From the NCBI GenBank assembly GCA_026710325.1, contig JAPORH010000011.1, positions 1-64,000 of the forward strand: a DNA stretch of 64,000 nt. Direction: 5' to 3'. Under the pieces are notes generated by a model that searched no databases, was not told the origin of the DNA, and saw nothing but the letters and a program-made list of their open reading frames with translations. Within the stretch, counting starts at the first letter, position 1. Each line of letters opens with the position of its first letter. Origin of the DNA: Litoreibacter sp. Lineage in GTDB: Bacteria > Pseudomonadota > Alphaproteobacteria > Rhodobacterales > Rhodobacteraceae. This document shows, piece by piece, positions 1 to 64,000 of this stretch. The position numbers were made by a program, and so were the translations under genes.

Positions 1-68
1 GTGGCCAAGGTGAGGATTGAGGCACCGGTAAAGGGCGAAAGCCACCGGAAAACAGCAACTCCCCGCAC

Positions 69-485
69 CTACAGCAGGGCGCGCCTCTCCCTGACTCTAC
101 TGGAGAACTGATGCACCCATACCCAAGGATCGACGCCGAAATGCAACCAGGCGTCCAGATCGGCCAGCATTTCATCGGCATAGAAGGGCACGACATAGGG
201 AATGGTGGTTTTCCAAAGCGAAAAGGCTGAGGAAAAGAGCGTGCAGCCCAAGAAGGCGTAGAGTGTTGGAACCAACCTGTTGGCCACACCCATATGCCGG
301 GTGACAAACAGCCCGATCACCACAAAAATTCCAAGGTATTTTGCGTAAACCAGTAGCGATCCCGCTAGGCTGAGGCTTTTGACATAAACGAATGCCAGCT
401 GGGTCTGCGGATCTTCACGCACCAAAAAGATGAGCGCTATGCCGAGGCAGAGATAAGCCGCCGAAAAGACCAAGAAGTTTCTCAT
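69..485 (-). pseudogene. Truncated PAP2-family-like integral membrane protein (N-terminal part only)
   Basis: Hydrophobic ORF from MRNFLVFSAAYLCLG; ends after ...DPWVWVHQFSSRVRERRALL with no PAP2 catalytic motifs (KxxxxxxRP, PSGH, SRxxxxxHxxxD). Confidence 0.45.
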
Positions 486-576
486 TGAGGGTTGCCCAAA
501 CCGATTTACTGCTTTGAGGCAGGGTATGCGCGGTTTCGGGCGAGATTGTGTCGCGGAATTGATAATGCTTGGGCGG

Positions 577-795
577 CTAGCCCTTGGCTTTTGCCTCGAG
601 CGCACGTTTGGTGGTCCAAACGCTCTGGGAGCCGCCCCAGTGACCGCTTTTGACCTCATGCACCCGCACGGAGGTCATCTCTTCCATGGTTTTACCGGCA
701 ACTTTGCCAAAACCTTTGGCAGTTTCTGCGATCATTTGCGCCTTTTCCTCATCTGTGAAAACGCCTTCCAGGACATGAATATCAATCAAAGGCAT
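577..795 (-). CDS. 4-oxalocrotonate tautomerase family protein
   Basis: MPLIDIHVLEGVFTDEEKAQMIAETAKGF..., Pro1 tautomerase start, 72 aa; the longer ORF is an upstream extension. Confidence 0.85.
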   Translation of the reverse strand: MPLIDIHVLEGVFTDEEKAQMIAETAKGFGKVAGKTMEEMTSVRVHEVKSGHWGGSQSVWTTKRALEAKAKG

Positions 796-926
796 TGAAA
801 AGCTCCGTTTTGATTTTTGAAGGGTAGCTTCTTTTAGGGTAGCCGCAGTCTTGCCGGCAAAGCCAGCCCGTTCCCACGCGATCACCAGCACGGTTTGCGC
901 CGGTGGTCTAGGTTTCATTGCCGGTT

Positions 927-1322
927 CTATGCGGCTGCGCTGGCCTCGATCTCGAATAGCAGGCCGGGGATGGCGAGGCGCGAGACGCCCAAGAGAGTCA
1001 TGGGTGGTGCTGCGTGTTTTGGGCCGAACCGCATGCCCATCAGGTCGAAGTTCTTCAACGCCTCGTCGACATCGGTGGCGTAAACGCCAAGCCGGGTGAC
1101 ATTGCTCAAGTCCATCCCGGCCTCGGCCAAGACGGCTTCGAGATTGTCCAAGGCGAGGTTGATCTGCGCGCGCATGTCGCCCTCGTACTGTGGGGTGCCC
1201 TCGCCATCGACGGCGGTTTGGCCTGCGACTGTAAGCTGCCGTGTGGCGCCTGTGATGACCTCCCCTTGATTGTAGCCTAGCTTCAATGACCAGTTCCACG
1301 GGTTCACTGCGGTGCGTTCCAT
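927..1322 (-). CDS. RidA/YjgF-YER057c-UK114 family protein
   Basis: MERTAVNPWNWSLKLGYNQGEVI...GQTAVDGEGTPQYEGDMRAQINLALDNLEAVLAEAGMDLSNVTRLGVYATD. Confidence 0.85.
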   Translation of the reverse strand: MERTAVNPWNWSLKLGYNQGEVITGATRQLTVAGQTAVDGEGTPQYEGDMRAQINLALDNLEAVLAEAGMDLSNVTRLGVYATDVDEALKNFDLMGMRFGPKHAAPPMTLLGVSRLAIPGLLFEIEASAAA

Positions 1323-1378
1323 CCTCGGTATCTCCTTTTGAGTTGCTGAAACCGGTCTAAACAAAAATAGTGCCAAAA

Positions 1379-1407
1379 TTTGTCACCATTCTTGTTAAGG
1401 TGACAAA
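1379..1407. promoter_or_regulatory. Inverted repeat TTTGTCACC-N11-GGTGACAAA, putative operator
   Basis: Perfect 9-bp arms (1379-1387 and 1399-1407) in the divergent ridA-like / YafY-like intergenic region, ending just before the GTG start. Confidence 0.6.
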
Positions 1408-2127
1408 GTGAATATTCGAAACAGACAAGACGCCATCGTGCGCAGCCTGCGCCGCAACGGAACCTCAACGATTGAGGAGCTGGCAGAACAGGTCGGGGCC
1501 TCCCGCAGGACGGTGCTGCGCGACATCAGTACGCTGCGCGATGAGGGCTTTGTGATCCACTCCGATGTCGGGCGCGGCGGTGGGCTTCAGCTTGACCCCC
1601 AATCCATGCAGACGACGGCGCGGCTTTCGGTGCCCGAGGTCTTTGCGCTTCTTTTGGGCGTGGCCGCGATGCGGGCGGCCGGAAACCTGCCGTTTTCCCA
1701 GCTTGCGGATGCGGGGCTTGCCAAGATTGAAAAAGCGCTGCCCGCTGACAAAGTGCGCGACCTGCGGGATTTTCTAGACTGTCTGCATGTGGGCCAGCTG
1801 TCGCCGCTCCAGGACCTGTCTGACATGGGCAAGATGGAACCTGCGCTGCTGCCCGCGTTCGAGGACGCTTTCCTAGGCCGCATGATGCTGCGGTTTGATT
1901 ACCGGGACGCGAAAGAGCGCATGTCATCTCGAGAGGTAGAGCCGCAAGCTATGCTGATCCTGCCGCCTCTTTGGTATCTGGTTGCCTGGGACCCGGCGCG
2001 CAGGGATTTCCGGCATTTTCGGATGGACCGGATCGGAGCGCCACGCGCCTTGGAGGGCACGTCGTTTCGCAGGCGGCATGTTCCGTTTGAGGACGATGTC
2101 TGCCCTTATTCGGAGCTCGCCGGGTAA
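1408..2127 (+). CDS. YafY-type HTH (DeoR-like) / WYL-domain transcriptional regulator
   Basis: N-terminal HTH RQDAIVRSLRRNGTSTIEELAEQVGASRRTVLRDISTLRDEGF, then WYL-like C-terminal region. Confidence 0.8.
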   Translation: MNIRNRQDAIVRSLRRNGTSTIEELAEQVGASRRTVLRDISTLRDEGFVIHSDVGRGGGLQLDPQSMQTTARLSVPEVFALLLGVAAMRAAGNLPFSQLADAGLAKIEKALPADKVRDLRDFLDCLHVGQLSPLQDLSDMGKMEPALLPAFEDAFLGRMMLRFDYRDAKERMSSREVEPQAMLILPPLWYLVAWDPARRDFRHFRMDRIGAPRALEGTSFRRRHVPFEDDVCPYSELAG

Positions 2128-2128
2128 G

Positions 2129-3091
2129 TTACGCCGCGAGCCCTTTGCTGCCCAGATCGAGGTATTTCTTGCGGCGGTCCTGTTTCAACGCGGCGCTGTC
2201 GAGCTTTGACAGCTCTTTGAGCATATCGGAGACTTTCTCGCCGACGGCTTCAATGACCTCTTCGCGCGCACGTTGCGCGCCGCCAATAGGCTCGGGGATG
2301 ATTTCGTCACAGACGCCCAGCTTGTGGAGGTCTTGCGCGGTCAGGCGCAGGGCTTCGGCCGCCTCCCGCATCTTTTCGGCGTCTTTCCACAGGATCGAGG
2401 CGCAGCCCTCGGGGGATATGACCGAGTAGATCGAATGCTCCAGCATGGCCACGCGGTTGGCGGTGGCAAAGGCCACGGCGCCGCCTGATCCGCCCTCGCC
2501 GATGATGACGGAGATGAGCGGCACGCCGAGTTCCAAGCATTTCTGGGTGGAACGGGCGATGGCCTCCGACTGGCCGCGCTCCTCCGCGCCTTTGCCGGGA
2601 TAGGCACCGGGCGTGTCGACAAGGGTGATGACGGGCAAGTTGAACCGATGCGCCAGATCCATGAGCCGGATCGCCTTGCGGTAGCCTTCGGGGCGCGCCA
2701 TGCCGAAATTCCGCTCGATCCGGGATTTGGTGTCATGGCCTTTCTCATGGCCAATCACGACGACGGGGGTGCCATCGAGCCGCGCGAGCCCGCCCATGAC
2801 GGAGTGGTCATCGGCGAAGTTCCGGTCGCCCGCGAGCGGCGTGTATTCGGTGAAAAGCGCCTCGATATAGTCTTTGCAATGCGGCCGGTCGGGGTGACGC
2901 GCGACCTGGCATTTGCGCCAGGGGGAGAGCTCTTTATAGAGATCCGCCATCATCTTGATGGCTTTTTCGTCGAGGGCGGAGGCCTCCCCTTCGATATCCA
3001 TATCCTCGTTCTGCCGCGCCATGGCGCGCAGCTCTTCCGCCTTGCCTTCGATATCGGCCAGCGGTTTTTCAAAATCGAGGTAGTTGGTCAT
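2129..3091 (-). CDS. accA: Acetyl-CoA carboxylase carboxyltransferase subunit alpha
   Basis: [22 protein letters not shown]...[31 protein letters not shown]...[22 protein letters not shown]...IGEGGSGGA. Confidence 0.97.
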
Positions 3092-3242
3092 TGCGCGTCT
3101 GTCCCCATTTTTGCTGACCTTATATGGCGGTTTGCGGGAGGTGATACAACTGGGCAAAACGGGTGCGAAAATGGGTCCGGATTGTTGCTGTGTTCATGTC
3201 TTGCTCATAAGCTGGGGCTTCGAAACTATTGGAGCGCGGCCC

Positions 3243-3764
3243 ATGCCAGTCCTTATTGCAATTCTCGCGGCCATTGGTGGTCTGATCTGGTGGTGGGTGC
3301 GCAGCAACCCGCGCGATGCGCTGTCGATTGCAGATGACGCCTTGACGACGGCGCGCAATGCGCCGCGCAAGATCGCGTTCCGGCGTCAGACGAAGGAGCA
3401 TCCCGTCCAAGGTGTCGATGATCCGCGTCTTGCTGTGGCGACCATCGCACAGGCCTTTATCGGGTTGGACGACCGGCCCACGAAGGATGACTATGACCGG
3501 CTGAACGTGGTCTTGCGCAAGCACTATCGCTTGTCTGCAGAGGACGCGGAAGAGATGGACGCGTTGGCGCGGTTTCTCATTCAGGAATGTCAAGGCGCGC
3601 AGTCGGCGATTTCGCGCGTGGGTCGCCGCCTTTACAAGATTGACGGTGACAAAAGCTGGGACGATTTGAGCGCGGTTTTTTCCGAACTGGTGACAGGATC
3701 GGTCTCAGAACCCCAGCAAGACGCGATTGATGACCTGCGAAGCGCTCTGAAAATAAGGGCTTGA
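3243..3764 (+). CDS. Conserved hypothetical membrane-anchored protein
   Basis: MPVLIAILAAIGGLIWWWVRSNP TM segment followed by a soluble helical domain. Confidence 0.65.
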   Translation: MPVLIAILAAIGGLIWWWVRSNPRDALSIADDALTTARNAPRKIAFRRQTKEHPVQGVDDPRLAVATIAQAFIGLDDRPTKDDYDRLNVVLRKHYRLSAEDAEEMDALARFLIQECQGAQSAISRVGRRLYKIDGDKSWDDLSAVFSELVTGSVSEPQQDAIDDLRSALKIRA

Positions 3765-3871
3765 GCGTCGCGCGGCGCGGAAACTTTCGCGCCAGCGGCA
3801 ACTCCGCAAGATTTGTGAATGGGCCCCGTGTCATGTCAGTCTTGGAACGACCGAGACGAGAGTATGCGAAG

Positions 3872-4717
3872 ATGCCAAGCCAAATCCAAAGCTACGAGGC
3901 GCGTTTGCTGCGCGTGCTGGAATATATTCATGACAACCCAGATGGGGACCTGTCTCTGGATACGTTGGCCGATGTCGCGGCGATGAGCCGGTTTCATTGG
4001 CATCGCGTTTTTTCCGCCATGATGGGCAAGACCATTGCGCAAGTGACACGTGAAATCCGGATGCACCGGGCGGCGTGCTGGCTGGTGCAGGAGCCTTGGC
4101 CGGTAGCGAAAATCGCAGCGAAAGTGGGCTACCCCAATGTGGGCAGTTTCACCCGCGTCTTTGGCGAAGAATATGGCCTCTCCCCCGTGGCGTTCCGCAA
4201 CCGTGGCGATCTGACCGGGTCGCTGCCTCATCCTCAAAGCGGAGACTATCCCATGTACCCTGTTGATATAGAAACCCATGAAAACCGTTCTTTGGCCGCC
4301 CTTGCGCATAAGGGAAACTACCTGGAAATTGGTGAGCAATTTCAGAAGGCGGGCACAATTTTCACCACGCGCGACCTATGGTCTGGCGCCCGCGGCATGC
4401 TGGGGCTTTACCATGATGACCCCAATTCCGTGGCTGAAGGTGATCTGCGCTCCCATGCCGGGATTGTGTTAGCTGACGGTGCAGCCGTGCCTGACGGCAT
4501 GGAGCCGATGGTGGCGGAGGGGGGGCGGTTTGCCGTGCTGCATTTCACCGGGCCCTATGCCGGGCTGAAAGCGGCCTATGACTATCTATATGGTCAATAC
4601 ATCCCGGAGCAGGGTTTGGAGCTGCGCGATGCGCCTGCGATGGAGATTTATCTCAACGGGCCGCAAGACACGCCGCCAGATGAGCTGAAAACCGAGGTCT
4701 GCGCGCCGATCATGTAA
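3872..4717 (+). CDS. AraC family regulator with GyrI-like effector-binding domain
   Basis: MPSQIQSYEARLLRVLEYIHDNPDGDLSLDTLADVAAMSRFHWHRVF AraC HTH; C-terminal GyrI-like domain. Confidence 0.85.
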   Translation: MPSQIQSYEARLLRVLEYIHDNPDGDLSLDTLADVAAMSRFHWHRVFSAMMGKTIAQVTREIRMHRAACWLVQEPWPVAKIAAKVGYPNVGSFTRVFGEEYGLSPVAFRNRGDLTGSLPHPQSGDYPMYPVDIETHENRSLAALAHKGNYLEIGEQFQKAGTIFTTRDLWSGARGMLGLYHDDPNSVAEGDLRSHAGIVLADGAAVPDGMEPMVAEGGRFAVLHFTGPYAGLKAAYDYLYGQYIPEQGLELRDAPAMEIYLNGPQDTPPDELKTEVCAPIM

Positions 4718-4720
4718 GGA

Positions 4721-4803
4721 TTTGCGCCGCGCTTGCGCGCGTCGCGACGCTGGGGAGGCTCTGCCTCCCCAGACCCCTCCGGGATATTTTTGAAGCAATG
4801 AAG
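4721..4803 (+). repeat. Dispersed intergenic terminator-like repeat, copy A
   Basis: tttgcgccgcgctt...ggggaggctctgcctccccagacccctccgggatatttttgaagcaatgaag; shares both ends and architecture with 25447-25532. Confidence 0.65.
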
Positions 4804-4819
4804 GGCGCGCGGGCGTCTT

Positions 4820-5779
4820 TTAGGTTGCCGTGATCATCTCATATTGCTGCACGATCACTTCGGCTTGTTTGATGGAGGCAATGTCCACGAGGCGGCCTTT
4901 GTAGACGGTTGCGCCTTCGCCATTTGCCTTGGCTTGCTCCATTGCGGCGAGGATTTCGCGCGCCTCGGTGACTTGGTCCTCAGAGGGCGTGAAGACTTCA
5001 TTGGCGAGCGCGATTTGTTTTGGGTGGATCGCCCATTTGCCAACCATGCCGAGGGTGGCCGAGCGGCGGGCTTGGGCGCGGAAACCCTCATCATCGGAAA
5101 AATCGCCAAAGGGGCCATCAACCGGCAGCACGCCATGGGTGCGGCAGGCGGCCACGATAGCGGCTTGCGCCCAGTGCCAAGGATCGGACCAGTGTTTCTC
5201 GCCCTCGCGCGCCATGTAGTAGTTTTCCTGCGTTCCGCCGATACCAGTGGTTTGCATGCCCATGGAAGCCGCAAAATCCGCAGCACCGAGGCTCATGGCT
5301 TGCAAGCGTGGGGAGGCGGCGGCGATCTCCTCGACATGGGCGATGCCAGCGGCGCTTTCGATGATCACTTCAAAAGCGACCGGTTTGGTGCGCAGTTTGG
5401 CGGCCTCAACGGCGGTAACCAGCGCGTCGACGGCATAGATATCGCCTGCGCAACCGACTTTGGGGATCATGAACTGGTCAACCCTGTCACCTGCCTGCTC
5501 TAAGATATCGACGAAGTCGCGGTACCAATAGGGCGTATCGAGCCCGTTGATCCGTACGGAGAGATGCTTGTTGCCCCAATCGACGTCATTGATCGCCTCG
5601 ATGATGTTTTTGCGCGCCTGATCCTTGTCGGTCGGTGCGACGCTGTCTTCGAGATCGAGATTGATCACATCCGCGTCTGAGGCGGCCATTTTCTCGAAAA
5701 GGGCAGTGCGGGAGCCGGGGCCGAAAAGCTGGCAGCGGTTGGGGCGGGCGACAGGGGTGGGTTGCAGGCGAAAGCTCAT
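4820..5779 (-). CDS. mcl1: L-malyl-CoA/beta-methylmalyl-CoA lyase
   Basis: MSFRLQPTPVARPNRCQLFGPGSRTALFEKMAASDADVINLDLEDSVAP...GIGGTQENYYMAREGEKHWSDPWHWAQ...; matches recalled Rhodobacter Mcl1. Confidence 0.93.
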   Translation of the reverse strand: MSFRLQPTPVARPNRCQLFGPGSRTALFEKMAASDADVINLDLEDSVAPTDKDQARKNIIEAINDVDWGNKHLSVRINGLDTPYWYRDFVDILEQAGDRVDQFMIPKVGCAGDIYAVDALVTAVEAAKLRTKPVAFEVIIESAAGIAHVEEIAAASPRLQAMSLGAADFAASMGMQTTGIGGTQENYYMAREGEKHWSDPWHWAQAAIVAACRTHGVLPVDGPFGDFSDDEGFRAQARRSATLGMVGKWAIHPKQIALANEVFTPSEDQVTEAREILAAMEQAKANGEGATVYKGRLVDIASIKQAEVIVQQYEMITAT

Positions 5780-5857
5780 CGGGACCTCTTGAGCAAGGAA
5801 ATTACGTTTTTGTCCTGTTGAGCCTTATGTTATTGCGCGAGAGGGCGCAAGCGCTGC

Positions 5858-5880
5858 GGCGCGGCATTTGACGCCGCGCC
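5858..5880 (-). terminator. Hairpin downstream of the patB-like gene
   Basis: ggcgcggc-atttgac-gccgcgcc, 8-bp stem; no clear U tract. Confidence 0.4.
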
Positions 5881-5887
5881 TGCGAAT

Positions 5888-7057
5888 TTATTGCAGATCG
5901 CCAAAGGCGCGGGTCATGCGCGCGACCGCGTCCTCGACCTGCGCGCGAGGGGCTGCGATGTTGAACCGCAGGAAATCGGCCCCGCCCTTGCCGAAAGTGG
6001 GCCCGGCATTGACGGCGATCTTGGCGTCTTGTGCCACGCGGTTTGTAAATTCCGACATCTCCATGCCGGTGCCGGAGAAATCGACCCAGGCCAGATAGGT
6101 GGATTCCAAATTCATCGAGCTGAGCCCCGGGATCGCGTTTATCCCTGCGTCAAAAACCCGTTTGTTTTCCTCGATATAGGCGACGCAGTCATCGACCCAG
6201 GCGGCGCCTTCCGGCGAATAGGCGGCGGTGGTCATGAAAAGGCCGAAGCTGTTGGGGCTCATGCCCAAAGCGGCCATGCGGGCGGCGAAACGCGCGCGCA
6301 GGTCGGGGTCCTCGATGATGACATTGCCGGTGTGGGAGCCTGCGATATTGAAGGTCTTGGTCGTGGCCGTCATCATCACCAGCCGGTCGGTGATGCCGTC
6401 GATCTTGGCCATCGGGATGTGTTTATGGCCCGAGAAGACGAGGTCATGGTGGATTTCATCGGAGACAAGGATCAGGTCGTGACGCTTGGCGAAGGCGGCA
6501 ACGGCCTGCAGCTCAGCCTTGGACCAAACGCGCCCGCCGGGATTATGCGGCGAGCAGAGGATGAGCATGCTCTCCTTACCCGTCATCTGCGCGTCATAGG
6601 CGTCGAAATCCATCTCGTAGTGGCCGCCCTGTTGGACCATCTCGCATTCCACGACCTCGCGCCCCGCGGCTTTTATGATCTTGGCGAAGGCATGGTAGAC
6701 TGGGGTGAAAAGCACGATCCCGTCGCCCGGGTTTGAAAAGGCGTCGATACACATGGCAGTGCCGTTGACGAGGCCATGGGTGCTGAAAATCCACTCTGGT
6801 GCGACGGACCAGCCATGGCGCGTCTCCATCCACCAGTTGATGGCCGCTTTGTATTTGCTGTCATCGCCGAAATAGCCGTAGACGCCGTGATTGACCATGT
6901 CCTGCACGGCTTGTTTGATGACGGGTGCGGCCTCGAACTCCATATCGGCCACCCACATGGATATCCCATCCTCGGGCGACACCCCGTAGAGCGACTCCAT
7001 GTGGTCCCACTTCATGCAATGGGTGTTGCGGCGGTCGGGGGGGCTGTCAAAGCTCAT
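5888..7057 (-). CDS. MalY/PatB family PLP-dependent C-S lyase/aminotransferase
   Basis: MSFDSPPDRRNTHCMKWD...YGVSPEDGISMWVADMEFEAAPVI...LILCSPHNPGGRVWSKAEL...SDEIHHDLV...TTKTFNIAGSHTGN. Confidence 0.9.
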   Translation of the reverse strand: MSFDSPPDRRNTHCMKWDHMESLYGVSPEDGISMWVADMEFEAAPVIKQAVQDMVNHGVYGYFGDDSKYKAAINWWMETRHGWSVAPEWIFSTHGLVNGTAMCIDAFSNPGDGIVLFTPVYHAFAKIIKAAGREVVECEMVQQGGHYEMDFDAYDAQMTGKESMLILCSPHNPGGRVWSKAELQAVAAFAKRHDLILVSDEIHHDLVFSGHKHIPMAKIDGITDRLVMMTATTKTFNIAGSHTGNVIIEDPDLRARFAARMAALGMSPNSFGLFMTTAAYSPEGAAWVDDCVAYIEENKRVFDAGINAIPGLSSMNLESTYLAWVDFSGTGMEMSEFTNRVAQDAKIAVNAGPTFGKGGADFLRFNIAAPRAQVEDAVARMTRAFGDLQ

Positions 7058-7151
7058 GGGAGGTCTCCTTTGTTGCAAGGCAAACTAGCCGCAGGCGCGC
7101 TGGCCGCAAGGGTGATTGCGCATAAGGGACGCATCGCCTAAATCAGCTGCC

Positions 7152-7670
7152 ATGAAACTGCCGATCCTGATCCACCCCGACCCGCGCCTGAAGAAGGTTG
7201 CCGCCCCTCTGACTGACAGCTCCGACGCGGTGCGCGCGCTGGCGGAGAATATGCTGGAGACCATGTATGACGCGCCTGGCATCGGGCTGGCTGCGCCGCA
7301 AGTCGGCGTGTTGGAGCGGGTGATCGTGCTCGATTGCGTCAAAGAAGAGGGGGCGCCGCCCCGGCCTATGGTGATGATCAACCCGGAGGTGGTGGAACAT
7401 TCTGACGAGTTGAACACCTATGAGGAAGGTTGCCTTTCGATCCCGGAGCAATATGCGGATGTGACCCGGCCCGCCGAGGTGACGGTCACCTGGATGGATG
7501 TGGACGGAAACGCGCAGCGGGAGACGTTAGATGGGCTTTGGGCGACCTGCGTGCAGCATGAGATCGACCACCTCGATGGCAAGCTGTTTATCGACTACTT
7601 GACCTCGCTCAAACGCCAGCTGATCACCCGCAAGATGGTCAAGCTGAAGCGCGAGCGGGCGCGGGGCTGA
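7152..7670 (+). CDS. def: Peptide deformylase
   Basis: Motifs GIGLAAPQ, EGCLS, HEIDH all intact. Confidence 0.96.
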   Translation: MKLPILIHPDPRLKKVAAPLTDSSDAVRALAENMLETMYDAPGIGLAAPQVGVLERVIVLDCVKEEGAPPRPMVMINPEVVEHSDELNTYEEGCLSIPEQYADVTRPAEVTVTWMDVDGNAQRETLDGLWATCVQHEIDHLDGKLFIDYLTSLKRQLITRKMVKLKRERARG

Positions 7671-7676
7671 TTCGAG

Positions 7677-8168
7677 ATGCGTGACTTTGTCATGTGGCCA
7701 GACAAAAGGCTGCGGACCGCCGCCGAACCGGTGGAGGCGATCACGGATGAGGTGCGCGCTATCTGGGACGAGATGATTTTCAAGATGGATGCGATGCCGG
7801 GTGTGGGCCTTGCGGCGGTGCAGCTTGGTGTCATGAAACGGCTTTGCGTCGTGGATGCTTCCGACGAGCGGGGGCGGGCCATTCGCATGGCCAATCCGGA
7901 GGTGCTGTTCAGCTCGGAGATCATGCGCGGGCATGAGGAGGGTAGCCCGAACCTGCCGGGTGTTTGGGCCAAGATCGAACGGCCCCGCGCGGTGACGGTG
8001 CGGTTTATGGTCCAGAACGGGAATTATGACCGGCGCGAATTTGTGGGGCTTTGGGCGACCTCGGTCCAGCACCAGATCGACCACTTGAATGGCAATATGT
8101 ATTTTGATCATCTGAGCAAGTTGAAGCGGGATATGCTGATCAAGAAGGCGCGGAAGCTGGCGCGATGA
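7677..8168 (+). CDS. Peptide deformylase-like protein with substituted active-site residues
   Basis: Same fold signature ([10 protein letters not shown]...[16 protein letters not shown]) but motif 2 is EGSPN and motif 3 is HQIDH. Confidence 0.9.
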
Positions 8169-8190
8169 CGGTCTTGTTGGAGACGAGCCA

Positions 8191-9090
8191 ATGAAGATCG
8201 TTTTCATGGGCACGCCAGAGTTTTCGGTCGCGGCGCTCGATGCACTTGTGGAAGCGGGCCATGAGATATGCGCGGTCTATTCTCAACCGCCGCGGCCTGC
8301 CGGGCGCGGCAAAAAGCTGCGACCCTCGCCGGTGCAGGCGCGGGCGGAGGAGTTGGGACTGCCGGTGCGCCACCCTGTATCTTTGAAAGGCGCGGATGTG
8401 CAGGCGGAATTTATGGCTTTGGAGGCAGATATTGCGGTGGTTGTGGCCTATGGGTTGATCCTGCCGCAAGCCGTGCTGGATGCGCCTGCGCATGGGTGTT
8501 TGAACATTCATGCTTCGCTTTTGCCGCGCTGGCGCGGGGCCGCGCCAATCCACCGTGCGATCATGGCGGGAGATGCGGAAACCGGCGTGTGCATCATGCA
8601 GATGGAGGCGGGGCTGGATACGGGCTCGGTGCTGCGCCGCGCCTCTGTTGAGATTGGCGCGGAGGAGACGACCGGGGCGCTGCATGACCGCTTGGCCGCG
8701 TTGGGCGCACGTGAGATTGTCGAGACGCTGGCGCGACTGGATGCGTTGGAGGCTGTGGCTCAGCCCGAGACAGGTGTCACCTATGCCGAGAAGATCGACA
8801 AGGCGGAGGCGCGTGTGGACTGGATCCAATCTGCGTCAGAAGTGGACCGGTTGATCCGGGGGCTTTCGCCTTTCCCGGGCGCGTGGTGCGAGGTTGCGGG
8901 CGAGCGGGTGAAGCTTTTGGGGTCGCGACTGGTGGAGGGGCAAAACGAGCCCGGAACAGTTTTGGGCGGCCTCAGGATTGCCTGCGGAACGGGCGCGGTA
9001 GAGATCACGCGGGCGCAACGGCCGGGCAAGCGCGCAATGTCTGCCGATGAGTTTCTGGCAGGGTTTGAGATGCCGGGTGAGGTCAGCTGA
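8191..9090 (+). CDS. fmt: Methionyl-tRNA formyltransferase
   Basis: [43 protein letters not shown]...[20 protein letters not shown]. Confidence 0.97.
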
Positions 9091-9329
9091 TGGCGTTTTT
9101 TGCCTTTTTCGGTGCGATTATGATTGCCGGGATCGTTGGATACGCCTCGGAGAAAACCGGGTTCACCCATAACGGCTACATTCCGTCGATCATTATTGCG
9201 GTGGGCGGTGCCGTTTTGTTTTTCATGGTGCGCGTCATGTTCGGGATCAGCTTTGGCTCGCCGGGTGTGGATGCGATCATCAGCGCGGTTGGCGCGCTTA
9301 TTCTGGTGCCGACGCATTACCGAAAATAG
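9090..9329 (+). CDS. Small membrane protein, YeaQ/YmgE (GlsB)-like
   Basis: 79 aa, two to three predicted TM segments, Gly-rich; start overlaps the fmt stop. Confidence 0.55.
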   Translation: MAFFAFFGAIMIAGIVGYASEKTGFTHNGYIPSIIIAVGGAVLFFMVRVMFGISFGSPGVDAIISAVGALILVPTHYRK

Positions 9330-9569
9330 GTCTGGCTTTGGGAGGTCCTGCGACGCTCGGCTGCGCCATCGCCCCGCCCGCCCTCCCATTTGCGCGAGAG
9401 GCGACGTTTGTGCTGGGTTTTTTTGTTGAGAGACAGGGTGAAGCGGAATGGGCGCTTCGCGGAGGGTGAGCGCCTCCGGCGCTGAACTTGGTTGGCGGGG
9501 TCGCGTCGCAGGCGATGTTGCGCGTCTTTCTTGCTGAGATTGGGGTGGCGTAGCTTGCCAGCCGCGTGC

Positions 9570-9974
9570 CTAGGTTTTCAGGGCGTGACGGGTCCAGTCT
9601 AGCGCGTTTTGGAAGGGCTCTGCAAAACCGTCATAGGGTGCGTCAAGCGCGTGCCAGAAGAATTTGAACAGATGCCCACCATCGTCCTGGCAATAGTGTT
9701 GCCAACGCTCGCGCACGGGGGGCGCGATGCGGCAGAGCGAGAAATGCCAGTGTTGGTCGTCGGCTATCGTGCGGCTGTCGCCGATCAATATGGCGGATTT
9801 GGTCTCCAGCCCGCTTTCTTCAAAGAGCTCACGCGCGGCGGCGCGGGCCGGGTTTTCGCCTGTTTCGATCGTCCCTTTGACGAGCTGCAACCCGGCTTGC
9901 GGATGGGCAAAAGCCGCGATGCGCAAAGGCGCGCCATCGGGGTGCAGCGCAATTGGGCAGGCCTTTTGGATCAC
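9570..9974 (-). CDS. NUDIX hydrolase
   Basis: Nudix box-like [23 protein letters not shown]. Confidence 0.88.
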
Positions 9975-10420
9975 GGCTTGAACGGGGCCATGCCTGCGCG
10001 GGCCAACGCGTCTGCGCGTTCATTTTCGGGATGGCCGGCATGCCCTTTCACCCATTCCCAAGTGACGTCATGGCGTTCCCGCGCGGCGTCGAGCCGTTGC
10101 CAGAGATCAAGGTTCTTGATCTCGCCGCCCTTTTTTTTCCAGCCCTTCTTTTTCCACCCATAGATCCATTGGGTGATGCCGTCTTTGACATATGCGCTGT
10201 CGGTCACGAGGGTCAGAGTTGAGGGCTTTTGCAGTGTCTCCAATGCGTTGATCGCGGCGAGCAGTTCCATTCGGTTGTTAGTGGTTAAAGCCTCGCCGCC
10301 GTTGAGCTCGCGCTCTTTTACGATCGCGTCACCGTCCCTTGCGATCAAGATCGCTCCCCAACCGCCCGGGCCGGGATTGCCCGAGCAGGCCCCATCTGTA
10401 TACGCAAAAAGATCAGGCAT
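9971..10420 (-). CDS. rnhA: Ribonuclease HI
   Basis: [25 protein letters not shown]...[14 protein letters not shown]...[21 protein letters not shown]. Confidence 0.97.
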
Positions 10421-11003
10421 GGCTGAGGATCACCGCAAAGGGGGAGACTTCCCCGGAAAGACCGGCTTCGGACCCTTCTCTGATGCGACGGGGCGTGAAA
10501 CCCGCTTCTTGAAGATGGGTTTTGAGCGCGTCGAGCGTAAAATAGGTGTAGAGGCGGCCGATCTTGTCGCGATGATCCTCCGCGCCCAGTTTCATGCCGA
10601 TATGGAACACGCCGCCTGGTTTCAACGCGGTTTTGATGGCGGCCAGATGCCGGGGAAACTCCGCCTTGGGCGCGTGGAGCAGTGAGAAATTGGCCCAGAT
10701 GCCATCATAGCTGCTCTCGCTCGTTAGGTCGTTGAAAACCGCCTGTTTCGCGTCGAGGCCGAATTTTTTCTGTGCGATGGCGACCATTTCCGCGGAGGCA
10801 TCCCAGGCCTCCACGATCAGGCCCGCGTCGCGCATCATCGCGGCGGAATTACCCGGCCCGCAGCCCAGATCAAGGGCGTGGCCGCCTGCGGGCATTGCAT
10901 CCAGAAAGGCATGCAAATCTGCATCCGGTTCGGTCCGCGACACAAGGTCGAGATATTGTTTTGCGCGCGCGTCATAGACCTCGATGGTTTGCTTGTCGGT
11001 CAT
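10413..11003 (-). CDS. Class I SAM-dependent methyltransferase
   Basis: [33 protein letters not shown] motif I. Confidence 0.88.
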
Positions 11004-11437
11004 GCGAGTTGCCCCACCAGCAGGCAGGCCAGCACGATCACTGTGAGAAGCGTGCGCAGCTTGATCCACCAAGGCGGTGTCAGCCCCCAATTGGCGAATT
11101 GCAAGTCGCAGGCATAAACGAGGATGAAGCCCACAATGACGGCAGAGGTCGCCTGCGCCTCCCCCCCGCCGATGGCGAAAAAGGCCCAAAGCGCGGGGAT
11201 GACGGAGACCGCATAAGGTAATGCCCGCTCGGATGTGACCGCGAAGCCCCAAAGCACACCCGACATGAAGCACAATATAACGGTGCCATAGGCAATCAGC
11301 ACATAGGGCGCGTTGAACCTTGCGCCGAAGACCTGAACGGTGGCGTCTGACAGGCTTGGGATCAGAATGCCGGCGGCGGCCCAGAGGAACGGCAAAAGGC
11401 CCGCAAGCCCGAGCAAAAGCGGCGCGCGTGGGATCAT
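11000..11437 (-). CDS. DUF3429 domain-containing membrane protein
   Basis: MIPRAPLLLGLAGLLPFLWAAAG...FMSGVLWGFAV; multi-TM, DUF3429 pattern. Confidence 0.75.
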   Translation of the reverse strand: MIPRAPLLLGLAGLLPFLWAAAGILIPSLSDATVQVFGARFNAPYVLIAYGTVILCFMSGVLWGFAVTSERALPYAVSVIPALWAFFAIGGGEAQATSAVIVGFILVYACDLQFANWGLTPPWWIKLRTLLTVIVLACLLVGQLA

Positions 11438-12048
11438 GCGCGCTCCATCGCAAGCTTTGCCCCGAGCGCGGCAAAGACGGCAGCGAAGGAGCGGTTGAGC
11501 CAGGTCATGATCCGCTCGGAGCTGAGGATTGCGTCGCGGGCGCGCGCGGCAAACAACCCGTAGAGGACGAAAACAGCGAAGGTGAGGGCCATGAAGACCG
11601 CGCCCAGCAGCGACATCTCGAGCGTGGCAGTCGCGGGATTTCCGGACAGGAAAGGCGGCAGCAGTGCCAAAAAGAAGATCGACAATTTGGGGTTGAGGAT
11701 GTTGATCAGAGCGCCGCGCCGGGCGATCACCCAGCCTGACTGCCCTGTGGGCTGGGCTTTGACATTCAGCGCCCCGCCCTCGCGCAACGCGCTCCAGGCG
11801 AGGTAGAGCAAATAAGCGACGCCCGCGAATTTAACAATCTGGAAGAGCAGCGCGGAGCTGTGCAGAAGCGCGGCCAACCCAAGCGTAGCGGCGGCCAAAT
11901 GCGGCACGATCCCGAAGGTGCAGCCCAAAGCGGCCCAGAGCGCGGCCCGCCTACCTTGGCCAAGCCCAAGGGCGAGCGTGTAGACCACGCCGGTGCCCGG
12001 GGCGATCACGACCACGAATGCAGTGAGCAGGAATTGAAGGGTGATCAT
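11434..12048 (-). CDS. LysE family translocator
   Basis: MITLQFLLTAFVVVIAPGTGVVYTLALGLGQGRRAALWAALGCTFGI; typical LysE/RhtB. Confidence 0.88.
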   Translation of the reverse strand: MITLQFLLTAFVVVIAPGTGVVYTLALGLGQGRRAALWAALGCTFGIVPHLAAATLGLAALLHSSALLFQIVKFAGVAYLLYLAWSALREGGALNVKAQPTGQSGWVIARRGALINILNPKLSIFFLALLPPFLSGNPATATLEMSLLGAVFMALTFAVFVLYGLFAARARDAILSSERIMTWLNRSFAAVFAALGAKLAMERA

Positions 12049-12118
12049 AGAGTGCTCCGACCTTGTTCTTGGGCTGAACTTATCACTCTGGTGAGCGATG
12101 TCATGCGCGGATTTGGCT

Positions 12119-13072
12119 CTAATTGACACCGGCTTGAAACAGCGCGCGGCTGAGCGCCTGGAAGGCGTCATCCGACGCACAGCCCTTGAAGCTGACGACC
12201 ACAACCGGATCGCCGCCATAGCTTGCAAAATAGCTACCGTCGCCCGCGCCATTCCAGCAGAGTTGCCCGGCATGCCAGAAGAGGTTTTCCCCGCGTCGCG
12301 GGCGGTGAAATGCGCCCATGATATAGTATCTGCTGTTTCCGAGGGTGGCATGAGGCCAGGCCAGCGGGTCCTGCGCATAGCCTCCGCCGTCTCCGAACCA
12401 AGCCTGAACGAAACGGGCATAGTCGCGCACTGACATGGACCATCCGCCCCAAGCGCCATGCGGTCCCCAGACCGGATCGAGTGCTGCGCTTTTGATCCCG
12501 GAGGGCGCCAGCACCAACCGGGCGCAGCCCGTGGCGTAATCTGTCTGTGTCTGCGCGTCGAGAACCGCGCCAAGAACGGCATAGTTCTCGTTGCTATATC
12601 GAAAATCCGGCGATTTGCGCGGTGCCGCCAGTGCGGTCTGGGCTGCGATTTGGTGGCGGGGCGTGCGGTCTGCGTCCAGATGCCAGGGTATGCCTTGGGT
12701 GCGGTCAGGGGCGAGGCCCGCGCTATGGGTCAAAAACTCGGACAAGCGCCCTGCGGCGCCCGGCAGGTCCAGAAGCGTGGCGATATCTGCATCCAGATCG
12801 AACACCCCGTTTTTGTCCAATGCCGCAACGCAGGCGGCGGTGATGGCTTTGGACAGGCTGGCAAGCGCAACAGGTTGGTCGGGACGCGTGTCTCCATAGC
12901 CTTGCGCATAGGGTGTACCGGCTTCGATCACAGCGATGGCGCCGGAGGTGAAGCCGGTCTCCGCCATCCAGCCCTCAAACGCGGCGGTCAGCGCGTCATT
13001 GCGCGGCCCCGCCGTAGCTGAGACTGCCCAGAGCAAAGCAAGGAGGGGCGCAAGATATCGCGATAAACGTGG
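12119..13072 (-). CDS. Serine hydrolase, beta-lactamase class C-like
   Basis: Signal peptide; SxxK motif SLSK and YSN motif. Confidence 0.82.
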   Translation of the reverse strand, partial: PRLSRYLAPLLALLWAVSATAGPRNDALTAAFEGWMAETGFTSGAIAVIEAGTPYAQGYGDTRPDQPVALASLSKAITAACVAALDKNGVFDLDADIATLLDLPGAAGRLSEFLTHSAGLAPDRTQGIPWHLDADRTPRHQIAAQTALAAPRKSPDFRYSNENYAVLGAVLDAQTQTDYATGCARLVLAPSGIKSAALDPVWGPHGAWGGWSMSVRDYARFVQAWFGDGGGYAQDPLAWPHATLGNSRYYIMGAFHRPRRGENLFWHAGQLCWNGAGDGSYFASYGGDPVVVVSFKGCASDDAFQALSRALFQAGVN

Positions 13073-13092
13073 CATGACCCTGCCAGCATTGA

Positions 13093-13947
13093 TCATTGCG
13101 CGCCGTCAGACAAGGTGAGCGATGCCAGCAGCCCGGCATGGTCGGACCCGATTTTGCCGCGAATCTCAACCTGTCCGCCGCCGGGGCTGAGCGCGAAGTC
13201 GATCGGGAGGGGCAGGGCCCTGAGATGGAAGCTCGCCCTGACGGGGCCTGCTAGCTTTGTGCCGGAAAGCGCGCGGATTTTGTGCAGCCTGTGGGTCCAG
13301 GGCAAGGTGTTGAAATCTCCGGCGATGGCAATCGGGCCATCGAGCTCCGCCAGGAGCGCATGCGCTTCGGCCTCCGCCTTTTCGCTGGGGGCGGGCCAGG
13401 GCCAGTGGATATGGGTTGAAACAAGCCAGACGGGTCGGCCGTTCAGGTCGATCTTTGCCGCAGCCATCGCGCGCGTATCCGTGCATTTTCCAGGGGCGGT
13501 GAGCGGTTGTTTTGAGGCGATGGCGATGCCGCTCCAATTGGAGAACCGGCAGAGATGTTGATGCCGGAACTGCGGCCGTAGCAGCTCGAGGATTGCATCA
13601 TTTTGTACCGAGACCTCTTGCAGCAGCACGGCGTCTACATCTGCATCGAAGATATCCTCGGCCAATGCTGTAATTCGGGTATTCGATGGCAGCAGGTTCT
13701 TTGAGTAAAGACGCAAGTCACCCCCTGCCTGTTGCCCCAGGAATGGGGGAACCAGCGTTAGAAGAGACGCAAGCACGAGCGCGGCAATCAGCCCCTTCGC
13801 GGCCCAATGCGTGAAGGCAAACACCCCGAAAAAGGCGATGGCAGTGAAGATCGGTCTTAGAAGCGCGATTGCGTCTGCGGGGCGCGAGATGGCGCCGAGA
13901 AACGTAAATCCAAGAAAGGCTGCCGCCAGCAGGATGAAAATGCGCAT
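13093..13947 (-). CDS. Endonuclease/exonuclease/phosphatase family membrane protein
   Basis: N-terminal TM segments, then ...LYSKNLLPSNTRITALAEDIFDADVDAVLLQEVS...IAGDFNTLPWTHRL...SDHAGLLA. Confidence 0.85.
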   Translation of the reverse strand: MRIFILLAAAFLGFTFLGAISRPADAIALLRPIFTAIAFFGVFAFTHWAAKGLIAALVLASLLTLVPPFLGQQAGGDLRLYSKNLLPSNTRITALAEDIFDADVDAVLLQEVSVQNDAILELLRPQFRHQHLCRFSNWSGIAIASKQPLTAPGKCTDTRAMAAAKIDLNGRPVWLVSTHIHWPWPAPSEKAEAEAHALLAELDGPIAIAGDFNTLPWTHRLHKIRALSGTKLAGPVRASFHLRALPLPIDFALSPGGGQVEIRGKIGSDHAGLLASLTLSDGAQ

Positions 13948-13965
13948 CGCGCTGAACAGCTTGTT

Positions 13966-14916
13966 TTACGCGGGTTCGCGCAGCACGCGTGGGACTTTGA
14001 ACTCGACGTTTTCTTTGGCGGTTTCCACCATTTCGACTGTCGTCTCAAACCTGTCGCGGAAGGCGTCGATGACTTCGTTGATCAGCACCTCGGGGGCGGA
14101 GGCACCTGCCGTGATCCCGATGCTGTCGATCCCGTCGAGCGCGCGCCAGTCTATGTCTGTCGCGCGTTGCACAAGCTGGGCATAGCTGCAGCCCGCACGC
14201 GCACCGACCTCGACCAGACGTTTCGAATTTGACGAGTTCGGCGCGCCGATCACGAGCATGGCGTTTGTTTTGGCGGCCATGGCTTTGACGGCCTCCTGCC
14301 GGTTGGTGGTAGCGTAGCAGATGTCTTCTTTGTGGGGCCCGACGATGTTTGGAAAGCGGGCCTGCAGGGCGGTCACGACCTCGGCCGTGTCATCGACGGA
14401 AAGCGTCGTCTGCGTGATATAGGCAAGCTTTTCGGGATCACGCGGGGTGAGGGTGGCGACGTCCTCTGGGGTTTCGACCAGCAAAACCTCCCCCTCAGGC
14501 AGTTGGCCCATGGTGCCGACGGTTTCGGGATGCCCCTCATGCCCGATCATGACCATTTGCAGACCGTTGTCATGATGCCGCGCGGCCTCGATATGAACTT
14601 TGCTCACAAGCGGGCAGGTGGCGTCGACATAGATCATCTCCCGCTTGGCGGCGGCGGCAGGCACGGCTTTGGGTACGCCATGAGCTGAGAAGATAACGGG
14701 GCGGTCATCGGGGCATTGGTCGAGTTCTTCGACAAAGACCGCACCCTTGTCGCGCAGCCCGTCAACGACGAATTTATTGTGCACGATCTCGTGGCGGACA
14801 TAGACCGGCGCGCCCCACTTCTCGAGCGCCATTTCGACGATCTTGATTGCTCGGTCCACGCCTGCGCAAAAGCCGCGCGGGGCGGCAAGGTAGAGGGTCA
14901 GGGGCGGCTTCGACAT
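13966..14916 (-). CDS. ispH: 4-hydroxy-3-methylbut-2-enyl diphosphate reductase
   Basis: [65 protein letters not shown]...[10 protein letters not shown]. Confidence 0.97.
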
Positions 14917-15000
14917 GGGCATTCTCCGAGTTGCCCCATAGGTAATGAGCCTTGGCCCCGGTTGCAAAAACAAAGTTGCCATGTCGAAAGAAGGTCAAAC

Positions 15001-15021
15001 AAAAAGGGGGCCGAGGCCCCC
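15001..15021 (-). terminator. Intrinsic terminator of the NYN-domain gene
   Basis: Minus strand: gggggcc-tc-ggccccc followed by ttttt. Confidence 0.65.
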
Positions 15022-15056
15022 AATCGCAAGACATTCTGTCTTCCCTGATCGATTGT

Positions 15057-15635
15057 TTATTCGACGGTTGCGTCCACAGGGCGCGCTGGCGCACTTATGG
15101 TTTCTTCACGAGGTGGGCGGCCGATGACATCGCGCAGCTCATCGAGCTCGATGAAATTGTCAGCCTGACGGCGCAGCTCGTCTGAGATCATCGGCGGGTT
15201 AGACCGGATGGTGGAGACCACCGAAACGCGCACCCCTTTGCGCTGGATAGATTCGAGCAGTGGTCTGAAATCGCCGTCTCCTGAAAACAGCACGATGTGA
15301 TCCACATGCGGAGCGAGTTCCATGGCATCGACGGTGAGCTCGATATCCATGTTGCCCTTCACCTTCCGTCTCCCCTCACGGTCGGTGTATTCCTTGGCGG
15401 CTTTGGTCACCATGGTGAAGCCGTTGTAGTTCAGCCAGTCCACCAGCGGGCGAATGGGTGAATATTCGTCATTTTCCAGCAGCGCTGTGTAATAAAACGC
15501 GCGCAGCAATTTGCCTCGACGCATGAACTCGTGTCTGAGGAGTTTGTAATCTATATCAAACCCCAAAGACTTGGCGGCAGCATATAAATTGCTCCCGTCA
15601 ATGAACAGCGCCAGCCGTTCGTCTTTGTAGAACAT
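15057..15635 (-). CDS. NYN (LabA/DUF88) domain-containing protein
   Basis: MFYKDERLALFIDGSNLYAAAKSLGFDIDYKLLRHEF...DIELTVDAMELAPHVDHIVLFSGDGDFRPLLESIQRKGVRVSVVS. Confidence 0.9.
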   Translation of the reverse strand: MFYKDERLALFIDGSNLYAAAKSLGFDIDYKLLRHEFMRRGKLLRAFYYTALLENDEYSPIRPLVDWLNYNGFTMVTKAAKEYTDREGRRKVKGNMDIELTVDAMELAPHVDHIVLFSGDGDFRPLLESIQRKGVRVSVVSTIRSNPPMISDELRRQADNFIELDELRDVIGRPPREETISAPARPVDATVE

Positions 15636-15728
15636 TAATTATCCTTCCGATGTATGCCCGCCCTGATAAGAACCGTGAGTGTGAGTGGCATTTGGACGAG
15701 CCGCGGTCAGAAATAAGGAAAAAAATCA

Positions 15729-16325
15729 ATGCCGCAACCCGCGACACAAACAATTGTTAATAAATTATGTCATATTGCGCTTGGCGCTAACGCAACGTCA
15801 AGTATTGGGACGCCGTTGTTAACTATTAAGGGCGTGATTTTGAGCTTAGCCGACGATTCGTTAAGCATTTCTAAAGTCAGCCGCTTTTATGCCACCCCTG
15901 CATTTCCGGCCGGATCGGGCCCTGATTTTGTAAATGCCGTCCTCGAAGCCCGCACCAGTTTGAGTGCCACCGACCTTCTGGCCCGGTTGCACCACGTTGA
16001 GGCGGAGTTGGGGCGGGAACGTCACGAAAGGTGGGGTGCTCGGGTCATCGACCTGGATCTGCTCAGCTACGGTGATCTGATCTATCCCGACCGTGAGAGC
16101 TTTGCCTATTGGTTTGATTTACCACTTGAGGCGCAAAAACAGACTGCACCCGAAGGATTGATCTTGCCCCATCCGCGCATCCAGGACCGTGCTTTTGTGC
16201 TCGGTCCGCTTTGCGATATCGCCCCGGATTGGCATCATCCGGTTTTGGGGCGTAGCGCACGGGAGCTGTTCGACGCGCTACCCCTGGAAGACCGCGAGAG
16301 CCTCAAACCGCTTAAAGAGTCCTGA
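15729..16325 (+). CDS. folK: 2-amino-4-hydroxy-6-hydroxymethyldihydropteridine diphosphokinase
   Basis: IALGAN...[21 protein letters not shown]...[19 protein letters not shown]...[21 protein letters not shown]. Confidence 0.93.
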
Positions 16326-16410
16326 AATAAGGGGTTTTACGCTTGTAAATGCCCGGAAACCGTCCTATCTGAGCGGTCTGATATTCCTCACCCTTGTTTG
16401 GAGAGCCCCC

Positions 16411-16764
16411 ATGGCCCGCGTGACCGTCGAAGATTGCGTCGATAAAGTCCCCAACCGTTTTGACCTTGTCATGCTCGCCTCGCATCGCGCGCGCGAGATT
16501 TCCGCAGGCGCCGCGTTGACGGTGGATCGCGACAACGACAAGAATCCGGTCGTTTCCCTGCGCGAGATCGCGGAAGAGACGCAAAGCGCCGAAGACCTGC
16601 GTGAGCGCATGATCGAAAGCAACCAGACCCAGATTGAGGTTGATGAGCCCGAAGAAGACGCAATGGCGCTTCTTATGGGGGTCGAGCAGGACAAACCTGC
16701 CGAAGACGACATGTCCGAGGAAAAACTGCTGCGCGCGCTGATGGAGGCCCAAGAGGCCAAGTAA
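16411..16764 (+). CDS. rpoZ: DNA-directed RNA polymerase subunit omega
   Basis: [33 protein letters not shown]. Confidence 0.97.
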
Positions 16765-16792
16765 GCGCCCGAACGGGACTGCGTTATAGGAT

Positions 16793-18922
16793 ATGCTGGA
16801 CGCCACCGACCTGATCGACCTGATCCGCACCTATAACCCGAAAACCAACGAAAAGCTGATCAAGGCCGCCTATGATTTTGGCGGCCTTATGCATGAGGGG
16901 CAGATGCGCCACTCGGGTGATCCGTATTTCACCCACCCGGTTGAGGTCGCGGCCCTGCTGACCGAACAACAACTTGACGACGCGACAATCGTGACCGCGC
17001 TGTTGCATGACACGGTGGAGGACACGCGGGCATCTTATGGGGATGTCGCTGAGCGGTTTGGGCCCGAGATCGCCGATCTGGTCGATGGCGTCACCAAGCT
17101 AACCAACCTTCAATTGTCCTCGACCGAGACGAAGCAGGCGGAGAATTTCCGCAAGCTGTTCATGGCGATGTCAAAGGATTTGCGGGTGATCCTGGTGAAG
17201 CTCGCTGATCGTCTACATAACATGCGCACGATCCGGCACATGAAGCCCGAGAAACAGGTGCAGAAATCACGCGAGACGATGGACATATATGCGCCGCTCG
17301 CGGGCAGGATGGGTATGCACTGGATGCGGGAGGAGCTGGAAGATCTGGCCTTCCGCGTGCTCAACCCAGATGCCCGCGCCTCGATCATTCGCCGTTTCAT
17401 CACCTTGCAGAAAGAAACGGGCAATGTCGTCCCGAAGATCACCGACGACATTCGGACCGAGCTGTTCAATGCAGGCATTCAAGCGCGCGTGTCTGGCCGG
17501 GCGAAGAAGCCCTATTCGATCTGGCGCAAGATGGAAGAGAAGAAGCAAGGCTTCTCCCGCCTGTCTGATATTTACGGCTTTCGCGTGATTTGTACGACGG
17601 AGGACGAGTGCTACCGCGTGCTCGGCGCGATCCACAGACGGTGGCGATCGGTGCCGGGGCGGTTCAAAGACTACATTTCGCAGCCCAAAAGCAACGGCTA
17701 CCGCTCCATCCACACCACGGTATCGGGGCGCGACGGCAAGCAGGTAGAAGTGCAGATCAGGACCCAACAGATGCATGAGGTGGCAGAGGCAGGCGTTGCC
17801 GCGCACTGGTCCTACCGGGATGGGGAGCGGGTCGAGAACCCGTTTGCCGTGGATCCGTCAAAATGGGTCACGCAGCTAACTGAGCGTTTTGGGACGGACC
17901 AGGACGAGGATCATGACGAGTTCCTCGAACATGTGAAGTTGGAGATGTATACCGACCAGGTCTTCTGCTTCTCCCCCAAGGGCGACGTCATCAAGCTGCC
18001 GCGTGGGGCCACGCCACTGGACTATGCCTACGCGATCCACACGCGGATCGGCCATTCCTGTGTGGGTGCCAAGGTTGACGGGTTGCGCGTGCCGCTCTGG
18101 ACGCGGCTCAGAAACGGGCAATCGGTGGAAATCATCACCGCCGAGGGACAGCGCCCGCAGCCCACTTGGATCGACATCGCAGTCACGGGGCGGGCCAAGG
18201 CCGCCATCCGCAAATCCCTGCGCGAGGAGCATCGCGACCGGTTCATCAAGCTGGGCCGTGAACTAACCCGCGCGGCTTTTGAGCATGTCGGCAAAAAGGC
18301 CACCGATAAGGCGCTGACCACAGCTGCCAAAGAACTGAGCCTGGAAAACGCCGAGCAGGTGCTTGAATTCGTGGGCTCGACCGAGATTTCAGCGCGGGAG
18401 GTGGTCCAGGCGATCTACCCCGATCTGGCTGAACGCTCCGAAGAGCCGAAGGTTGATCCCAATCGCGCTGTGGCGGGCCTGCCGGCCGGTATGACGGTGC
18501 GCCGTGCGCAATGCTGCCAGCCGGTGCCGGGCGAGCGCATCGTTGGCATCAAACATCGCGGGGAGGGGGTCTTCGTGCATGCCATCGCCTGTGAAGCCTT
18601 AGCGGAGCTAGAGGATCAAACGGACCGTTGGGTCGATTTGCATTGGCATGACGGCTCGCACTCGGCGGGCAATCCGGTGACGCTTGACGCGACGATCGGC
18701 AATCATTTTGGCGTGTTGGGTCGGATTTGCATGTTGATCGCCGAACAGAAGGCAAATATCTCGGACATGCATTTCATTGACCGCAAACCGGACTATTTTC
18801 GTGTGTTGATCGACGTTGAAGTGCGCGATGCGGAACATCTGCATGGCGTTATGACTGCGATTGACGCCGATAGCGACGTGGCCGCGCTGGAGCGGCACCG
18901 CGATTTAGACCGCGCGCCGTAA
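16793..18922 (+). CDS. spoT: Bifunctional (p)ppGpp synthetase/hydrolase (RelA/SpoT)
   Basis: HD motif HDTVEDT, synthetase RFKDYISQPKSNGYRSIHTTV, TGS and ACT regions. Confidence 0.96.
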   Translation: MLDATDLIDLIRTYNPKTNEKLIKAAYDFGGLMHEGQMRHSGDPYFTHPVEVAALLTEQQLDDATIVTALLHDTVEDTRASYGDVAERFGPEIADLVDGVTKLTNLQLSSTETKQAENFRKLFMAMSKDLRVILVKLADRLHNMRTIRHMKPEKQVQKSRETMDIYAPLAGRMGMHWMREELEDLAFRVLNPDARASIIRRFITLQKETGNVVPKITDDIRTELFNAGIQARVSGRAKKPYSIWRKMEEKKQGFSRLSDIYGFRVICTTEDECYRVLGAIHRRWRSVPGRFKDYISQPKSNGYRSIHTTVSGRDGKQVEVQIRTQQMHEVAEAGVAAHWSYRDGERVENPFAVDPSKWVTQLTERFGTDQDEDHDEFLEHVKLEMYTDQVFCFSPKGDVIKLPRGATPLDYAYAIHTRIGHSCVGAKVDGLRVPLWTRLRNGQSVEIITAEGQRPQPTWIDIAVTGRAKAAIRKSLREEHRDRFIKLGRELTRAAFEHVGKKATDKALTTAAKELSLENAEQVLEFVGSTEISAREVVQAIYPDLAERSEEPKVDPNRAVAGLPAGMTVRRAQCCQPVPGERIVGIKHRGEGVFVHAIACEALAELEDQTDRWVDLHWHDGSHSAGNPVTLDATIGNHFGVLGRICMLIAEQKANISDMHFIDRKPDYFRVLIDVEVRDAEHLHGVMTAIDADSDVAALERHRDLDRAP

Positions 18923-18991
18923 TAGTTTTGCCGCAATCGGCATCTAGAACCAACCACGCGGCTGTGAGGGGTCGCAAGAAGTGAGGGAACC

Positions 18992-19639
18992 TTGGTATTT
19001 AAGCGGCGAACACCTAAGAGCTGGGCCCTTTGGGCGGCTCATTTGGTGTGGCCGCAAGGCGGGTGGGGCCGGGCGGCGAAATACGTCAAATACCGGGTGC
19101 GCCGGCTGCCTGACACACCCGAGCGCATCTCCCGCGGCATTTTTGCGGGTGTCTTCACCACCTTCACCCCGTTCTACGGGTTCCATTTTTTCATTGCCGC
19201 TGGCATCGCGAAAGTCACGCGGGGCAATATCCTGGCCTCCCTCATGGCGACCTTTTTTGGCAACCCGCTGACCTATCTGCCTATTGGAGTGATTTCGCTG
19301 AAAACCGGGCATTTCCTGCTTGGGACCGAGTTCGAAGAGGACATGAATATCGGCCGCCGTTTTGCCGGTGCCGGGCGTGACCTAAAAGACAACTTCTTCG
19401 CGATGTTTACCGATGATCGGGCCGACTGGCACAGGTTGTCCGGCTTTTATGACGAGGTATTCTTTCCTTATATGGTGGGCGGCATCATCCCCGGGCTTAT
19501 TGCGGGTGGCATATCTTACTATCTGTCCGTGCCTCTGATCCGCGCCTATCAAAACCGCCGCAAGGGCCGCTTGAAGGCCAAATGGGCGGAGCACAAACGC
19601 AAAAAAGCAGTCAAATCGGCAGAAAAATCGGGGCTTTAA
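18992..19639 (+). CDS. DUF2062 domain-containing membrane protein
   Basis: PERISRGIFAGVFTTFTPFYGFHFFIAAGIAKVTRGNILASLMATFFGNPLTYLPIG; TTG start. Confidence 0.85.
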   Translation: MVFKRRTPKSWALWAAHLVWPQGGWGRAAKYVKYRVRRLPDTPERISRGIFAGVFTTFTPFYGFHFFIAAGIAKVTRGNILASLMATFFGNPLTYLPIGVISLKTGHFLLGTEFEEDMNIGRRFAGAGRDLKDNFFAMFTDDRADWHRLSGFYDEVFFPYMVGGIIPGLIAGGISYYLSVPLIRAYQNRRKGRLKAKWAEHKRKKAVKSAEKSGL

Positions 19640-19703
19640 CCCCCTTGCGAAAGCCTGCGCGCCCTGCCTTTATGCGCTCATACCCTGATCCGGAGAACTG
19701 ACC

Positions 19704-20453
19704 ATGGATTTCGTAGGCCCATTGCGCCTCGGCGTGAATATTGACCATGTCGCCACCGTGCGGAATGCGCGCGGCGGAGCGGTCCCCGACCCGGTGCGCG
19801 CGGCGAAACTGGCGGAGGAAGCAGGTGCTGACGGGATCACCGCCCATTTGCGAGAAGATCGCCGCCACATTGCGGACGCTGATTTCGAGGCGCTGATGGA
19901 CGCCCTCACCGTGCCTTTGAATTTCGAGATGGCCGCGACACAAGAGATGCAAGAGATCGCTTTGCGCCACAAACCCCATGCGGTTTGCATCGTGCCCGAA
20001 AAGCGCGAGGAGCGCACAACCGAAGGCGGGCTTGAGGTCGCGCGCGAAGAAAACCACCTCGCCCATTACATCGCACCCTTGCGGGAGGCCGGCTGCCGCG
20101 TCTCGATCTTCATCGCCGCCGACCAAAAGCAGATCGAAGCCGCGTCGCGCATCGGGGCACAAGTCATCGAGCTGCACACTGGCGCCTATTGCGATGCCCA
20201 TGCTGAGGGGGATTTTGAGGCCCGCGACCGCGAGCTCGAAAAGCTGCGCGCGATGTCCACCTTCGCTCACTCGCTGGGCCTTGAAGTGCATGCCGGTCAC
20301 GGGCTGACCTATGACTGTGTTCAACCCGTTGCGGCCTTCCCGGAGGTGATGGAGCTCAATATTGGTCACTTCCTGATCGGGGAAAGCATCTTTCGCGGGC
20401 TCACCCCCGCCATTGCCGAGATGCGCCGGCTAATGGATGAGGCGCGGGCGTGA
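19704..20453 (+). CDS. pdxJ: Pyridoxine 5'-phosphate synthase
   Basis: LRLGVNIDHVATVRNARGGAVPDPVRAAKLAEEAGADGITAHLREDRRHI. Confidence 0.97.
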   Translation: MDFVGPLRLGVNIDHVATVRNARGGAVPDPVRAAKLAEEAGADGITAHLREDRRHIADADFEALMDALTVPLNFEMAATQEMQEIALRHKPHAVCIVPEKREERTTEGGLEVAREENHLAHYIAPLREAGCRVSIFIAADQKQIEAASRIGAQVIELHTGAYCDAHAEGDFEARDRELEKLRAMSTFAHSLGLEVHAGHGLTYDCVQPVAAFPEVMELNIGHFLIGESIFRGLTPAIAEMRRLMDEARA

Positions 20454-20860
20454 CTGGGTTCAGTAAGTCACGCTATGTCATTGTCTATATGCTGGCGGTC
20501 GCTGCGCTCATGGCCGCTAGTCTGGTCGTGCCAATTCCATCCGGGCTTCCGACGGTCCTGCCATGCATGTTGGCGTCCATGATCGAAGGCCAGAAAATTG
20601 CGAAGGCCACGGGTCAACCGATCGCAAAACCTGACGCTTGGCGCATTGCGCGCGTCCAGACGGCTTTGGTGATTGCAGTGAATCTGTGTATGATGGCAGC
20701 CTTTTTCGGCGTGCTGAGCGAGGTCTTGAGCATCGTGCCGATCTGGTTCTTCATCATGATTTTTGCCATCTTGATGGTGATCGTTTTCCTGGCAAACCGC
20801 TTTTTCCTGACAATGGGTGCAAATGCCGTGCTGAAAGCGGAGGCGCGGTCAACAAAATGA
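20450..20860 (+). CDS. Hypothetical membrane protein
   Basis: Multi-TM ORF overlapping pdxJ by 4 nt. Confidence 0.65.
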   Translation: MTGFSKSRYVIVYMLAVAALMAASLVVPIPSGLPTVLPCMLASMIEGQKIAKATGQPIAKPDAWRIARVQTALVIAVNLCMMAAFFGVLSEVLSIVPIWFFIMIFAILMVIVFLANRFFLTMGANAVLKAEARSTK

Positions 20861-21483
20861 GCGAAGTCTTTCTCTTTCCCTTGCCTTTGATCCTGCTCGG
20901 TTGGGCCTTGGGTGGCGGCTCGCCCGGCCCCGCAACTCTGGCCATCTCGGGAACCGCGATGAGCTTTGGGCGGTTGTCTGGGCTGGCGCTGGCTTTTGGC
21001 GTGGTGATTGGGTCGGCCTGCTGGGGCATCGCGGCGGCACTCGGATTTTCCGCGATCATGACCACCAATGTCTGGCTCGCGGAGACCGTACGCTATGTGG
21101 GCGCGGCCTACTTGCTCTACCTCGCCATCAAATCTTTGCGATCCGCCTGGGTCGGCAAAGCCGTAACCCAAGGCGCGCCACCCGCGCGCACGGCGTTTTT
21201 CGTCAAAGGGCTCTTGCTTCATCTGACCAATCCCAAAGCTATTCTTGGATGGGGCTCCATCTACGCAATTGCCTTGGTGCCGGAGGCTCCGGCGGCAAGC
21301 GTTTGGGTGCTGTTTGCCTGTCTGTCGGCCACCTCCTGCATCGTGTTTCTGGGTTATGCCGTGATCTTTTCCGCCCCGCCCATTGCGCGCGGCTATCTCA
21401 AGGCCAAACGTGTCTTTGACGCGGGCTTCGGGCTGCTTTTCGGGGCGGCGTCTTTGAAACTTCTGACAACGAGGCTTACGTGA
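20857..21483 (+). CDS. LysE family translocator
   Basis: [53 protein letters not shown]. Confidence 0.88.
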
Positions 21484-21884
21484 TCCTCGGCGTTGGCACG
21501 GATTTGGCCAATATTGAACGTATCGCGGGCACACTGGAGCGGTTTGGCGACCGGTTTCGCAACCGCGTGTTCACCGAAGTGGAGCAGGTCAAGGCCGAGC
21601 GCCGCGCGGATGTCGCGGGCACCTATGCCAAAAGATGGGCCGCGAAGGAGGCATGCTCGAAAGCGCTGGGCACTGGCTTGCGCATGGGGATTTCGTGGAA
21701 AGACATGGCCGTCAGCAATCTGGAGACCGGCCAGCCCGTGATGGCAGTGACCGGCTGGGCGGCGGAACGGCTGGCTGAGATGACGCCTGCGGGCCACGAG
21801 GCGATCATCCATGTCACCCTGACCGACGACCACCCTTGGGCACAGGCCTTTGTTGTGATCGAGGCGCGACCTTTGGCGTCTTGA
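21480..21884 (+). CDS. acpS: Holo-[acyl-carrier-protein] synthase
   Basis: [35 protein letters not shown]...[17 protein letters not shown]. Confidence 0.96.
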
Positions 21885-21950
21885 GAGGACCTTGACACCG
21901 GGGGGCGCAACCCCCATCACCGCGAACGTGTTTCAAGAGGAAAACCGCAG

Positions 21951-22763
21951 ATGGCGCGCACGGAAGAAAAAGATGATGGCCTGACCGAAACCGTAAAAAC
22001 GGTGGTCTATGCCTTGCTGATCGCCGCCGTGTTCCGCAGCTTCTTCTTCCAGCCGTTCTACATTCCGACAGGGTCGATGAAGGACACGCTGCTCGTTGGC
22101 GATTTCATGTTCGTCAACAAGATGGCCTATGGCTATTCAAAATATTCCTGCCCCTTCGGCATCTGCCCAATCCCGGACCGCATCCTGGCGCGTGACCCGA
22201 AACGCGGCGATGTGGTGGTGTTCCGCCACCCAACATCGGGCCAGGATTATATCAAACGTCTGATCGGCCTGCCGGGCGACACGGTTCAGATGAAAAACGG
22301 CGTGCTCTTTCTAAACGGCAAAGAACAGCGGCAAGCCCCTGACGGCGCGTTTATCGAGACCTATGCGGCGCAAGGCTCGGTCGGCGGGTATCCGCGCTGC
22401 GAGAACGGCGCCGTGGGCGAGGGCGGAGATTGCATCAAGCCACGCTTTGTCGAATTTCTCGATGATTACGGGCCTCATACTATCCTAAATATCGAAGACC
22501 GCCCGGCACCTGCCCCAGGGCAGGCCAATGCCGATAACACGCCGATCTATACCGTGCCGGAAGGGCATTTCTTTTTCATGGGGGACAATCGCGACAACTC
22601 CATCGACAGTCGTTTCCCGCAGGGACCGATCGGTGGCGTGGGCATGGTGCCGTTTCAGAACCTACTGGGCCGCGCGGACCGTGTGATCTTCTCCTCCGCC
22701 GGGTCGCGGATGCTGTTCTTCTGGACGTGGCGCGGCGACAGGTTCTTTGAGCCGATCAACTGA
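21951..22763 (+). CDS. lepB: Signal peptidase I
   Basis: IPTGSMKDTLLVGDFMFVNKMAYGYS...RGDVVVFRHP...DYIKRLIGLPGDTVQ...[15 protein letters not shown]. Confidence 0.96.
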   Translation: MARTEEKDDGLTETVKTVVYALLIAAVFRSFFFQPFYIPTGSMKDTLLVGDFMFVNKMAYGYSKYSCPFGICPIPDRILARDPKRGDVVVFRHPTSGQDYIKRLIGLPGDTVQMKNGVLFLNGKEQRQAPDGAFIETYAAQGSVGGYPRCENGAVGEGGDCIKPRFVEFLDDYGPHTILNIEDRPAPAPGQANADNTPIYTVPEGHFFFMGDNRDNSIDSRFPQGPIGGVGMVPFQNLLGRADRVIFSSAGSRMLFFWTWRGDRFFEPIN

Positions 22764-22765
22764 CC

Positions 22766-23506
22766 GTGGCGGCCCGGCGCTGGTCTGATGTGGTGCTCTT
22801 TGCGGTGGTCGTGCCGGTTGCGCTCTTTTTTGCGGTCGTTTTCATTCTCTTTCGTCCTTACTGGATCCCGTCCGGCTCGATGAAGCCCGCGCTTTTGGTG
22901 GGCGACTACCTGCTGGTCAACCGTGCTGCCTATGGGTTTCCTGCTCTGATGTGCCGCCTGTCCAGTTGCGAAGCCTCAATGGGGCCGTTTGGCGGATTGC
23001 CTGCCCGAGGGGATGTGGCGACCTTCGTACATCCCAAACGTGAGACGCATTTCATCAAACGCGTGATGGGGCTGCCGGGGGATGAGGTGGCGCTGAAAGA
23101 CGGCATCGTGGTTTTGAACGGGACGGAATTGTCGCAAGAGCCCTTGGCGCCATTCACAGAGGTCTACGCACTGGATGAGGGCGGCATGCGCTGCTCCAAC
23201 GCGCCGGTCGAGATTGGCGCGGTCTGCGAGAAAACACAAAGCCGCGAGGTTCTGCCAAACGGCGCCATTTATGCAGTGCTGAACCTGAAAGAGGGCCTGT
23301 CATCCGACAGTGCCGGGCCATTTGTCGTGCCTGAGGGACATGTGTTCGTGATGGGGGACAACCGCGATAACTCCCTCGATAGCCGCTTCCCGGCGGAGCG
23401 CGGCGGAATTGGTTTTGTCCCCCTTGAAAACATGGTCGGAAGGGCGGAAATTATTCTATTCTCCCTTAAGGGGCGGGAAGGGCGGTTGTTTAAATGGGTG
23501 CAATGA
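22766..23506 (+). CDS. Signal peptidase I, second tandem paralog
   Basis: [25 protein letters not shown]...[18 protein letters not shown]...[14 protein letters not shown]; catalytic Ser/Lys motifs intact. Confidence 0.93.
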
Positions 23507-24186
23507 AGCTTTCAGCGGAAGTATCAGCCTTCATGAAAAGGCTTGGCTACCGGTTTGACGATCCGGAGCTTTTGCTGCGCGCGCTGACTCATGGCTCTTT
23601 CTCATCGGCCACGCGGCCCGACAACCAACGGCTGGAGTTTCTGGGCGACCGGGTTCTGGGCCTCGTGATTTCCGAGGCCATTTTGGAAGATGACCGCAGC
23701 GCGACCGAAGGGGTGCTGGCCCCGCGTTACAACGCTCTGGTGCGCAAAGAGACCTGCGCCGATGTTGCGCGGGAGATTGATTTGGGCGCTGTACTCAAAC
23801 TGGGCAAGTCGGAGATGGTCTCCGGCGGGCGGCGAAAAGAGGCTTTGCTGGGCGACGCGATGGAGGCGGTCATCGCCGCCGTCTACCGCGATGGCGGGCT
23901 TGAGGCCGCGCGGGCGATGATCCTGCGCTTCTGGGCGCGCCGGATCGCGGGCGTCGAAGCGGATGCACGCGACCCCAAAACCGCGCTTCAAGAGCTGCTG
24001 CAAGCCAAGGGGCAAACCCCGCCCAGCTATGATATCATCAAACGCGAAGGCCCCGACCATGCGCCTCAGTTTACCATTGAAGCGCGGGCCGAGACCGGGC
24101 ATAGCGCGCAGGCTCAGGCCGGATCAAAACGCCAGGCCGAGCAAGCCGCTGCAAAAGCGCTTCTGGAAAGTTTGAAACATGAGTGA
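23494..24186 (+). CDS. rnc: Ribonuclease III
   Basis: [21 protein letters not shown]-terminal dsRNA-binding domain. Confidence 0.96.
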
Positions 24187-25096
24187 TCAAGACACGTGCG
24201 CGGGCTTTGTGGCCCTGATCGGTGAGCCCAATGCAGGTAAGTCGACGCTTTTGAACCGGATGGTCGGGGCCAAGGTCTCCATCGTGACCCATAAAGTGCA
24301 GACGACGCGGGCGCGCATTCGAGGTGTCGCTATGGAAGGTGCTGCGCAGCTGGTTTTTGTGGACACGCCGGGGCTGTTCAAGCCGCGAAGGAGGCTCGAC
24401 CGCGCTATGGTCGCCGCCGCTTGGACGGGGGCTGCCGATGCAGACGTGGTTGTTCTGATGGTTGAGGCGCATCGCTGCATCACCGATGGGGTGCGCGCCA
24501 TTTTGGACGGGTTATCGGAGCGTGTTGGCACGGCCCGCGTAGCACTGGCGATCAACAAGATCGACAAGGTGAAATCAGAGGCGCTTTTGGCACTGACGCA
24601 AGAGCTGAACGAGGCTTATGCGTTTTCCGAGACCTTCATGATCTCCGCAGAAAAGGGGCATGGCGTCGATGCGTTGCGGACATGGCTGGCGGGGGAGATG
24701 CCTGAAGGCCCTTGGCTCTACCCCGAAGACCAGATCGCTGATTTGCCGATGCGCATGATTGCGGCGGAGATCACCCGCGAAAAACTGACGCTGCGTCTGC
24801 ATCAGGAATTGCCTTACCAGATGACGGTCGAGACCGAGAATTGGGAGGAGCGCAAAGACGGCTCTGCCAAGATTGACCAGGTGATCTATGTGGTTCGGGA
24901 CGGGCACAAAGGCATTGTGCTGGGTAATAAGGGCGAGACCATCAAAGCTGTGGGCAAGGCGTCGCGCGAGGAGTTGGTGGAGTTTTTGGGCCGCAAGGTA
25001 CATCTGTTTTTGCAGGTCAAAGTGCGCCCCGGCTGGCTTGAAGAGAAGGAGCGCTACTCCGAGATGGGGCTCGATTTCTCTGATGGGAATACGTGA
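24179..25096 (+). CDS. era: GTPase Era
   Basis: [36 protein letters not shown]...VDTPGLF; KH domain. Confidence 0.97.
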
Positions 25097-25425
25097 GTAG
25101 ACTCACCGCAGAGTTTTGGGTCGCCGCCTACCGGCAGCGGCTGTCCCTGGAAGGGATACCGGCCTTTGTCACTGCGCGCGGGGATGCGACGGCGGGCGCG
25201 GTTCTGGTGAAACTGAACACACTCGATGGGCAGGCCTGCTGCTACCAGCGCAGCTTTGATCTGATGAGTGGCGAGCGGACCTGGGTGGTGCTGGCGGAGG
25301 GCGCGGAAGAGGAAGTGGATGCCGCTCTCGCCAAACAGTGCAGCTTTGATCCGGATCTTTGGGTGATAGAAGTGGAAGACCGGGCCGGGCGGCATTTGCT
25401 CGATGAGCCAGGACTGTCAGATTGA
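25093..25425 (+). CDS. DUF1491 family protein
   Basis: [46 protein letters not shown]. Confidence 0.8.
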   Translation: MSRLTAEFWVAAYRQRLSLEGIPAFVTARGDATAGAVLVKLNTLDGQACCYQRSFDLMSGERTWVVLAEGAEEEVDAALAKQCSFDPDLWVIEVEDRAGRHLLDEPGLSD

Positions 25426-25446
25426 GTGCCTGCGGCACGCATGAGG

Positions 25447-25532
25447 TTTTGCGCCGCGCTCTGCGCGCCGCGATGGCGGGGGCTCTGCCCCCGGGCTGCG
25501 CCCTCCCCCGGGATATTTTTGAAGCAATGAAG
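25447..25532 (+). repeat. Dispersed intergenic terminator-like repeat, copy B
   Basis: ttttgcgccgcgct...ggcgggggctctgcccccgggc...cccccgggatatttttgaagcaatgaag, paralogous to 4721-4803. Confidence 0.65.
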
Positions 25533-25543
25533 AGGGGGCCTGC

Positions 25544-26281
25544 TTGATGGAGTGGCGGGCCGAGGGAGTTTTGTTGTCTGTCCGCAGGCACGGGGAGCAT
25601 GCGGCGATCATCGAGATGTTTACGGCAGAGCAGGGGCTTCATGCAGGCGTTGTGCGCGGTGGGGCGGGGCGGAAGATGGCACCTGTCTTGCAGCCTGGTG
25701 CGCAGTTGGATGTGAGGTGGCGGGCGCGGCTGCAGGATCATTTGGGGGCGTTTACGGTGGAGCCTGTGAGATCGCGCGCGGCGCAGGTTATGGGGGACCG
25801 GGAGGCGCTGGCGGGGTTGAATGCTGTTTGCGGGTTGTTGTGTTTTGCGCTTGCCGAGCGCGACCCGCACCCAGACCTTTATGCGCAAACCTTGGATTTG
25901 CTGGACCGGCTTGGCGACGATCCGGCCTGGCCGCTGGCTTACATGTTTTGGGAGGTCGCCCTGCTGGATGCCCTTGGATTTGGGCTCGATCTTTCCGTTT
26001 GCGCGGTCACGGGCCAGACGCAGGATTTGAAATATGTCTCGCCCAAATCGGGGCGCGCGGTCTCCGCGGAAGGGGCGGGGGAATGGGCAGACAGGCTGCT
26101 GCCATTGCCGCCCTCCATGCGTGGGCTGATCGGGCGAGAGGCGCTTCAGGAGGTGCCGGATGGGTTGCGCACAACCGGGCATTTTATCGAGACATGGGTC
26201 GCGGGATCACTGGGGCAGAAGCCTGTGCCGGCGGCGCGGCAGCGGTTGGTGGAGGCCTTGGCGCGCTCTACTCAGCCGTGA
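25544..26281 (+). CDS. recO: DNA repair protein RecO
   Basis: [39 protein letters not shown]. Confidence 0.94.
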
Positions 26282-26654
26282 ATTCCATCCTGTCTCCCTC
26301 TGCCGTGCTGAGGATCAGGTTCGGGCCTGAGACTTCGGACAGCGTCATGCGGGAGAGGGCGTCGAAGAAGAGCTGTTCCTGCGTCAGATCGGGGCAAGCG
26401 CGTTTGGTCGACACGATCGGGCCCGCTTTGAACCATGGGTAGGGCACCTCTTGCGTCGCCGAAAAGCTGTTGCACGGGGCTTGCCCGGTGATCTGGCCCT
26501 CTTTGGGAAACCCAATGCTCGCCCGCGCAGGAAATGGCGCGCCGTTTATGGATTCTAACACAAAGACTTGCCCTTGCGCGCCGTAGCCCGTCAGCGTCTC
26601 GTCGCTGCAATAGCCCAGGATCAGCGGTGCAATGAGCGCAAGGCGCAGGCTCAA
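26268..26654 (-). CDS. META domain-containing protein (secreted)
   Basis: [36 protein letters not shown]...[24 protein letters not shown]/HslJ-like. Confidence 0.75.
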
Positions 26655-27418
26655 TGCATTTGCTCAGGCAGCTTCGCCCCAGTCATATAAGCGACCGCGT
26701 CGGACATTGAATGCTCTTTAGGGTCGATCACGCAGAGCCGTTTGCCCAAGCGGTGAACGTGAATCCGGTCCGCGACCTCGAACACATGGGGCATGTTGTG
26801 GCTGATCAGGATGATCGGGATGCCGCGGGATTTGACGTCCTGAATGAGCTCCAGCACCTTGCGGCTTTCCTTGACGCCGAGCGCGGCTGTGGGCTCGTCC
26901 AGAATGATGACCTTGGAGCCAAAAGCCGCGGCGCGGGCCACGGCGACGCCCTGACGTTGGCCACCGGACAGCGTTTCGACCGCCTGGTTGATGTTCTGGA
27001 TTGTCATGAGCCCGAGCTCTGACAGTTTTTCACGGGCGAATTTTTCCATCGCCTGCCGGTCAAGCTTGCGAAAGAGGGAGCCCATGATGCCGGGCTTGCG
27101 GATTTCGCGGCCCATAAACATGTTGTCGGTGATCGACAGCGCGGGGGACATGGCAAGCGTTTGGTAGACGGTCTCGATCCCGGCCTCACGTGCCTCGATG
27201 GGCGATGTAAAGCGGACCTGTTTGCCCTCCAACGTGACCTCGCCCTCATCGGGCACAACTGCGCCGGAGACGGCCTTGATCAGCGTCGATTTGCCCGCGC
27301 CATTGTCGCCGATCACGGCAAGGATTTCGCCCGGGTAAAGCTCAAAGTCGCAATGATCGAGTGCGGTGACCTTGCCGTAGCGTTTGACCAGGTTTTTGGC
27401 TGAGAGAATGGGTTCCAT
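26651..27418 (-). CDS. frcA: Sugar ABC transporter ATP-binding protein (FrcA-like)
   Basis: Walker A GDNGAGKST, LSGGQRQGVAVARA, DEPTAALG; CUT2-type single-domain. Confidence 0.85.
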   Translation of the reverse strand: MEPILSAKNLVKRYGKVTALDHCDFELYPGEILAVIGDNGAGKSTLIKAVSGAVVPDEGEVTLEGKQVRFTSPIEAREAGIETVYQTLAMSPALSITDNMFMGREIRKPGIMGSLFRKLDRQAMEKFAREKLSELGLMTIQNINQAVETLSGGQRQGVAVARAAAFGSKVIILDEPTAALGVKESRKVLELIQDVKSRGIPIILISHNMPHVFEVADRIHVHRLGKRLCVIDPKEHSMSDAVAYMTGAKLPEQMH

Positions 27419-28479
27419 TATGCCGAGACCTTTCTAATCCACTGGTCCACCGCGACCGCTGCAATGATGAGCAGGCCGATCAGTAGGAAGGTCCATTGCG
27501 CATCCGCCCCCAAAAGCCGCAGGCCGAGGGTGAACACGCCGACGATGAGGGCTCCGAACAGAGCACCCAGGATTGAGCCGCGGCCGCCAAAGAGCGAGAT
27601 GCCGCCGATCACCACGGCGGTGATGCTCTCGATATTGGCCAATTGCCCCACTGTTGGAGAAATGGACCCGATGCGGCCCACCATGGCCCAGCCGGCAATG
27701 GCGCAGATGAGGCCAGAGATAAGGTAGACGGAGATCAAAGTGCCTTTGACATTGACGCCCGCCAGCTCCGCCGCGTCCGGGTCGTCGCCCACGGCATAAA
27801 CATGTCGGCCCCAGGCCGTGTGTTTCAGCGCATAGGCAAGCGTGAAGATCAGCACGAGCATAAAGATCACCCCCAGAGTGATCGTGGCCCCGCCGATTTG
27901 GAACTTGGTGCCGAAGATTTGCAGCAGGGGCGCAACATCCTCGATATCGGCGCTGCGGATGGTTTCATTGGCCGAATAAAGGAAGTTCGCGGCCAGCACG
28001 ATCTGCCACATGCCAAGCGTGACGATGAAGGGCGGCAGCTTCATATAGGCCACCAGCCATCCGTTGATCAGCCCACAAACCATTCCGACGAGAAGCCCGC
28101 AGAGGATTGCGACCTCTACTGGCATGCCGTAGCGAAACACGAATTGCCCCATCACGACTGAGCTCAGTACCATGATCGCGCCGACGCTTAGGTCGATGCC
28201 CGCCGTAAGGATCACAAGGCTTTGTGCCGCAGCCACGATGCCCACGATCTGCACCTGTTGCAGGATCAGCGTCATCGCGAAGGGGGAGAAGAAGCGTTGC
28301 CCGATCAGCATGCCAAACAGGATGATCGAGGTCACCAGCACGATCAGCGGCACCAGCGCCGGGTTCACATGTAGCGCATGCTGCAGCTTGCCGATGAGAC
28401 CTTTGCGGGTGTCTTCGAACTCCGCCACGGTCTCGGAGGAGCCGTCCAGCCCCGTCTCATAACTCTGGTCTGCTGACAT
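27418..28479 (-). CDS. frcC: Sugar ABC transporter permease (FrcC-like)
   Basis: CUT2 permease; ILTAGIDLSVGAIMVLSSVVMGQ, INGWLVAYMKLPPFIVTLGMWQI. Confidence 0.85.
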   Translation of the reverse strand: MSADQSYETGLDGSSETVAEFEDTRKGLIGKLQHALHVNPALVPLIVLVTSIILFGMLIGQRFFSPFAMTLILQQVQIVGIVAAAQSLVILTAGIDLSVGAIMVLSSVVMGQFVFRYGMPVEVAILCGLLVGMVCGLINGWLVAYMKLPPFIVTLGMWQIVLAANFLYSANETIRSADIEDVAPLLQIFGTKFQIGGATITLGVIFMLVLIFTLAYALKHTAWGRHVYAVGDDPDAAELAGVNVKGTLISVYLISGLICAIAGWAMVGRIGSISPTVGQLANIESITAVVIGGISLFGGRGSILGALFGALIVGVFTLGLRLLGADAQWTFLLIGLLIIAAVAVDQWIRKVSA

Positions 28480-28590
28480 GGATTTCCCTCCCTCGGGCGG
28501 CGTATCGCGGCCCTGTTTGTCGCTCACCGTCTTGAGAAGCATCGCGCATTGGCGGTGCTTTTCAAGGGGGTGATTGTTCTCGGAAAAAAT

Positions 28591-28616
28591 GCGCGGAGGG
28601 TCGGAGCCCTCCGCGC
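28591..28616 (-). terminator. Stem-loop between frcB and frcC with downstream T run
   Basis: Minus strand gcgcggaggg-ctccga-ccctccgcgc then attttttcc; perfect 10-bp stem. Confidence 0.75.
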
Positions 28617-28629
28617 GGATAGGGTCAGC

Positions 28630-29637
28630 TTAGCCCCAGCAGAGCTCCAGCCCCTCGGCGGAGGAGATGGATGGCACGCCGTCAACAGGGTTGTCGGTGA
28701 TCAGCGCCACGCCGGTGTCAAAGAACTCTTTGCCAGGTGTGTTCTCTGGTTTCGCACCAGAGTCGGCCCAAGCCTTGACGGCTTCAACGCCCAGAGCGGC
28801 CATCAGCAGCGGGTATTGCTGCGATGTTGCACCGAGCTCACCATCGGCCACGGCTTGAACGCCGGGGCAGCCACCGTCGACGGAAACCACGACCACGTCA
28901 TCGGTCTTGCCGAAGTCTTTTAGCGTCTCATAAGCGCCAGCCGCCGCAGGCTCGTTGATCGTGTAGAGCACGTTCGTGTCCGCGTCCATGGTCAGCAGGT
29001 TCTCCATGGACTTGCGGCCGCCTTCCTCATTGGCGTTGGTGACCTCGTTGTTGACGATGCGCGGATCGGTCTCATCGCCCCATTTGGCAGGGTCGCCAAG
29101 GTCAATGCCGAAGCCTTGTAGGAAGCCTTGGTTGCGCAAGACGCCAACGGTGGGCTGCGAGACGTTGATGTTCATCATGCCGATCTTGGCGGAAGCCGTG
29201 TCACCCACGGTGCCAGCGGCCCATTTGCCGATCAACTCTCCGGCCAGGAAGTTGTCGGTGGCAAAGGTTGCGTCAGCTGCGTCAATAGGGCTCAGAGGCG
29301 TGTCGAGCGCGATGACAAGAAGCCCTGCGTCGCGGGCCTGCTTAACGGCTGGCACGATGGAAGAGGTGTCAGACGCGGTGATCAGGATACCTTTGGCGCC
29401 GTCCAGAATGCAGGTTTCAATCGCTTGAACCTGGGTTTCGTGGTCGCCATCGATCTTGCCCGCGAAGGATTTCAGCGTCATGCCAAGCTCGCTCGCTTTG
29501 GCCTCTGCGCCCTCTTTCATCTTCACGAAAAACGGGTTGGTGTCGGTTTTGGTGATGAGGCAAACCGTCGTGTCCGCCATGGCCGCACCTGTGGATGCGA
29601 GGCCCGCAAGGACGGTGCATAGTAGTAACTTTTTCAT
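28630..29637 (-). CDS. frcB: Sugar ABC transporter substrate-binding protein (FrcB-like)
   Basis: [55 protein letters not shown]. Confidence 0.87.
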
Positions 29638-29709
29638 TGTATTCCTCCCAGTGGAATTGGCCCGAGTCACTGACCCGGTTGGATGAAGTATGTCTGGATT
29701 TGCCCTTAC

Positions 29710-29744
29710 GTCAATAAATAAATAAACTTTATTTATAAATTGAC
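29710..29744. promoter_or_regulatory. 35-bp near-perfect AT-rich palindrome, putative ROK operator
   Basis: gtcaataaataaataaa-c-tttatttataaattgac; 15 of 17 positions pair; lies between divergent frcB and the ROK gene. Confidence 0.7.
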
Positions 29745-29793
29745 TTTGCGCCTGTCTGGACCAAAAATAACGACTGGGAGGGCCGCAAGCACT

Positions 29794-30966
29794 ATGGGCC
29801 ATATACGTGTCACAGATCCTAAAGGGGGGTCCGACCAGTCGGGTCTGCGTGATCAGAACGCGCGTTTGGTTCTGTCCTATATCCGTCGCCACGGCGCGAT
29901 GGCGAGCGCGGAAATCGCGCGTCGGTCTGGGCTGTCGGCGCAGACCGTGTCCAACATCGTGCGTGCGTTGGAAGGCGACGGGTTGTTGCAGCGTGAGGAA
30001 GCCGTCAAGGGCCGAGTGGGCAAACCTTCTGTACCGATGGCGCTGCGCCCCGACGGCGTTCACGGTCTAGGTTTGAGCATTGGCAGGCGGTCGCTGGAGC
30101 TTGTCCTCGTGGATTTCAAGGGGCAGCAGCTCGACGCTGAAGTGATCGCATACGGTTTCCCAACCTGTGGCGGTGTATATGATTTCGTGAGAGAGCAACT
30201 GCCGGAGCTGCTGATTCGCAACGGTGTTTCGATTGAAAAGGTTGCGGGGCTCGGCGTCGCTCGCCCCAACCGGATCTGGGAGTGGGGTGAATTCATAAAC
30301 GCCCCATCAAACGCGATAGAGGACTGGAAAAGCGTAGACCTCGCTCAAGAACTGGGCGCGCTGACAGGGCTCGACATCGTTGTGGAAAACGACGCGACCG
30401 CGGCTTGCGTTGCGGAACACCTGCTAGGCCGGGGCCACGACCTGCCCGATTTCGCCTATTTCTTCCTTGGCGCTTTTGTGGGTGGAGGGCTGGTTTTGGA
30501 CGGGAAAGTGATCTCGGGCCGAAGCCACAACGCTGCCGCTTTGGGACCTTTGCCTGTGCCCGACGGAAAAGGCGGGATGCGGCAGCTTCTCGATGTGGCC
30601 TCGCTGCATGTGCTTGAAAGCGCTGTGACGGCTGCCAAGTTGGACGGGGATGATTTGCGGTCTGTGGCCAGCGACTGGAACAATTTCGAGCCGGCCCTAA
30701 GCGACTGGATCGACATGACTGGATACAATTTAGCGATTGCCTCGGTGGCGATTGCTTCGGTCGTAGAGGTTGAAGCGATCCTGATTGATGGTGCATTCCC
30801 GCCGATCGTCCGCGAACGGCTGACAGCCCGCATCCGCGACGCTTTTGGGCAGTTGCAGATCACCGGCATTGAAATCCCCACGATCGAACCAGCCGAGGTT
30901 GGACGCCGCGCGCGCTCCGTCGGGGCCGCACTTCTGCCGATCCATGCGGGCTACTTCGTGAACTGA
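29794..30966 (+). CDS. ROK family transcriptional regulator (HTH plus ROK domain)
   Basis: [55 protein letters not shown] fold [18 protein letters not shown]. Confidence 0.9.
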
Positions 30967-30976
30967 GCACGGGATT

Positions 30977-32455
30977 ATGGCGCGCTCTCCTTCACAAATG
31001 GCAGTTATCGGGGTCGACCTTGGTACATCTGGGGTAAAAGCCGTGGTGGCGCGGGACGGAACGTTGCTTGCATCTGCACATTCCCCTTTGAGCGTCTCCA
31101 ATCCCGAACCTGGCTGGAGCGAGCAACACCCCGAAGATTGGGTAGGTGCTGCGAGACAGGCCATAACAGATGCGGTCAGTAAAAGTGGGCTGCCGAAAGA
31201 GCATATCGCCGGTATCGGACTATCCGGACAAATGCATGGTGCCGTTGTTTTGGACAGTGCGCACCAACCGCTTCGTCCCGCGATCCTTTGGAACGACAAT
31301 AGGGCCGTGGCTGAATGCGCTGCGCTCACGGATGCCATTCCTGACATCGGCCAAATCGCGGGCATTGTGCCGTTGCCGGGCTTCACAGCGCCGAAGTTGA
31401 TGTGGCTGCGATCCAACGAGCCGGAGGTGTTTGGGCAGACCCGGACGATCTTGCTGCCGAAAGACTACCTCGCATTGTGGATGACGGGAGAGATCGGTAC
31501 CGACCGCTCGGACGCAGCGGGGACGCTTTGGCTTGACCAAAAGGCGCGCGAGTGGAGCGCGGCCGTGGTCTATGATACGGGGATCGACCCATCCATGCTT
31601 CCGGCTTTGCGCGACGGGTCTGACCGTGTGGGCTATTTGCGCGATAGTGTCGCAGAGCAGCTTGGCCTTGTCGCAGGTTTGCCGGTTTTTGCGGGCGGTG
31701 GCGACGCCGCGACCGGGGCGCTCGCCCTGGGGGCTGCTTCTGCGGGCAAGTGTTTTATGTCGCTCGGCACCTCAGGCCAGTTGCTGATGGTGGACGACGC
31801 CTATAGGCCGGACCCCGCGCGCTACATCCATGACTATTGCCACACGCTTCCGGGGCTCTGGTACCGGATGGCAGCAATGCTGAACGGGGCGCGACCATTG
31901 GCTTGGTTTGCTGGGGTTCTGGGTGTTGAGGTGCCTGAGATGCTGCACCTGTCAGAACAGGCAGACCCGAACCGCATCCCGCTCTTCCTACCTTATCTCA
32001 CTGGCGAGCGGAGCCCGCATGGCGATCCGAACATTCGCGGTGGTTTTTACGGGCTTGAAGATGCGACCGGACGCGGAGAGATGGCCCGCGCCGTGGTCGA
32101 GGCCGTGGCGTTTTCCATGGGTGATGCGAAGGCTAGCTTTGGTGCGGCGTTTGAGCCTGCTGGCCCGATCCCGGCGATCGGTGGGGGCAGCCGCGGCAAC
32201 GCGGTGTTGCGGGCCATCGCCTCCGTTATTGGCCATCCGGTCGCGCGCGCCGAGGTTGGCGACGGGGGTGCCGCTATGGGGGCCGCGTATTTGGCTGAAC
32301 TTGGTGCCGGAATGCGGGAGCCCGGTTCGCTTGTATTTGATCCGCCAGTCTCTCAGGTATGGGAGCCGGAGGCGGATGAAGCGTTGTTGGTCCGCTTTGC
32401 CCGGTACCAGGCACTCTATCAGGCCCTAAAGGGGACCCGGCCGAACCCGGCTTGA
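30977..32455 (+). CDS. xylB: Xylulokinase (FGGY family)
   Basis: VIGVDLGTSGVKAVV...GLSGQMHGAVVLD...PAILWNDNRAVAEC...; XylB pattern. Confidence 0.88.
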   Translation: MARSPSQMAVIGVDLGTSGVKAVVARDGTLLASAHSPLSVSNPEPGWSEQHPEDWVGAARQAITDAVSKSGLPKEHIAGIGLSGQMHGAVVLDSAHQPLRPAILWNDNRAVAECAALTDAIPDIGQIAGIVPLPGFTAPKLMWLRSNEPEVFGQTRTILLPKDYLALWMTGEIGTDRSDAAGTLWLDQKAREWSAAVVYDTGIDPSMLPALRDGSDRVGYLRDSVAEQLGLVAGLPVFAGGGDAATGALALGAASAGKCFMSLGTSGQLLMVDDAYRPDPARYIHDYCHTLPGLWYRMAAMLNGARPLAWFAGVLGVEVPEMLHLSEQADPNRIPLFLPYLTGERSPHGDPNIRGGFYGLEDATGRGEMARAVVEAVAFSMGDAKASFGAAFEPAGPIPAIGGGSRGNAVLRAIASVIGHPVARAEVGDGGAAMGAAYLAELGAGMREPGSLVFDPPVSQVWEPEADEALLVRFARYQALYQALKGTRPNPA

Positions 32456-32463
32456 GCAAAGAA

Positions 32464-32493
32464 AAAAGCCCCGGATTTGATCCCAGGGCTTTT
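32464..32493. terminator. Bidirectional terminator between xylB and mcd
   Basis: aaaagccc-N14-gggctttt stem-loop between convergent genes. Confidence 0.7.
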
Positions 32494-32515
32494 GATTTTG
32501 ATGTCTTGGAACTTA

Positions 32516-34207
32516 CTAACCCAGAAGCCTGCGCGCGATGACTTGAGCTTGGATTTCCGCGGCACCTTCAAAGATGTTCAGGATGCGTGCGTCGCAGAGG
32601 ATGCGGCTGATCTTGTATTCCAGCGCAAACCCGTTGCCGCCATGGATTTGCAGTCCGTTATCGGCGCAAGCCCAGGCTACCCGGGCGCCAAGCAGCTTGG
32701 CCATGCCGGCCTCAAGGTCGCAGCGGCGGTCGTTGTCTTTCTCGAAAGCGGAGAAGTAGGTCAGCTGTCGTGCGACCATGGTTTCGACCGCCATCATCGC
32801 CAGTTTGCCGGAAACACGTGGGAAGTTGATCAGCGCCTTGCCGAATTGCTTGCGGTCTTGCGCGTATTGCATGGACACGTCGAGCGCGGAGGCTGCTACG
32901 CCAATGGCGCGGGCAGCGGTCTGGATGCGCGCGCTTTCAAAGGTTTGCATCAGCTGTTTGAAGCCTTGGCCTTCTTGTCCGCCCAAAAGATTCTCGCCTT
33001 TGACATGGAACTTGTCGAAGCCCAGCTCGTATTCCTTCATGCCGCGATAGCCCAGCACCTCGATCTCGCCGCCGGTCATGCCCTCGGTTGGGAACGGGTT
33101 TTCCTCGGTGCCCGGGGTCTTTTCGGCCAGGAACATCGACAAGCCTTTGTAATCTGTCGTCTCCGGGTCGGTGCGGGCCAGCAGGGTCATCACTTGTGTG
33201 CGGGTCGCATGGGTGATCCATGTCTTGTTACCGGTGATGGTGTAGTCATCGCCGTCCTTCACGGCGCGTGTGCGTAGTGAGCCTAGGTCGGAGCCCGTAT
33301 TCGGCTCAGTAAACACCGCAGTGGGCAGAGTTTCAGCGGAGGCCAGTTGCGGCAGCCATTTCTGCTTCTGCTCTTCCGTGCCGCCGCAAATGATCAACTC
33401 GGCCGCAATCTCGGAGCGGGTGCCAAGGGAGCCCACGCCGATATAGCCGCGCGACAGCTCCTCGGAGACAACGCACATCGCGGTCTTGGACATGCCGAAC
33501 CCGCCATATTCTTCTGGGATTGTCAGCCCGAAGACGCCAAGCTCTGCCATCTCCTCGATGATTTCCATCGGGATCAGCTCGTCTTTGAGGTGCCAGTCAT
33601 GTGCCACAGGCTCGATCCGGTCGAGGGAGAAGCGGCGGAATTGCTCCCGGATCATCTCCATCTCTTCATCAAGGCCGGAATGGCCGACGGTGATATTGGC
33701 CGATTGTTCTTGCATCAGCTCCACGAGCCGTGTGCGCGCGGCTTGCGTATTGCCGCTTTGGGTCAGCGTCATGACTGCAGGCACCATCATGGCGCGTTGA
33801 TCGTCTTGGGTCAGGCCCAGATCTTGCGGACGCAGCATTTCGCCCTGGCTCATCGGCAGGCCGCCGTAAAGCTGCCAAAGGTATTCGCCAAAGGCGATCT
33901 GGTGGATCAGCTGTTCGGCTTCGCCAAACTTGCCCTCGGCCTCCAACCGTTCGGCCCAGTTTTGCATCTGTTCCAGCGCCTGCGCATAGGTCGCGATCCA
34001 GGCAAGCCCGTGAGCTGCGGTCTGGTTTTCCTCAAGCAAACGGCCAGAGATGCGCCCGTCGGCGGTGACCATCTCGGCGACGCGAGCCTTGGCCTTGGCA
34101 AGCAAGTCTTGCGCGGCCGGCACGGCTTTCGCTGTCAGTCCCAGCAACCCGTCCAGAACGATGTCCTGCGTGGTCCCCACTTCAATATTCTGACCGTCAT
34201 GTGCCAT
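32516..34207 (-). CDS. mcd: Acyl-CoA dehydrogenase with N-terminal extension; probable (2S)-methylsuccinyl-CoA dehydrogenase
   Basis: About 560 aa with extra N-terminal domain; GVGSLGTRSEIAAELIICGGTEEQKQKWLPQLASAETLPTAVFTEPNTGSDLGSL; resembles recalled Rhodobacter Mcd. Confidence 0.75.
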   Translation of the reverse strand: MAHDGQNIEVGTTQDIVLDGLLGLTAKAVPAAQDLLAKAKARVAEMVTADGRISGRLLEENQTAAHGLAWIATYAQALEQMQNWAERLEAEGKFGEAEQLIHQIAFGEYLWQLYGGLPMSQGEMLRPQDLGLTQDDQRAMMVPAVMTLTQSGNTQAARTRLVELMQEQSANITVGHSGLDEEMEMIREQFRRFSLDRIEPVAHDWHLKDELIPMEIIEEMAELGVFGLTIPEEYGGFGMSKTAMCVVSEELSRGYIGVGSLGTRSEIAAELIICGGTEEQKQKWLPQLASAETLPTAVFTEPNTGSDLGSLRTRAVKDGDDYTITGNKTWITHATRTQVMTLLARTDPETTDYKGLSMFLAEKTPGTEENPFPTEGMTGGEIEVLGYRGMKEYELGFDKFHVKGENLLGGQEGQGFKQLMQTFESARIQTAARAIGVAASALDVSMQYAQDRKQFGKALINFPRVSGKLAMMAVETMVARQLTYFSAFEKDNDRRCDLEAGMAKLLGARVAWACADNGLQIHGGNGFALEYKISRILCDARILNIFEGAAEIQAQVIARRLLG

Positions 34208-34353
34208 CGCCGAATCCTCTTTCATCTGTGTTCGACCTTCATAAGTATTGTGCAGGTGCAGCGCAATTATAATTCGCCCCAAATATTCGGTTTGAACAAT
34301 TATGTCGCAGACCCTTTTGGGGTGCGGCGGTTCTACGAAGATAGTATCACCAA

Positions 34354-35127
34354 TTGATGGATGCGCTGACGCAAAATTTCGCTGATTTTTCAATGATTAC
34401 CGTTATGGCGGCCTTTGCCGTCGCTTTCGCGGCAGGTTTGGTGAAGGGCATGGTGGGCTTTGCGATGCCCGCGATCATGATCTCGGGCCTTGCGTCTTTG
34501 ATGTCGCCAGACCTCGCCCTTGCCGTGCTGATCCTGCCCACATTGGTCGCAAATTTGGCGCAAGCGTTGCGGCAGGGCGGCGGCGCGGCCTTGGCCTCAA
34601 TTAAGCGATTCCGGCTTTTCATGGTTGTGGCCGCAGTGCTTCTAGTCCTGAGCGCGCAGCTATACGCTGTCTTGTCCGTAGAGCTCATACTGATCGGGAT
34701 TGGCGCTCCGATTGCGTTGTTTTCCCTTCTGCAGCTGTCGGGGTGGCGTCCCCGCGCCCGGCAAAGCGTCAAGCTGGACCTAAGCGTCGGCGCGTTCGCG
34801 GGGTTTGTTGGCGGGCTGTCCGGCATCTGGGGACCGCCGACGGTCGCTTACCTGACCGCGATTGACACGCCCAAGCAGGAACAATTGCGCATTCAGGGCG
34901 TCATTTATGGGCTTGGCGCGGTGCTGCTGTTCCTCGCGCATTTGCGGTCAGGCGTCGTGCAGGCGCCAAGTATGGCATTGTCGGCCTGTCTGGTCATCCC
35001 GGCGATGTTGGGGATGTGGGCGGGCTTTGCAGTGCAGGACCGCGTCGACCAGGCGACGTTTCGCAAGATCACGCTCTGGGTGCTTTTGATCGCTGGCGCC
35101 AATCTGGTGCGGCGCGGCGTGTTTTGA
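34354..35127 (+). CDS. Sulfite exporter TauE/SafE family protein
   Basis: AFAVAFAAGLVKGMVGFAMPAIMISGLASLMSPDLALAVLILPTLVANLAQALRQGG; multi-TM. Confidence 0.87.
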   Translation: MMDALTQNFADFSMITVMAAFAVAFAAGLVKGMVGFAMPAIMISGLASLMSPDLALAVLILPTLVANLAQALRQGGGAALASIKRFRLFMVVAAVLLVLSAQLYAVLSVELILIGIGAPIALFSLLQLSGWRPRARQSVKLDLSVGAFAGFVGGLSGIWGPPTVAYLTAIDTPKQEQLRIQGVIYGLGAVLLFLAHLRSGVVQAPSMALSACLVIPAMLGMWAGFAVQDRVDQATFRKITLWVLLIAGANLVRRGVF

Positions 35128-35134
35128 ATAAGGT

Positions 35135-35167
35135 GACTGGCCGCCTCAGGGCCGGAGGCGACCAGTC
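35135..35167. terminator. Stem-loop between convergent TauE/SafE and VPLPA-CTERM genes
   Basis: gactgg-c-cgcctc...gaggcg-a-ccagtc. Confidence 0.6.
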
Positions 35168-35188
35168 GCGCGTCTAGGTCGCGCTTTT

Positions 35189-35905
35189 CTAGGCCTGTCG
35201 TTGTGCGCGCCGGGCCACTCCGAGCGCTCCAAGACCTGACAACATCAACAGCGCGCCGGCGGGCAGTGGCACGGCTGTCACAGCAATGCTCTCGACGTTT
35301 CCGAACTGGTAGCTGCTGGCCTCTGAATCATAGGTGTAGAAGTAAAAATACGGGCTCAGATAGTTCAGCGCTGGAAGCGCGTTGATCGACTTGACGCTGC
35401 CCAGCCCGAAGTCATCGCCGAAAATGCTATCCGGGCCGCTCCCCTGGAAATAGGTGGAGAAGTTGATGTAGCCTTGGCTGCTTGAGGCTGAGGAATAGGT
35501 CGAGAAACCGATATAGTCATTGTAGTAGGCGCGTGAGCCGCTTTTGAAGTTGACCATATAGAGGCGCGTATCAAACACGTCGCTGGTCTCAACGGCGATA
35601 CCAGCGCTATCGAGGATCGATACCTGCGCCTGCATGTTGAACCATGACTGATCATAGTCGTAGTGGTTCGCGTAGGAGTTGGAGAACGTGCCGTCTGGGG
35701 CCGCTTCGTCATCACCGGTGATTTCGACCTCGAACGTGTAACCGTTCGTGCTCAAACTGGTCCCGGTGGTATAGTCATAGATATAGCCGGAGGTCACAGA
35801 TCCGGAATAAGTGAAAGAAATGGGCGCCGCCTGCGCTCCGGCAGCAGAGACCGCAACGACAGCGGCAGACAGAAATCCGCGGCCAAGAATGGTGGGGAGG
35901 GGCAT
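35189..35905 (-). CDS. VPLPA-CTERM sorting domain-containing secreted protein
   Basis: Signal peptide (MPLPTILGRGFLSAAVVAVSAAGAQA) and C-terminal VPLPAGALLMLSGLGALGVARRAQRQA. Confidence 0.9.
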   Translation of the reverse strand: MPLPTILGRGFLSAAVVAVSAAGAQAAPISFTYSGSVTSGYIYDYTTGTSLSTNGYTFEVEITGDDEAAPDGTFSNSYANHYDYDQSWFNMQAQVSILDSAGIAVETSDVFDTRLYMVNFKSGSRAYYNDYIGFSTYSSASSSQGYINFSTYFQGSGPDSIFGDDFGLGSVKSINALPALNYLSPYFYFYTYDSEASSYQFGNVESIAVTAVPLPAGALLMLSGLGALGVARRAQRQA

Positions 35906-36564
35906 GGCAACTCCGGTCATATTGAATGGTTACAAGACAAGACGTGCTGCTTGGATATCCCCGGTTCCAGTCCGCAAAGGGGCTGGTTCTGGGTGATCCG
36001 GTGATTAAAATTTGATTTAACAGTGGAATGTCGTAGGAACAGCGACATCACTGGCTTTGTGCTTCCATTGGCCCAAAATCGGCGACAACCCTTCGCTGAA
36101 AGGGTGGCGGCCGCCCAAAAGACGGTTCATGCGCGCGGTCGCCATACTGTTGAGCTTGTCGTCTTTCTCGTCTTGCATATGTTCAGAGCGAACGGGGTTC
36201 GACGCGTCTCTTTCTACACTTTACGCAACGATCGCTCTGCCCCGGCACTGGAACTTCCGTCGCCTTAGGCGCTTTAGTCCGCTTTGCGGGCGTTTGAGCC
36301 TTTGCGCGATTCGCAAACAAAAAGCACTTTCGAGGAAGCAAGGGTGATGCGGCGGCAATAGAATTCAATCCACGTGGCTTAAAGGAAAAGTGTGAACTAT
36401 TGCCAACGCGCTTGAAAGACTTCCGGGCATGCGAGTGTCAACTTGCTTCTTATGGACAAGATTTGAACATGTACGAAGAGACTGAAGATCGATAGGGGAT
36501 GGCAGTGTTTCTCGGCCCGGAAGATGCGATTTGTGTCCCAGCCAACCTCTAGCGTAGGAAAACC

Positions 36565-36951
36565 ATGCGACTTCATTTTCACCATGTTGCCTTGATTGTT
36601 AAAGACTACGAAGCGTCCAAGGCTTTTTATTGTGATGTCTTGGGGCTCGAAGTTCTGGCTGAAAACTTTCGGGAAGATCGTAACTCTTGGAAGTTGGATC
36701 TGGCTCTTGCAGATGGTGGCCAGCTCGAACTGTTCAGTTTTCCCGATCCGCCTGCACGGCCCAGCCGCCCCGAAGCATGTGGTTTGCGGCATCTGGCGTT
36801 TAGGGTCGAGGATATAGACGCTGCACTTCTGGAACTCGAAGCAAAGCGCGTTGAGGTCGAGCCGGTTCGAATCGATCCCTATACACAGGCCCGTTTCACG
36901 TTTTTTAAAGACCCCGACGGGCTGCCTTTAGAGCTTTACGAACTCTCCTAG
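36565..36951 (+). CDS. VOC family protein (SMU1112c/YaeR-like glyoxalase-fold)
   Basis: MRLHFHHVALIVKDYEASKAFYCDVLGLEVLAENFREDRNSWKLDLALADGGQLELFSFPDPPARPSRPEACGLRHLAF. Confidence 0.9.
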   Translation: MRLHFHHVALIVKDYEASKAFYCDVLGLEVLAENFREDRNSWKLDLALADGGQLELFSFPDPPARPSRPEACGLRHLAFRVEDIDAALLELEAKRVEVEPVRIDPYTQARFTFFKDPDGLPLELYELS

Positions 36952-37002
36952 ACCCTGAAAAAGCTTGGTTTTTCGCAAGTTAAGTTTTTTAGGTTGCCAT
37001 TT

Positions 37003-37054
37003 TGGAACGTTCCAATGTACATTTTGGAACGTTCCATTTTCTTTTCTTGGAACG
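37003..37054. promoter_or_regulatory. Two perfect TGGAACGTTCCA palindromes plus a half-site, putative LacI-family operators
   Basis: TGGAACGTTCCA at 37003-37014 and 37025-37036, half-site TGGAACG at 37048-37054; 22-23 bp spacing, upstream of the CoA-transferase gene. Confidence 0.75.
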
Positions 37055-37072
37055 AGAGGGAGGAAGGACATC

Positions 37073-38644
37073 ATGACGAAAGTGATGCCGGTTGAAGATG
37101 CTGTTGCGCAAATTGAAGACGGTGCCGTTGTGACGGTTTCATCTTCCTCAACACTGGGCTGCCCCGACGCCGTGTTGGCCGCTGTTGGCGCCAGGTTTGT
37201 TGCCGAAGGTCATCCGCGCAACATCACTTCGCTTCACCCGATTGCCGCGGGGGATGTTTATGGCGTGAAGGGGATGGATCATATTGCGAAGGATGGCTTG
37301 CTATCGCGCGTTTTGGCCGGATCGTATCCGTCCGGCCCGTCAAGCGTCGAGATGCCCGAGATCTGGAAGATGATCGTCGAAGACCGGGTTGCGGCTTACA
37401 ATGTGCCTTCCGGCATCATGTTCGACATGCACCGCGAGGCGGCCGCCAAACGCCCCGGTGTTTTGACGGAGGTCGGATTGGACACTTTCGTTGACCCGAA
37501 CCGTCAGGGCTGCGCGATGAACGATAAAGGTGCTGCAGCGCCGATCGTCGAACGTGCCGAGTTCGGCGGTAAGACCTGGCTTCACTTTCCCAATATCGCG
37601 CCCGATGTGGCGATCATCCGGGCCACCACCGCTGATGAACGGGGCAATCTCACCTACGAACATGAAGGCGGGTATTTGGGCGGGCTGGAACAAGCGATTG
37701 CCGTGCGCAACAACGGCGGTCTGGTGATCGCGCAAGTCAAGCGTGTGACGGCGAACGGGTCGCTGCGCCCCCATGATGTGCGGGTTCCGGGCCATTTGGT
37801 GGATTGCGTCGTGGTTGATCCGGATCAGAAGCAGACCACGGAAACGCCGTATGATCCGGCGATTTCTGGCGAGATCATGCGTCCTTGGACCAGCTTTTCC
37901 CTTGCCGAACAAGGCGTCGAAAAAGTAATCGCCCGCCGTGCTGCGATGGAGCTGAAACGCGGTATGACCGCCAATCTGGGGTTCGGCATCAGCGCCATGG
38001 TGCCGCGGGTGCTGCTGGAGGAAGGGCACCCCGACGCCGTCACCTGGGCGATTGAGCAAGGCGCCGTGGGTGGCGTGCCGCTCACCGGTTTCGCATTTGG
38101 TTGTGCATCAAATGCAGACGCTTACGTCCCGTCGCCGCAGCAGTTTATCTATTTCCAAGGGGCCGGTTTTGACATGTCCTTCCTGTCCTTCCTTGAGGTC
38201 GATGTCGAAGGCAACGTCAACGTCTCCAAGCTCGGCAAGAAGCCCTATTTGACGGCAGGATGTGGGGGGTTCGTCGACATCACGGCCAAGGCCAAGAACA
38301 TCGTCTTCTCGGGCTGGTTCGAGGCCGGTGCAAAGATTGGCCTGACCGACGAAGGGATCAACATTGAAGCCCCGGGCAAGTTCACCAAGATGGTGGACGA
38401 GGTGGAGCATGTGACTTTCTCGGGCAGGCGCGCCCGGGAGCAGGGTCAGAACGTGATCTACGTGACCGAACGCTGCGTAATCTCGTTGCAGGGCAATGGG
38501 TTGGTAGCGACCGAAATCATGCCCGGGATCGACCCTCAGAAACATATTGTCGGTCCGTCGCAAGGCCGGGTACAGGTTGCCGAGAATGCAACGGTGATGC
38601 CAAAAGCCTTGCTTGCCGACGCGCCGATGGGGCTCTCACTGTGA
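37073..38644 (+). CDS. Acyl-CoA:acetate/3-ketoacid CoA-transferase (COG4670/YdiF-like)
   Basis: RNITSLHPIAAGDVYGVKGMDHIAKDGLLSRVLAGSYPSGPS...AIEQGAVGGVPLTGFAFG...FDMSFLSFLEVDVEGNVNVSKLGKK. Confidence 0.87.
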   Translation: MTKVMPVEDAVAQIEDGAVVTVSSSSTLGCPDAVLAAVGARFVAEGHPRNITSLHPIAAGDVYGVKGMDHIAKDGLLSRVLAGSYPSGPSSVEMPEIWKMIVEDRVAAYNVPSGIMFDMHREAAAKRPGVLTEVGLDTFVDPNRQGCAMNDKGAAAPIVERAEFGGKTWLHFPNIAPDVAIIRATTADERGNLTYEHEGGYLGGLEQAIAVRNNGGLVIAQVKRVTANGSLRPHDVRVPGHLVDCVVVDPDQKQTTETPYDPAISGEIMRPWTSFSLAEQGVEKVIARRAAMELKRGMTANLGFGISAMVPRVLLEEGHPDAVTWAIEQGAVGGVPLTGFAFGCASNADAYVPSPQQFIYFQGAGFDMSFLSFLEVDVEGNVNVSKLGKKPYLTAGCGGFVDITAKAKNIVFSGWFEAGAKIGLTDEGINIEAPGKFTKMVDEVEHVTFSGRRAREQGQNVIYVTERCVISLQGNGLVATEIMPGIDPQKHIVGPSQGRVQVAENATVMPKALLADAPMGLSL

Positions 38645-39408
38645 GCTCGATTGAGCTGTCATATGAGGGCGATGTCGCGGTGCTGACCGTGTCCAACGCG
38701 GCAAAGCTGAACGCTTTGACGATGTCGATGATGGATGCATTGGACGGCCATCTGACTCAGATTGACCGCAGCTCCGAGACGCGCGCCGTCATTGTCACCG
38801 GTGCGGGTGAAAAGGCGTTTTGCTGTGGCGCGGATATCGCCGAATGGGGCGCGCTTTCGCCTGCTGAGTTTGCGCGCGGCTGGGTGCGGGACGGTCATCG
38901 GATCTTCGACCGGTTGGCCCGACTGTCTAAGCCCACGATTGGTGCGTTGAACGGCCACGCTTTCGGTGGCGGGCTTGAGCTGGCTGCGGCTTGCGACATT
39001 CGGGTGATGACGCCGCGAGCGACATTGGCCTTGCCCGAAGCAAAGGTCGGGATCGTGCCTGGCTGGTCCGGCACTCAGCGTTTGATGCGCCTGTTGCCAG
39101 AACCTGTCGCCAAAGAGATGGCGCTGTTTGGCCGGCGTCTCTCGGCGGAGCGGGCTTTGAGCATCGGGTTTGTGGCCGACGTGGCTGAGGACGCATTTGG
39201 GGCGGCCAAACAGATTGCTACGGACCTGGCAGATGTTTCCCCCCGCGCGAATGAAATCACCAAGGCGATGATCCATGGCGCTGTGGGCGAAGACCGGGGC
39301 GCGGCAATCGAGGCCTTGGGCGCCGCTGCTGCAGGCCCAAGTGAAGACCGGCGCGAAGGCGTCGATGCCTTCCTGAACAAACGCTCCCCCAATTTTACAG
39401 GGCAATAA
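38641..39408 (+). CDS. Enoyl-CoA hydratase/isomerase family protein
   Basis: AVIVTGAGEKAFCCGADIAEW...ALNGHAFGGGLELAAACDIRVMTPRATLALPEAKVGIVPGWSGTQRL; both catalytic Glu present. Confidence 0.92.
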   Translation: MSSIELSYEGDVAVLTVSNAAKLNALTMSMMDALDGHLTQIDRSSETRAVIVTGAGEKAFCCGADIAEWGALSPAEFARGWVRDGHRIFDRLARLSKPTIGALNGHAFGGGLELAAACDIRVMTPRATLALPEAKVGIVPGWSGTQRLMRLLPEPVAKEMALFGRRLSAERALSIGFVADVAEDAFGAAKQIATDLADVSPRANEITKAMIHGAVGEDRGAAIEALGAAAAGPSEDRREGVDAFLNKRSPNFTGQ

Positions 39409-39411
39409 GAC

Positions 39412-40935
39412 ATGAATGACATGACCATTAACGCTGCTATCAAAACGTCATTGCCTGCCGCCTTCCAAGGTCGTCATCTGATCGATGGCGAATGGGTGGA
39501 CGGAGCCGAGACCTTTGAGCGGGTATCACCCTCCCATGATACCGTTGTGAGTGTCTCGGCCAAGGGTGATGAGGCGGTTGTAGAGGCAGCCATTGCCGCC
39601 GCCCGTCGCGCCTTTGATGCGGGCATCTGGAGCCGCATTTCCGCAAAGGAGCGCGCAGCCGTCCTGCTGAAAGTGGCCGATTTGATCGAGGCGAATATCG
39701 AAAGGATCGCTATCCAAGAGACTTTGGAAAGCGGCAAGCCGATCAGCCAGTCACGTGGCGAGGTTGGCGGCGCTGCCGACCTTTGGCGTTACGCCGCGTC
39801 CTTGGCCCGCACATCGCACGGCGACAGCCACAACTCGCTGGGCGAAGATATGCTGGGCGTCGTGGTCAAGGACCCCATCGGTGTCGTGTCGATCATCACG
39901 CCCTGGAACTTTCCGTTCTGGATCCTTAGCCAGAAACTGCCCTTCGCGCTTGCGGCTGGCTGCACCGTCGTCGTCAAGCCGTCAGAGATGACGCCGTCCT
40001 CAACGGTGATGATGGGCGAGCTGCTGATCGAAGCGGGCTTGCCTGCCGGTGTGTGCAACATCGTGCTGGGGTATGGCCAACCGGTGGGCAGCGTGATGTC
40101 GACCCACAGGGACGTCGATATGATCACCTTCACCGGATCGACCACTGTAGGCAAGCTGATCACACAAGCCTCTTCCGACACGCTCAAGAAGGTGGCGCTG
40201 GAGCTGGGGGGCAAGAACCCGCAGGTCATCATGCCCGATGCGGATCTCGAAAATGCGGCGGATGCCGTGACATTCGGGATCTATTTCAACGTCGGCCAGT
40301 GCTGTAACTCCTCCAGCCGGATCATTGTGCACGAGAATATTGCAGAAGCCTTTGTGGCCCGTGTGGTAGAGTTGTCGCGCCAGGTCAAATTTGGTGACCC
40401 GCTGGATGAAAGCACGCAGGTAGGAGCCATCGTAACAGCAGAACACAACGCCAAGATCGACGCCTATGTTCAGAATGCTGTCAAGGACGGCGCCAAGGTT
40501 GAACTGGGCGGCGGGCCGCTGTCCGTCGAAGGGCTTGGGCGGCAATTCTACCAGCCGACTGTCGTGAGCAACGTCACCCCCGACATGGCCATTGCCCGCG
40601 AAGAGGTCTTTGGTCCGGTGCTGACAGTTTTGACGTTCAAGACATTGGATGAGGCTATCGCGCTTACCAATGACAGTGACTACGGCCTGTCGGCGGGCAT
40701 CTGGAGCAACGACATCCACACTTGCCTTGAATTCTCTCGCCGCGCTCATGCCGGTACGGTTTGGACAAACACCTGGATGGATGGCTACCCCGAGCTTGCC
40801 TTCGGCGGTGTCAAGCAGTCCGGTCAGGGGCGCGAGATTGGAAAATACGGATATGATGAGTTTCTCGAGGTGAAATCGCTGGTGATGCGCGTAGGGCGCG
40901 ACAGCCGCACGCCTTGGGTTGAGACAGGCGCTTAA
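39412..40935 (+). CDS. Aldehyde dehydrogenase family protein
   Basis: [31 protein letters not shown]...FTGSTTVGK...[10 protein letters not shown]...[11 protein letters not shown]. Confidence 0.95.
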
Positions 40936-40976
40936 CAATGGCGTCGAAGACGAAACGCGACATGGGAGGAAACCAA

Positions 40977-42233
40977 ATGCGTTCTTACTTGAAAACAACT
41001 GCAATTGCGCTGGCCTTGACCACCGCTGCTGGCTCTGCCCAAGCAGATGCACATGGCGGGGTTGAAGTTCTGCACTGGTGGACATCGGGCGGCGAAGCCG
41101 CGGCGCTCAACGTGCTGAAAGAAGACCTGGAAGGTCAGGGCATCGGCTGGACCGATATGCCAGTTGCTGGCGGGGGCGGCGAGCAGGCGATGACTGTGCT
41201 ACGCGCCCGCGTGACCGCAGGCAACGCACCAACTGCTGTTCAAGGTCTCGGCTTTGACATCATCGACTGGGCCAAACAGGGATCGCTCGCGGATCTGAAC
41301 GCCGTTGCTGCAGCCGAGGGCTGGGACGACGTGATCCCTGCAGCGCTACAGCAGTTCGCCAAAGTGGACGGTAAATGGGTGTCTGCCCCGGTGAACGTGC
41401 ACTCCACCAACTGGGTTTGGGCCAACAAGGCGGTTCTGGAGGCAAACGGTATTGCTGAGCCAACCTCCTGGGAGGAGTTCACCGCAGCGCTTGAAAAGCT
41501 GAAAGCTGCAGGCGTGACCCCAATCGCGCATGGCGGCCAGGCTTGGCAGGACGCCACTGTGTTCGACGGTGTCGCTATGTCGGTTTTGGGACCGGATGGC
41601 TACAAAGCCGCTTTCATCGACCTCGACGAAGAGGTTCTGGGCGGTGGCGCCATGAAAGAGGCCTTCGACCGCATGGCCGTGATCCGCGACAATGTGGACG
41701 AGAACTTCTCGGGCCGTGACTGGAACCTTGCAACCGCCATGGTCATCAACGGCGAGGCCGGTTTCCAGATGATGGGCGATTGGGCCAAGGGCGAATTCCT
41801 GAACGCGGGCAAAGTGCCGGGTCAGGACTTCTTGTGCTTCCGCTTCCCCGGCACGGCTGAGCAGGTCACATTCAACGCCGACCAGTTCATGATGTTCGAC
41901 CAGGGCGGTTCCGTCTCGGACGAGCAGGCAGCGCTTGCAACTGCGATCCTGTCACCATCCTTCCAGTCGGCTTTCAACGTCGTGAAGGGCTCGGTCCCTG
42001 CGCGCACGGATGTTTCGGACGCGGCGTTTGATGATTGCGGCAAGAAGGGCATGGCCGATCTTGCGGCAGCGGCCTCGTCGGGCAACCTGTTTGGCTCCAT
42101 GGCCCATGGCCACGCCAACCCGGCTTCTGTGAAAAACGCGATCTATGACGTCGTCACTGCGCATTTCAATGGCGAGTATGACAGCGAAACTGCTGTTGCC
42201 GAGCTGGTCGATGCGGTGTCGATCGCCAAGTAA
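40977..42233 (+). CDS. CUT1-type carbohydrate ABC transporter substrate-binding protein
   Basis: Signal peptide; [50 protein letters not shown]. Confidence 0.92.
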
Positions 42234-42244
42234 TCCCACCAGTT

Positions 42245-42270
42245 GCGGGGCGGTCTTCGGGCCGCCCCGC
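42245..42270 (+). terminator. Stem-loop between binding-protein and permease genes
   Basis: gcggggcgg-tcttcggg-ccgccccgc, 9-bp perfect GC stem, no long U tract. Confidence 0.65.
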
Positions 42271-42312
42271 CCACTTATTCGCAAACTCCACTCTGCCTAA
42301 AGGGGGCGCGTG

Positions 42313-43206
42313 ATGGCACATTTGGCCAACGCGGATTTCAAGACGCGGCTACAATCTTGGTTGCCGAAACTGGTGCTCTCGCCGTCGCTGGCTTTGGTGC
42401 TGGTCTTTGTCTACGGGTTCATCATCTTCTCGGTCTATCTGTCCTTTACCGACAGCCGATTGTTGCCATCCTATGGCTGGGTCGGCTGGGAGAACTATTC
42501 CAAGCTCTGGCGGCTTAGCCATTGGGAAACGTCCCTGATCAACATGGGCATCTTTGCGTTTCTCTACATTGGCATATGCACGGTGTTGGGTCTGGGGCTC
42601 GCAATCTTCCTCGATCAGAAAATACGCGGCGAAGGGGTAATCCGGACAATCTACCTTTATCCGATGGCGCTGTCTTTCATCGTCACAGGCACGGCATGGA
42701 AGTGGTTTCTGGACCCCGGCATCGGGCTCGAGAATGTCATGCAGACCTGGGGCTGGGAGAGCTTTGAGTTCGACTGGATCAAGAACCGCGATTTCGCAAT
42801 TTACACGGTTGTCCTTGCCGCTGTCTGGCAAACCTCGGGTTTCGTTATGGCGATGTTCCTCGCCGGGCTTCGCGGCATTGACAACGAGATGCTGAAAGCG
42901 GCGCAGATGGACGGGGCCAGCAACTGGAACCTTTACCGCCGGATCATCATTCCACAGCTTCGGCCCGCCTTTCTGTCGGCTTTCGTCATCCTCAGCCACC
43001 TGGCCATCAAGACCTTCGATCTGGTTATCGCGCTGACCGGCGGTGGGCCCGGCCGGGCGACCGAGCTGCCGGCGACATTCATGTACTCCTACACTTTCAC
43101 ACGGAACCAGATGGGGATCGGTGCCGCCTCGGCCACGATCATGCTGATGACAATCGCCGCAATCATGATCCCTTATCTTTACGCCGAATTGCGGGAGAAG
43201 AAGTGA
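42313..43206 (+). CDS. Carbohydrate ABC transporter permease (MalF-type)
   Basis: Six-TM CUT1 permease, EAA-like loop LKAAQMDGASNWNLYRRIIIPQLRP. Confidence 0.92.
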   Translation: MAHLANADFKTRLQSWLPKLVLSPSLALVLVFVYGFIIFSVYLSFTDSRLLPSYGWVGWENYSKLWRLSHWETSLINMGIFAFLYIGICTVLGLGLAIFLDQKIRGEGVIRTIYLYPMALSFIVTGTAWKWFLDPGIGLENVMQTWGWESFEFDWIKNRDFAIYTVVLAAVWQTSGFVMAMFLAGLRGIDNEMLKAAQMDGASNWNLYRRIIIPQLRPAFLSAFVILSHLAIKTFDLVIALTGGGPGRATELPATFMYSYTFTRNQMGIGAASATIMLMTIAAIMIPYLYAELREKK

Positions 43207-43231
43207 TGGTTGGTCCAAAGGAGCGCATGAA

Positions 43232-44113
43232 ATGAGCGTCGCAACGCAAGATACCGCTATTCGCACAGGTCGCGTCATGCGCACGCTGATCTATCTGGTG
43301 CTGCTGCTCTTCGTCCTGTTCTACATGCTGCCGCTCTACGTGATGCTCGTGAACTCGGTGAAGCCGCTGGAAGAGATCACCGGCGGCGGCATGATGAACC
43401 TGCCACAGGTCTTCACCCTGGAGCCCTGGTTCAAAGCTTGGTCATCTGCCCAGATCGGGGTCGAACCGACGGGATTGTCGCCTTACTTCTGGAACTCGAT
43501 CAAGATGGTCGTGCCTGCTGTGATCATCTCAACAGTCCTGGGCGCCCTGAACGGCTACGTCCTGACCAAGTGGCGCTTCCGTGGTGACACGATCCTGTTC
43601 GGCCTGATGCTTTTCGCCTGTTTCATCCCCTTCCAAATCGTGCTGATCCCAATGGCGCGGGTGCTGGGCGAGTTGGGCCTGGCCGGGTCAACCTGGGGCC
43701 TGTCGCTGGTGCATATCGTCTACGGTATCGGCTTCACGACGCTTTATTTCCGAAACTACTATGCGGTGTTCCCGACCGAGCTGATCCGCGCAGCCCAGAT
43801 TGATGGGGCGGGATTCTTCCAGATTTTCTGGCGCATCTTGCTGCCTTCATCAGGACCGATCGCAGTGGTCTCGATCATCTGGCAATTCACCAATATTTGG
43901 AACGACTTCCTGTTCGGCGCGTCCTTTGCTGGTGCAAACAACCAACCGATGACGGTTGCTCTGAACAACCTCGTGCAAGCCAGCCACGGTGTGAAAGAAT
44001 ATAACGTCCACTTCGCCGGGGCCATCCTGGCGGCGCTCCCAACTCTGCTCGTCTACATCGTCGCGGGCCGCTACTTCGTACGCGGTCTGATGGCCGGCTC
44101 CGTGAAAGGATAA
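43232..44113 (+). CDS. Carbohydrate ABC transporter permease (MalG-type)
   Basis: EAA loop LIRAAQIDGAGFFQIFWRILLPSSGP. Confidence 0.92.
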   Translation: MSVATQDTAIRTGRVMRTLIYLVLLLFVLFYMLPLYVMLVNSVKPLEEITGGGMMNLPQVFTLEPWFKAWSSAQIGVEPTGLSPYFWNSIKMVVPAVIISTVLGALNGYVLTKWRFRGDTILFGLMLFACFIPFQIVLIPMARVLGELGLAGSTWGLSLVHIVYGIGFTTLYFRNYYAVFPTELIRAAQIDGAGFFQIFWRILLPSSGPIAVVSIIWQFTNIWNDFLFGASFAGANNQPMTVALNNLVQASHGVKEYNVHFAGAILAALPTLLVYIVAGRYFVRGLMAGSVKG

Positions 44114-44117
44114 ACCC

Positions 44118-45230
44118 ATGGGCTTCCTAGACATCGATAACACAACCAAATCCTATGGCGCGGTGGAGGTGCTTCACAACGTGGACATCTCGGTCGAGGA
44201 GGGCGAGTTCCTAGTCCTCGTTGGTCCGTCGGGCTGCGGCAAGTCAACGCTCTTGAACATGATCGCAGGGCTTGAGGATATTTCCAGCGGGGAAATCCGC
44301 ATCAAGGACCAGTTGATGAACGGGGTGCACCCGTCCAAGCGCAACATCGCCATGGTGTTCCAAAGCTATGCGCTCTACCCGAACATGACGGTTGGGCAAA
44401 ACATCACCTTCGGTCTGGAAATGCACGGTGTGCCAAAGCCAGAGCGCGAAAAGGCGATGCATGAGGTCGCCAACCTGCTGCAGATCGAGAACTTCCTTGA
44501 CCGCAAGCCGGGCGCCTTGTCGGGCGGGCAGCGTCAGCGGGTCGCCATGGGCCGGGCCCTTGTGCGCAATCCAGACGTCTTCCTGTTTGACGAACCGCTG
44601 TCCAACCTTGACGCCAAGCTGCGCGTCGATATGCGGACCGAAATCAAGAAACTGCACCAAAAGCTGGGCACCACCATCGTCTATGTCACCCATGACCAGA
44701 TCGAGGCGTTGACGCTCTCGACACGGATCGCGGTGATGAACGGCGGTTACGTGCAACAGCTTGGCACGCCGCAGGAAATTTACGACACACCGGCCAACAT
44801 CTTCGTCGCCACTTTCATGGGCTCTCCAGCGATGAATGTGATACCAGCCAAGGTCGACATGCAAAACGGGCGGCCCGTGGCCTGTGTTGAAACCCATGAC
44901 GGAACGACCTCGACCCTGCCGTTCAGCCAGGACAACCTGTCTGAATGGAACGGCAAGGACATCCTGCTTGGCATTCGCCCGGAGACGATCACCGATGAAG
45001 ACGCTGCCGACCGCAAGTCCTCAAACATCGCGCATCTGACCAATCAGGTCGTTGTGACGGAACCAGCGGGCTCCGACACATTCGTGTCCATGACGCTTGG
45101 CGGCCGCGACGTGATTGCCAGAATGCGCTCTGATGCTGAGGTGAAACCAGGCGCCGATTTCACCTTCGCGGTGAATATGGAAAAAGCCGTCGCTTTTGAT
45201 CCGGCAACCGAGATGCGCATCCCGGCCTGA
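44118..45230 (+). CDS. Carbohydrate ABC transporter ATP-binding protein (MalK/UgpC-like)
   Basis: GPSGCGKSTLLNMIAGLEDISSG...LSGGQRQRVAMGRALVRNP...DEPLSNLDAKLR; TOBE region. Confidence 0.95.
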   Translation: MGFLDIDNTTKSYGAVEVLHNVDISVEEGEFLVLVGPSGCGKSTLLNMIAGLEDISSGEIRIKDQLMNGVHPSKRNIAMVFQSYALYPNMTVGQNITFGLEMHGVPKPEREKAMHEVANLLQIENFLDRKPGALSGGQRQRVAMGRALVRNPDVFLFDEPLSNLDAKLRVDMRTEIKKLHQKLGTTIVYVTHDQIEALTLSTRIAVMNGGYVQQLGTPQEIYDTPANIFVATFMGSPAMNVIPAKVDMQNGRPVACVETHDGTTSTLPFSQDNLSEWNGKDILLGIRPETITDEDAADRKSSNIAHLTNQVVVTEPAGSDTFVSMTLGGRDVIARMRSDAEVKPGADFTFAVNMEKAVAFDPATEMRIPA

Positions 45231-46714
45231 TGGACGCTGACGTCATCATAATTGGCTCCGGCATGGGCGGCGCAACACTGGCGGCAGCGTTGGCTCCTTC
45301 GGGGCGTCGGATCATGATCCTCGAGCGGGGCGAGCATTTGCGCGCCTCGCCAAAGGATCGCGATGCGGAGGCGATATTTGGTGACGGGGCTTTTCGTCCA
45401 GATGAAACGTGGCTGGACGGGCAAGATCGTCCCTTCAACCCGGGAAATTACTACAACGTAGGTGGGAACTCCAAATTCTATGGGGCCGCCTTGATCCGTT
45501 ATCGGGCGTCTGACTTCGATGCGGTCATGCACCCCGGAGGCACAACGCCGGGCTGGCCCATTCGTTATGACGAGATTGAGGCGGACTATCAGGCCGCCGA
45601 AGACATGTATCAGGTCCGAGGGCAGGCCACCGACGATCCGACCGAACCTGAGCATTCCGGCAACTACCCCCACCCGCCAGTGCCCGACGAGCCAGACATG
45701 GCTGCCCTGCGGGCGCGATTGAAAGACGCAGGCCTGCATCCGTCTCATATTCCACTAGGGGTTGATCTGACGCTGTGGCTCGCTGCGGGAAAAACCACCT
45801 GGGATGCCTATCCCAACACCTGTGGTGGCAAGATGGATGCAGAGACCGGGGGACTGGCCCGCGCGCTGGCGCACGACAATGTGACGCTGACAACTGGCGT
45901 TGAAGTCGAAGCATTGCAGAGCGACGCGGCAGGCCGGATCACGGGCGTTTTGTTGAAAAAGGGTCTTATTCTGACGGCGCCTTTGGTCGTTGTGGCGGCG
46001 GGTGCGGTTCAGACTGCTGCACTTCTACTGCGCTCTGCCAATGACAATTGCCCGACGGGTTTGGCGAACCGCTCTGATCAGGTCGGCCGGAACTTCATGA
46101 ACCATAATTGTTCTGCTGTGCTGGCGCTCCACCCGTTCCGCAAGAACCGATCCATCTACCAAAAGACCCTGATGCTGAACGATTTCTATCAGCGCTCCAA
46201 CACCCGGCCACCACTCGGCAATATCCAGATGCTTGGAAAGATAACCGGGCCCATTCTTGCAGCGACGACTCCGCTCCCACGCGCTGTTGCGCATTGGATC
46301 GCCGCGCGCAGCTTCGATTTCTACGCCATGTCCGAAGACCTCGCGAATCCGGAGAGCCGGGTGACGTTGAAGAATGGGCAGATCAAGCTCGACTGGCAGC
46401 GGTCGAACTGGAGTGCCCATCTGCAGTTGGTGCGTGAACTCAAACGCGTCTTGCGACGGGTTGGGTTTCCAATTGTGCTGAGCCAAGCCTTTGATCGGCG
46501 CACCCCGTCGCATCAATGCGGCACGGCCCGCATGGGTGATGACCCGGCTGCAAGCGTCGTGGACAGCCATTGCCGTAGCCATGACCACCCCAATCTTTTC
46601 ATTGTCGATGCGTCAGTGTTGCCGACATCCGCCGCCGTGAACCCGGCGCTGACCATCGCCGCTCTCGCCTTACGCGCGGGACGCCACATCACCCAGACGG
46701 AGTTTGCCGCATGA
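45230..46714 (+). CDS. GMC family FAD-dependent oxidoreductase (gluconate/glucoside dehydrogenase-like)
   Basis: DVIIIGSGMGGATLAAALAPSGRRIMILERGE...HQCGTARMGDDPAASVVDSHCRSHDHPNLFIVDASVLPTSAAVNPALTIAALALR; no obvious signal peptide. Confidence 0.9.
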   Translation: MDADVIIIGSGMGGATLAAALAPSGRRIMILERGEHLRASPKDRDAEAIFGDGAFRPDETWLDGQDRPFNPGNYYNVGGNSKFYGAALIRYRASDFDAVMHPGGTTPGWPIRYDEIEADYQAAEDMYQVRGQATDDPTEPEHSGNYPHPPVPDEPDMAALRARLKDAGLHPSHIPLGVDLTLWLAAGKTTWDAYPNTCGGKMDAETGGLARALAHDNVTLTTGVEVEALQSDAAGRITGVLLKKGLILTAPLVVVAAGAVQTAALLLRSANDNCPTGLANRSDQVGRNFMNHNCSAVLALHPFRKNRSIYQKTLMLNDFYQRSNTRPPLGNIQMLGKITGPILAATTPLPRAVAHWIAARSFDFYAMSEDLANPESRVTLKNGQIKLDWQRSNWSAHLQLVRELKRVLRRVGFPIVLSQAFDRRTPSHQCGTARMGDDPAASVVDSHCRSHDHPNLFIVDASVLPTSAAVNPALTIAALALRAGRHITQTEFAA

Positions 46715-48306
46715 CCGGCCGTGGATATGATTTCATCGTGATCGGGGGAGGCTCCGCCGGCTCTGCCATCGCAGCGCGCTTGTCAGAGGACCCGAGCGCC
46801 AAGATCCTGCTGCTGGAGGCAGGCGGCAGCGACCGCCACCCGTTTTTTCACCTGCCCGCAGGTTTTGCCAAGATGACCAAGGGTATTGGTTCCTGGGGGT
46901 GGTCGAGCACGCCGCAAAAGGCAATGCAGAACAAAGTGTTCAACTACACACAAGCCAAGGTCATTGGCGGCGGTTCGGCGATCAACGCGCAGATCTACAC
47001 GCGAGGTGCCGCGCAGGATTATGACGGCTGGCGACAGATGGGCTGCGACGGCTGGAGCTATGAAGACGTGCTGCCCTACTTCAAAAAGTCCGAGGATAAC
47101 GACACCTACAACGGGCGCTTGCATGGCAAGGGCGGGCCTTTGGGCGTGTCCATGCCCGCCGCCCCCTTGCCCATCTGCGATGCCTTCATCGAGGCCGCCG
47201 GTCAGGTGGGCATACCCAAAACGACGGATGTGAATGGCGAAAAGCAGGACGGTGCGGGCTATTACCAGCTCACCCAAAAGCACGCGCGCCGTTCCTCGGC
47301 GGCAATGGCGTTTCTGGGGCAGGCTCGCGGGCGGGGCAATCTGACGATCCAGATGAAGGCGCAGGTCAAGCGGATCGTGGTCGAACATGGCAGGGCGAGC
47401 GGTGTCGAGATGGCTGATGGCTCCGTCATCACGGCGGACCGAGAGGTGATCCTGTCCTCGGGCGCGATCGGCTCACCGCGCTTGCTGCAGCTGTCGGGAA
47501 TTGGTCCTGCAGATCATCTGCAAAGCCTTGGCATCGACGTGATCTATGACCAGCCCGCGGTCGGCGCGAACCTGCAAGACCATCTGGACCTTTATGCGAT
47601 TTGCGAGGTCACGGGCCCCCACACCTATGACCGGTTCGCCAAGCTGCATCTCAGCGCTTTTGCCGCCCTGCAATATCTCTTCACCCGCAAGGGTCCCGTT
47701 GCCTCCAGCCTCTTTGAAACGGGTGGCTTTTGGTACGCGGATGAGAATGCGGAAACGCCAGACATCCAGATGCATCTGGGCTTGGGCACCGGCATCGAAG
47801 CGGGTGTCGAGGCGATGGCGAACGGGGGCGTGACGCTGAATGCGTGCCACTTGCGCCCACGATCACGCGGGACAGTCCGGCTGCAATCGGACAACCCCAA
47901 AGACATGCCGCTCATTGATCCCAATTACCTCTCAGACCGTTACGATCGCGACATGTCGATCCGGGGCCTGAAGCTGGTGCAAGAGATCCTGTCGCAATCC
48001 GCGCTATCGAAATACATCCTCGCCGAACGCTTGCCGGGCCCGGATGTGAGGACGGACGAGGATTACTACAACTTCATTTGCGTCCACTCCAAAACCTCGC
48101 ACCATTGCGCAGGTACCTGCCGCATGGGCGCGGATGAGGCAGCGGTTCTCAACCCACGTCTCCAATTCAACGGCATTGACGGCCTGCGCGTGGCCGACGC
48201 CTCGGTCATGCCGACCGTCAATTCATCCAACACAAACGCACCCTCCATCATGATCGGCGAGAAAGCCGCCGACATGATCAAACAAGACCAAGGAATGTCC
48301 CTATGA
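46711..48306 (+). CDS. GMC family oxidoreductase (choline dehydrogenase-like)
   Basis: YDFIVIGGGSAGSAIAARLSEDPSAKILLLEAGG...SGAIGSPRLLQLSGIGPADHL...CAGTCRMG...VADASVMPTVNSSNTNAPSIMIGEKAADMI. Confidence 0.94.
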   Translation: MTGRGYDFIVIGGGSAGSAIAARLSEDPSAKILLLEAGGSDRHPFFHLPAGFAKMTKGIGSWGWSSTPQKAMQNKVFNYTQAKVIGGGSAINAQIYTRGAAQDYDGWRQMGCDGWSYEDVLPYFKKSEDNDTYNGRLHGKGGPLGVSMPAAPLPICDAFIEAAGQVGIPKTTDVNGEKQDGAGYYQLTQKHARRSSAAMAFLGQARGRGNLTIQMKAQVKRIVVEHGRASGVEMADGSVITADREVILSSGAIGSPRLLQLSGIGPADHLQSLGIDVIYDQPAVGANLQDHLDLYAICEVTGPHTYDRFAKLHLSAFAALQYLFTRKGPVASSLFETGGFWYADENAETPDIQMHLGLGTGIEAGVEAMANGGVTLNACHLRPRSRGTVRLQSDNPKDMPLIDPNYLSDRYDRDMSIRGLKLVQEILSQSALSKYILAERLPGPDVRTDEDYYNFICVHSKTSHHCAGTCRMGADEAAVLNPRLQFNGIDGLRVADASVMPTVNSSNTNAPSIMIGEKAADMIKQDQGMSL

Positions 48307-48611
48307 TCCGCCACATCGTCCTCACCAAATTCAAGCCCGACGTCTCTGAGGACACCATCAAAACCATCTATGACGGCCTGTCTGCCCTCGCGGGCAAACT
48401 GCCCGGTGCCGCTAATTTCACTGGTGGGCGCTCTGAGAGCCCCGAGCAGATCGAGCGCGGCTATATGCACGGCTTTGTCATCGATTTTGACAGCTGGGAC
48501 GCCCTGCAAAACTACGCCGACAATGAGGAGCACAAAGCCCTGGGTGGCCAGCTTGTGGCCAACGCCGTGGGCGGAATCGACGGTATTCTGGTTCTCGACC
48601 TCGACGTGTAG
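48303..48611 (+). CDS. Dabb (stress-responsive A/B barrel) family protein
   Basis: MIRHIVLTKFKPDVSEDTIKTIYDGLSALAGKLPGAANFTGGRSESPEQIERGYMHGFVIDFDSWDALQNYADNEEH. Confidence 0.9.
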   Translation: MIRHIVLTKFKPDVSEDTIKTIYDGLSALAGKLPGAANFTGGRSESPEQIERGYMHGFVIDFDSWDALQNYADNEEHKALGGQLVANAVGGIDGILVLDLDV

Positions 48612-48635
48612 GGAGAGGCGAAAGGAAACCCACCC

Positions 48636-49640
48636 ATGAAAAGCCGCCCCACCATTCTGGACGTCGCCAAACAGGCTGGCGTGTCGAAATCCACCGTGAG
48701 CCTCGTTTTGCAAGGGGCAAGCTCGGTCAAGGATGAAACCCGCAGCTCAGTGCGGCAGGCCATGGCGGATATCGGCTACGTGTATAACCGGTCTGCGGCA
48801 ACACTGCGGTCGTCGACCTCCGGGCTGATCGGGCTGGTCATCAACGACCTGCGCAACCCGTTCTTTACCGAGTTTGCAGCGCGCTTTCAGATGGAGCTTG
48901 CAAAGGCCGGTTTTGCCACCGTGCTGGCCAACACCGACGAAGACCCCAAGCTGCAAAGCCAGATGATATCGTCGCTCGTCGAACACGGAGTTTCGGGCTT
49001 CATTATTTCACCCGCCTATGGGGAAGAAGCCACAACACTCGCGGTTTTGGACGCGGCCAACACTCCGACATTGCAGGTCTTTCGGACGCTGGAACGAGAG
49101 GGCGGCACGTTTCCACTTCTGGCACCCGACTACCTGACAGGCGGGCGGTTAGCGGCAGAACATCTGCTTGAGAAAGGCTGCAAAAAGATCGCTTTCCTCG
49201 GCGGGCTCGAAGGGCGTCCGGTGACGCGCGAACGCATGGCGGGCTATCTGTCGGTCTTGGAAGAGGTCGGGCAGGAACCGCTGATCCTCACCGGACAATC
49301 GACCCGTGCGTTTGGCAAATCCATGGCCGCCCAGATGCGTAAAGACCACCCGGATGTCGATGGTGTCATCTGTTTTAACGACCTTGTTGCCCTTGGCGTG
49401 CTTGCAGCTTGCCCCGATCTTGGGATCAAGGCCGGGCGCGACCTGCGCGTGGTGGGCTTCGATGATATCGAAGACGGGCAAGACAGCTATCCACCACTGA
49501 CCACTGTCAGCAGTAATATCCCAGATTTTGCGGCCTCAGCCGCGCGCCAGATCGTCGATTGGATCAAAGACGGCGTTGCCCCGCCGCCCGAGGCACGCAG
49601 CCCGGTGCGCTTGGTCATCCGTGCCTCCAGCGGCGCATGA
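48636..49640 (+). CDS. LacI family transcriptional regulator
   Basis: PTILDVAKQAGVSKSTVSLVLQGASSVKDETRSSVRQAMADIGYVYNRSAATLRSSTSGLIGLVIND. Confidence 0.96.
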   Translation: MKSRPTILDVAKQAGVSKSTVSLVLQGASSVKDETRSSVRQAMADIGYVYNRSAATLRSSTSGLIGLVINDLRNPFFTEFAARFQMELAKAGFATVLANTDEDPKLQSQMISSLVEHGVSGFIISPAYGEEATTLAVLDAANTPTLQVFRTLEREGGTFPLLAPDYLTGGRLAAEHLLEKGCKKIAFLGGLEGRPVTRERMAGYLSVLEEVGQEPLILTGQSTRAFGKSMAAQMRKDHPDVDGVICFNDLVALGVLAACPDLGIKAGRDLRVVGFDDIEDGQDSYPPLTTVSSNIPDFAASAARQIVDWIKDGVAPPPEARSPVRLVIRASSGA

Positions 49641-49658
49641 AAAATAAGGACAAATAAC

Positions 49659-50825
49659 ATGACAGAGGTAAAAGTCGCCGTACTTGGCGCGTCTGGCTGG
49701 ATGGGCAAGACCCACACCATGGCCTATCAGAGTTTCCCGCATTTCTTCGGGCCTGAAGGTGGCACGGCCCGCGTTGTCGCCCTGGTCGAGGCCAACCCCG
49801 CCGCCGCGAAGGACCTGGCGTTCCGCGCGCCGGGCGCAAAGATCCTTGAGCACTGGCAGGATGCTGTAAGCGATCCCGATGTCGACCTGATCGACATCTG
49901 CTTGCCGGACAATATGCATTACGAAGTCGCCAAGGCCGCACTGCTCGCAGGCAAGCACGTCTATTGCGAAAAACCACTTGCCGACACCGCTAAACAGGCG
50001 CGTGAGTTGGCGGATATCGCACGCGAAAAGGGGCTGATCACGCGGGTTGGCCATTCCTTCCCGCGCAACCCGATCCATGACCGTGCGAAAGAGATCATCG
50101 ACGCAGGCGAGATTGGTGAAATCAAGCTGTTCAAGGCCTGCCAGCATATCGACATCTACGGCGACCCGCTGGCCCCTTACATGTGGCGCGCGGATGGGGA
50201 CCTCGCACCGACGGGCATTATCGGCGACACCGGCAGCCATGTGTTCAGCTTCATGGAGTTTTTGGTGGGTAAGGTGTCTTCTCTCATTGCGGACATCTAC
50301 ATCACCGCGCCAAAGCGGCCCAAGGTCGAAGGGCTGGGCTATGGCGACGCTCCGCCGCCCGTCACAGATGCGACCGAATGGGGCGACGTCACAAACCCGG
50401 ACGGCACCAACATCTTGTGCACCTTTGAAAACGGCGCCAAAGGCCTGATCGATTTCAGCCGCGTCGCCACCGGTCGCAAGTTCATGCAGACCTATGAGAT
50501 CTACGGCACCAAAGGCAGCCTCGCCTACACCTTCGACGAGGTGAACCGGCTGCGCTTTTATTCGAACGACGACGCCGCCGGTCGCCGCGGGTTTCGTGAG
50601 ATCGACGTGGGCCCCGAGCACCCAACCTACGCGGCCTTCCTGCCGCTGCCGAACTTCGCGCTTGGCTATAACGAAGGCAAGATCATCGAGATTGCCGAGG
50701 TGATCAAATCGATCACCACACAGACGCCCATGTGGCCCACCTTCGAGAACGGTCACCACATTTGCCAGATTGTGGATGCCTGCATGGCCTCGTCTGACAA
50801 GCGGGCCTGGGTCGATATTGCCTGA
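49659..50825 (+). CDS. Gfo/Idh/MocA family oxidoreductase
   Basis: KVAVLGASGWMGKTHTMAY...DVDLIDICLPDNMHYEVAKAALLAGKHVYCEKPLADTAKQARELADIA. Confidence 0.95.
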   Translation: MTEVKVAVLGASGWMGKTHTMAYQSFPHFFGPEGGTARVVALVEANPAAAKDLAFRAPGAKILEHWQDAVSDPDVDLIDICLPDNMHYEVAKAALLAGKHVYCEKPLADTAKQARELADIAREKGLITRVGHSFPRNPIHDRAKEIIDAGEIGEIKLFKACQHIDIYGDPLAPYMWRADGDLAPTGIIGDTGSHVFSFMEFLVGKVSSLIADIYITAPKRPKVEGLGYGDAPPPVTDATEWGDVTNPDGTNILCTFENGAKGLIDFSRVATGRKFMQTYEIYGTKGSLAYTFDEVNRLRFYSNDDAAGRRGFREIDVGPEHPTYAAFLPLPNFALGYNEGKIIEIAEVIKSITTQTPMWPTFENGHHICQIVDACMASSDKRAWVDIA

Positions 50826-50837
50826 AGCCGAGGACCA

Positions 50838-52907
50838 TTGATGTCACTGTCTGTCCCACAGCAAATCCTTGATGCGCTGACCGATGTGGTCATGCCGCGC
50901 CTGAACCCTGAGCCTGAGATGGCCGAGTCGCTCCGCGTCGGCGTCTATGATGTGCCTGTATATCGGACCGGAGCGCTGGTCATCGGAAGCGGTGCCGCAG
51001 GCCTGCGCGCGGCGGTTGAGATGAAACGGCGCGGTGTGGATGTCACCATCATTAGCCAAAGCGCCTGGGGTGGCACGTCGGCCTGCTCTGGCTCTGACAA
51101 GCAGACGCTGCACACGGCCAATACCAAGGATCAAGGCGACAACTTTCAGGCCATGGCAGAGGCGATCCGCGCGGGCGGCGCGATGGATGAAGACACCGCC
51201 TATATCGAGGCGGTCGGGTCTGTGCGTGCCATGGCCTCACTGCAATATCTGGGATTGCCGTTGCCGCAGGACCATCTGGGCGGCACGCTGCGCTATCAGA
51301 CCGATCATGACGAGGTCGGCAGGGCCACATCCTGCGGGCCGCGCACGTCCCGGCTCATGGTCAAGGTTTTGGCCGAAGAGGCGCTCCGCCTGGATATCCC
51401 CTTCTTCAACCATACGACTGCGATCAAGGTGTTGAAAGACGCGCAGGGTGTGACCGGCCTCCTCGTGATCCGACCCAAGGAAGGCACCGAGGCGAACCCC
51501 TACGGTCTCGCCCTTTACGCCTGTTCCGCGCTGGTCTTGGCCGCCGGTGGCCCGGGTGAGATGTACCGTGACAGCGTCTTTCCAAATGGCTGTTTCGGGA
51601 CATTGGGGCTGGCGTTGGAGGCCGGGTTGGAGCTGACCAACATCACCGAAAGCCAGTTCGGCATCGGCACCCGTCGTGAAGGGTTCCCTTGGAACCTCTC
51701 GGGCACCTATGTGCAGGTGATCCCTCACATCTACTCGGTCGACGATGGAGGCTCCGAATACCCCTTCCTCGCCGACTATTACCGAACCACGCAAGAGCTG
51801 GCCTCGAACATCTTCCGCAAGGGATACCAATGGCCGTTCCACGCAAGCCGAATGTTGGATTTCCAATCGAGCCTTGTGGACCTCGCCATCTTCCGCGAAA
51901 GCCAGAAGGGCCGCCGTGTCTTCATGGATTTCAACCGCAACCCGGAAGCAATTGACCTGCCCTTCAGCTTGGATCGTCTCGACGACGATGTCAGCCGCTA
52001 TCTGCGCAACGCGGGCGCTGATCATGCGCTTCCCATAGACCGATTGCGCCACATGAACCCGCTCGCGATTGAGCTTTACAAGCGCTACAAGGTTGACATC
52101 ACGGCGGCCCCTTTGGAATTCGCGGTGAATAATCAACACATGAATGGCGGGATCGCGGTGGACACCTGGGGCCGGACAAACGTGCCCGGTATCTACGCGG
52201 TGGGCGAGGCGTCAGGAACCCATGGCGTGACCCGCCCAGGTGGCTCGGCGCTGAATGCAGGGCAGGTCTTTGGGACCCGCGTGGCCGAACATGTCGGGGC
52301 CGCCGGCCATGCCGCCACGCCGTCCCAATCTGATTTGACGCAGGCTGCAAACACCGCCGTTGCGGAGATTGACCGTGTTCTCAGCACCGAGAGCGATGTG
52401 ACGTGGAAAGACATCCGGACGGATGTTCAGGCGCGCATGAGCGATCATGCCGGTATCCTGTGTACCGCCGATGACGTGGCCGGGGCATTGGCAGACGCGC
52501 GCGCGCTCAATGCACGGATCCGCGCAAAAGGCATGATGGTGTCGCGCCCGTCCGAGACGGCCCGCGTCCTGCAATGGCAGCAAATGGCTTTGGCGTCGGA
52601 GGCGGTGCTTGCCGCGCTCGATCACTACATCGCGCAAGGCGGAGGCAGCCGGGGCGCGCGGGCGATCTGTGACCCTTTGGGCGATGCCTTGCCGCACTCC
52701 GTGCATGGGCCCTTGCCCGAGGTCCGGTTTCGCGCAGAACGCGATGCCGACAAGGAAAGTCAGCTGCATGTGCGCTTGGATGGGCCAAACATGATCGTCA
52801 CCGAGGTGCCAAATCGCCGATATGTCGGCGACAAGTCGTTCTTTGAACGCGATTGGCCCGCGTGGCTCACCGGGGGCATCTACGATCAAGACGCCCCAAT
52901 GCCTTGA
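50838..52907 (+). CDS. SdhA/FrdA/NadB-like FAD-binding oxidoreductase
   Basis: GALVIGSGAAGLRAAVEMKRRGVDVTIISQSAWGGTSACSGSD...NNQHMNGGIAVDTWGRTNVPGIYAVGEASGTHGVTRPGGSALNAGQVFGTRVAEH. Confidence 0.87.
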   Translation: MMSLSVPQQILDALTDVVMPRLNPEPEMAESLRVGVYDVPVYRTGALVIGSGAAGLRAAVEMKRRGVDVTIISQSAWGGTSACSGSDKQTLHTANTKDQGDNFQAMAEAIRAGGAMDEDTAYIEAVGSVRAMASLQYLGLPLPQDHLGGTLRYQTDHDEVGRATSCGPRTSRLMVKVLAEEALRLDIPFFNHTTAIKVLKDAQGVTGLLVIRPKEGTEANPYGLALYACSALVLAAGGPGEMYRDSVFPNGCFGTLGLALEAGLELTNITESQFGIGTRREGFPWNLSGTYVQVIPHIYSVDDGGSEYPFLADYYRTTQELASNIFRKGYQWPFHASRMLDFQSSLVDLAIFRESQKGRRVFMDFNRNPEAIDLPFSLDRLDDDVSRYLRNAGADHALPIDRLRHMNPLAIELYKRYKVDITAAPLEFAVNNQHMNGGIAVDTWGRTNVPGIYAVGEASGTHGVTRPGGSALNAGQVFGTRVAEHVGAAGHAATPSQSDLTQAANTAVAEIDRVLSTESDVTWKDIRTDVQARMSDHAGILCTADDVAGALADARALNARIRAKGMMVSRPSETARVLQWQQMALASEAVLAALDHYIAQGGGSRGARAICDPLGDALPHSVHGPLPEVRFRAERDADKESQLHVRLDGPNMIVTEVPNRRYVGDKSFFERDWPAWLTGGIYDQDAPMP

Positions 52908-53243
52908 TCCGCTTCGCCTCGCCCTAGGCGGTTGCAGTCGGCGAAGCCATGATCGAGTTGGCGAAAACCGGCCGGCTCCTACTGCGGGAGTTTCACAGAC
53001 GACATGTCCGCCTGGCGCCTGCTGGGTGAGGATGAAGACTGGCTCGCGCGGTCACGACAAGATGCGGGCAGGGTCCTCGTCTCAGGCCACTCAGGTTCAA
53101 TGAGCGAAATGGGCGCTCGATGGTCCACACCTTGCTCCAAGTTCTGCTTTGTCGGAGAAATCGGCATTTCGCTGTATTGCGTCAATCTCTGCAATGCTCG
53201 CCATGGACTATCTTTCGTCAGCAGGTGGCTGAGCATACTGCGT

Positions 53244-54155
53244 TTATGAAACGACGATCGCGATCCACATCGGCAGGGTTATGCAAGCAAGGCCCGTGGA
53301 TTGGGCTATGATTTCTGCGGGTCCGCGTCGGTCTGCGCCGAAGCGTGCTGCCAGCGTTTGCGCGGCGGCTGCGGTTGGCAATGCGCAGAAGAGCACGACT
53401 ACGGATGTTTGTGTCGAATTGAAGTCCATGACCTTGGCAAGGCCGAATGCGAACAGCGGGAGCAAAATCAGTTTGATGAGATGAAATCCACTGGTGAGGC
53501 CATTCAGCCCCCATAGAACCCGCAAATTCAGGGACGCTCCAATGGAGAGGAGTGCTGCGGGGATTGCAACTGCGGCCAGCCGGTCCAAGGTCAATTCAGC
53601 TGTCGCTGGCAGAGGCTGGCCGGACGCTCCAACAAACAATCCGGCGCTGCTGGCCAGAAAGAAAGGGTTCGTGACAATTGCTTTGAACACAGGTCCGACG
53701 GTCTGACCGGCTCCGCGCGCGAGCGCGCCGACAGCAAGGATGTTGGCCAGCGGCACTGCCAATCCGATGGCAACGGCCATCAACGCAGCAGCTTCTTGGG
53801 GCAGTGCCTGGGCCACCACAAAGGCAAGTCCCGCGTTGAAGCGCCACGCCGTCTGCCAGACACCGGCGAAGTCCAGAAAGGACGCAGGCCCAATCCGCCT
53901 GAGCGGCCAGGCCAGAACAAAACCGAGCCCGATCAAGACCCAGACCGCTACGCCGATAGATGTAGTATCACTAAGGCCAATCGGACGCGCTGCCGCCGCA
54001 GTGAACATGAGGGCGGGGAAGAAAACAAAAAAGCAGAGCTTATCTAGGGCGACCCACAGGGTATTTTCGAGAAACCGGCCAAGCAGCATGCCGAGCGCGA
54101 TGATCATGACATCTGGCGCAAGGGCCAGAGCGATGGAGCCTGCCACGCCCATCAT
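53244..54155 (-). CDS. AEC (auxin efflux carrier) family transporter
   Basis: Ten-TM-like AEC permease; ALGMLLGRFLENTLWVALDKLCFFVFFPALMFTAAA. Confidence 0.82.
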   Translation of the reverse strand: MMGVAGSIALALAPDVMIIALGMLLGRFLENTLWVALDKLCFFVFFPALMFTAAAARPIGLSDTTSIGVAVWVLIGLGFVLAWPLRRIGPASFLDFAGVWQTAWRFNAGLAFVVAQALPQEAAALMAVAIGLAVPLANILAVGALARGAGQTVGPVFKAIVTNPFFLASSAGLFVGASGQPLPATAELTLDRLAAVAIPAALLSIGASLNLRVLWGLNGLTSGFHLIKLILLPLFAFGLAKVMDFNSTQTSVVVLFCALPTAAAAQTLAARFGADRRGPAEIIAQSTGLACITLPMWIAIVVS

Positions 54156-55333
54156 GCGGACAGACGCACTGCGTAGGCGAGACGGTTCGTCGCTTGTTTC
54201 ATTGGCTCTAAATCGTTCGAGGCAAAGCAGAACCGGGCGTAGCGTGCGATCTCGCTATCTGACTTGCTTGCTGCAAAGGCCGCGCCCGGCGCATACAGCG
54301 CGCCTTGCGCTACTGCGGTCTCAAACAGCCGCTTTGGATCGATATGCTCGGGCAGTCGCGCCCACAAGAACATCCCGCCCGTCACCGATGGCGCGTCAAA
54401 GCCTGCCGCGATCAGTCCCTCAAGCAACGCATTGTGCCGCTTAAGGTAGCATGCGCGTACTTTGATCAGCCAGTCTTCGAACCGCCCGGAGGACAGATAG
54501 GCCAAAGCCACCATTTGCGCCGTACCGCTTGATTGCAGGTCGCTTGCCTGTTTCATCGCGGTCAGATGTGGCGCCAACTCTTGCGGGGCGAGCATCCAGC
54601 CGATCCGCAGACCCGGCGCGATGGACTTGGAGCACGACCGCAGGGCAATCACCCGCGCGCCATGATCCACGGCCATCTCCCAAAGGGATGACGGTGGCGG
54701 CGCGTCGAACCATAGGTCCCGGTAGGGGTCGTCCTCGATGATCGACACACCCATCCCGGCGCAGATCGCCAAAAGCGCGCCTCTGCGTTTTGTGCTCAGG
54801 ACCGATCCTGTGGGGTTCCCGAATGTGGGTGTGAGATATAGAGCGCGCGCTTTGCTGTCCCGAATGGCTTGCTTCAACGCGTCGAGGCAAAGCCCGCCTG
54901 CGTCTTCAGACACAGGGTAGGCAGTGACGCCGCACGCCGCCAAGACCGACAGCGTCGCGGGATAAAGCGCCTCGGGCACCAAGACGGTGTCCCCGGGGTC
55001 GCACAGTGTGCGGACAGCCAGGTCGATCCCTTGCTGCGCGCCAGACGTGATGATCACGCGGTCCGGCTGGTCCCCAGACAGATCTGCAAGTGCGCGCCTT
55101 AGCCGCGGATCACCGGCGGTTGGGCCATAGCGCCACGCCATCGGGTCAGCCGCTGCCGCTTGAAGCGCCTCTCGCAAACCGACGTGATCGCAGGCATCGG
55201 ACGAGGGATGGCCGCCCCCCAGTGAGATCATGCCATCGCGCGCAGCCAGGGGATAAAGCGCGCGCAATGGATTTTCGGGAAGCGCTGTAGCGGCGCGCGA
55301 AAGCAGTGTCGTGTGAGGGACAAAATTTGTCAT
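54152..55333 (-). CDS. PLP-dependent aminotransferase (fold I, 2-aminoadipate-like)
   Basis: MTNFVPHTTLLSRAATALPENPLRALYPLAARDGMISLGGGHPSSDA...ITSGAQQGIDLAVRTL...LTPTFGNPTGSVLS...SCSKSIAPGLRIGWMLAP. Confidence 0.9.
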   Translation of the reverse strand: MTNFVPHTTLLSRAATALPENPLRALYPLAARDGMISLGGGHPSSDACDHVGLREALQAAAADPMAWRYGPTAGDPRLRRALADLSGDQPDRVIITSGAQQGIDLAVRTLCDPGDTVLVPEALYPATLSVLAACGVTAYPVSEDAGGLCLDALKQAIRDSKARALYLTPTFGNPTGSVLSTKRRGALLAICAGMGVSIIEDDPYRDLWFDAPPPSSLWEMAVDHGARVIALRSCSKSIAPGLRIGWMLAPQELAPHLTAMKQASDLQSSGTAQMVALAYLSSGRFEDWLIKVRACYLKRHNALLEGLIAAGFDAPSVTGGMFLWARLPEHIDPKRLFETAVAQGALYAPGAAFAASKSDSEIARYARFCFASNDLEPMKQATNRLAYAVRLSA

Positions 55334-55369
55334 GCTCCATGCTTTGCGTGACAAAGTAGGCATAAACAA

Positions 55370-55384
55370 ATAACCAATGGTTAT
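55370..55384. promoter_or_regulatory. Dyad ATAACCA-A-TGGTTAT, putative LysR box
   Basis: 7-1-7 perfect palindrome containing T-N11-A between divergent aminotransferase and lysR genes. Confidence 0.55.
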
Positions 55385-55388
55385 GAAT

Positions 55389-56255
55389 ATGCGTCCCCTT
55401 GATACCGTTCCCATCATCGCTTTGCGCGCCCTGCCGCTGATCCAAGAGACCGGCAGCATCACCCGAGCGGCGAACGCCTTGGGTGTTTCACAACCCGCCA
55501 TCAGCCGCGCCATCGCAGCGCTCGAGGAGAAATCGGCGGTCGTAGTGACACACCGGATCGGCGGGCAAATCAGACTGACGGCGGAGGGTGAGCGCCTTGC
55601 AGAGCTTGGCCGTCGCGAGGCGCTGCTGCGCCAAGACGCATGGGAGGATGTGACCGCTTTGAGGCGCAAAAAGACCGGGGCCTTGCGCATAGGTTCTATT
55701 GGCGCGTCGGCCTCGACCCAGCTCTTGCCGAAACTGCTTGGGCGCTATCAAAGCCGATTTCCTGAAATCCGTCTTGCTGTCCGCGAAATTCCCGAAACAG
55801 CGATGGCCGAAGCGCTCAAAACAGGGGTCGTCGATGTCGCCATCACATTGGCGCAGGAGGACCCCGCGCTGGAACAGGTGCCACTTGCAAATGACCACTT
55901 AGTCGCCCTGATGCCCGATGACCGGGTCTGGCCGGAACGGCTTACACCGCAGGACCTTGCGACTTTGCCTTTCGTTATGACGAAAGGTGGTTCAGAGCCC
56001 TTGGTGCGAGCCTGGTTCGCCCATGCTGGCGTTGCACCTGATATCCGGCATGAGGCACAACAGATCACTTCGCTCTTGGCGCTTGTGCGCGCGGGTCTGG
56101 GCGCGACCATCATTGCCGATCTTGCCGCGCCAGAACATCACCCGGGTCTCGTCAAGGTGCCCCTTGCCCCCCCAGCCCCGCGTGAAATCGTCCTCGCACG
56201 TGTGGCTGGCAACCTCACTTCAGAGGCTTTGTCAGCCTTTTGGGCGACGCTTTAA
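55389..56255 (+). CDS. LysR family transcriptional regulator
   Basis: MRPLDTVPIIALRALPLIQETGSITRAANALGVSQPAISRAIAALEE; start could also be 55377 or 55383. Confidence 0.93.
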   Translation: MRPLDTVPIIALRALPLIQETGSITRAANALGVSQPAISRAIAALEEKSAVVVTHRIGGQIRLTAEGERLAELGRREALLRQDAWEDVTALRRKKTGALRIGSIGASASTQLLPKLLGRYQSRFPEIRLAVREIPETAMAEALKTGVVDVAITLAQEDPALEQVPLANDHLVALMPDDRVWPERLTPQDLATLPFVMTKGGSEPLVRAWFAHAGVAPDIRHEAQQITSLLALVRAGLGATIIADLAAPEHHPGLVKVPLAPPAPREIVLARVAGNLTSEALSAFWATL

Positions 56256-56831
56256 GCGGCGTATGCAAGCCTAACCAGCACCAAGTGTAAGGCGCAAGAG
56301 TTGGCAGATCTATCTATCAACACAGCCGAAATTGAACGCATTGAAACCCACAATGGCATAATCCGTGACTTTTGTTTTGAGTTGAGCCGAGTTTTGGCCT
56401 CAACCGAAGGAGCAGACACTGGTGCATTGTGTAGCATCCAGCGGAATGGGCTCGAAGCCGCCATTTGCTGTAAATGACTCCAACCTCCGGCACCGAGGCG
56501 GAAGGCTGCCAAAAGGCACTCTTGACGCCACCACCCATTTCAGGCGTCGAATTAATGCGATTCTTGACGCCGCCGATCGACAATTCAAGGTCCCACTTAA
56601 ACTAAGTGCTGGCGCCACCCGCCTAGGGCGTTTCACTTTGAGACACCTCGCGTTCAACGGCCAATCCCGTCCACTCTTTGAGTGGCGTGCCGCGTAGAAA
56701 GTAACGGATGGGTTCACAGATGCTCGCTGCAAGGTGATCGAAAAAGGGCGGTCTCGTCTGGCACATCGTCATGTTTGCTGTTTGTCTCATGTCGCGCGTG
56801 CCTTGCCAAAGAACAGACAAAGGAAGCCGAT

Positions 56832-57461
56832 ATGAAAAACTACGCAGACGTGATGTTTCACGAGGCGGTGGCGGAGCTGCAGAAGGAGGATGGCAGCTAC
56901 GCCAAATACCAAAAGCTCTACCCGCACCGACAGCAGGAGGGGTTTAGCGAGGCCGATATCGCCTTCCTCCAATCGCGCGAGAGCATTTACATGGCGAGTG
57001 TTGATCCTGAAGGCTGGCCTTATGTGCAGCATCGCGGCGGGCCGCGTGGATTTTTGAAAGTCGTGGGTGGGAAAAAGATCGTTTGCGCGGATTACGCGGG
57101 CAACCGGCAGTTCATCTCCATGGGCAACCTCGCGCGCGACGACCGCGTCTCGATCTTCGCGATGGATTACGAAAACCAACGCCGCTTAAAAATGCAAGCC
57201 CGCGCGCGGCTGCGCAAAGCGGCGGATGTGGAGCTGGAGGTGCTGGAGCTGCTGGGCGAGGGCGGCCCGGAGGCCGAACGCGTGCTGGAGCTTGAGGTGA
57301 TCGCCATGGACTGGAATTGCCCCAAATACATCCCGCGCATGTATTCCGAGGCCGCCTTGCGAGAAGTCATCGGCCCAAGGATCGCGGCGCTGAAGGCGGA
57401 GAATGAAAGGTTGCGGGAAGCTCTAGAGAGTTTCATTGGTGATAAGTCGAACAAGCCTTAG
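56832..57461 (+). CDS. Pyridoxamine 5'-phosphate oxidase family protein
   Basis: FLQSRESIYMASVDPEGWPYVQHRGGPRGFLKVVGGKKIVCADYAGNRQFISMGNLARDDRVSIFAMDYENQRRLK. Confidence 0.9.
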   Translation: MKNYADVMFHEAVAELQKEDGSYAKYQKLYPHRQQEGFSEADIAFLQSRESIYMASVDPEGWPYVQHRGGPRGFLKVVGGKKIVCADYAGNRQFISMGNLARDDRVSIFAMDYENQRRLKMQARARLRKAADVELEVLELLGEGGPEAERVLELEVIAMDWNCPKYIPRMYSEAALREVIGPRIAALKAENERLREALESFIGDKSNKP

Positions 57462-57583
57462 CCAGAGAATTAACGGTCCTACACAATTGCCGTTAAGCAT
57501 TGACATTGCCCGCGCCAAAGGAGGTTGTGAACCGTGTTTGCGGTGGTACTTGTTGAACAGCAAATCCCGAAAAGGCCTGGCAT

Positions 57584-58306
57584 ATGAAGAACGGCAAACC
57601 GTCTCTATTCTTTGACATTCGCTACTATCTTGATAGCGATCCAGCGCATCATAAGAATTATTTCGAATTGCAGGCCTACGGCCGAAGATTGGCTTGGCTA
57701 TTGAATGCGAGGGGGATGAGTTTTGGGTCGTTCGACACACTTACTTTCTTGACTGACAAAAAATTGACGGAACAAACGCTTGGTGAGGTTGGGACCGGCG
57801 AAAACTGGTGGTTCCGAAATGTCTATGTTGGTAGCCATCTTGAATTTAAAGATGAACAAAAGTCGCTCGAGGCCGGTCGAGAAGCTACGCTGACGGCACT
57901 TAGGCAATTATGCCCAGACAAAAGTGATCAGATTGATGGTGCTGATAAAATAGCCATGTTGTATGGCGAAAGTCTTAGGTTTGTCGTTCGGAGCAAAGAC
58001 TATGCCAAATACAGATTGGAGCTTGCTACGAATATTTCGGCGCACCCGTCAGAAGACCACTATTATGCGTTAATCACAGAAAAGCCTACCGGTGATGTTG
58101 TCGAAGTCGGGCCAATACAAAGTGGCATTTATCTCTTGGCAAAAGCTGAGCTCGCGGGGGTCGGCATTAGAGACTTTGAGGTGAAGCGCGACGATCGAGG
58201 TGATCTATGTGCTTCAAGTTCATTGGGTCAAATAGTGGCAAATGGGAGTTCAAGGTATATGAACGAGAGCCTTTATGTAAGCATGGTGAAAAGAGGCCCA
58301 GCTTGA
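57584..58306 (+). CDS. Hypothetical protein, no recognised domain
   Basis: 240-aa ORF, visibly more AT-rich than neighbours, MKNGKPSLFFDIRYYLDSDPAHHKNYFELQAYGRRLAWLLNARGMSFGSFDTLTFLTDK. Confidence 0.55.
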   Translation: MKNGKPSLFFDIRYYLDSDPAHHKNYFELQAYGRRLAWLLNARGMSFGSFDTLTFLTDKKLTEQTLGEVGTGENWWFRNVYVGSHLEFKDEQKSLEAGREATLTALRQLCPDKSDQIDGADKIAMLYGESLRFVVRSKDYAKYRLELATNISAHPSEDHYYALITEKPTGDVVEVGPIQSGIYLLAKAELAGVGIRDFEVKRDDRGDLCASSSLGQIVANGSSRYMNESLYVSMVKRGPA

Positions 58307-58457
58307 TCGGCTATATTGATCTGAGCGCTTTCCTCGCAGTGAGACGGATAAAGGGGTTGCATTGATACGCAACCAGCCCTAAACGACCCACTCATCATGA
58401 ACTCCACCGGAATCAGGGTGACCGCCAAGCGGGCTCTCCGGTGTTTGACAAAAGGAA

Positions 58458-58673
58458 ATGGCAATGAACGACAGCGAACTTCGCGAGAAGACCGCTGACC
58501 AGTTGAATGAAGAACTGGCCAGCCTCAAGAAAGAAGCTTTCAACCTGCGTTTTCAGCAAGCCACTGGGCAGCTGGAAAACACATCCCGTATGCGCTCCGT
58601 CAAGCGTGACGCCGCACGGGTCAAAACCATTCTGAACGAAAAGGCGAAAGCCGCAGCTGGGGAGGACAAGTAA
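58458..58673 (+). CDS. rpmC: 50S ribosomal protein L29
   Basis: [60 protein letters not shown]; start 58458 or 58464. Confidence 0.96.
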
Positions 58674-58906
58674 TGCCCAAGCGTATCCTGCAAGGCACCG
58701 TGACCTCCAACCAGAACGCGCAGACTGTAACCGTGTCTGTCGAACGTCGCTTCACGCACCCCGTTCTGAAGAAAACCATCCGTAAGTCCAAGAAATACCG
58801 GGCTCACGATGAGAACAACACATTCAACGTAGGCGACACCGTCCGCATCCAGGAATGTGCCCCTAAGTCGAAAACGAAACGTTGGGAAGTCCTCGAAAAG
58901 GCTTAA
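58673..58906 (+). CDS. rpsQ: 30S ribosomal protein S17
   Basis: [47 protein letters not shown]. Confidence 0.97.
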
Positions 58907-58967
58907 CCCCAATACCACGAAACCGTGGGGCGCGTGATCTGCGTCCCCAAAGGTCGGGAGACATCAC

Positions 58968-59336
58968 ATGATCCAGATGCAGACCAATCTTGATGTGGCT
59001 GACAATAGCGGCGCTCGCCGTGTTCAGTGCATTAAGGTTCTGGGTGGCTCCAAGCGTAAATACGCATCCGTCGGCGACATTATTGTCGTCTCGGTAAAGG
59101 AAGCCATCCCGCGCGGCCGCGTAAAGAAAGGCGACGTCCGCAAGGCCGTTGTTGTGCGCACCGCCAAAGAGGTCCGTCGCGAAGACGGCACCGCAATCCG
59201 TTTTGACCGCAACGCCGCTGTTATCTTGAATAACGCAGGCGAGCCCGTCGGCACCCGTATCTTCGGGCCCGTCGTGCGGGAGCTGCGCGCCAAGAACTTC
59301 ATGAAAATCATCTCGCTCGCTCCGGAGGTGCTGTAA
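58968..59336 (+). CDS. rplN: 50S ribosomal protein L14
   Basis: [57 protein letters not shown]. Confidence 0.98.
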
Positions 59337-59338
59337 TC

Positions 59339-59644
59339 ATGGCCGCTAAGTTGAAAAAAGGTGACGAAGTCATCGTTTTGACCGGCAAGGACAAGGGCAA
59401 GAAGGGCAACATCACGTCCGTCGACCCAAAATCCGGCAAGGCAATCGTTGATGGCATCAACATCGCGATCCGCCACGTCAAACAGTCCCAGAACGATCAG
59501 GGCGGCCGTCAGCCAAAGGCAATGCCTATTCAGCTGTCGAACCTTGCTCTGGTAGACGCGAATGGCAAAGCCACCCGCGTGGGCTTCAAAATGGATGGCG
59601 ACAAGAAAGTGCGCTACGCCAAGACAACAGGGGACGTGATCTGA
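59339..59644 (+). CDS. rplX: 50S ribosomal protein L24
   Basis: [41 protein letters not shown]. Confidence 0.98.
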
Positions 59645-60207
59645 TGCTAGACGATGCAAACTACACCCCCCGCCTGAAGACGGTCTATAAAGACACGATC
59701 CGTGCCGCGATGAAGGAGGAATTCTCCTACAAAAACGACATGCAGATCCCGCGTCTGGACAAAATCGTTCTGAACATCGGTGCCGGCAAGGCTGCTGTTA
59801 AAGACAGCAAGAAGCCCCAAAGCGCTGCAGACGATCTGACCGCCATCGCTGGCCAAAAGGCCATGGTGACCCGCGCCAAGAAATCCATCGCTGGCTTCCG
59901 CATCCGCGAAGAGATGCCGCTTGGCGCAAAGGTGACCCTGCGCGGTGACAAGATGTACGAATTCCTCGATCGCCTGATCACGATCGCTTTGCCTCGCGTC
60001 CGCGACTTCCGCGGCGTCTCCGGCAAAAGCTTCGACGGCCGCGGCAACTACGCCATGGGCCTGAAAGAGCATATCGTGTTCCCCGAGATCGACTTCGACA
60101 AGATCGACGAGGCCTGGGGCCTGGATATCGTCATCTGCACCACCGCACCCACCGACGCTGAAGCAAAGAGCCTGTTGAAAGCCTTCAACATGCCTTTCAG
60201 CAACTAA
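59644..60207 (+). CDS. rplE: 50S ribosomal protein L5
   Basis: [42 protein letters not shown]. Confidence 0.98.
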
Positions 60208-60229
60208 GCGCCGGGACAGGAGAAAAGAC

Positions 60230-60535
60230 ATGGCTAAAAAAGCAATGATCGAACGCGAAAAGAAGCGGGAGCGCCTGGTGAAGAAATACGCCGCCAAGCG
60301 CGCAGCCCTGCTGGCCATCGCAAATGACCAAGAAAAGCCGATGGAAGAGCGCTTCAAGGCGCGTCTGAAACTGGCCGAACTGCCGCGCAACAGCTCGGCA
60401 ACCCGCCTGCACAACCGCTGCCAGCTGACCGGTCGTCCGCACGCTTACTACCGTAAGCTGAAGATTTCCCGGATCGCGCTGCGGGACCTTGGCTCCTCGG
60501 GCCAGATCCCCGGCATGGTCAAGTCGAGCTGGTAA
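60230..60535 (+). CDS. rpsN: 30S ribosomal protein S14
   Basis: [27 protein letters not shown]...[36 protein letters not shown]. Confidence 0.98.
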
Positions 60536-60549
60536 GGAGGGTATAAGAT

Positions 60550-60942
60550 ATGAACGATCCTATCGCAGATATGCTCACCCGTATCCGGAACTCGCAACTG
60601 CGTGGCAAAGCCACCGTTGAAACGCCAGCTTCCAAGCTGCGCGCCTGGGTTCTCGATGTGCTGGCCGATGAAGGCTACATTCGCGGCTATGAGAGCGTGA
60701 CCGGCAAAGACGGCCACCCAGCCCTGAACATTGAGCTGAAGTATTACGAAGGCACCCCTGTTATTCGCGAACTGAAGCGGGTCTCCAAGCCCGGCCGCCG
60801 CGTTTACATGGGCGCACAAGACATCCCAGTGGTTCGTCAGGGCCTGGGCGTGTCGATTGTCAGCACGCCAAAAGGTGTGATGTCGGACGCAAACGCACGC
60901 AGCCAGAATGTTGGCGGCGAAGTGCTCTGCACCGTCTTCTAA
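60550..60942 (+). CDS. rpsH: 30S ribosomal protein S8
   Basis: [44 protein letters not shown]. Confidence 0.98.
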
Positions 60943-60952
60943 GGAGGGATAA

Positions 60953-61486
60953 ATGTCTCGTATTGGTAAAAAACCGATCGACCTGCCCTCCGGCGTGGAG
61001 GCCTCGGTCTCCGGCCAGACGGTTTCGGTCAAAGGCCCGAAAGGTCAGCGCGCGTTCACCGCGACCGATGACGTGACCATCACGGTTGATGGCAACGTGA
61101 TCACCGTGGAACCACGCGGCAAGTCGAAGCGGGCACGTCAGCAATGGGGCATGAGCCGCACACGTGTGGCCAACCTTGTTACCGGCGTCACCGACGGGTT
61201 CAAGAAAGAGCTTGAGATCAACGGTGTTGGTTATCGTGCCGCGATGGAAGGCAAGAACCTGAAGCTGAACCTCGGCCTCAGCCATGATGTTGTCTACGAA
61301 GTGCCCGAAGGCGTGACGGTTGCGGCTCCAAAGCCCACCGAGATCGTCATCGAAGGCAATGACGAGCAGCAGGTTGGTCAGGTCGCTGCGGAAATCCGTG
61401 CTTGGCGCAAGCCGGAGCCCTACAAGGGCAAGGGCATCAAGTACAAGGATGAGTACATCTTCCGCAAAGAAGGGAAGAAGAAGTAA
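60953..61486 (+). CDS. rplF: 50S ribosomal protein L6
   Basis: [32 protein letters not shown]. Confidence 0.98.
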
Positions 61487-61845
61487 TGGCAAACTCGAAG
61501 CGAGATCTGTTCATCAAGCGCCGCCTGCGCGTTCGGAACAAACTGCGCAAGGTCAATGCTGGCCGTATGCGTCTTTCGGTGCACCGCTCTTCCAAGAACA
61601 TCAGTGTTCAGTTGATCGACGATGTGAATGGCACCACCGTGGCCTCCGCCTCCACGCTCGAAAAAGGCCTGGGGCTGGTTGGCAAAAACAATGTCGAAGC
61701 GGCCGCGAAAGTGGGCGCCGAGATTGCGGCCCGCGCCAAGAAAGCTGGCGTGACCGAGGCTTATTTTGACCGTGGTGGGTTTCTGTTTCACGGCAAAGTC
61801 AAGGCTCTGGCCGATGCAGCCCGCGAAGGCGGTCTGAAACTTTAA
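61486..61845 (+). CDS. rplR: 50S ribosomal protein L18
   Basis: [46 protein letters not shown]. Confidence 0.98.
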
Positions 61846-61850
61846 GTGTG

Positions 61851-61871
61851 AGGGGCGCTCTTTGCGCCCCT
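61851..61871 (+). other. Stem-loop in the rplR-rpsE intergenic spacer
   Basis: aggggcgc-tcttt-gcgcccct perfect 8-bp stem. Confidence 0.5.
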
Positions 61872-61945
61872 TCGATGACCGGGGAGCGTTTGCTCACTGC
61901 GGTTGACCAAATTCGCCTAAAGGCGACGAACAAAAGGACTGCCAC

Positions 61946-62518
61946 ATGGCAAGAGAACCAGGACGGGGCCGCCGCGACCGCGACGAGGCCCCAGAATTTC
62001 AGGACCGCTTGGTCGCAATCAACCGCGTGTCCAAAACCGTAAAAGGCGGTAAGCGCTTTGGCTTCGCAGCCCTCGTCGTCGTGGGCGACCAAAAGGGCCG
62101 CGTCGGCTTCGGCAAAGGCAAGGCGAAAGAGGTCCCAGAGGCCATCCGCAAAGCCACCGAGCAAGCCAAGCGCCAAATGGTCCGCGTCCCGCTGCGCGAA
62201 GGCCGCACCTTGCATCATGACGTAAATGGGCGTCACGGCGCTGGTAAGGTCGTCATGCGCACAGCGCCACAAGGTACTGGTATCATCGCCGGTGGTCCGA
62301 TGCGCGCCGTGTTCGAGATGCTTGGCGTCCAGGACGTGGTTGCCAAATCCATCGGCTCGCAAAACCCGTACAACATGATCCGCGCCACGCTGAACGGCCT
62401 GTCCAAAGAGGCATCCCCTCGAATGGTTGCGCAGCGTCGTGGCAAAAAGGTTGCTGACATTCTGCCCAAAACGGATGCTCCCGCGGCCGATGCGCCTGCA
62501 GAGCAAGCGGAGGCTTAA
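61946..62518 (+). CDS. rpsE: 30S ribosomal protein S5
   Basis: [58 protein letters not shown]. Confidence 0.98.
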
Positions 62519-62521
62519 CCC

Positions 62522-62710
62522 ATGGCTAAAACAATCGTTGTCAAACAGGTGGCCTCGCCCATCCGTCGTCCCGCTGACCAGCGCGCGACTCTTATCGGCC
62601 TCGGCTTGAACAAGATGAACCGCGTGCGGGAGCTGGAAGATACGCCGTCCGTGCGCGGCATGATCAACAAGATTCCACACATGGTCGAGATAATCGAGGA
62701 AAAGGGTTAA
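62522..62710 (+). CDS. rpmD: 50S ribosomal protein L30
   Basis: [58 protein letters not shown]. Confidence 0.97.
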
Positions 62711-62740
62711 GCCCAATTCCTTCGGAATTCTGTGAAATAA

Positions 62741-62772
62741 GAGCGCTCCAAATCGTTTTGGGGCGCTTTTTC
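62741..62772 (+). terminator. Intrinsic terminator after rpmD
   Basis: gagcgctccaaa-tcgt-tttggggcgctttttc hairpin with T tract. Confidence 0.75.
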
Positions 62773-62882
62773 AATGTGTGGCGCAAAAGAATCGCCTGTT
62801 CTTGCCAAGTTCACGCCGTATTTGCCTTACAAAGATGACTGGATAAGGTCATTGTTAATGGAAGGTTAATGATGGTGAGATC

Positions 62883-63749
62883 ATGAAAGCGTTCGCTAAG
62901 TTTTTACCTAGAACTGTTCTTGTCTCCTTGTTTGCTTTCGGGGGGACAGTCATTGCCGTGCAAGCGCAACCGGTTGATGACAGTGTCATAGCTGCGCAGC
63001 GTGCGGCTTTGGCAGCCGCCGCCAGTGGCAGGTCCTTTGGCCCACAAGCGCCGCGCGACATCGATAACACTGCCGGGTCAAACCCGATTAACTTCACGGA
63101 TGCGCCGGACCGTGCTCAAATGAACCTTTGCACCATTTACTTCACCAAAGGTGCTGAGCATCGCGGTGGCGCCTTTACCACCTACGCAGGCAATGGGGAT
63201 GGAAGAGGCAATGGGACCGGATATCTTTATGACGGCACGCTAAGCGCTGAGGAAACTGCGCCCACGGGCTTCTCCATCGGATTTGGCGACGCAAACGCGA
63301 CCTTGAAACCTGGCGACACGATTGAAGCGCATTACGTCCACACAACGGCAGATGTGACACCGGGCCCAGGGATCGAACGCTGCTTCGGTGGCAGCAACGA
63401 GGCCCCGCGTTTGCGCATCGAGGCCCAGGTCTACGTCGTTGTGAATGACGCAAATGCGGACGATTTTGAGAAGCTCACCGAGGTCCGATTGGTGAATGAC
63501 AAACATCAGGCGGTTAACATTCCTTTCTTTACGGGGACGCCTGTCGTCTATGACGGCTCGCTGAGCGGGCCGCGCTTCAATCAGTTGCCGTCGCCGCGTC
63601 GGGTTACCTGGAGCGTCCGGCCAGAGGTTATGAAAATCTCCGCGCGTTCGATTGCGAATTGGTTGGCCGACAACCCGTTTGACGAGCGCGGCGCGCGCGG
63701 CGTGCGCAACCTAGTGACAAACGAGGCACTGCTTTCTCCTATCGAGTAG
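62883..63749 (+). CDS. Probable delta-class carbonic anhydrase-like secreted protein (PF10563-type)
   Basis: Signal peptide; SFGPQAPRDIDNTAGSNPINF...MNLCTIYFTKGAEHRGGAFTTYAGNGDGRGNGTGYLYDG...GDTIEAHYVHTTADVTPGPGIERC...VTWSVRPEVMKI...GVRNLVTNEALLSPIE. Confidence 0.7.
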   Translation: MKAFAKFLPRTVLVSLFAFGGTVIAVQAQPVDDSVIAAQRAALAAAASGRSFGPQAPRDIDNTAGSNPINFTDAPDRAQMNLCTIYFTKGAEHRGGAFTTYAGNGDGRGNGTGYLYDGTLSAEETAPTGFSIGFGDANATLKPGDTIEAHYVHTTADVTPGPGIERCFGGSNEAPRLRIEAQVYVVVNDANADDFEKLTEVRLVNDKHQAVNIPFFTGTPVVYDGSLSGPRFNQLPSPRRVTWSVRPEVMKISARSIANWLADNPFDERGARGVRNLVTNEALLSPIE

Positions 63750-63765
63750 CGTTCAACCAAGCACA

Positions 63766-63793
63766 AGACGGAGCGTTTTTGAAAGCTCCGTCT
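63766..63793 (+). terminator. Hairpin downstream of the carbonic anhydrase-like gene
   Basis: agacggagc...gctccgtct 9-bp stem; U tract not evident after the stem. Confidence 0.45.
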
Positions 63794-63905
63794 GTGTCGT
63801 CGCCTTTCCTCATCACGTTATTGCGCAGCGCCTATGCGCGCTGATTTTGCGCGCTATGCTTTGATCCATAAAGGACAAAACCATTTCACTTTGGGAGATC
63901 ACGCA

Positions 63906-64000
63906 ATGCCAGACACAGCTCGAAAACCGCGCAAGAAAGCCTCCGACTTTGATCAGCGTATCCTCGAAATCTTCGATGGCTATGTGCATGGCAAAATCAC
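63906..64000 (+). CDS. 5' fragment of a probable dienelactone hydrolase family gene (truncated by window end)
   Basis: MPDTARKPRKKASDFDQRILEIFDGYVHGKI..., resembles the YghX/dienelactone hydrolase N-terminus. Confidence 0.5.
   Translation, partial: MPDTARKPRKKASDFDQRILEIFDGYVHGKI

Follow-up and report, generated by a model that had tools for sequence, protein, structure and literature searches.

Gene content of the operon

The window (the whole 64,000-nucleotide stretch of DNA analysed here) carries a predicted catabolic operon that begins with a CoA-transferase gene and includes the gene of a LacI-family regulator. Two copies of a 12-bp palindrome, hereafter O1 and O2, stand directly in front of it. 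From the CoA-transferase gene through position 52907 all genes lie on the + strand and are tightly packed, giving an operon of ~16 kb with the following predicted products:

37073..38644, + strand, CoA-transferase, first operon gene (PF01144, 90 bits; FadX-like at 310 bits, below the cutoff of 750)
38641..39408, + strand, enoyl-CoA hydratase family gene (PF00378)
39412..40935, + strand, aldehyde dehydrogenase (PF00171, 554 bits)
40938..42233, + strand, ABC transporter solute-binding protein, sugar type (PF01547)
42310..43206, + strand, ABC permease 1 (PF00528)
43232..44113, + strand, ABC permease 2 (PF00528)
44118..45230, + strand, ABC ATPase, UgpC/MalK type (NF008653, 450 bits, above the cutoff of 432)
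45230..46714, + strand, GMC oxidoreductase 1, related to FAD glucose/fructose dehydrogenases
46711..48306, + strand, GMC oxidoreductase 2, choline-dehydrogenase type
48303..48611, + strand, Dabb-domain protein (PF07876)
48636..49640, + strand, LacI-family regulator, predicted to bind O1 and O2 (PF00356, PF00532, PF13377)
49659..50825, + strand, Gfo/Idh/MocA dehydrogenase, regulon member (PF01408; preceded by its own TGGAACGTTCCA site in several relatives)
50838..52907, + strand, fumarate-reductase/SDH-like flavoprotein, probable last gene (PF00890; linked to a site in L057 and L060)

This gene content suggests that a sugar-like or glycoside compound is imported and oxidised, with CoA-ester chemistry as the next stage. 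The Gfo/Idh protein is closest to levoglucosan dehydrogenase, with a score of 301 bits that is under the cutoff of 650. In profile searches the regulator shows an N-terminal LacI helix-turn-helix followed by a periplasmic-binding-protein-like ligand domain, with PF00356 at 61.7 bits, PF13377 at 108.4 bits and PF00532 at 98.3 bits, all above their cutoffs. The operon of relatives may also contain a DUF993 protein (L168 16174-17334; L094 4545-5885), which is missing from the window's version, and in L168 an SDR gene lies between the two GMC genes.

Two identical palindromes precede the operon

The sequence-only reading had described two identical 12-bp palindromes spaced by 22 bp, with a further TGGAACG 23 bp on, immediately before the first gene, and our coordinates bear this out:

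37003..37014, no strand assigned, operator O1, TGGAACGTTCCA, within the -35/-10 spacer and conserved in orthologous heads
37025..37036, no strand assigned, operator O2, TGGAACGTTCCA, over the predicted transcription start and conserved in orthologous heads
37048..37054, + strand, third half-site TGGAACG, probably non-functional, kept in 2 of 91 paired heads

O1 and O2 begin at -70 and -48 relative to the ATG of the CoA-transferase gene at 37073, start to start 22 bp apart, and the third half-site begins 23 bp downstream of the start of O2 and ends 18 bp before the ATG. The two halves of TGGAACGTTCCA, TGGAAC and GTTCCA, form an even palindrome with a central CG. No other exact copy occurs in the window, as the sequence-only reading had noted by eye, and there is likewise none in the rest of the 4.19-Mb genome (4,185,406 bp). 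Base composition predicts ~0.2 exact 12-mers per genome and ~1.6e-7 exact pairs at comparable spacing, and the two palindromes are thus far beyond chance. We found nothing in support of the view that they are chance palindromes without function; it is refuted by the conservation across genera and orders described below and can practically be discarded.

Allowing up to one mismatch gave no enrichment across the genome (10 matches, versus 12 with the reversed control). The eight copies that carry one mismatch lie elsewhere and all overlap ORFs, and they were ruled out as regulon members. The third half-site fared no better. With nine copies of TGGAACG on the + strand of the window, the half-site on its own is not beyond chance, and among 91 orthologous paired heads it is kept in two, the window and L050, which is among the closest relatives. 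We therefore rejected it as a conserved member of an operator array, and TGGAACG at 37048-37054 is probably no functional operator. Measured against the 16-22 nt of LacI-type palindromes, the site has a 12-bp core that is strong; each of the two bases preceding O1 has ~0.6 bit, which makes a weak extension of the core plausible.

The palindromes are conserved at the head of orthologous operons

Footprinting upstream of orthologous CoA-transferase genes, which the sequence-only reading had set as a test, was strongly positive. We picked 76 operon heads from named records by CoA-transferase homology alone, and 74 of these 76 contain a site with at most one mismatch. Each of 19 shuffled control palindromes, built from the same half-site letters with the central CG retained, was found in at most 2 of the 76. 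At loci selected through LacI or through the pair, every head with full upstream sequence has a site under the same one-mismatch limit. In operons with an additional Gfo/Idh gene ahead of the CoA-transferase gene, the sites precede the Gfo/Idh gene, ~1030-1060 bp from the CoA-transferase start, which shows that they track the head of the operon and not one particular gene. The operon is present across Rhodobacteraceae and also in records of Rhizobium/Ciceribacter, Roseibium/Labrenzia, Devosia and Granulosicoccaceae.

We further searched 296 genomes of the order for the exact pair, defined as two copies of TGGAACGTTCCA with 5-15 bases between them. It is present in 14 genomes, and in every one of them it heads the orthologous CoA-transferase operon; the reversed control of the exact pair is present in none of the 296. 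A looser pair, GGAACGTTCC-N7..17-GGAACGTTCC, is present in 23 of the 296 genomes, and a LacI homologue at E<=1e-85 in 44. The looser pair was found in 23 of the 44 genomes with the LacI homologue versus 0 of the 252 without it (Fisher p 1.8e-22, a nominal value as related genomes are not independent). The reversed control of the looser pair gave 8 and 10 matches in G168 and G246 only, perhaps from a repeat family.

O1 and O2 are embedded in a predicted promoter

The region in front of the first gene contains a predicted promoter that encloses O1:

36994..36999, + strand, predicted -35 element TTGCCA, the only promoter-like match in 36900-37100
37018..37023, + strand, predicted -10 element TACATT, 18-bp spacer, with the TA downstream of O1 conserved in aligned heads

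The -10 match of the window is modest (TACATT, with the 18-bp spacer). When 83 distinct heads are aligned on O1, 71 have a TTG whose first base is 10 or 11 bp upstream of O1, and a TA at +13/+14 from O1, the start of the -10, is found in 72 and 67 of them. As the TTG of the -35 and the TA of the -10 flank O1, O1 would fill the 17-18-bp spacer and O2 would lie on the predicted start site, a layout that would suit simple repression, in which RNA polymerase is kept off the promoter.

Spacing and mirrored half-site changes

Among 111 distinct heads, 91 are paired and 19 carry a single site, which indicates that not every head requires a pair. Spacings within the pairs are 19-26 bp in 82 heads (mostly 21-23) and 30-34 bp in 8, with none at 27-29. 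Mismatches to the palindrome number 82 in the outer versus 22 in the inner half-sites, and outer changes in O1 have their mirror image in O2, as in TGGATCGTTCCA with TGGAACGATCCA. Other mirrored pairs, from heads L050-L252, are TGGATCG/CGATCCA, TGGACCG/CGGTCCA, TAGAACG/CGTTCTA and TGTCACG/CGTGACA; in these the composite dyad is kept. We counted 20 mirrored changes in 82 representatives versus a shuffled mean of 5.5 and a maximum of 13, a count that is inflated by genome relatedness and is only suggestive of mirroring beyond chance.

Two independent dimer sites do not predict mirrored outer changes; a symmetric two-dimer assembly with fixed inner contacts would explain them. It is tempting to speculate that O1 and O2 form a single composite operator of 33-35 bp for an obligate dimer-of-dimers LacI, in which the inner half-sites stay perfect and the outer ones change only jointly, mirrored around the -10, although we regard this as a tentative possibility that is rather unlikely.

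The mirrored changes would also preserve the pairing of an RNA stem (20 compensated cells versus the shuffled mean of 5.5, on the same relatedness-inflated count), and in the window the pair makes a stem of 13 bp, with 8 bases in the loop and a T-rich run behind it. O1-O2 could in that case be an RNA hairpin, acting either as the terminator of the upstream glyoxalase gene or as an attenuator of the operon. However, the predicted start within O2 places O1 outside the operon transcript, the gene upstream varies between genomes, heads with a single palindrome exist and the spacing varies by helical turns. The T-runs after O2 are not retained in relatives, so that the mark of an intrinsic terminator or attenuator, a stem and a conserved T-run within the transcript, was not found. 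On the grounds of the promoter geometry and the missing conserved T-run, we rejected the hairpin as very improbable.

The regulator encoded in the operon

An even palindrome with a CG at its centre is the form of most LacI-family operators (PMC4052901), in agreement with what the sequence-only reading had taken to be typical of the family, and tandem sites of the family peak at spacings of 13, 22 and 32 bp, of which the 22- and 32-bp peaks were read by the authors as cooperative binding of two dimers (PMC4052901). The sites described here share the even palindrome with central CG and the spacing near 22 or 32 bp, and those of the window, at -70 and -48, fall within the 30-140 bp before the start codon of the regulated operon that are usual for the family; in addition, they are conserved before orthologous operons and rare elsewhere, as is expected of LacI tandem operators. 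The recognition helix of the regulator, SKSTVSLV, is identical in 35 of the 35 LacI orthologues read, in line with the nearly invariant inner half-sites.

The sequence-only reading had named abundance at unrelated loci as evidence against an operator. We examined the own genome together with 13 relatives chosen for having the pair, and 33 of the 34 exact sites in these 14 genomes fall in regulon loci: 28 in head pairs and 5 beside LacI before regulon genes, with 1 in an unrelated ORF. The second position within the regulon is before the Gfo/Idh or flavoprotein genes that adjoin LacI. The single extra exact site, in G010 (C14), lies inside a long ORF and was taken as chance.

In one relative, G143, the sole LacI match is on a contig other than that of the head pair, and among the genes checked beside the head pair none has a DNA-binding or regulator domain. 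The unlinked LacI of G143 has an exact TGGAACGTTCCA nearby (L153 8915-8926), before a PfkB-type sugar kinase gene, which speaks for LacI acting on the sites in trans and points to the kinase as a further pathway gene.

The motif could instead be the operator of another, distantly encoded regulator (an IclR, GntR or LacI paralogue) that is co-inherited with the operon. The motif co-occurs with the whole operon too, so co-occurrence cannot single out LacI, and within the window the closest other gene recognised as a regulator is of the LysR type, at 55377-56255. The architecture of the sites is nevertheless LacI-typical in its central CG, even palindrome and 22/32-bp spacing (PMC4052901), LacI is the regulator retained beside the operon with a helix as invariant as the motif, and its unlinked locus in G143 has its own exact site. 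Moreover, the own genome encodes no second protein with such a DNA-binding domain at E<=1e-10. We consider a distant regulator to be improbable.

A probable tandem LacI operator and its relation to known systems

Altogether, it is highly probable that O1-O2 is a tandem operator embedded in the promoter, and that the LacI encoded in the operon (48636-49640) acts on it to repress the operon. Of the operator array for the cluster's LacI that the sequence-only reading had proposed, the paired operator is upheld by conservation and LacI co-occurrence, and the third half-site has to be dropped. In the model that we infer, which comprises LacI binding, the sign of regulation, cooperativity, the effector and the continuity of the operon, each palindrome would be bound by one dimer of the cluster's LacI. 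With O1 in the -35/-10 spacer and O2 over the start, the bound repressor would exclude RNA polymerase. The two dimers would sit two helical turns apart on the same face of the DNA and would probably bind cooperatively, given that the spacing matches that of published LacI tandem sites. The repressor would be released by an effector, probably a sugar, a glycoside or a sugar acid that the pathway either imports or makes, and the transporter and catabolic genes would thereby be turned on. Repression would be autoregulatory, as the LacI, Gfo/Idh and flavoprotein genes are inside the same predicted transcription unit.

In E. coli lac, a LacI-family repressor binds an operator at the transcription start and is released by an inducer, and the lac operators are far apart and loop through a tetramer. 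The switch proposed here would resemble lac in its LacI-family repressor, in an operator at the predicted start and in the expected release by an inducer, whereas its two predicted dimer sites stand side by side in one promoter. Closer parallels are RafR of Enterobacteriales and ScrR of Burkholderiales, with tandem operators spaced 21-22 bp (Ravcheev et al., 2014, PMC4052901). O1 and O2 share with the RafR and ScrR operators the even palindrome with central CG, the 21-22 bp spacing with a second class near 32 bp, and the position upstream of a sugar-type catabolic operon. They differ in their sequence (TGGAACGTTCCA), in the regulator, in the CoA-transferase/GMC/ABC operon and in the single site in 19 of the 111 heads.

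The comparative data support a real, widely conserved switch of a well-known kind, in which a conserved catabolic operon has a predicted tandem LacI operator at its promoter. We searched the literature for the motif, the gene set and DUF993 and retrieved no paper on the regulon, and the 12-mer TGGAACGTTCCA appears in no paper of the library searched; the regulog may already be in RegPrecise. For a catabolic operon that is uncharacterised, the analysis defines an operator, a regulator and a regulon boundary that can be put to the test. The specificity of the site makes it usable to find missing genes of the pathway, such as the PfkB kinase in G143, and in a simple reporter screen for the pathway substrate.

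Additional one-mismatch sites were seen in relatives. Inside the operon, such sites precede the first GMC gene (L155 12119, L161 12169, L154 7609, L172 7580), suggesting an internal promoter that may be regulated in several relatives. In G238, a LacI paralogue that is 40% identical and has the same recognition helix is accompanied by a one-mismatch site just upstream (L067 8852-8863), as would be expected if the helix dictates a TGGAACGTTCCA-type motif.
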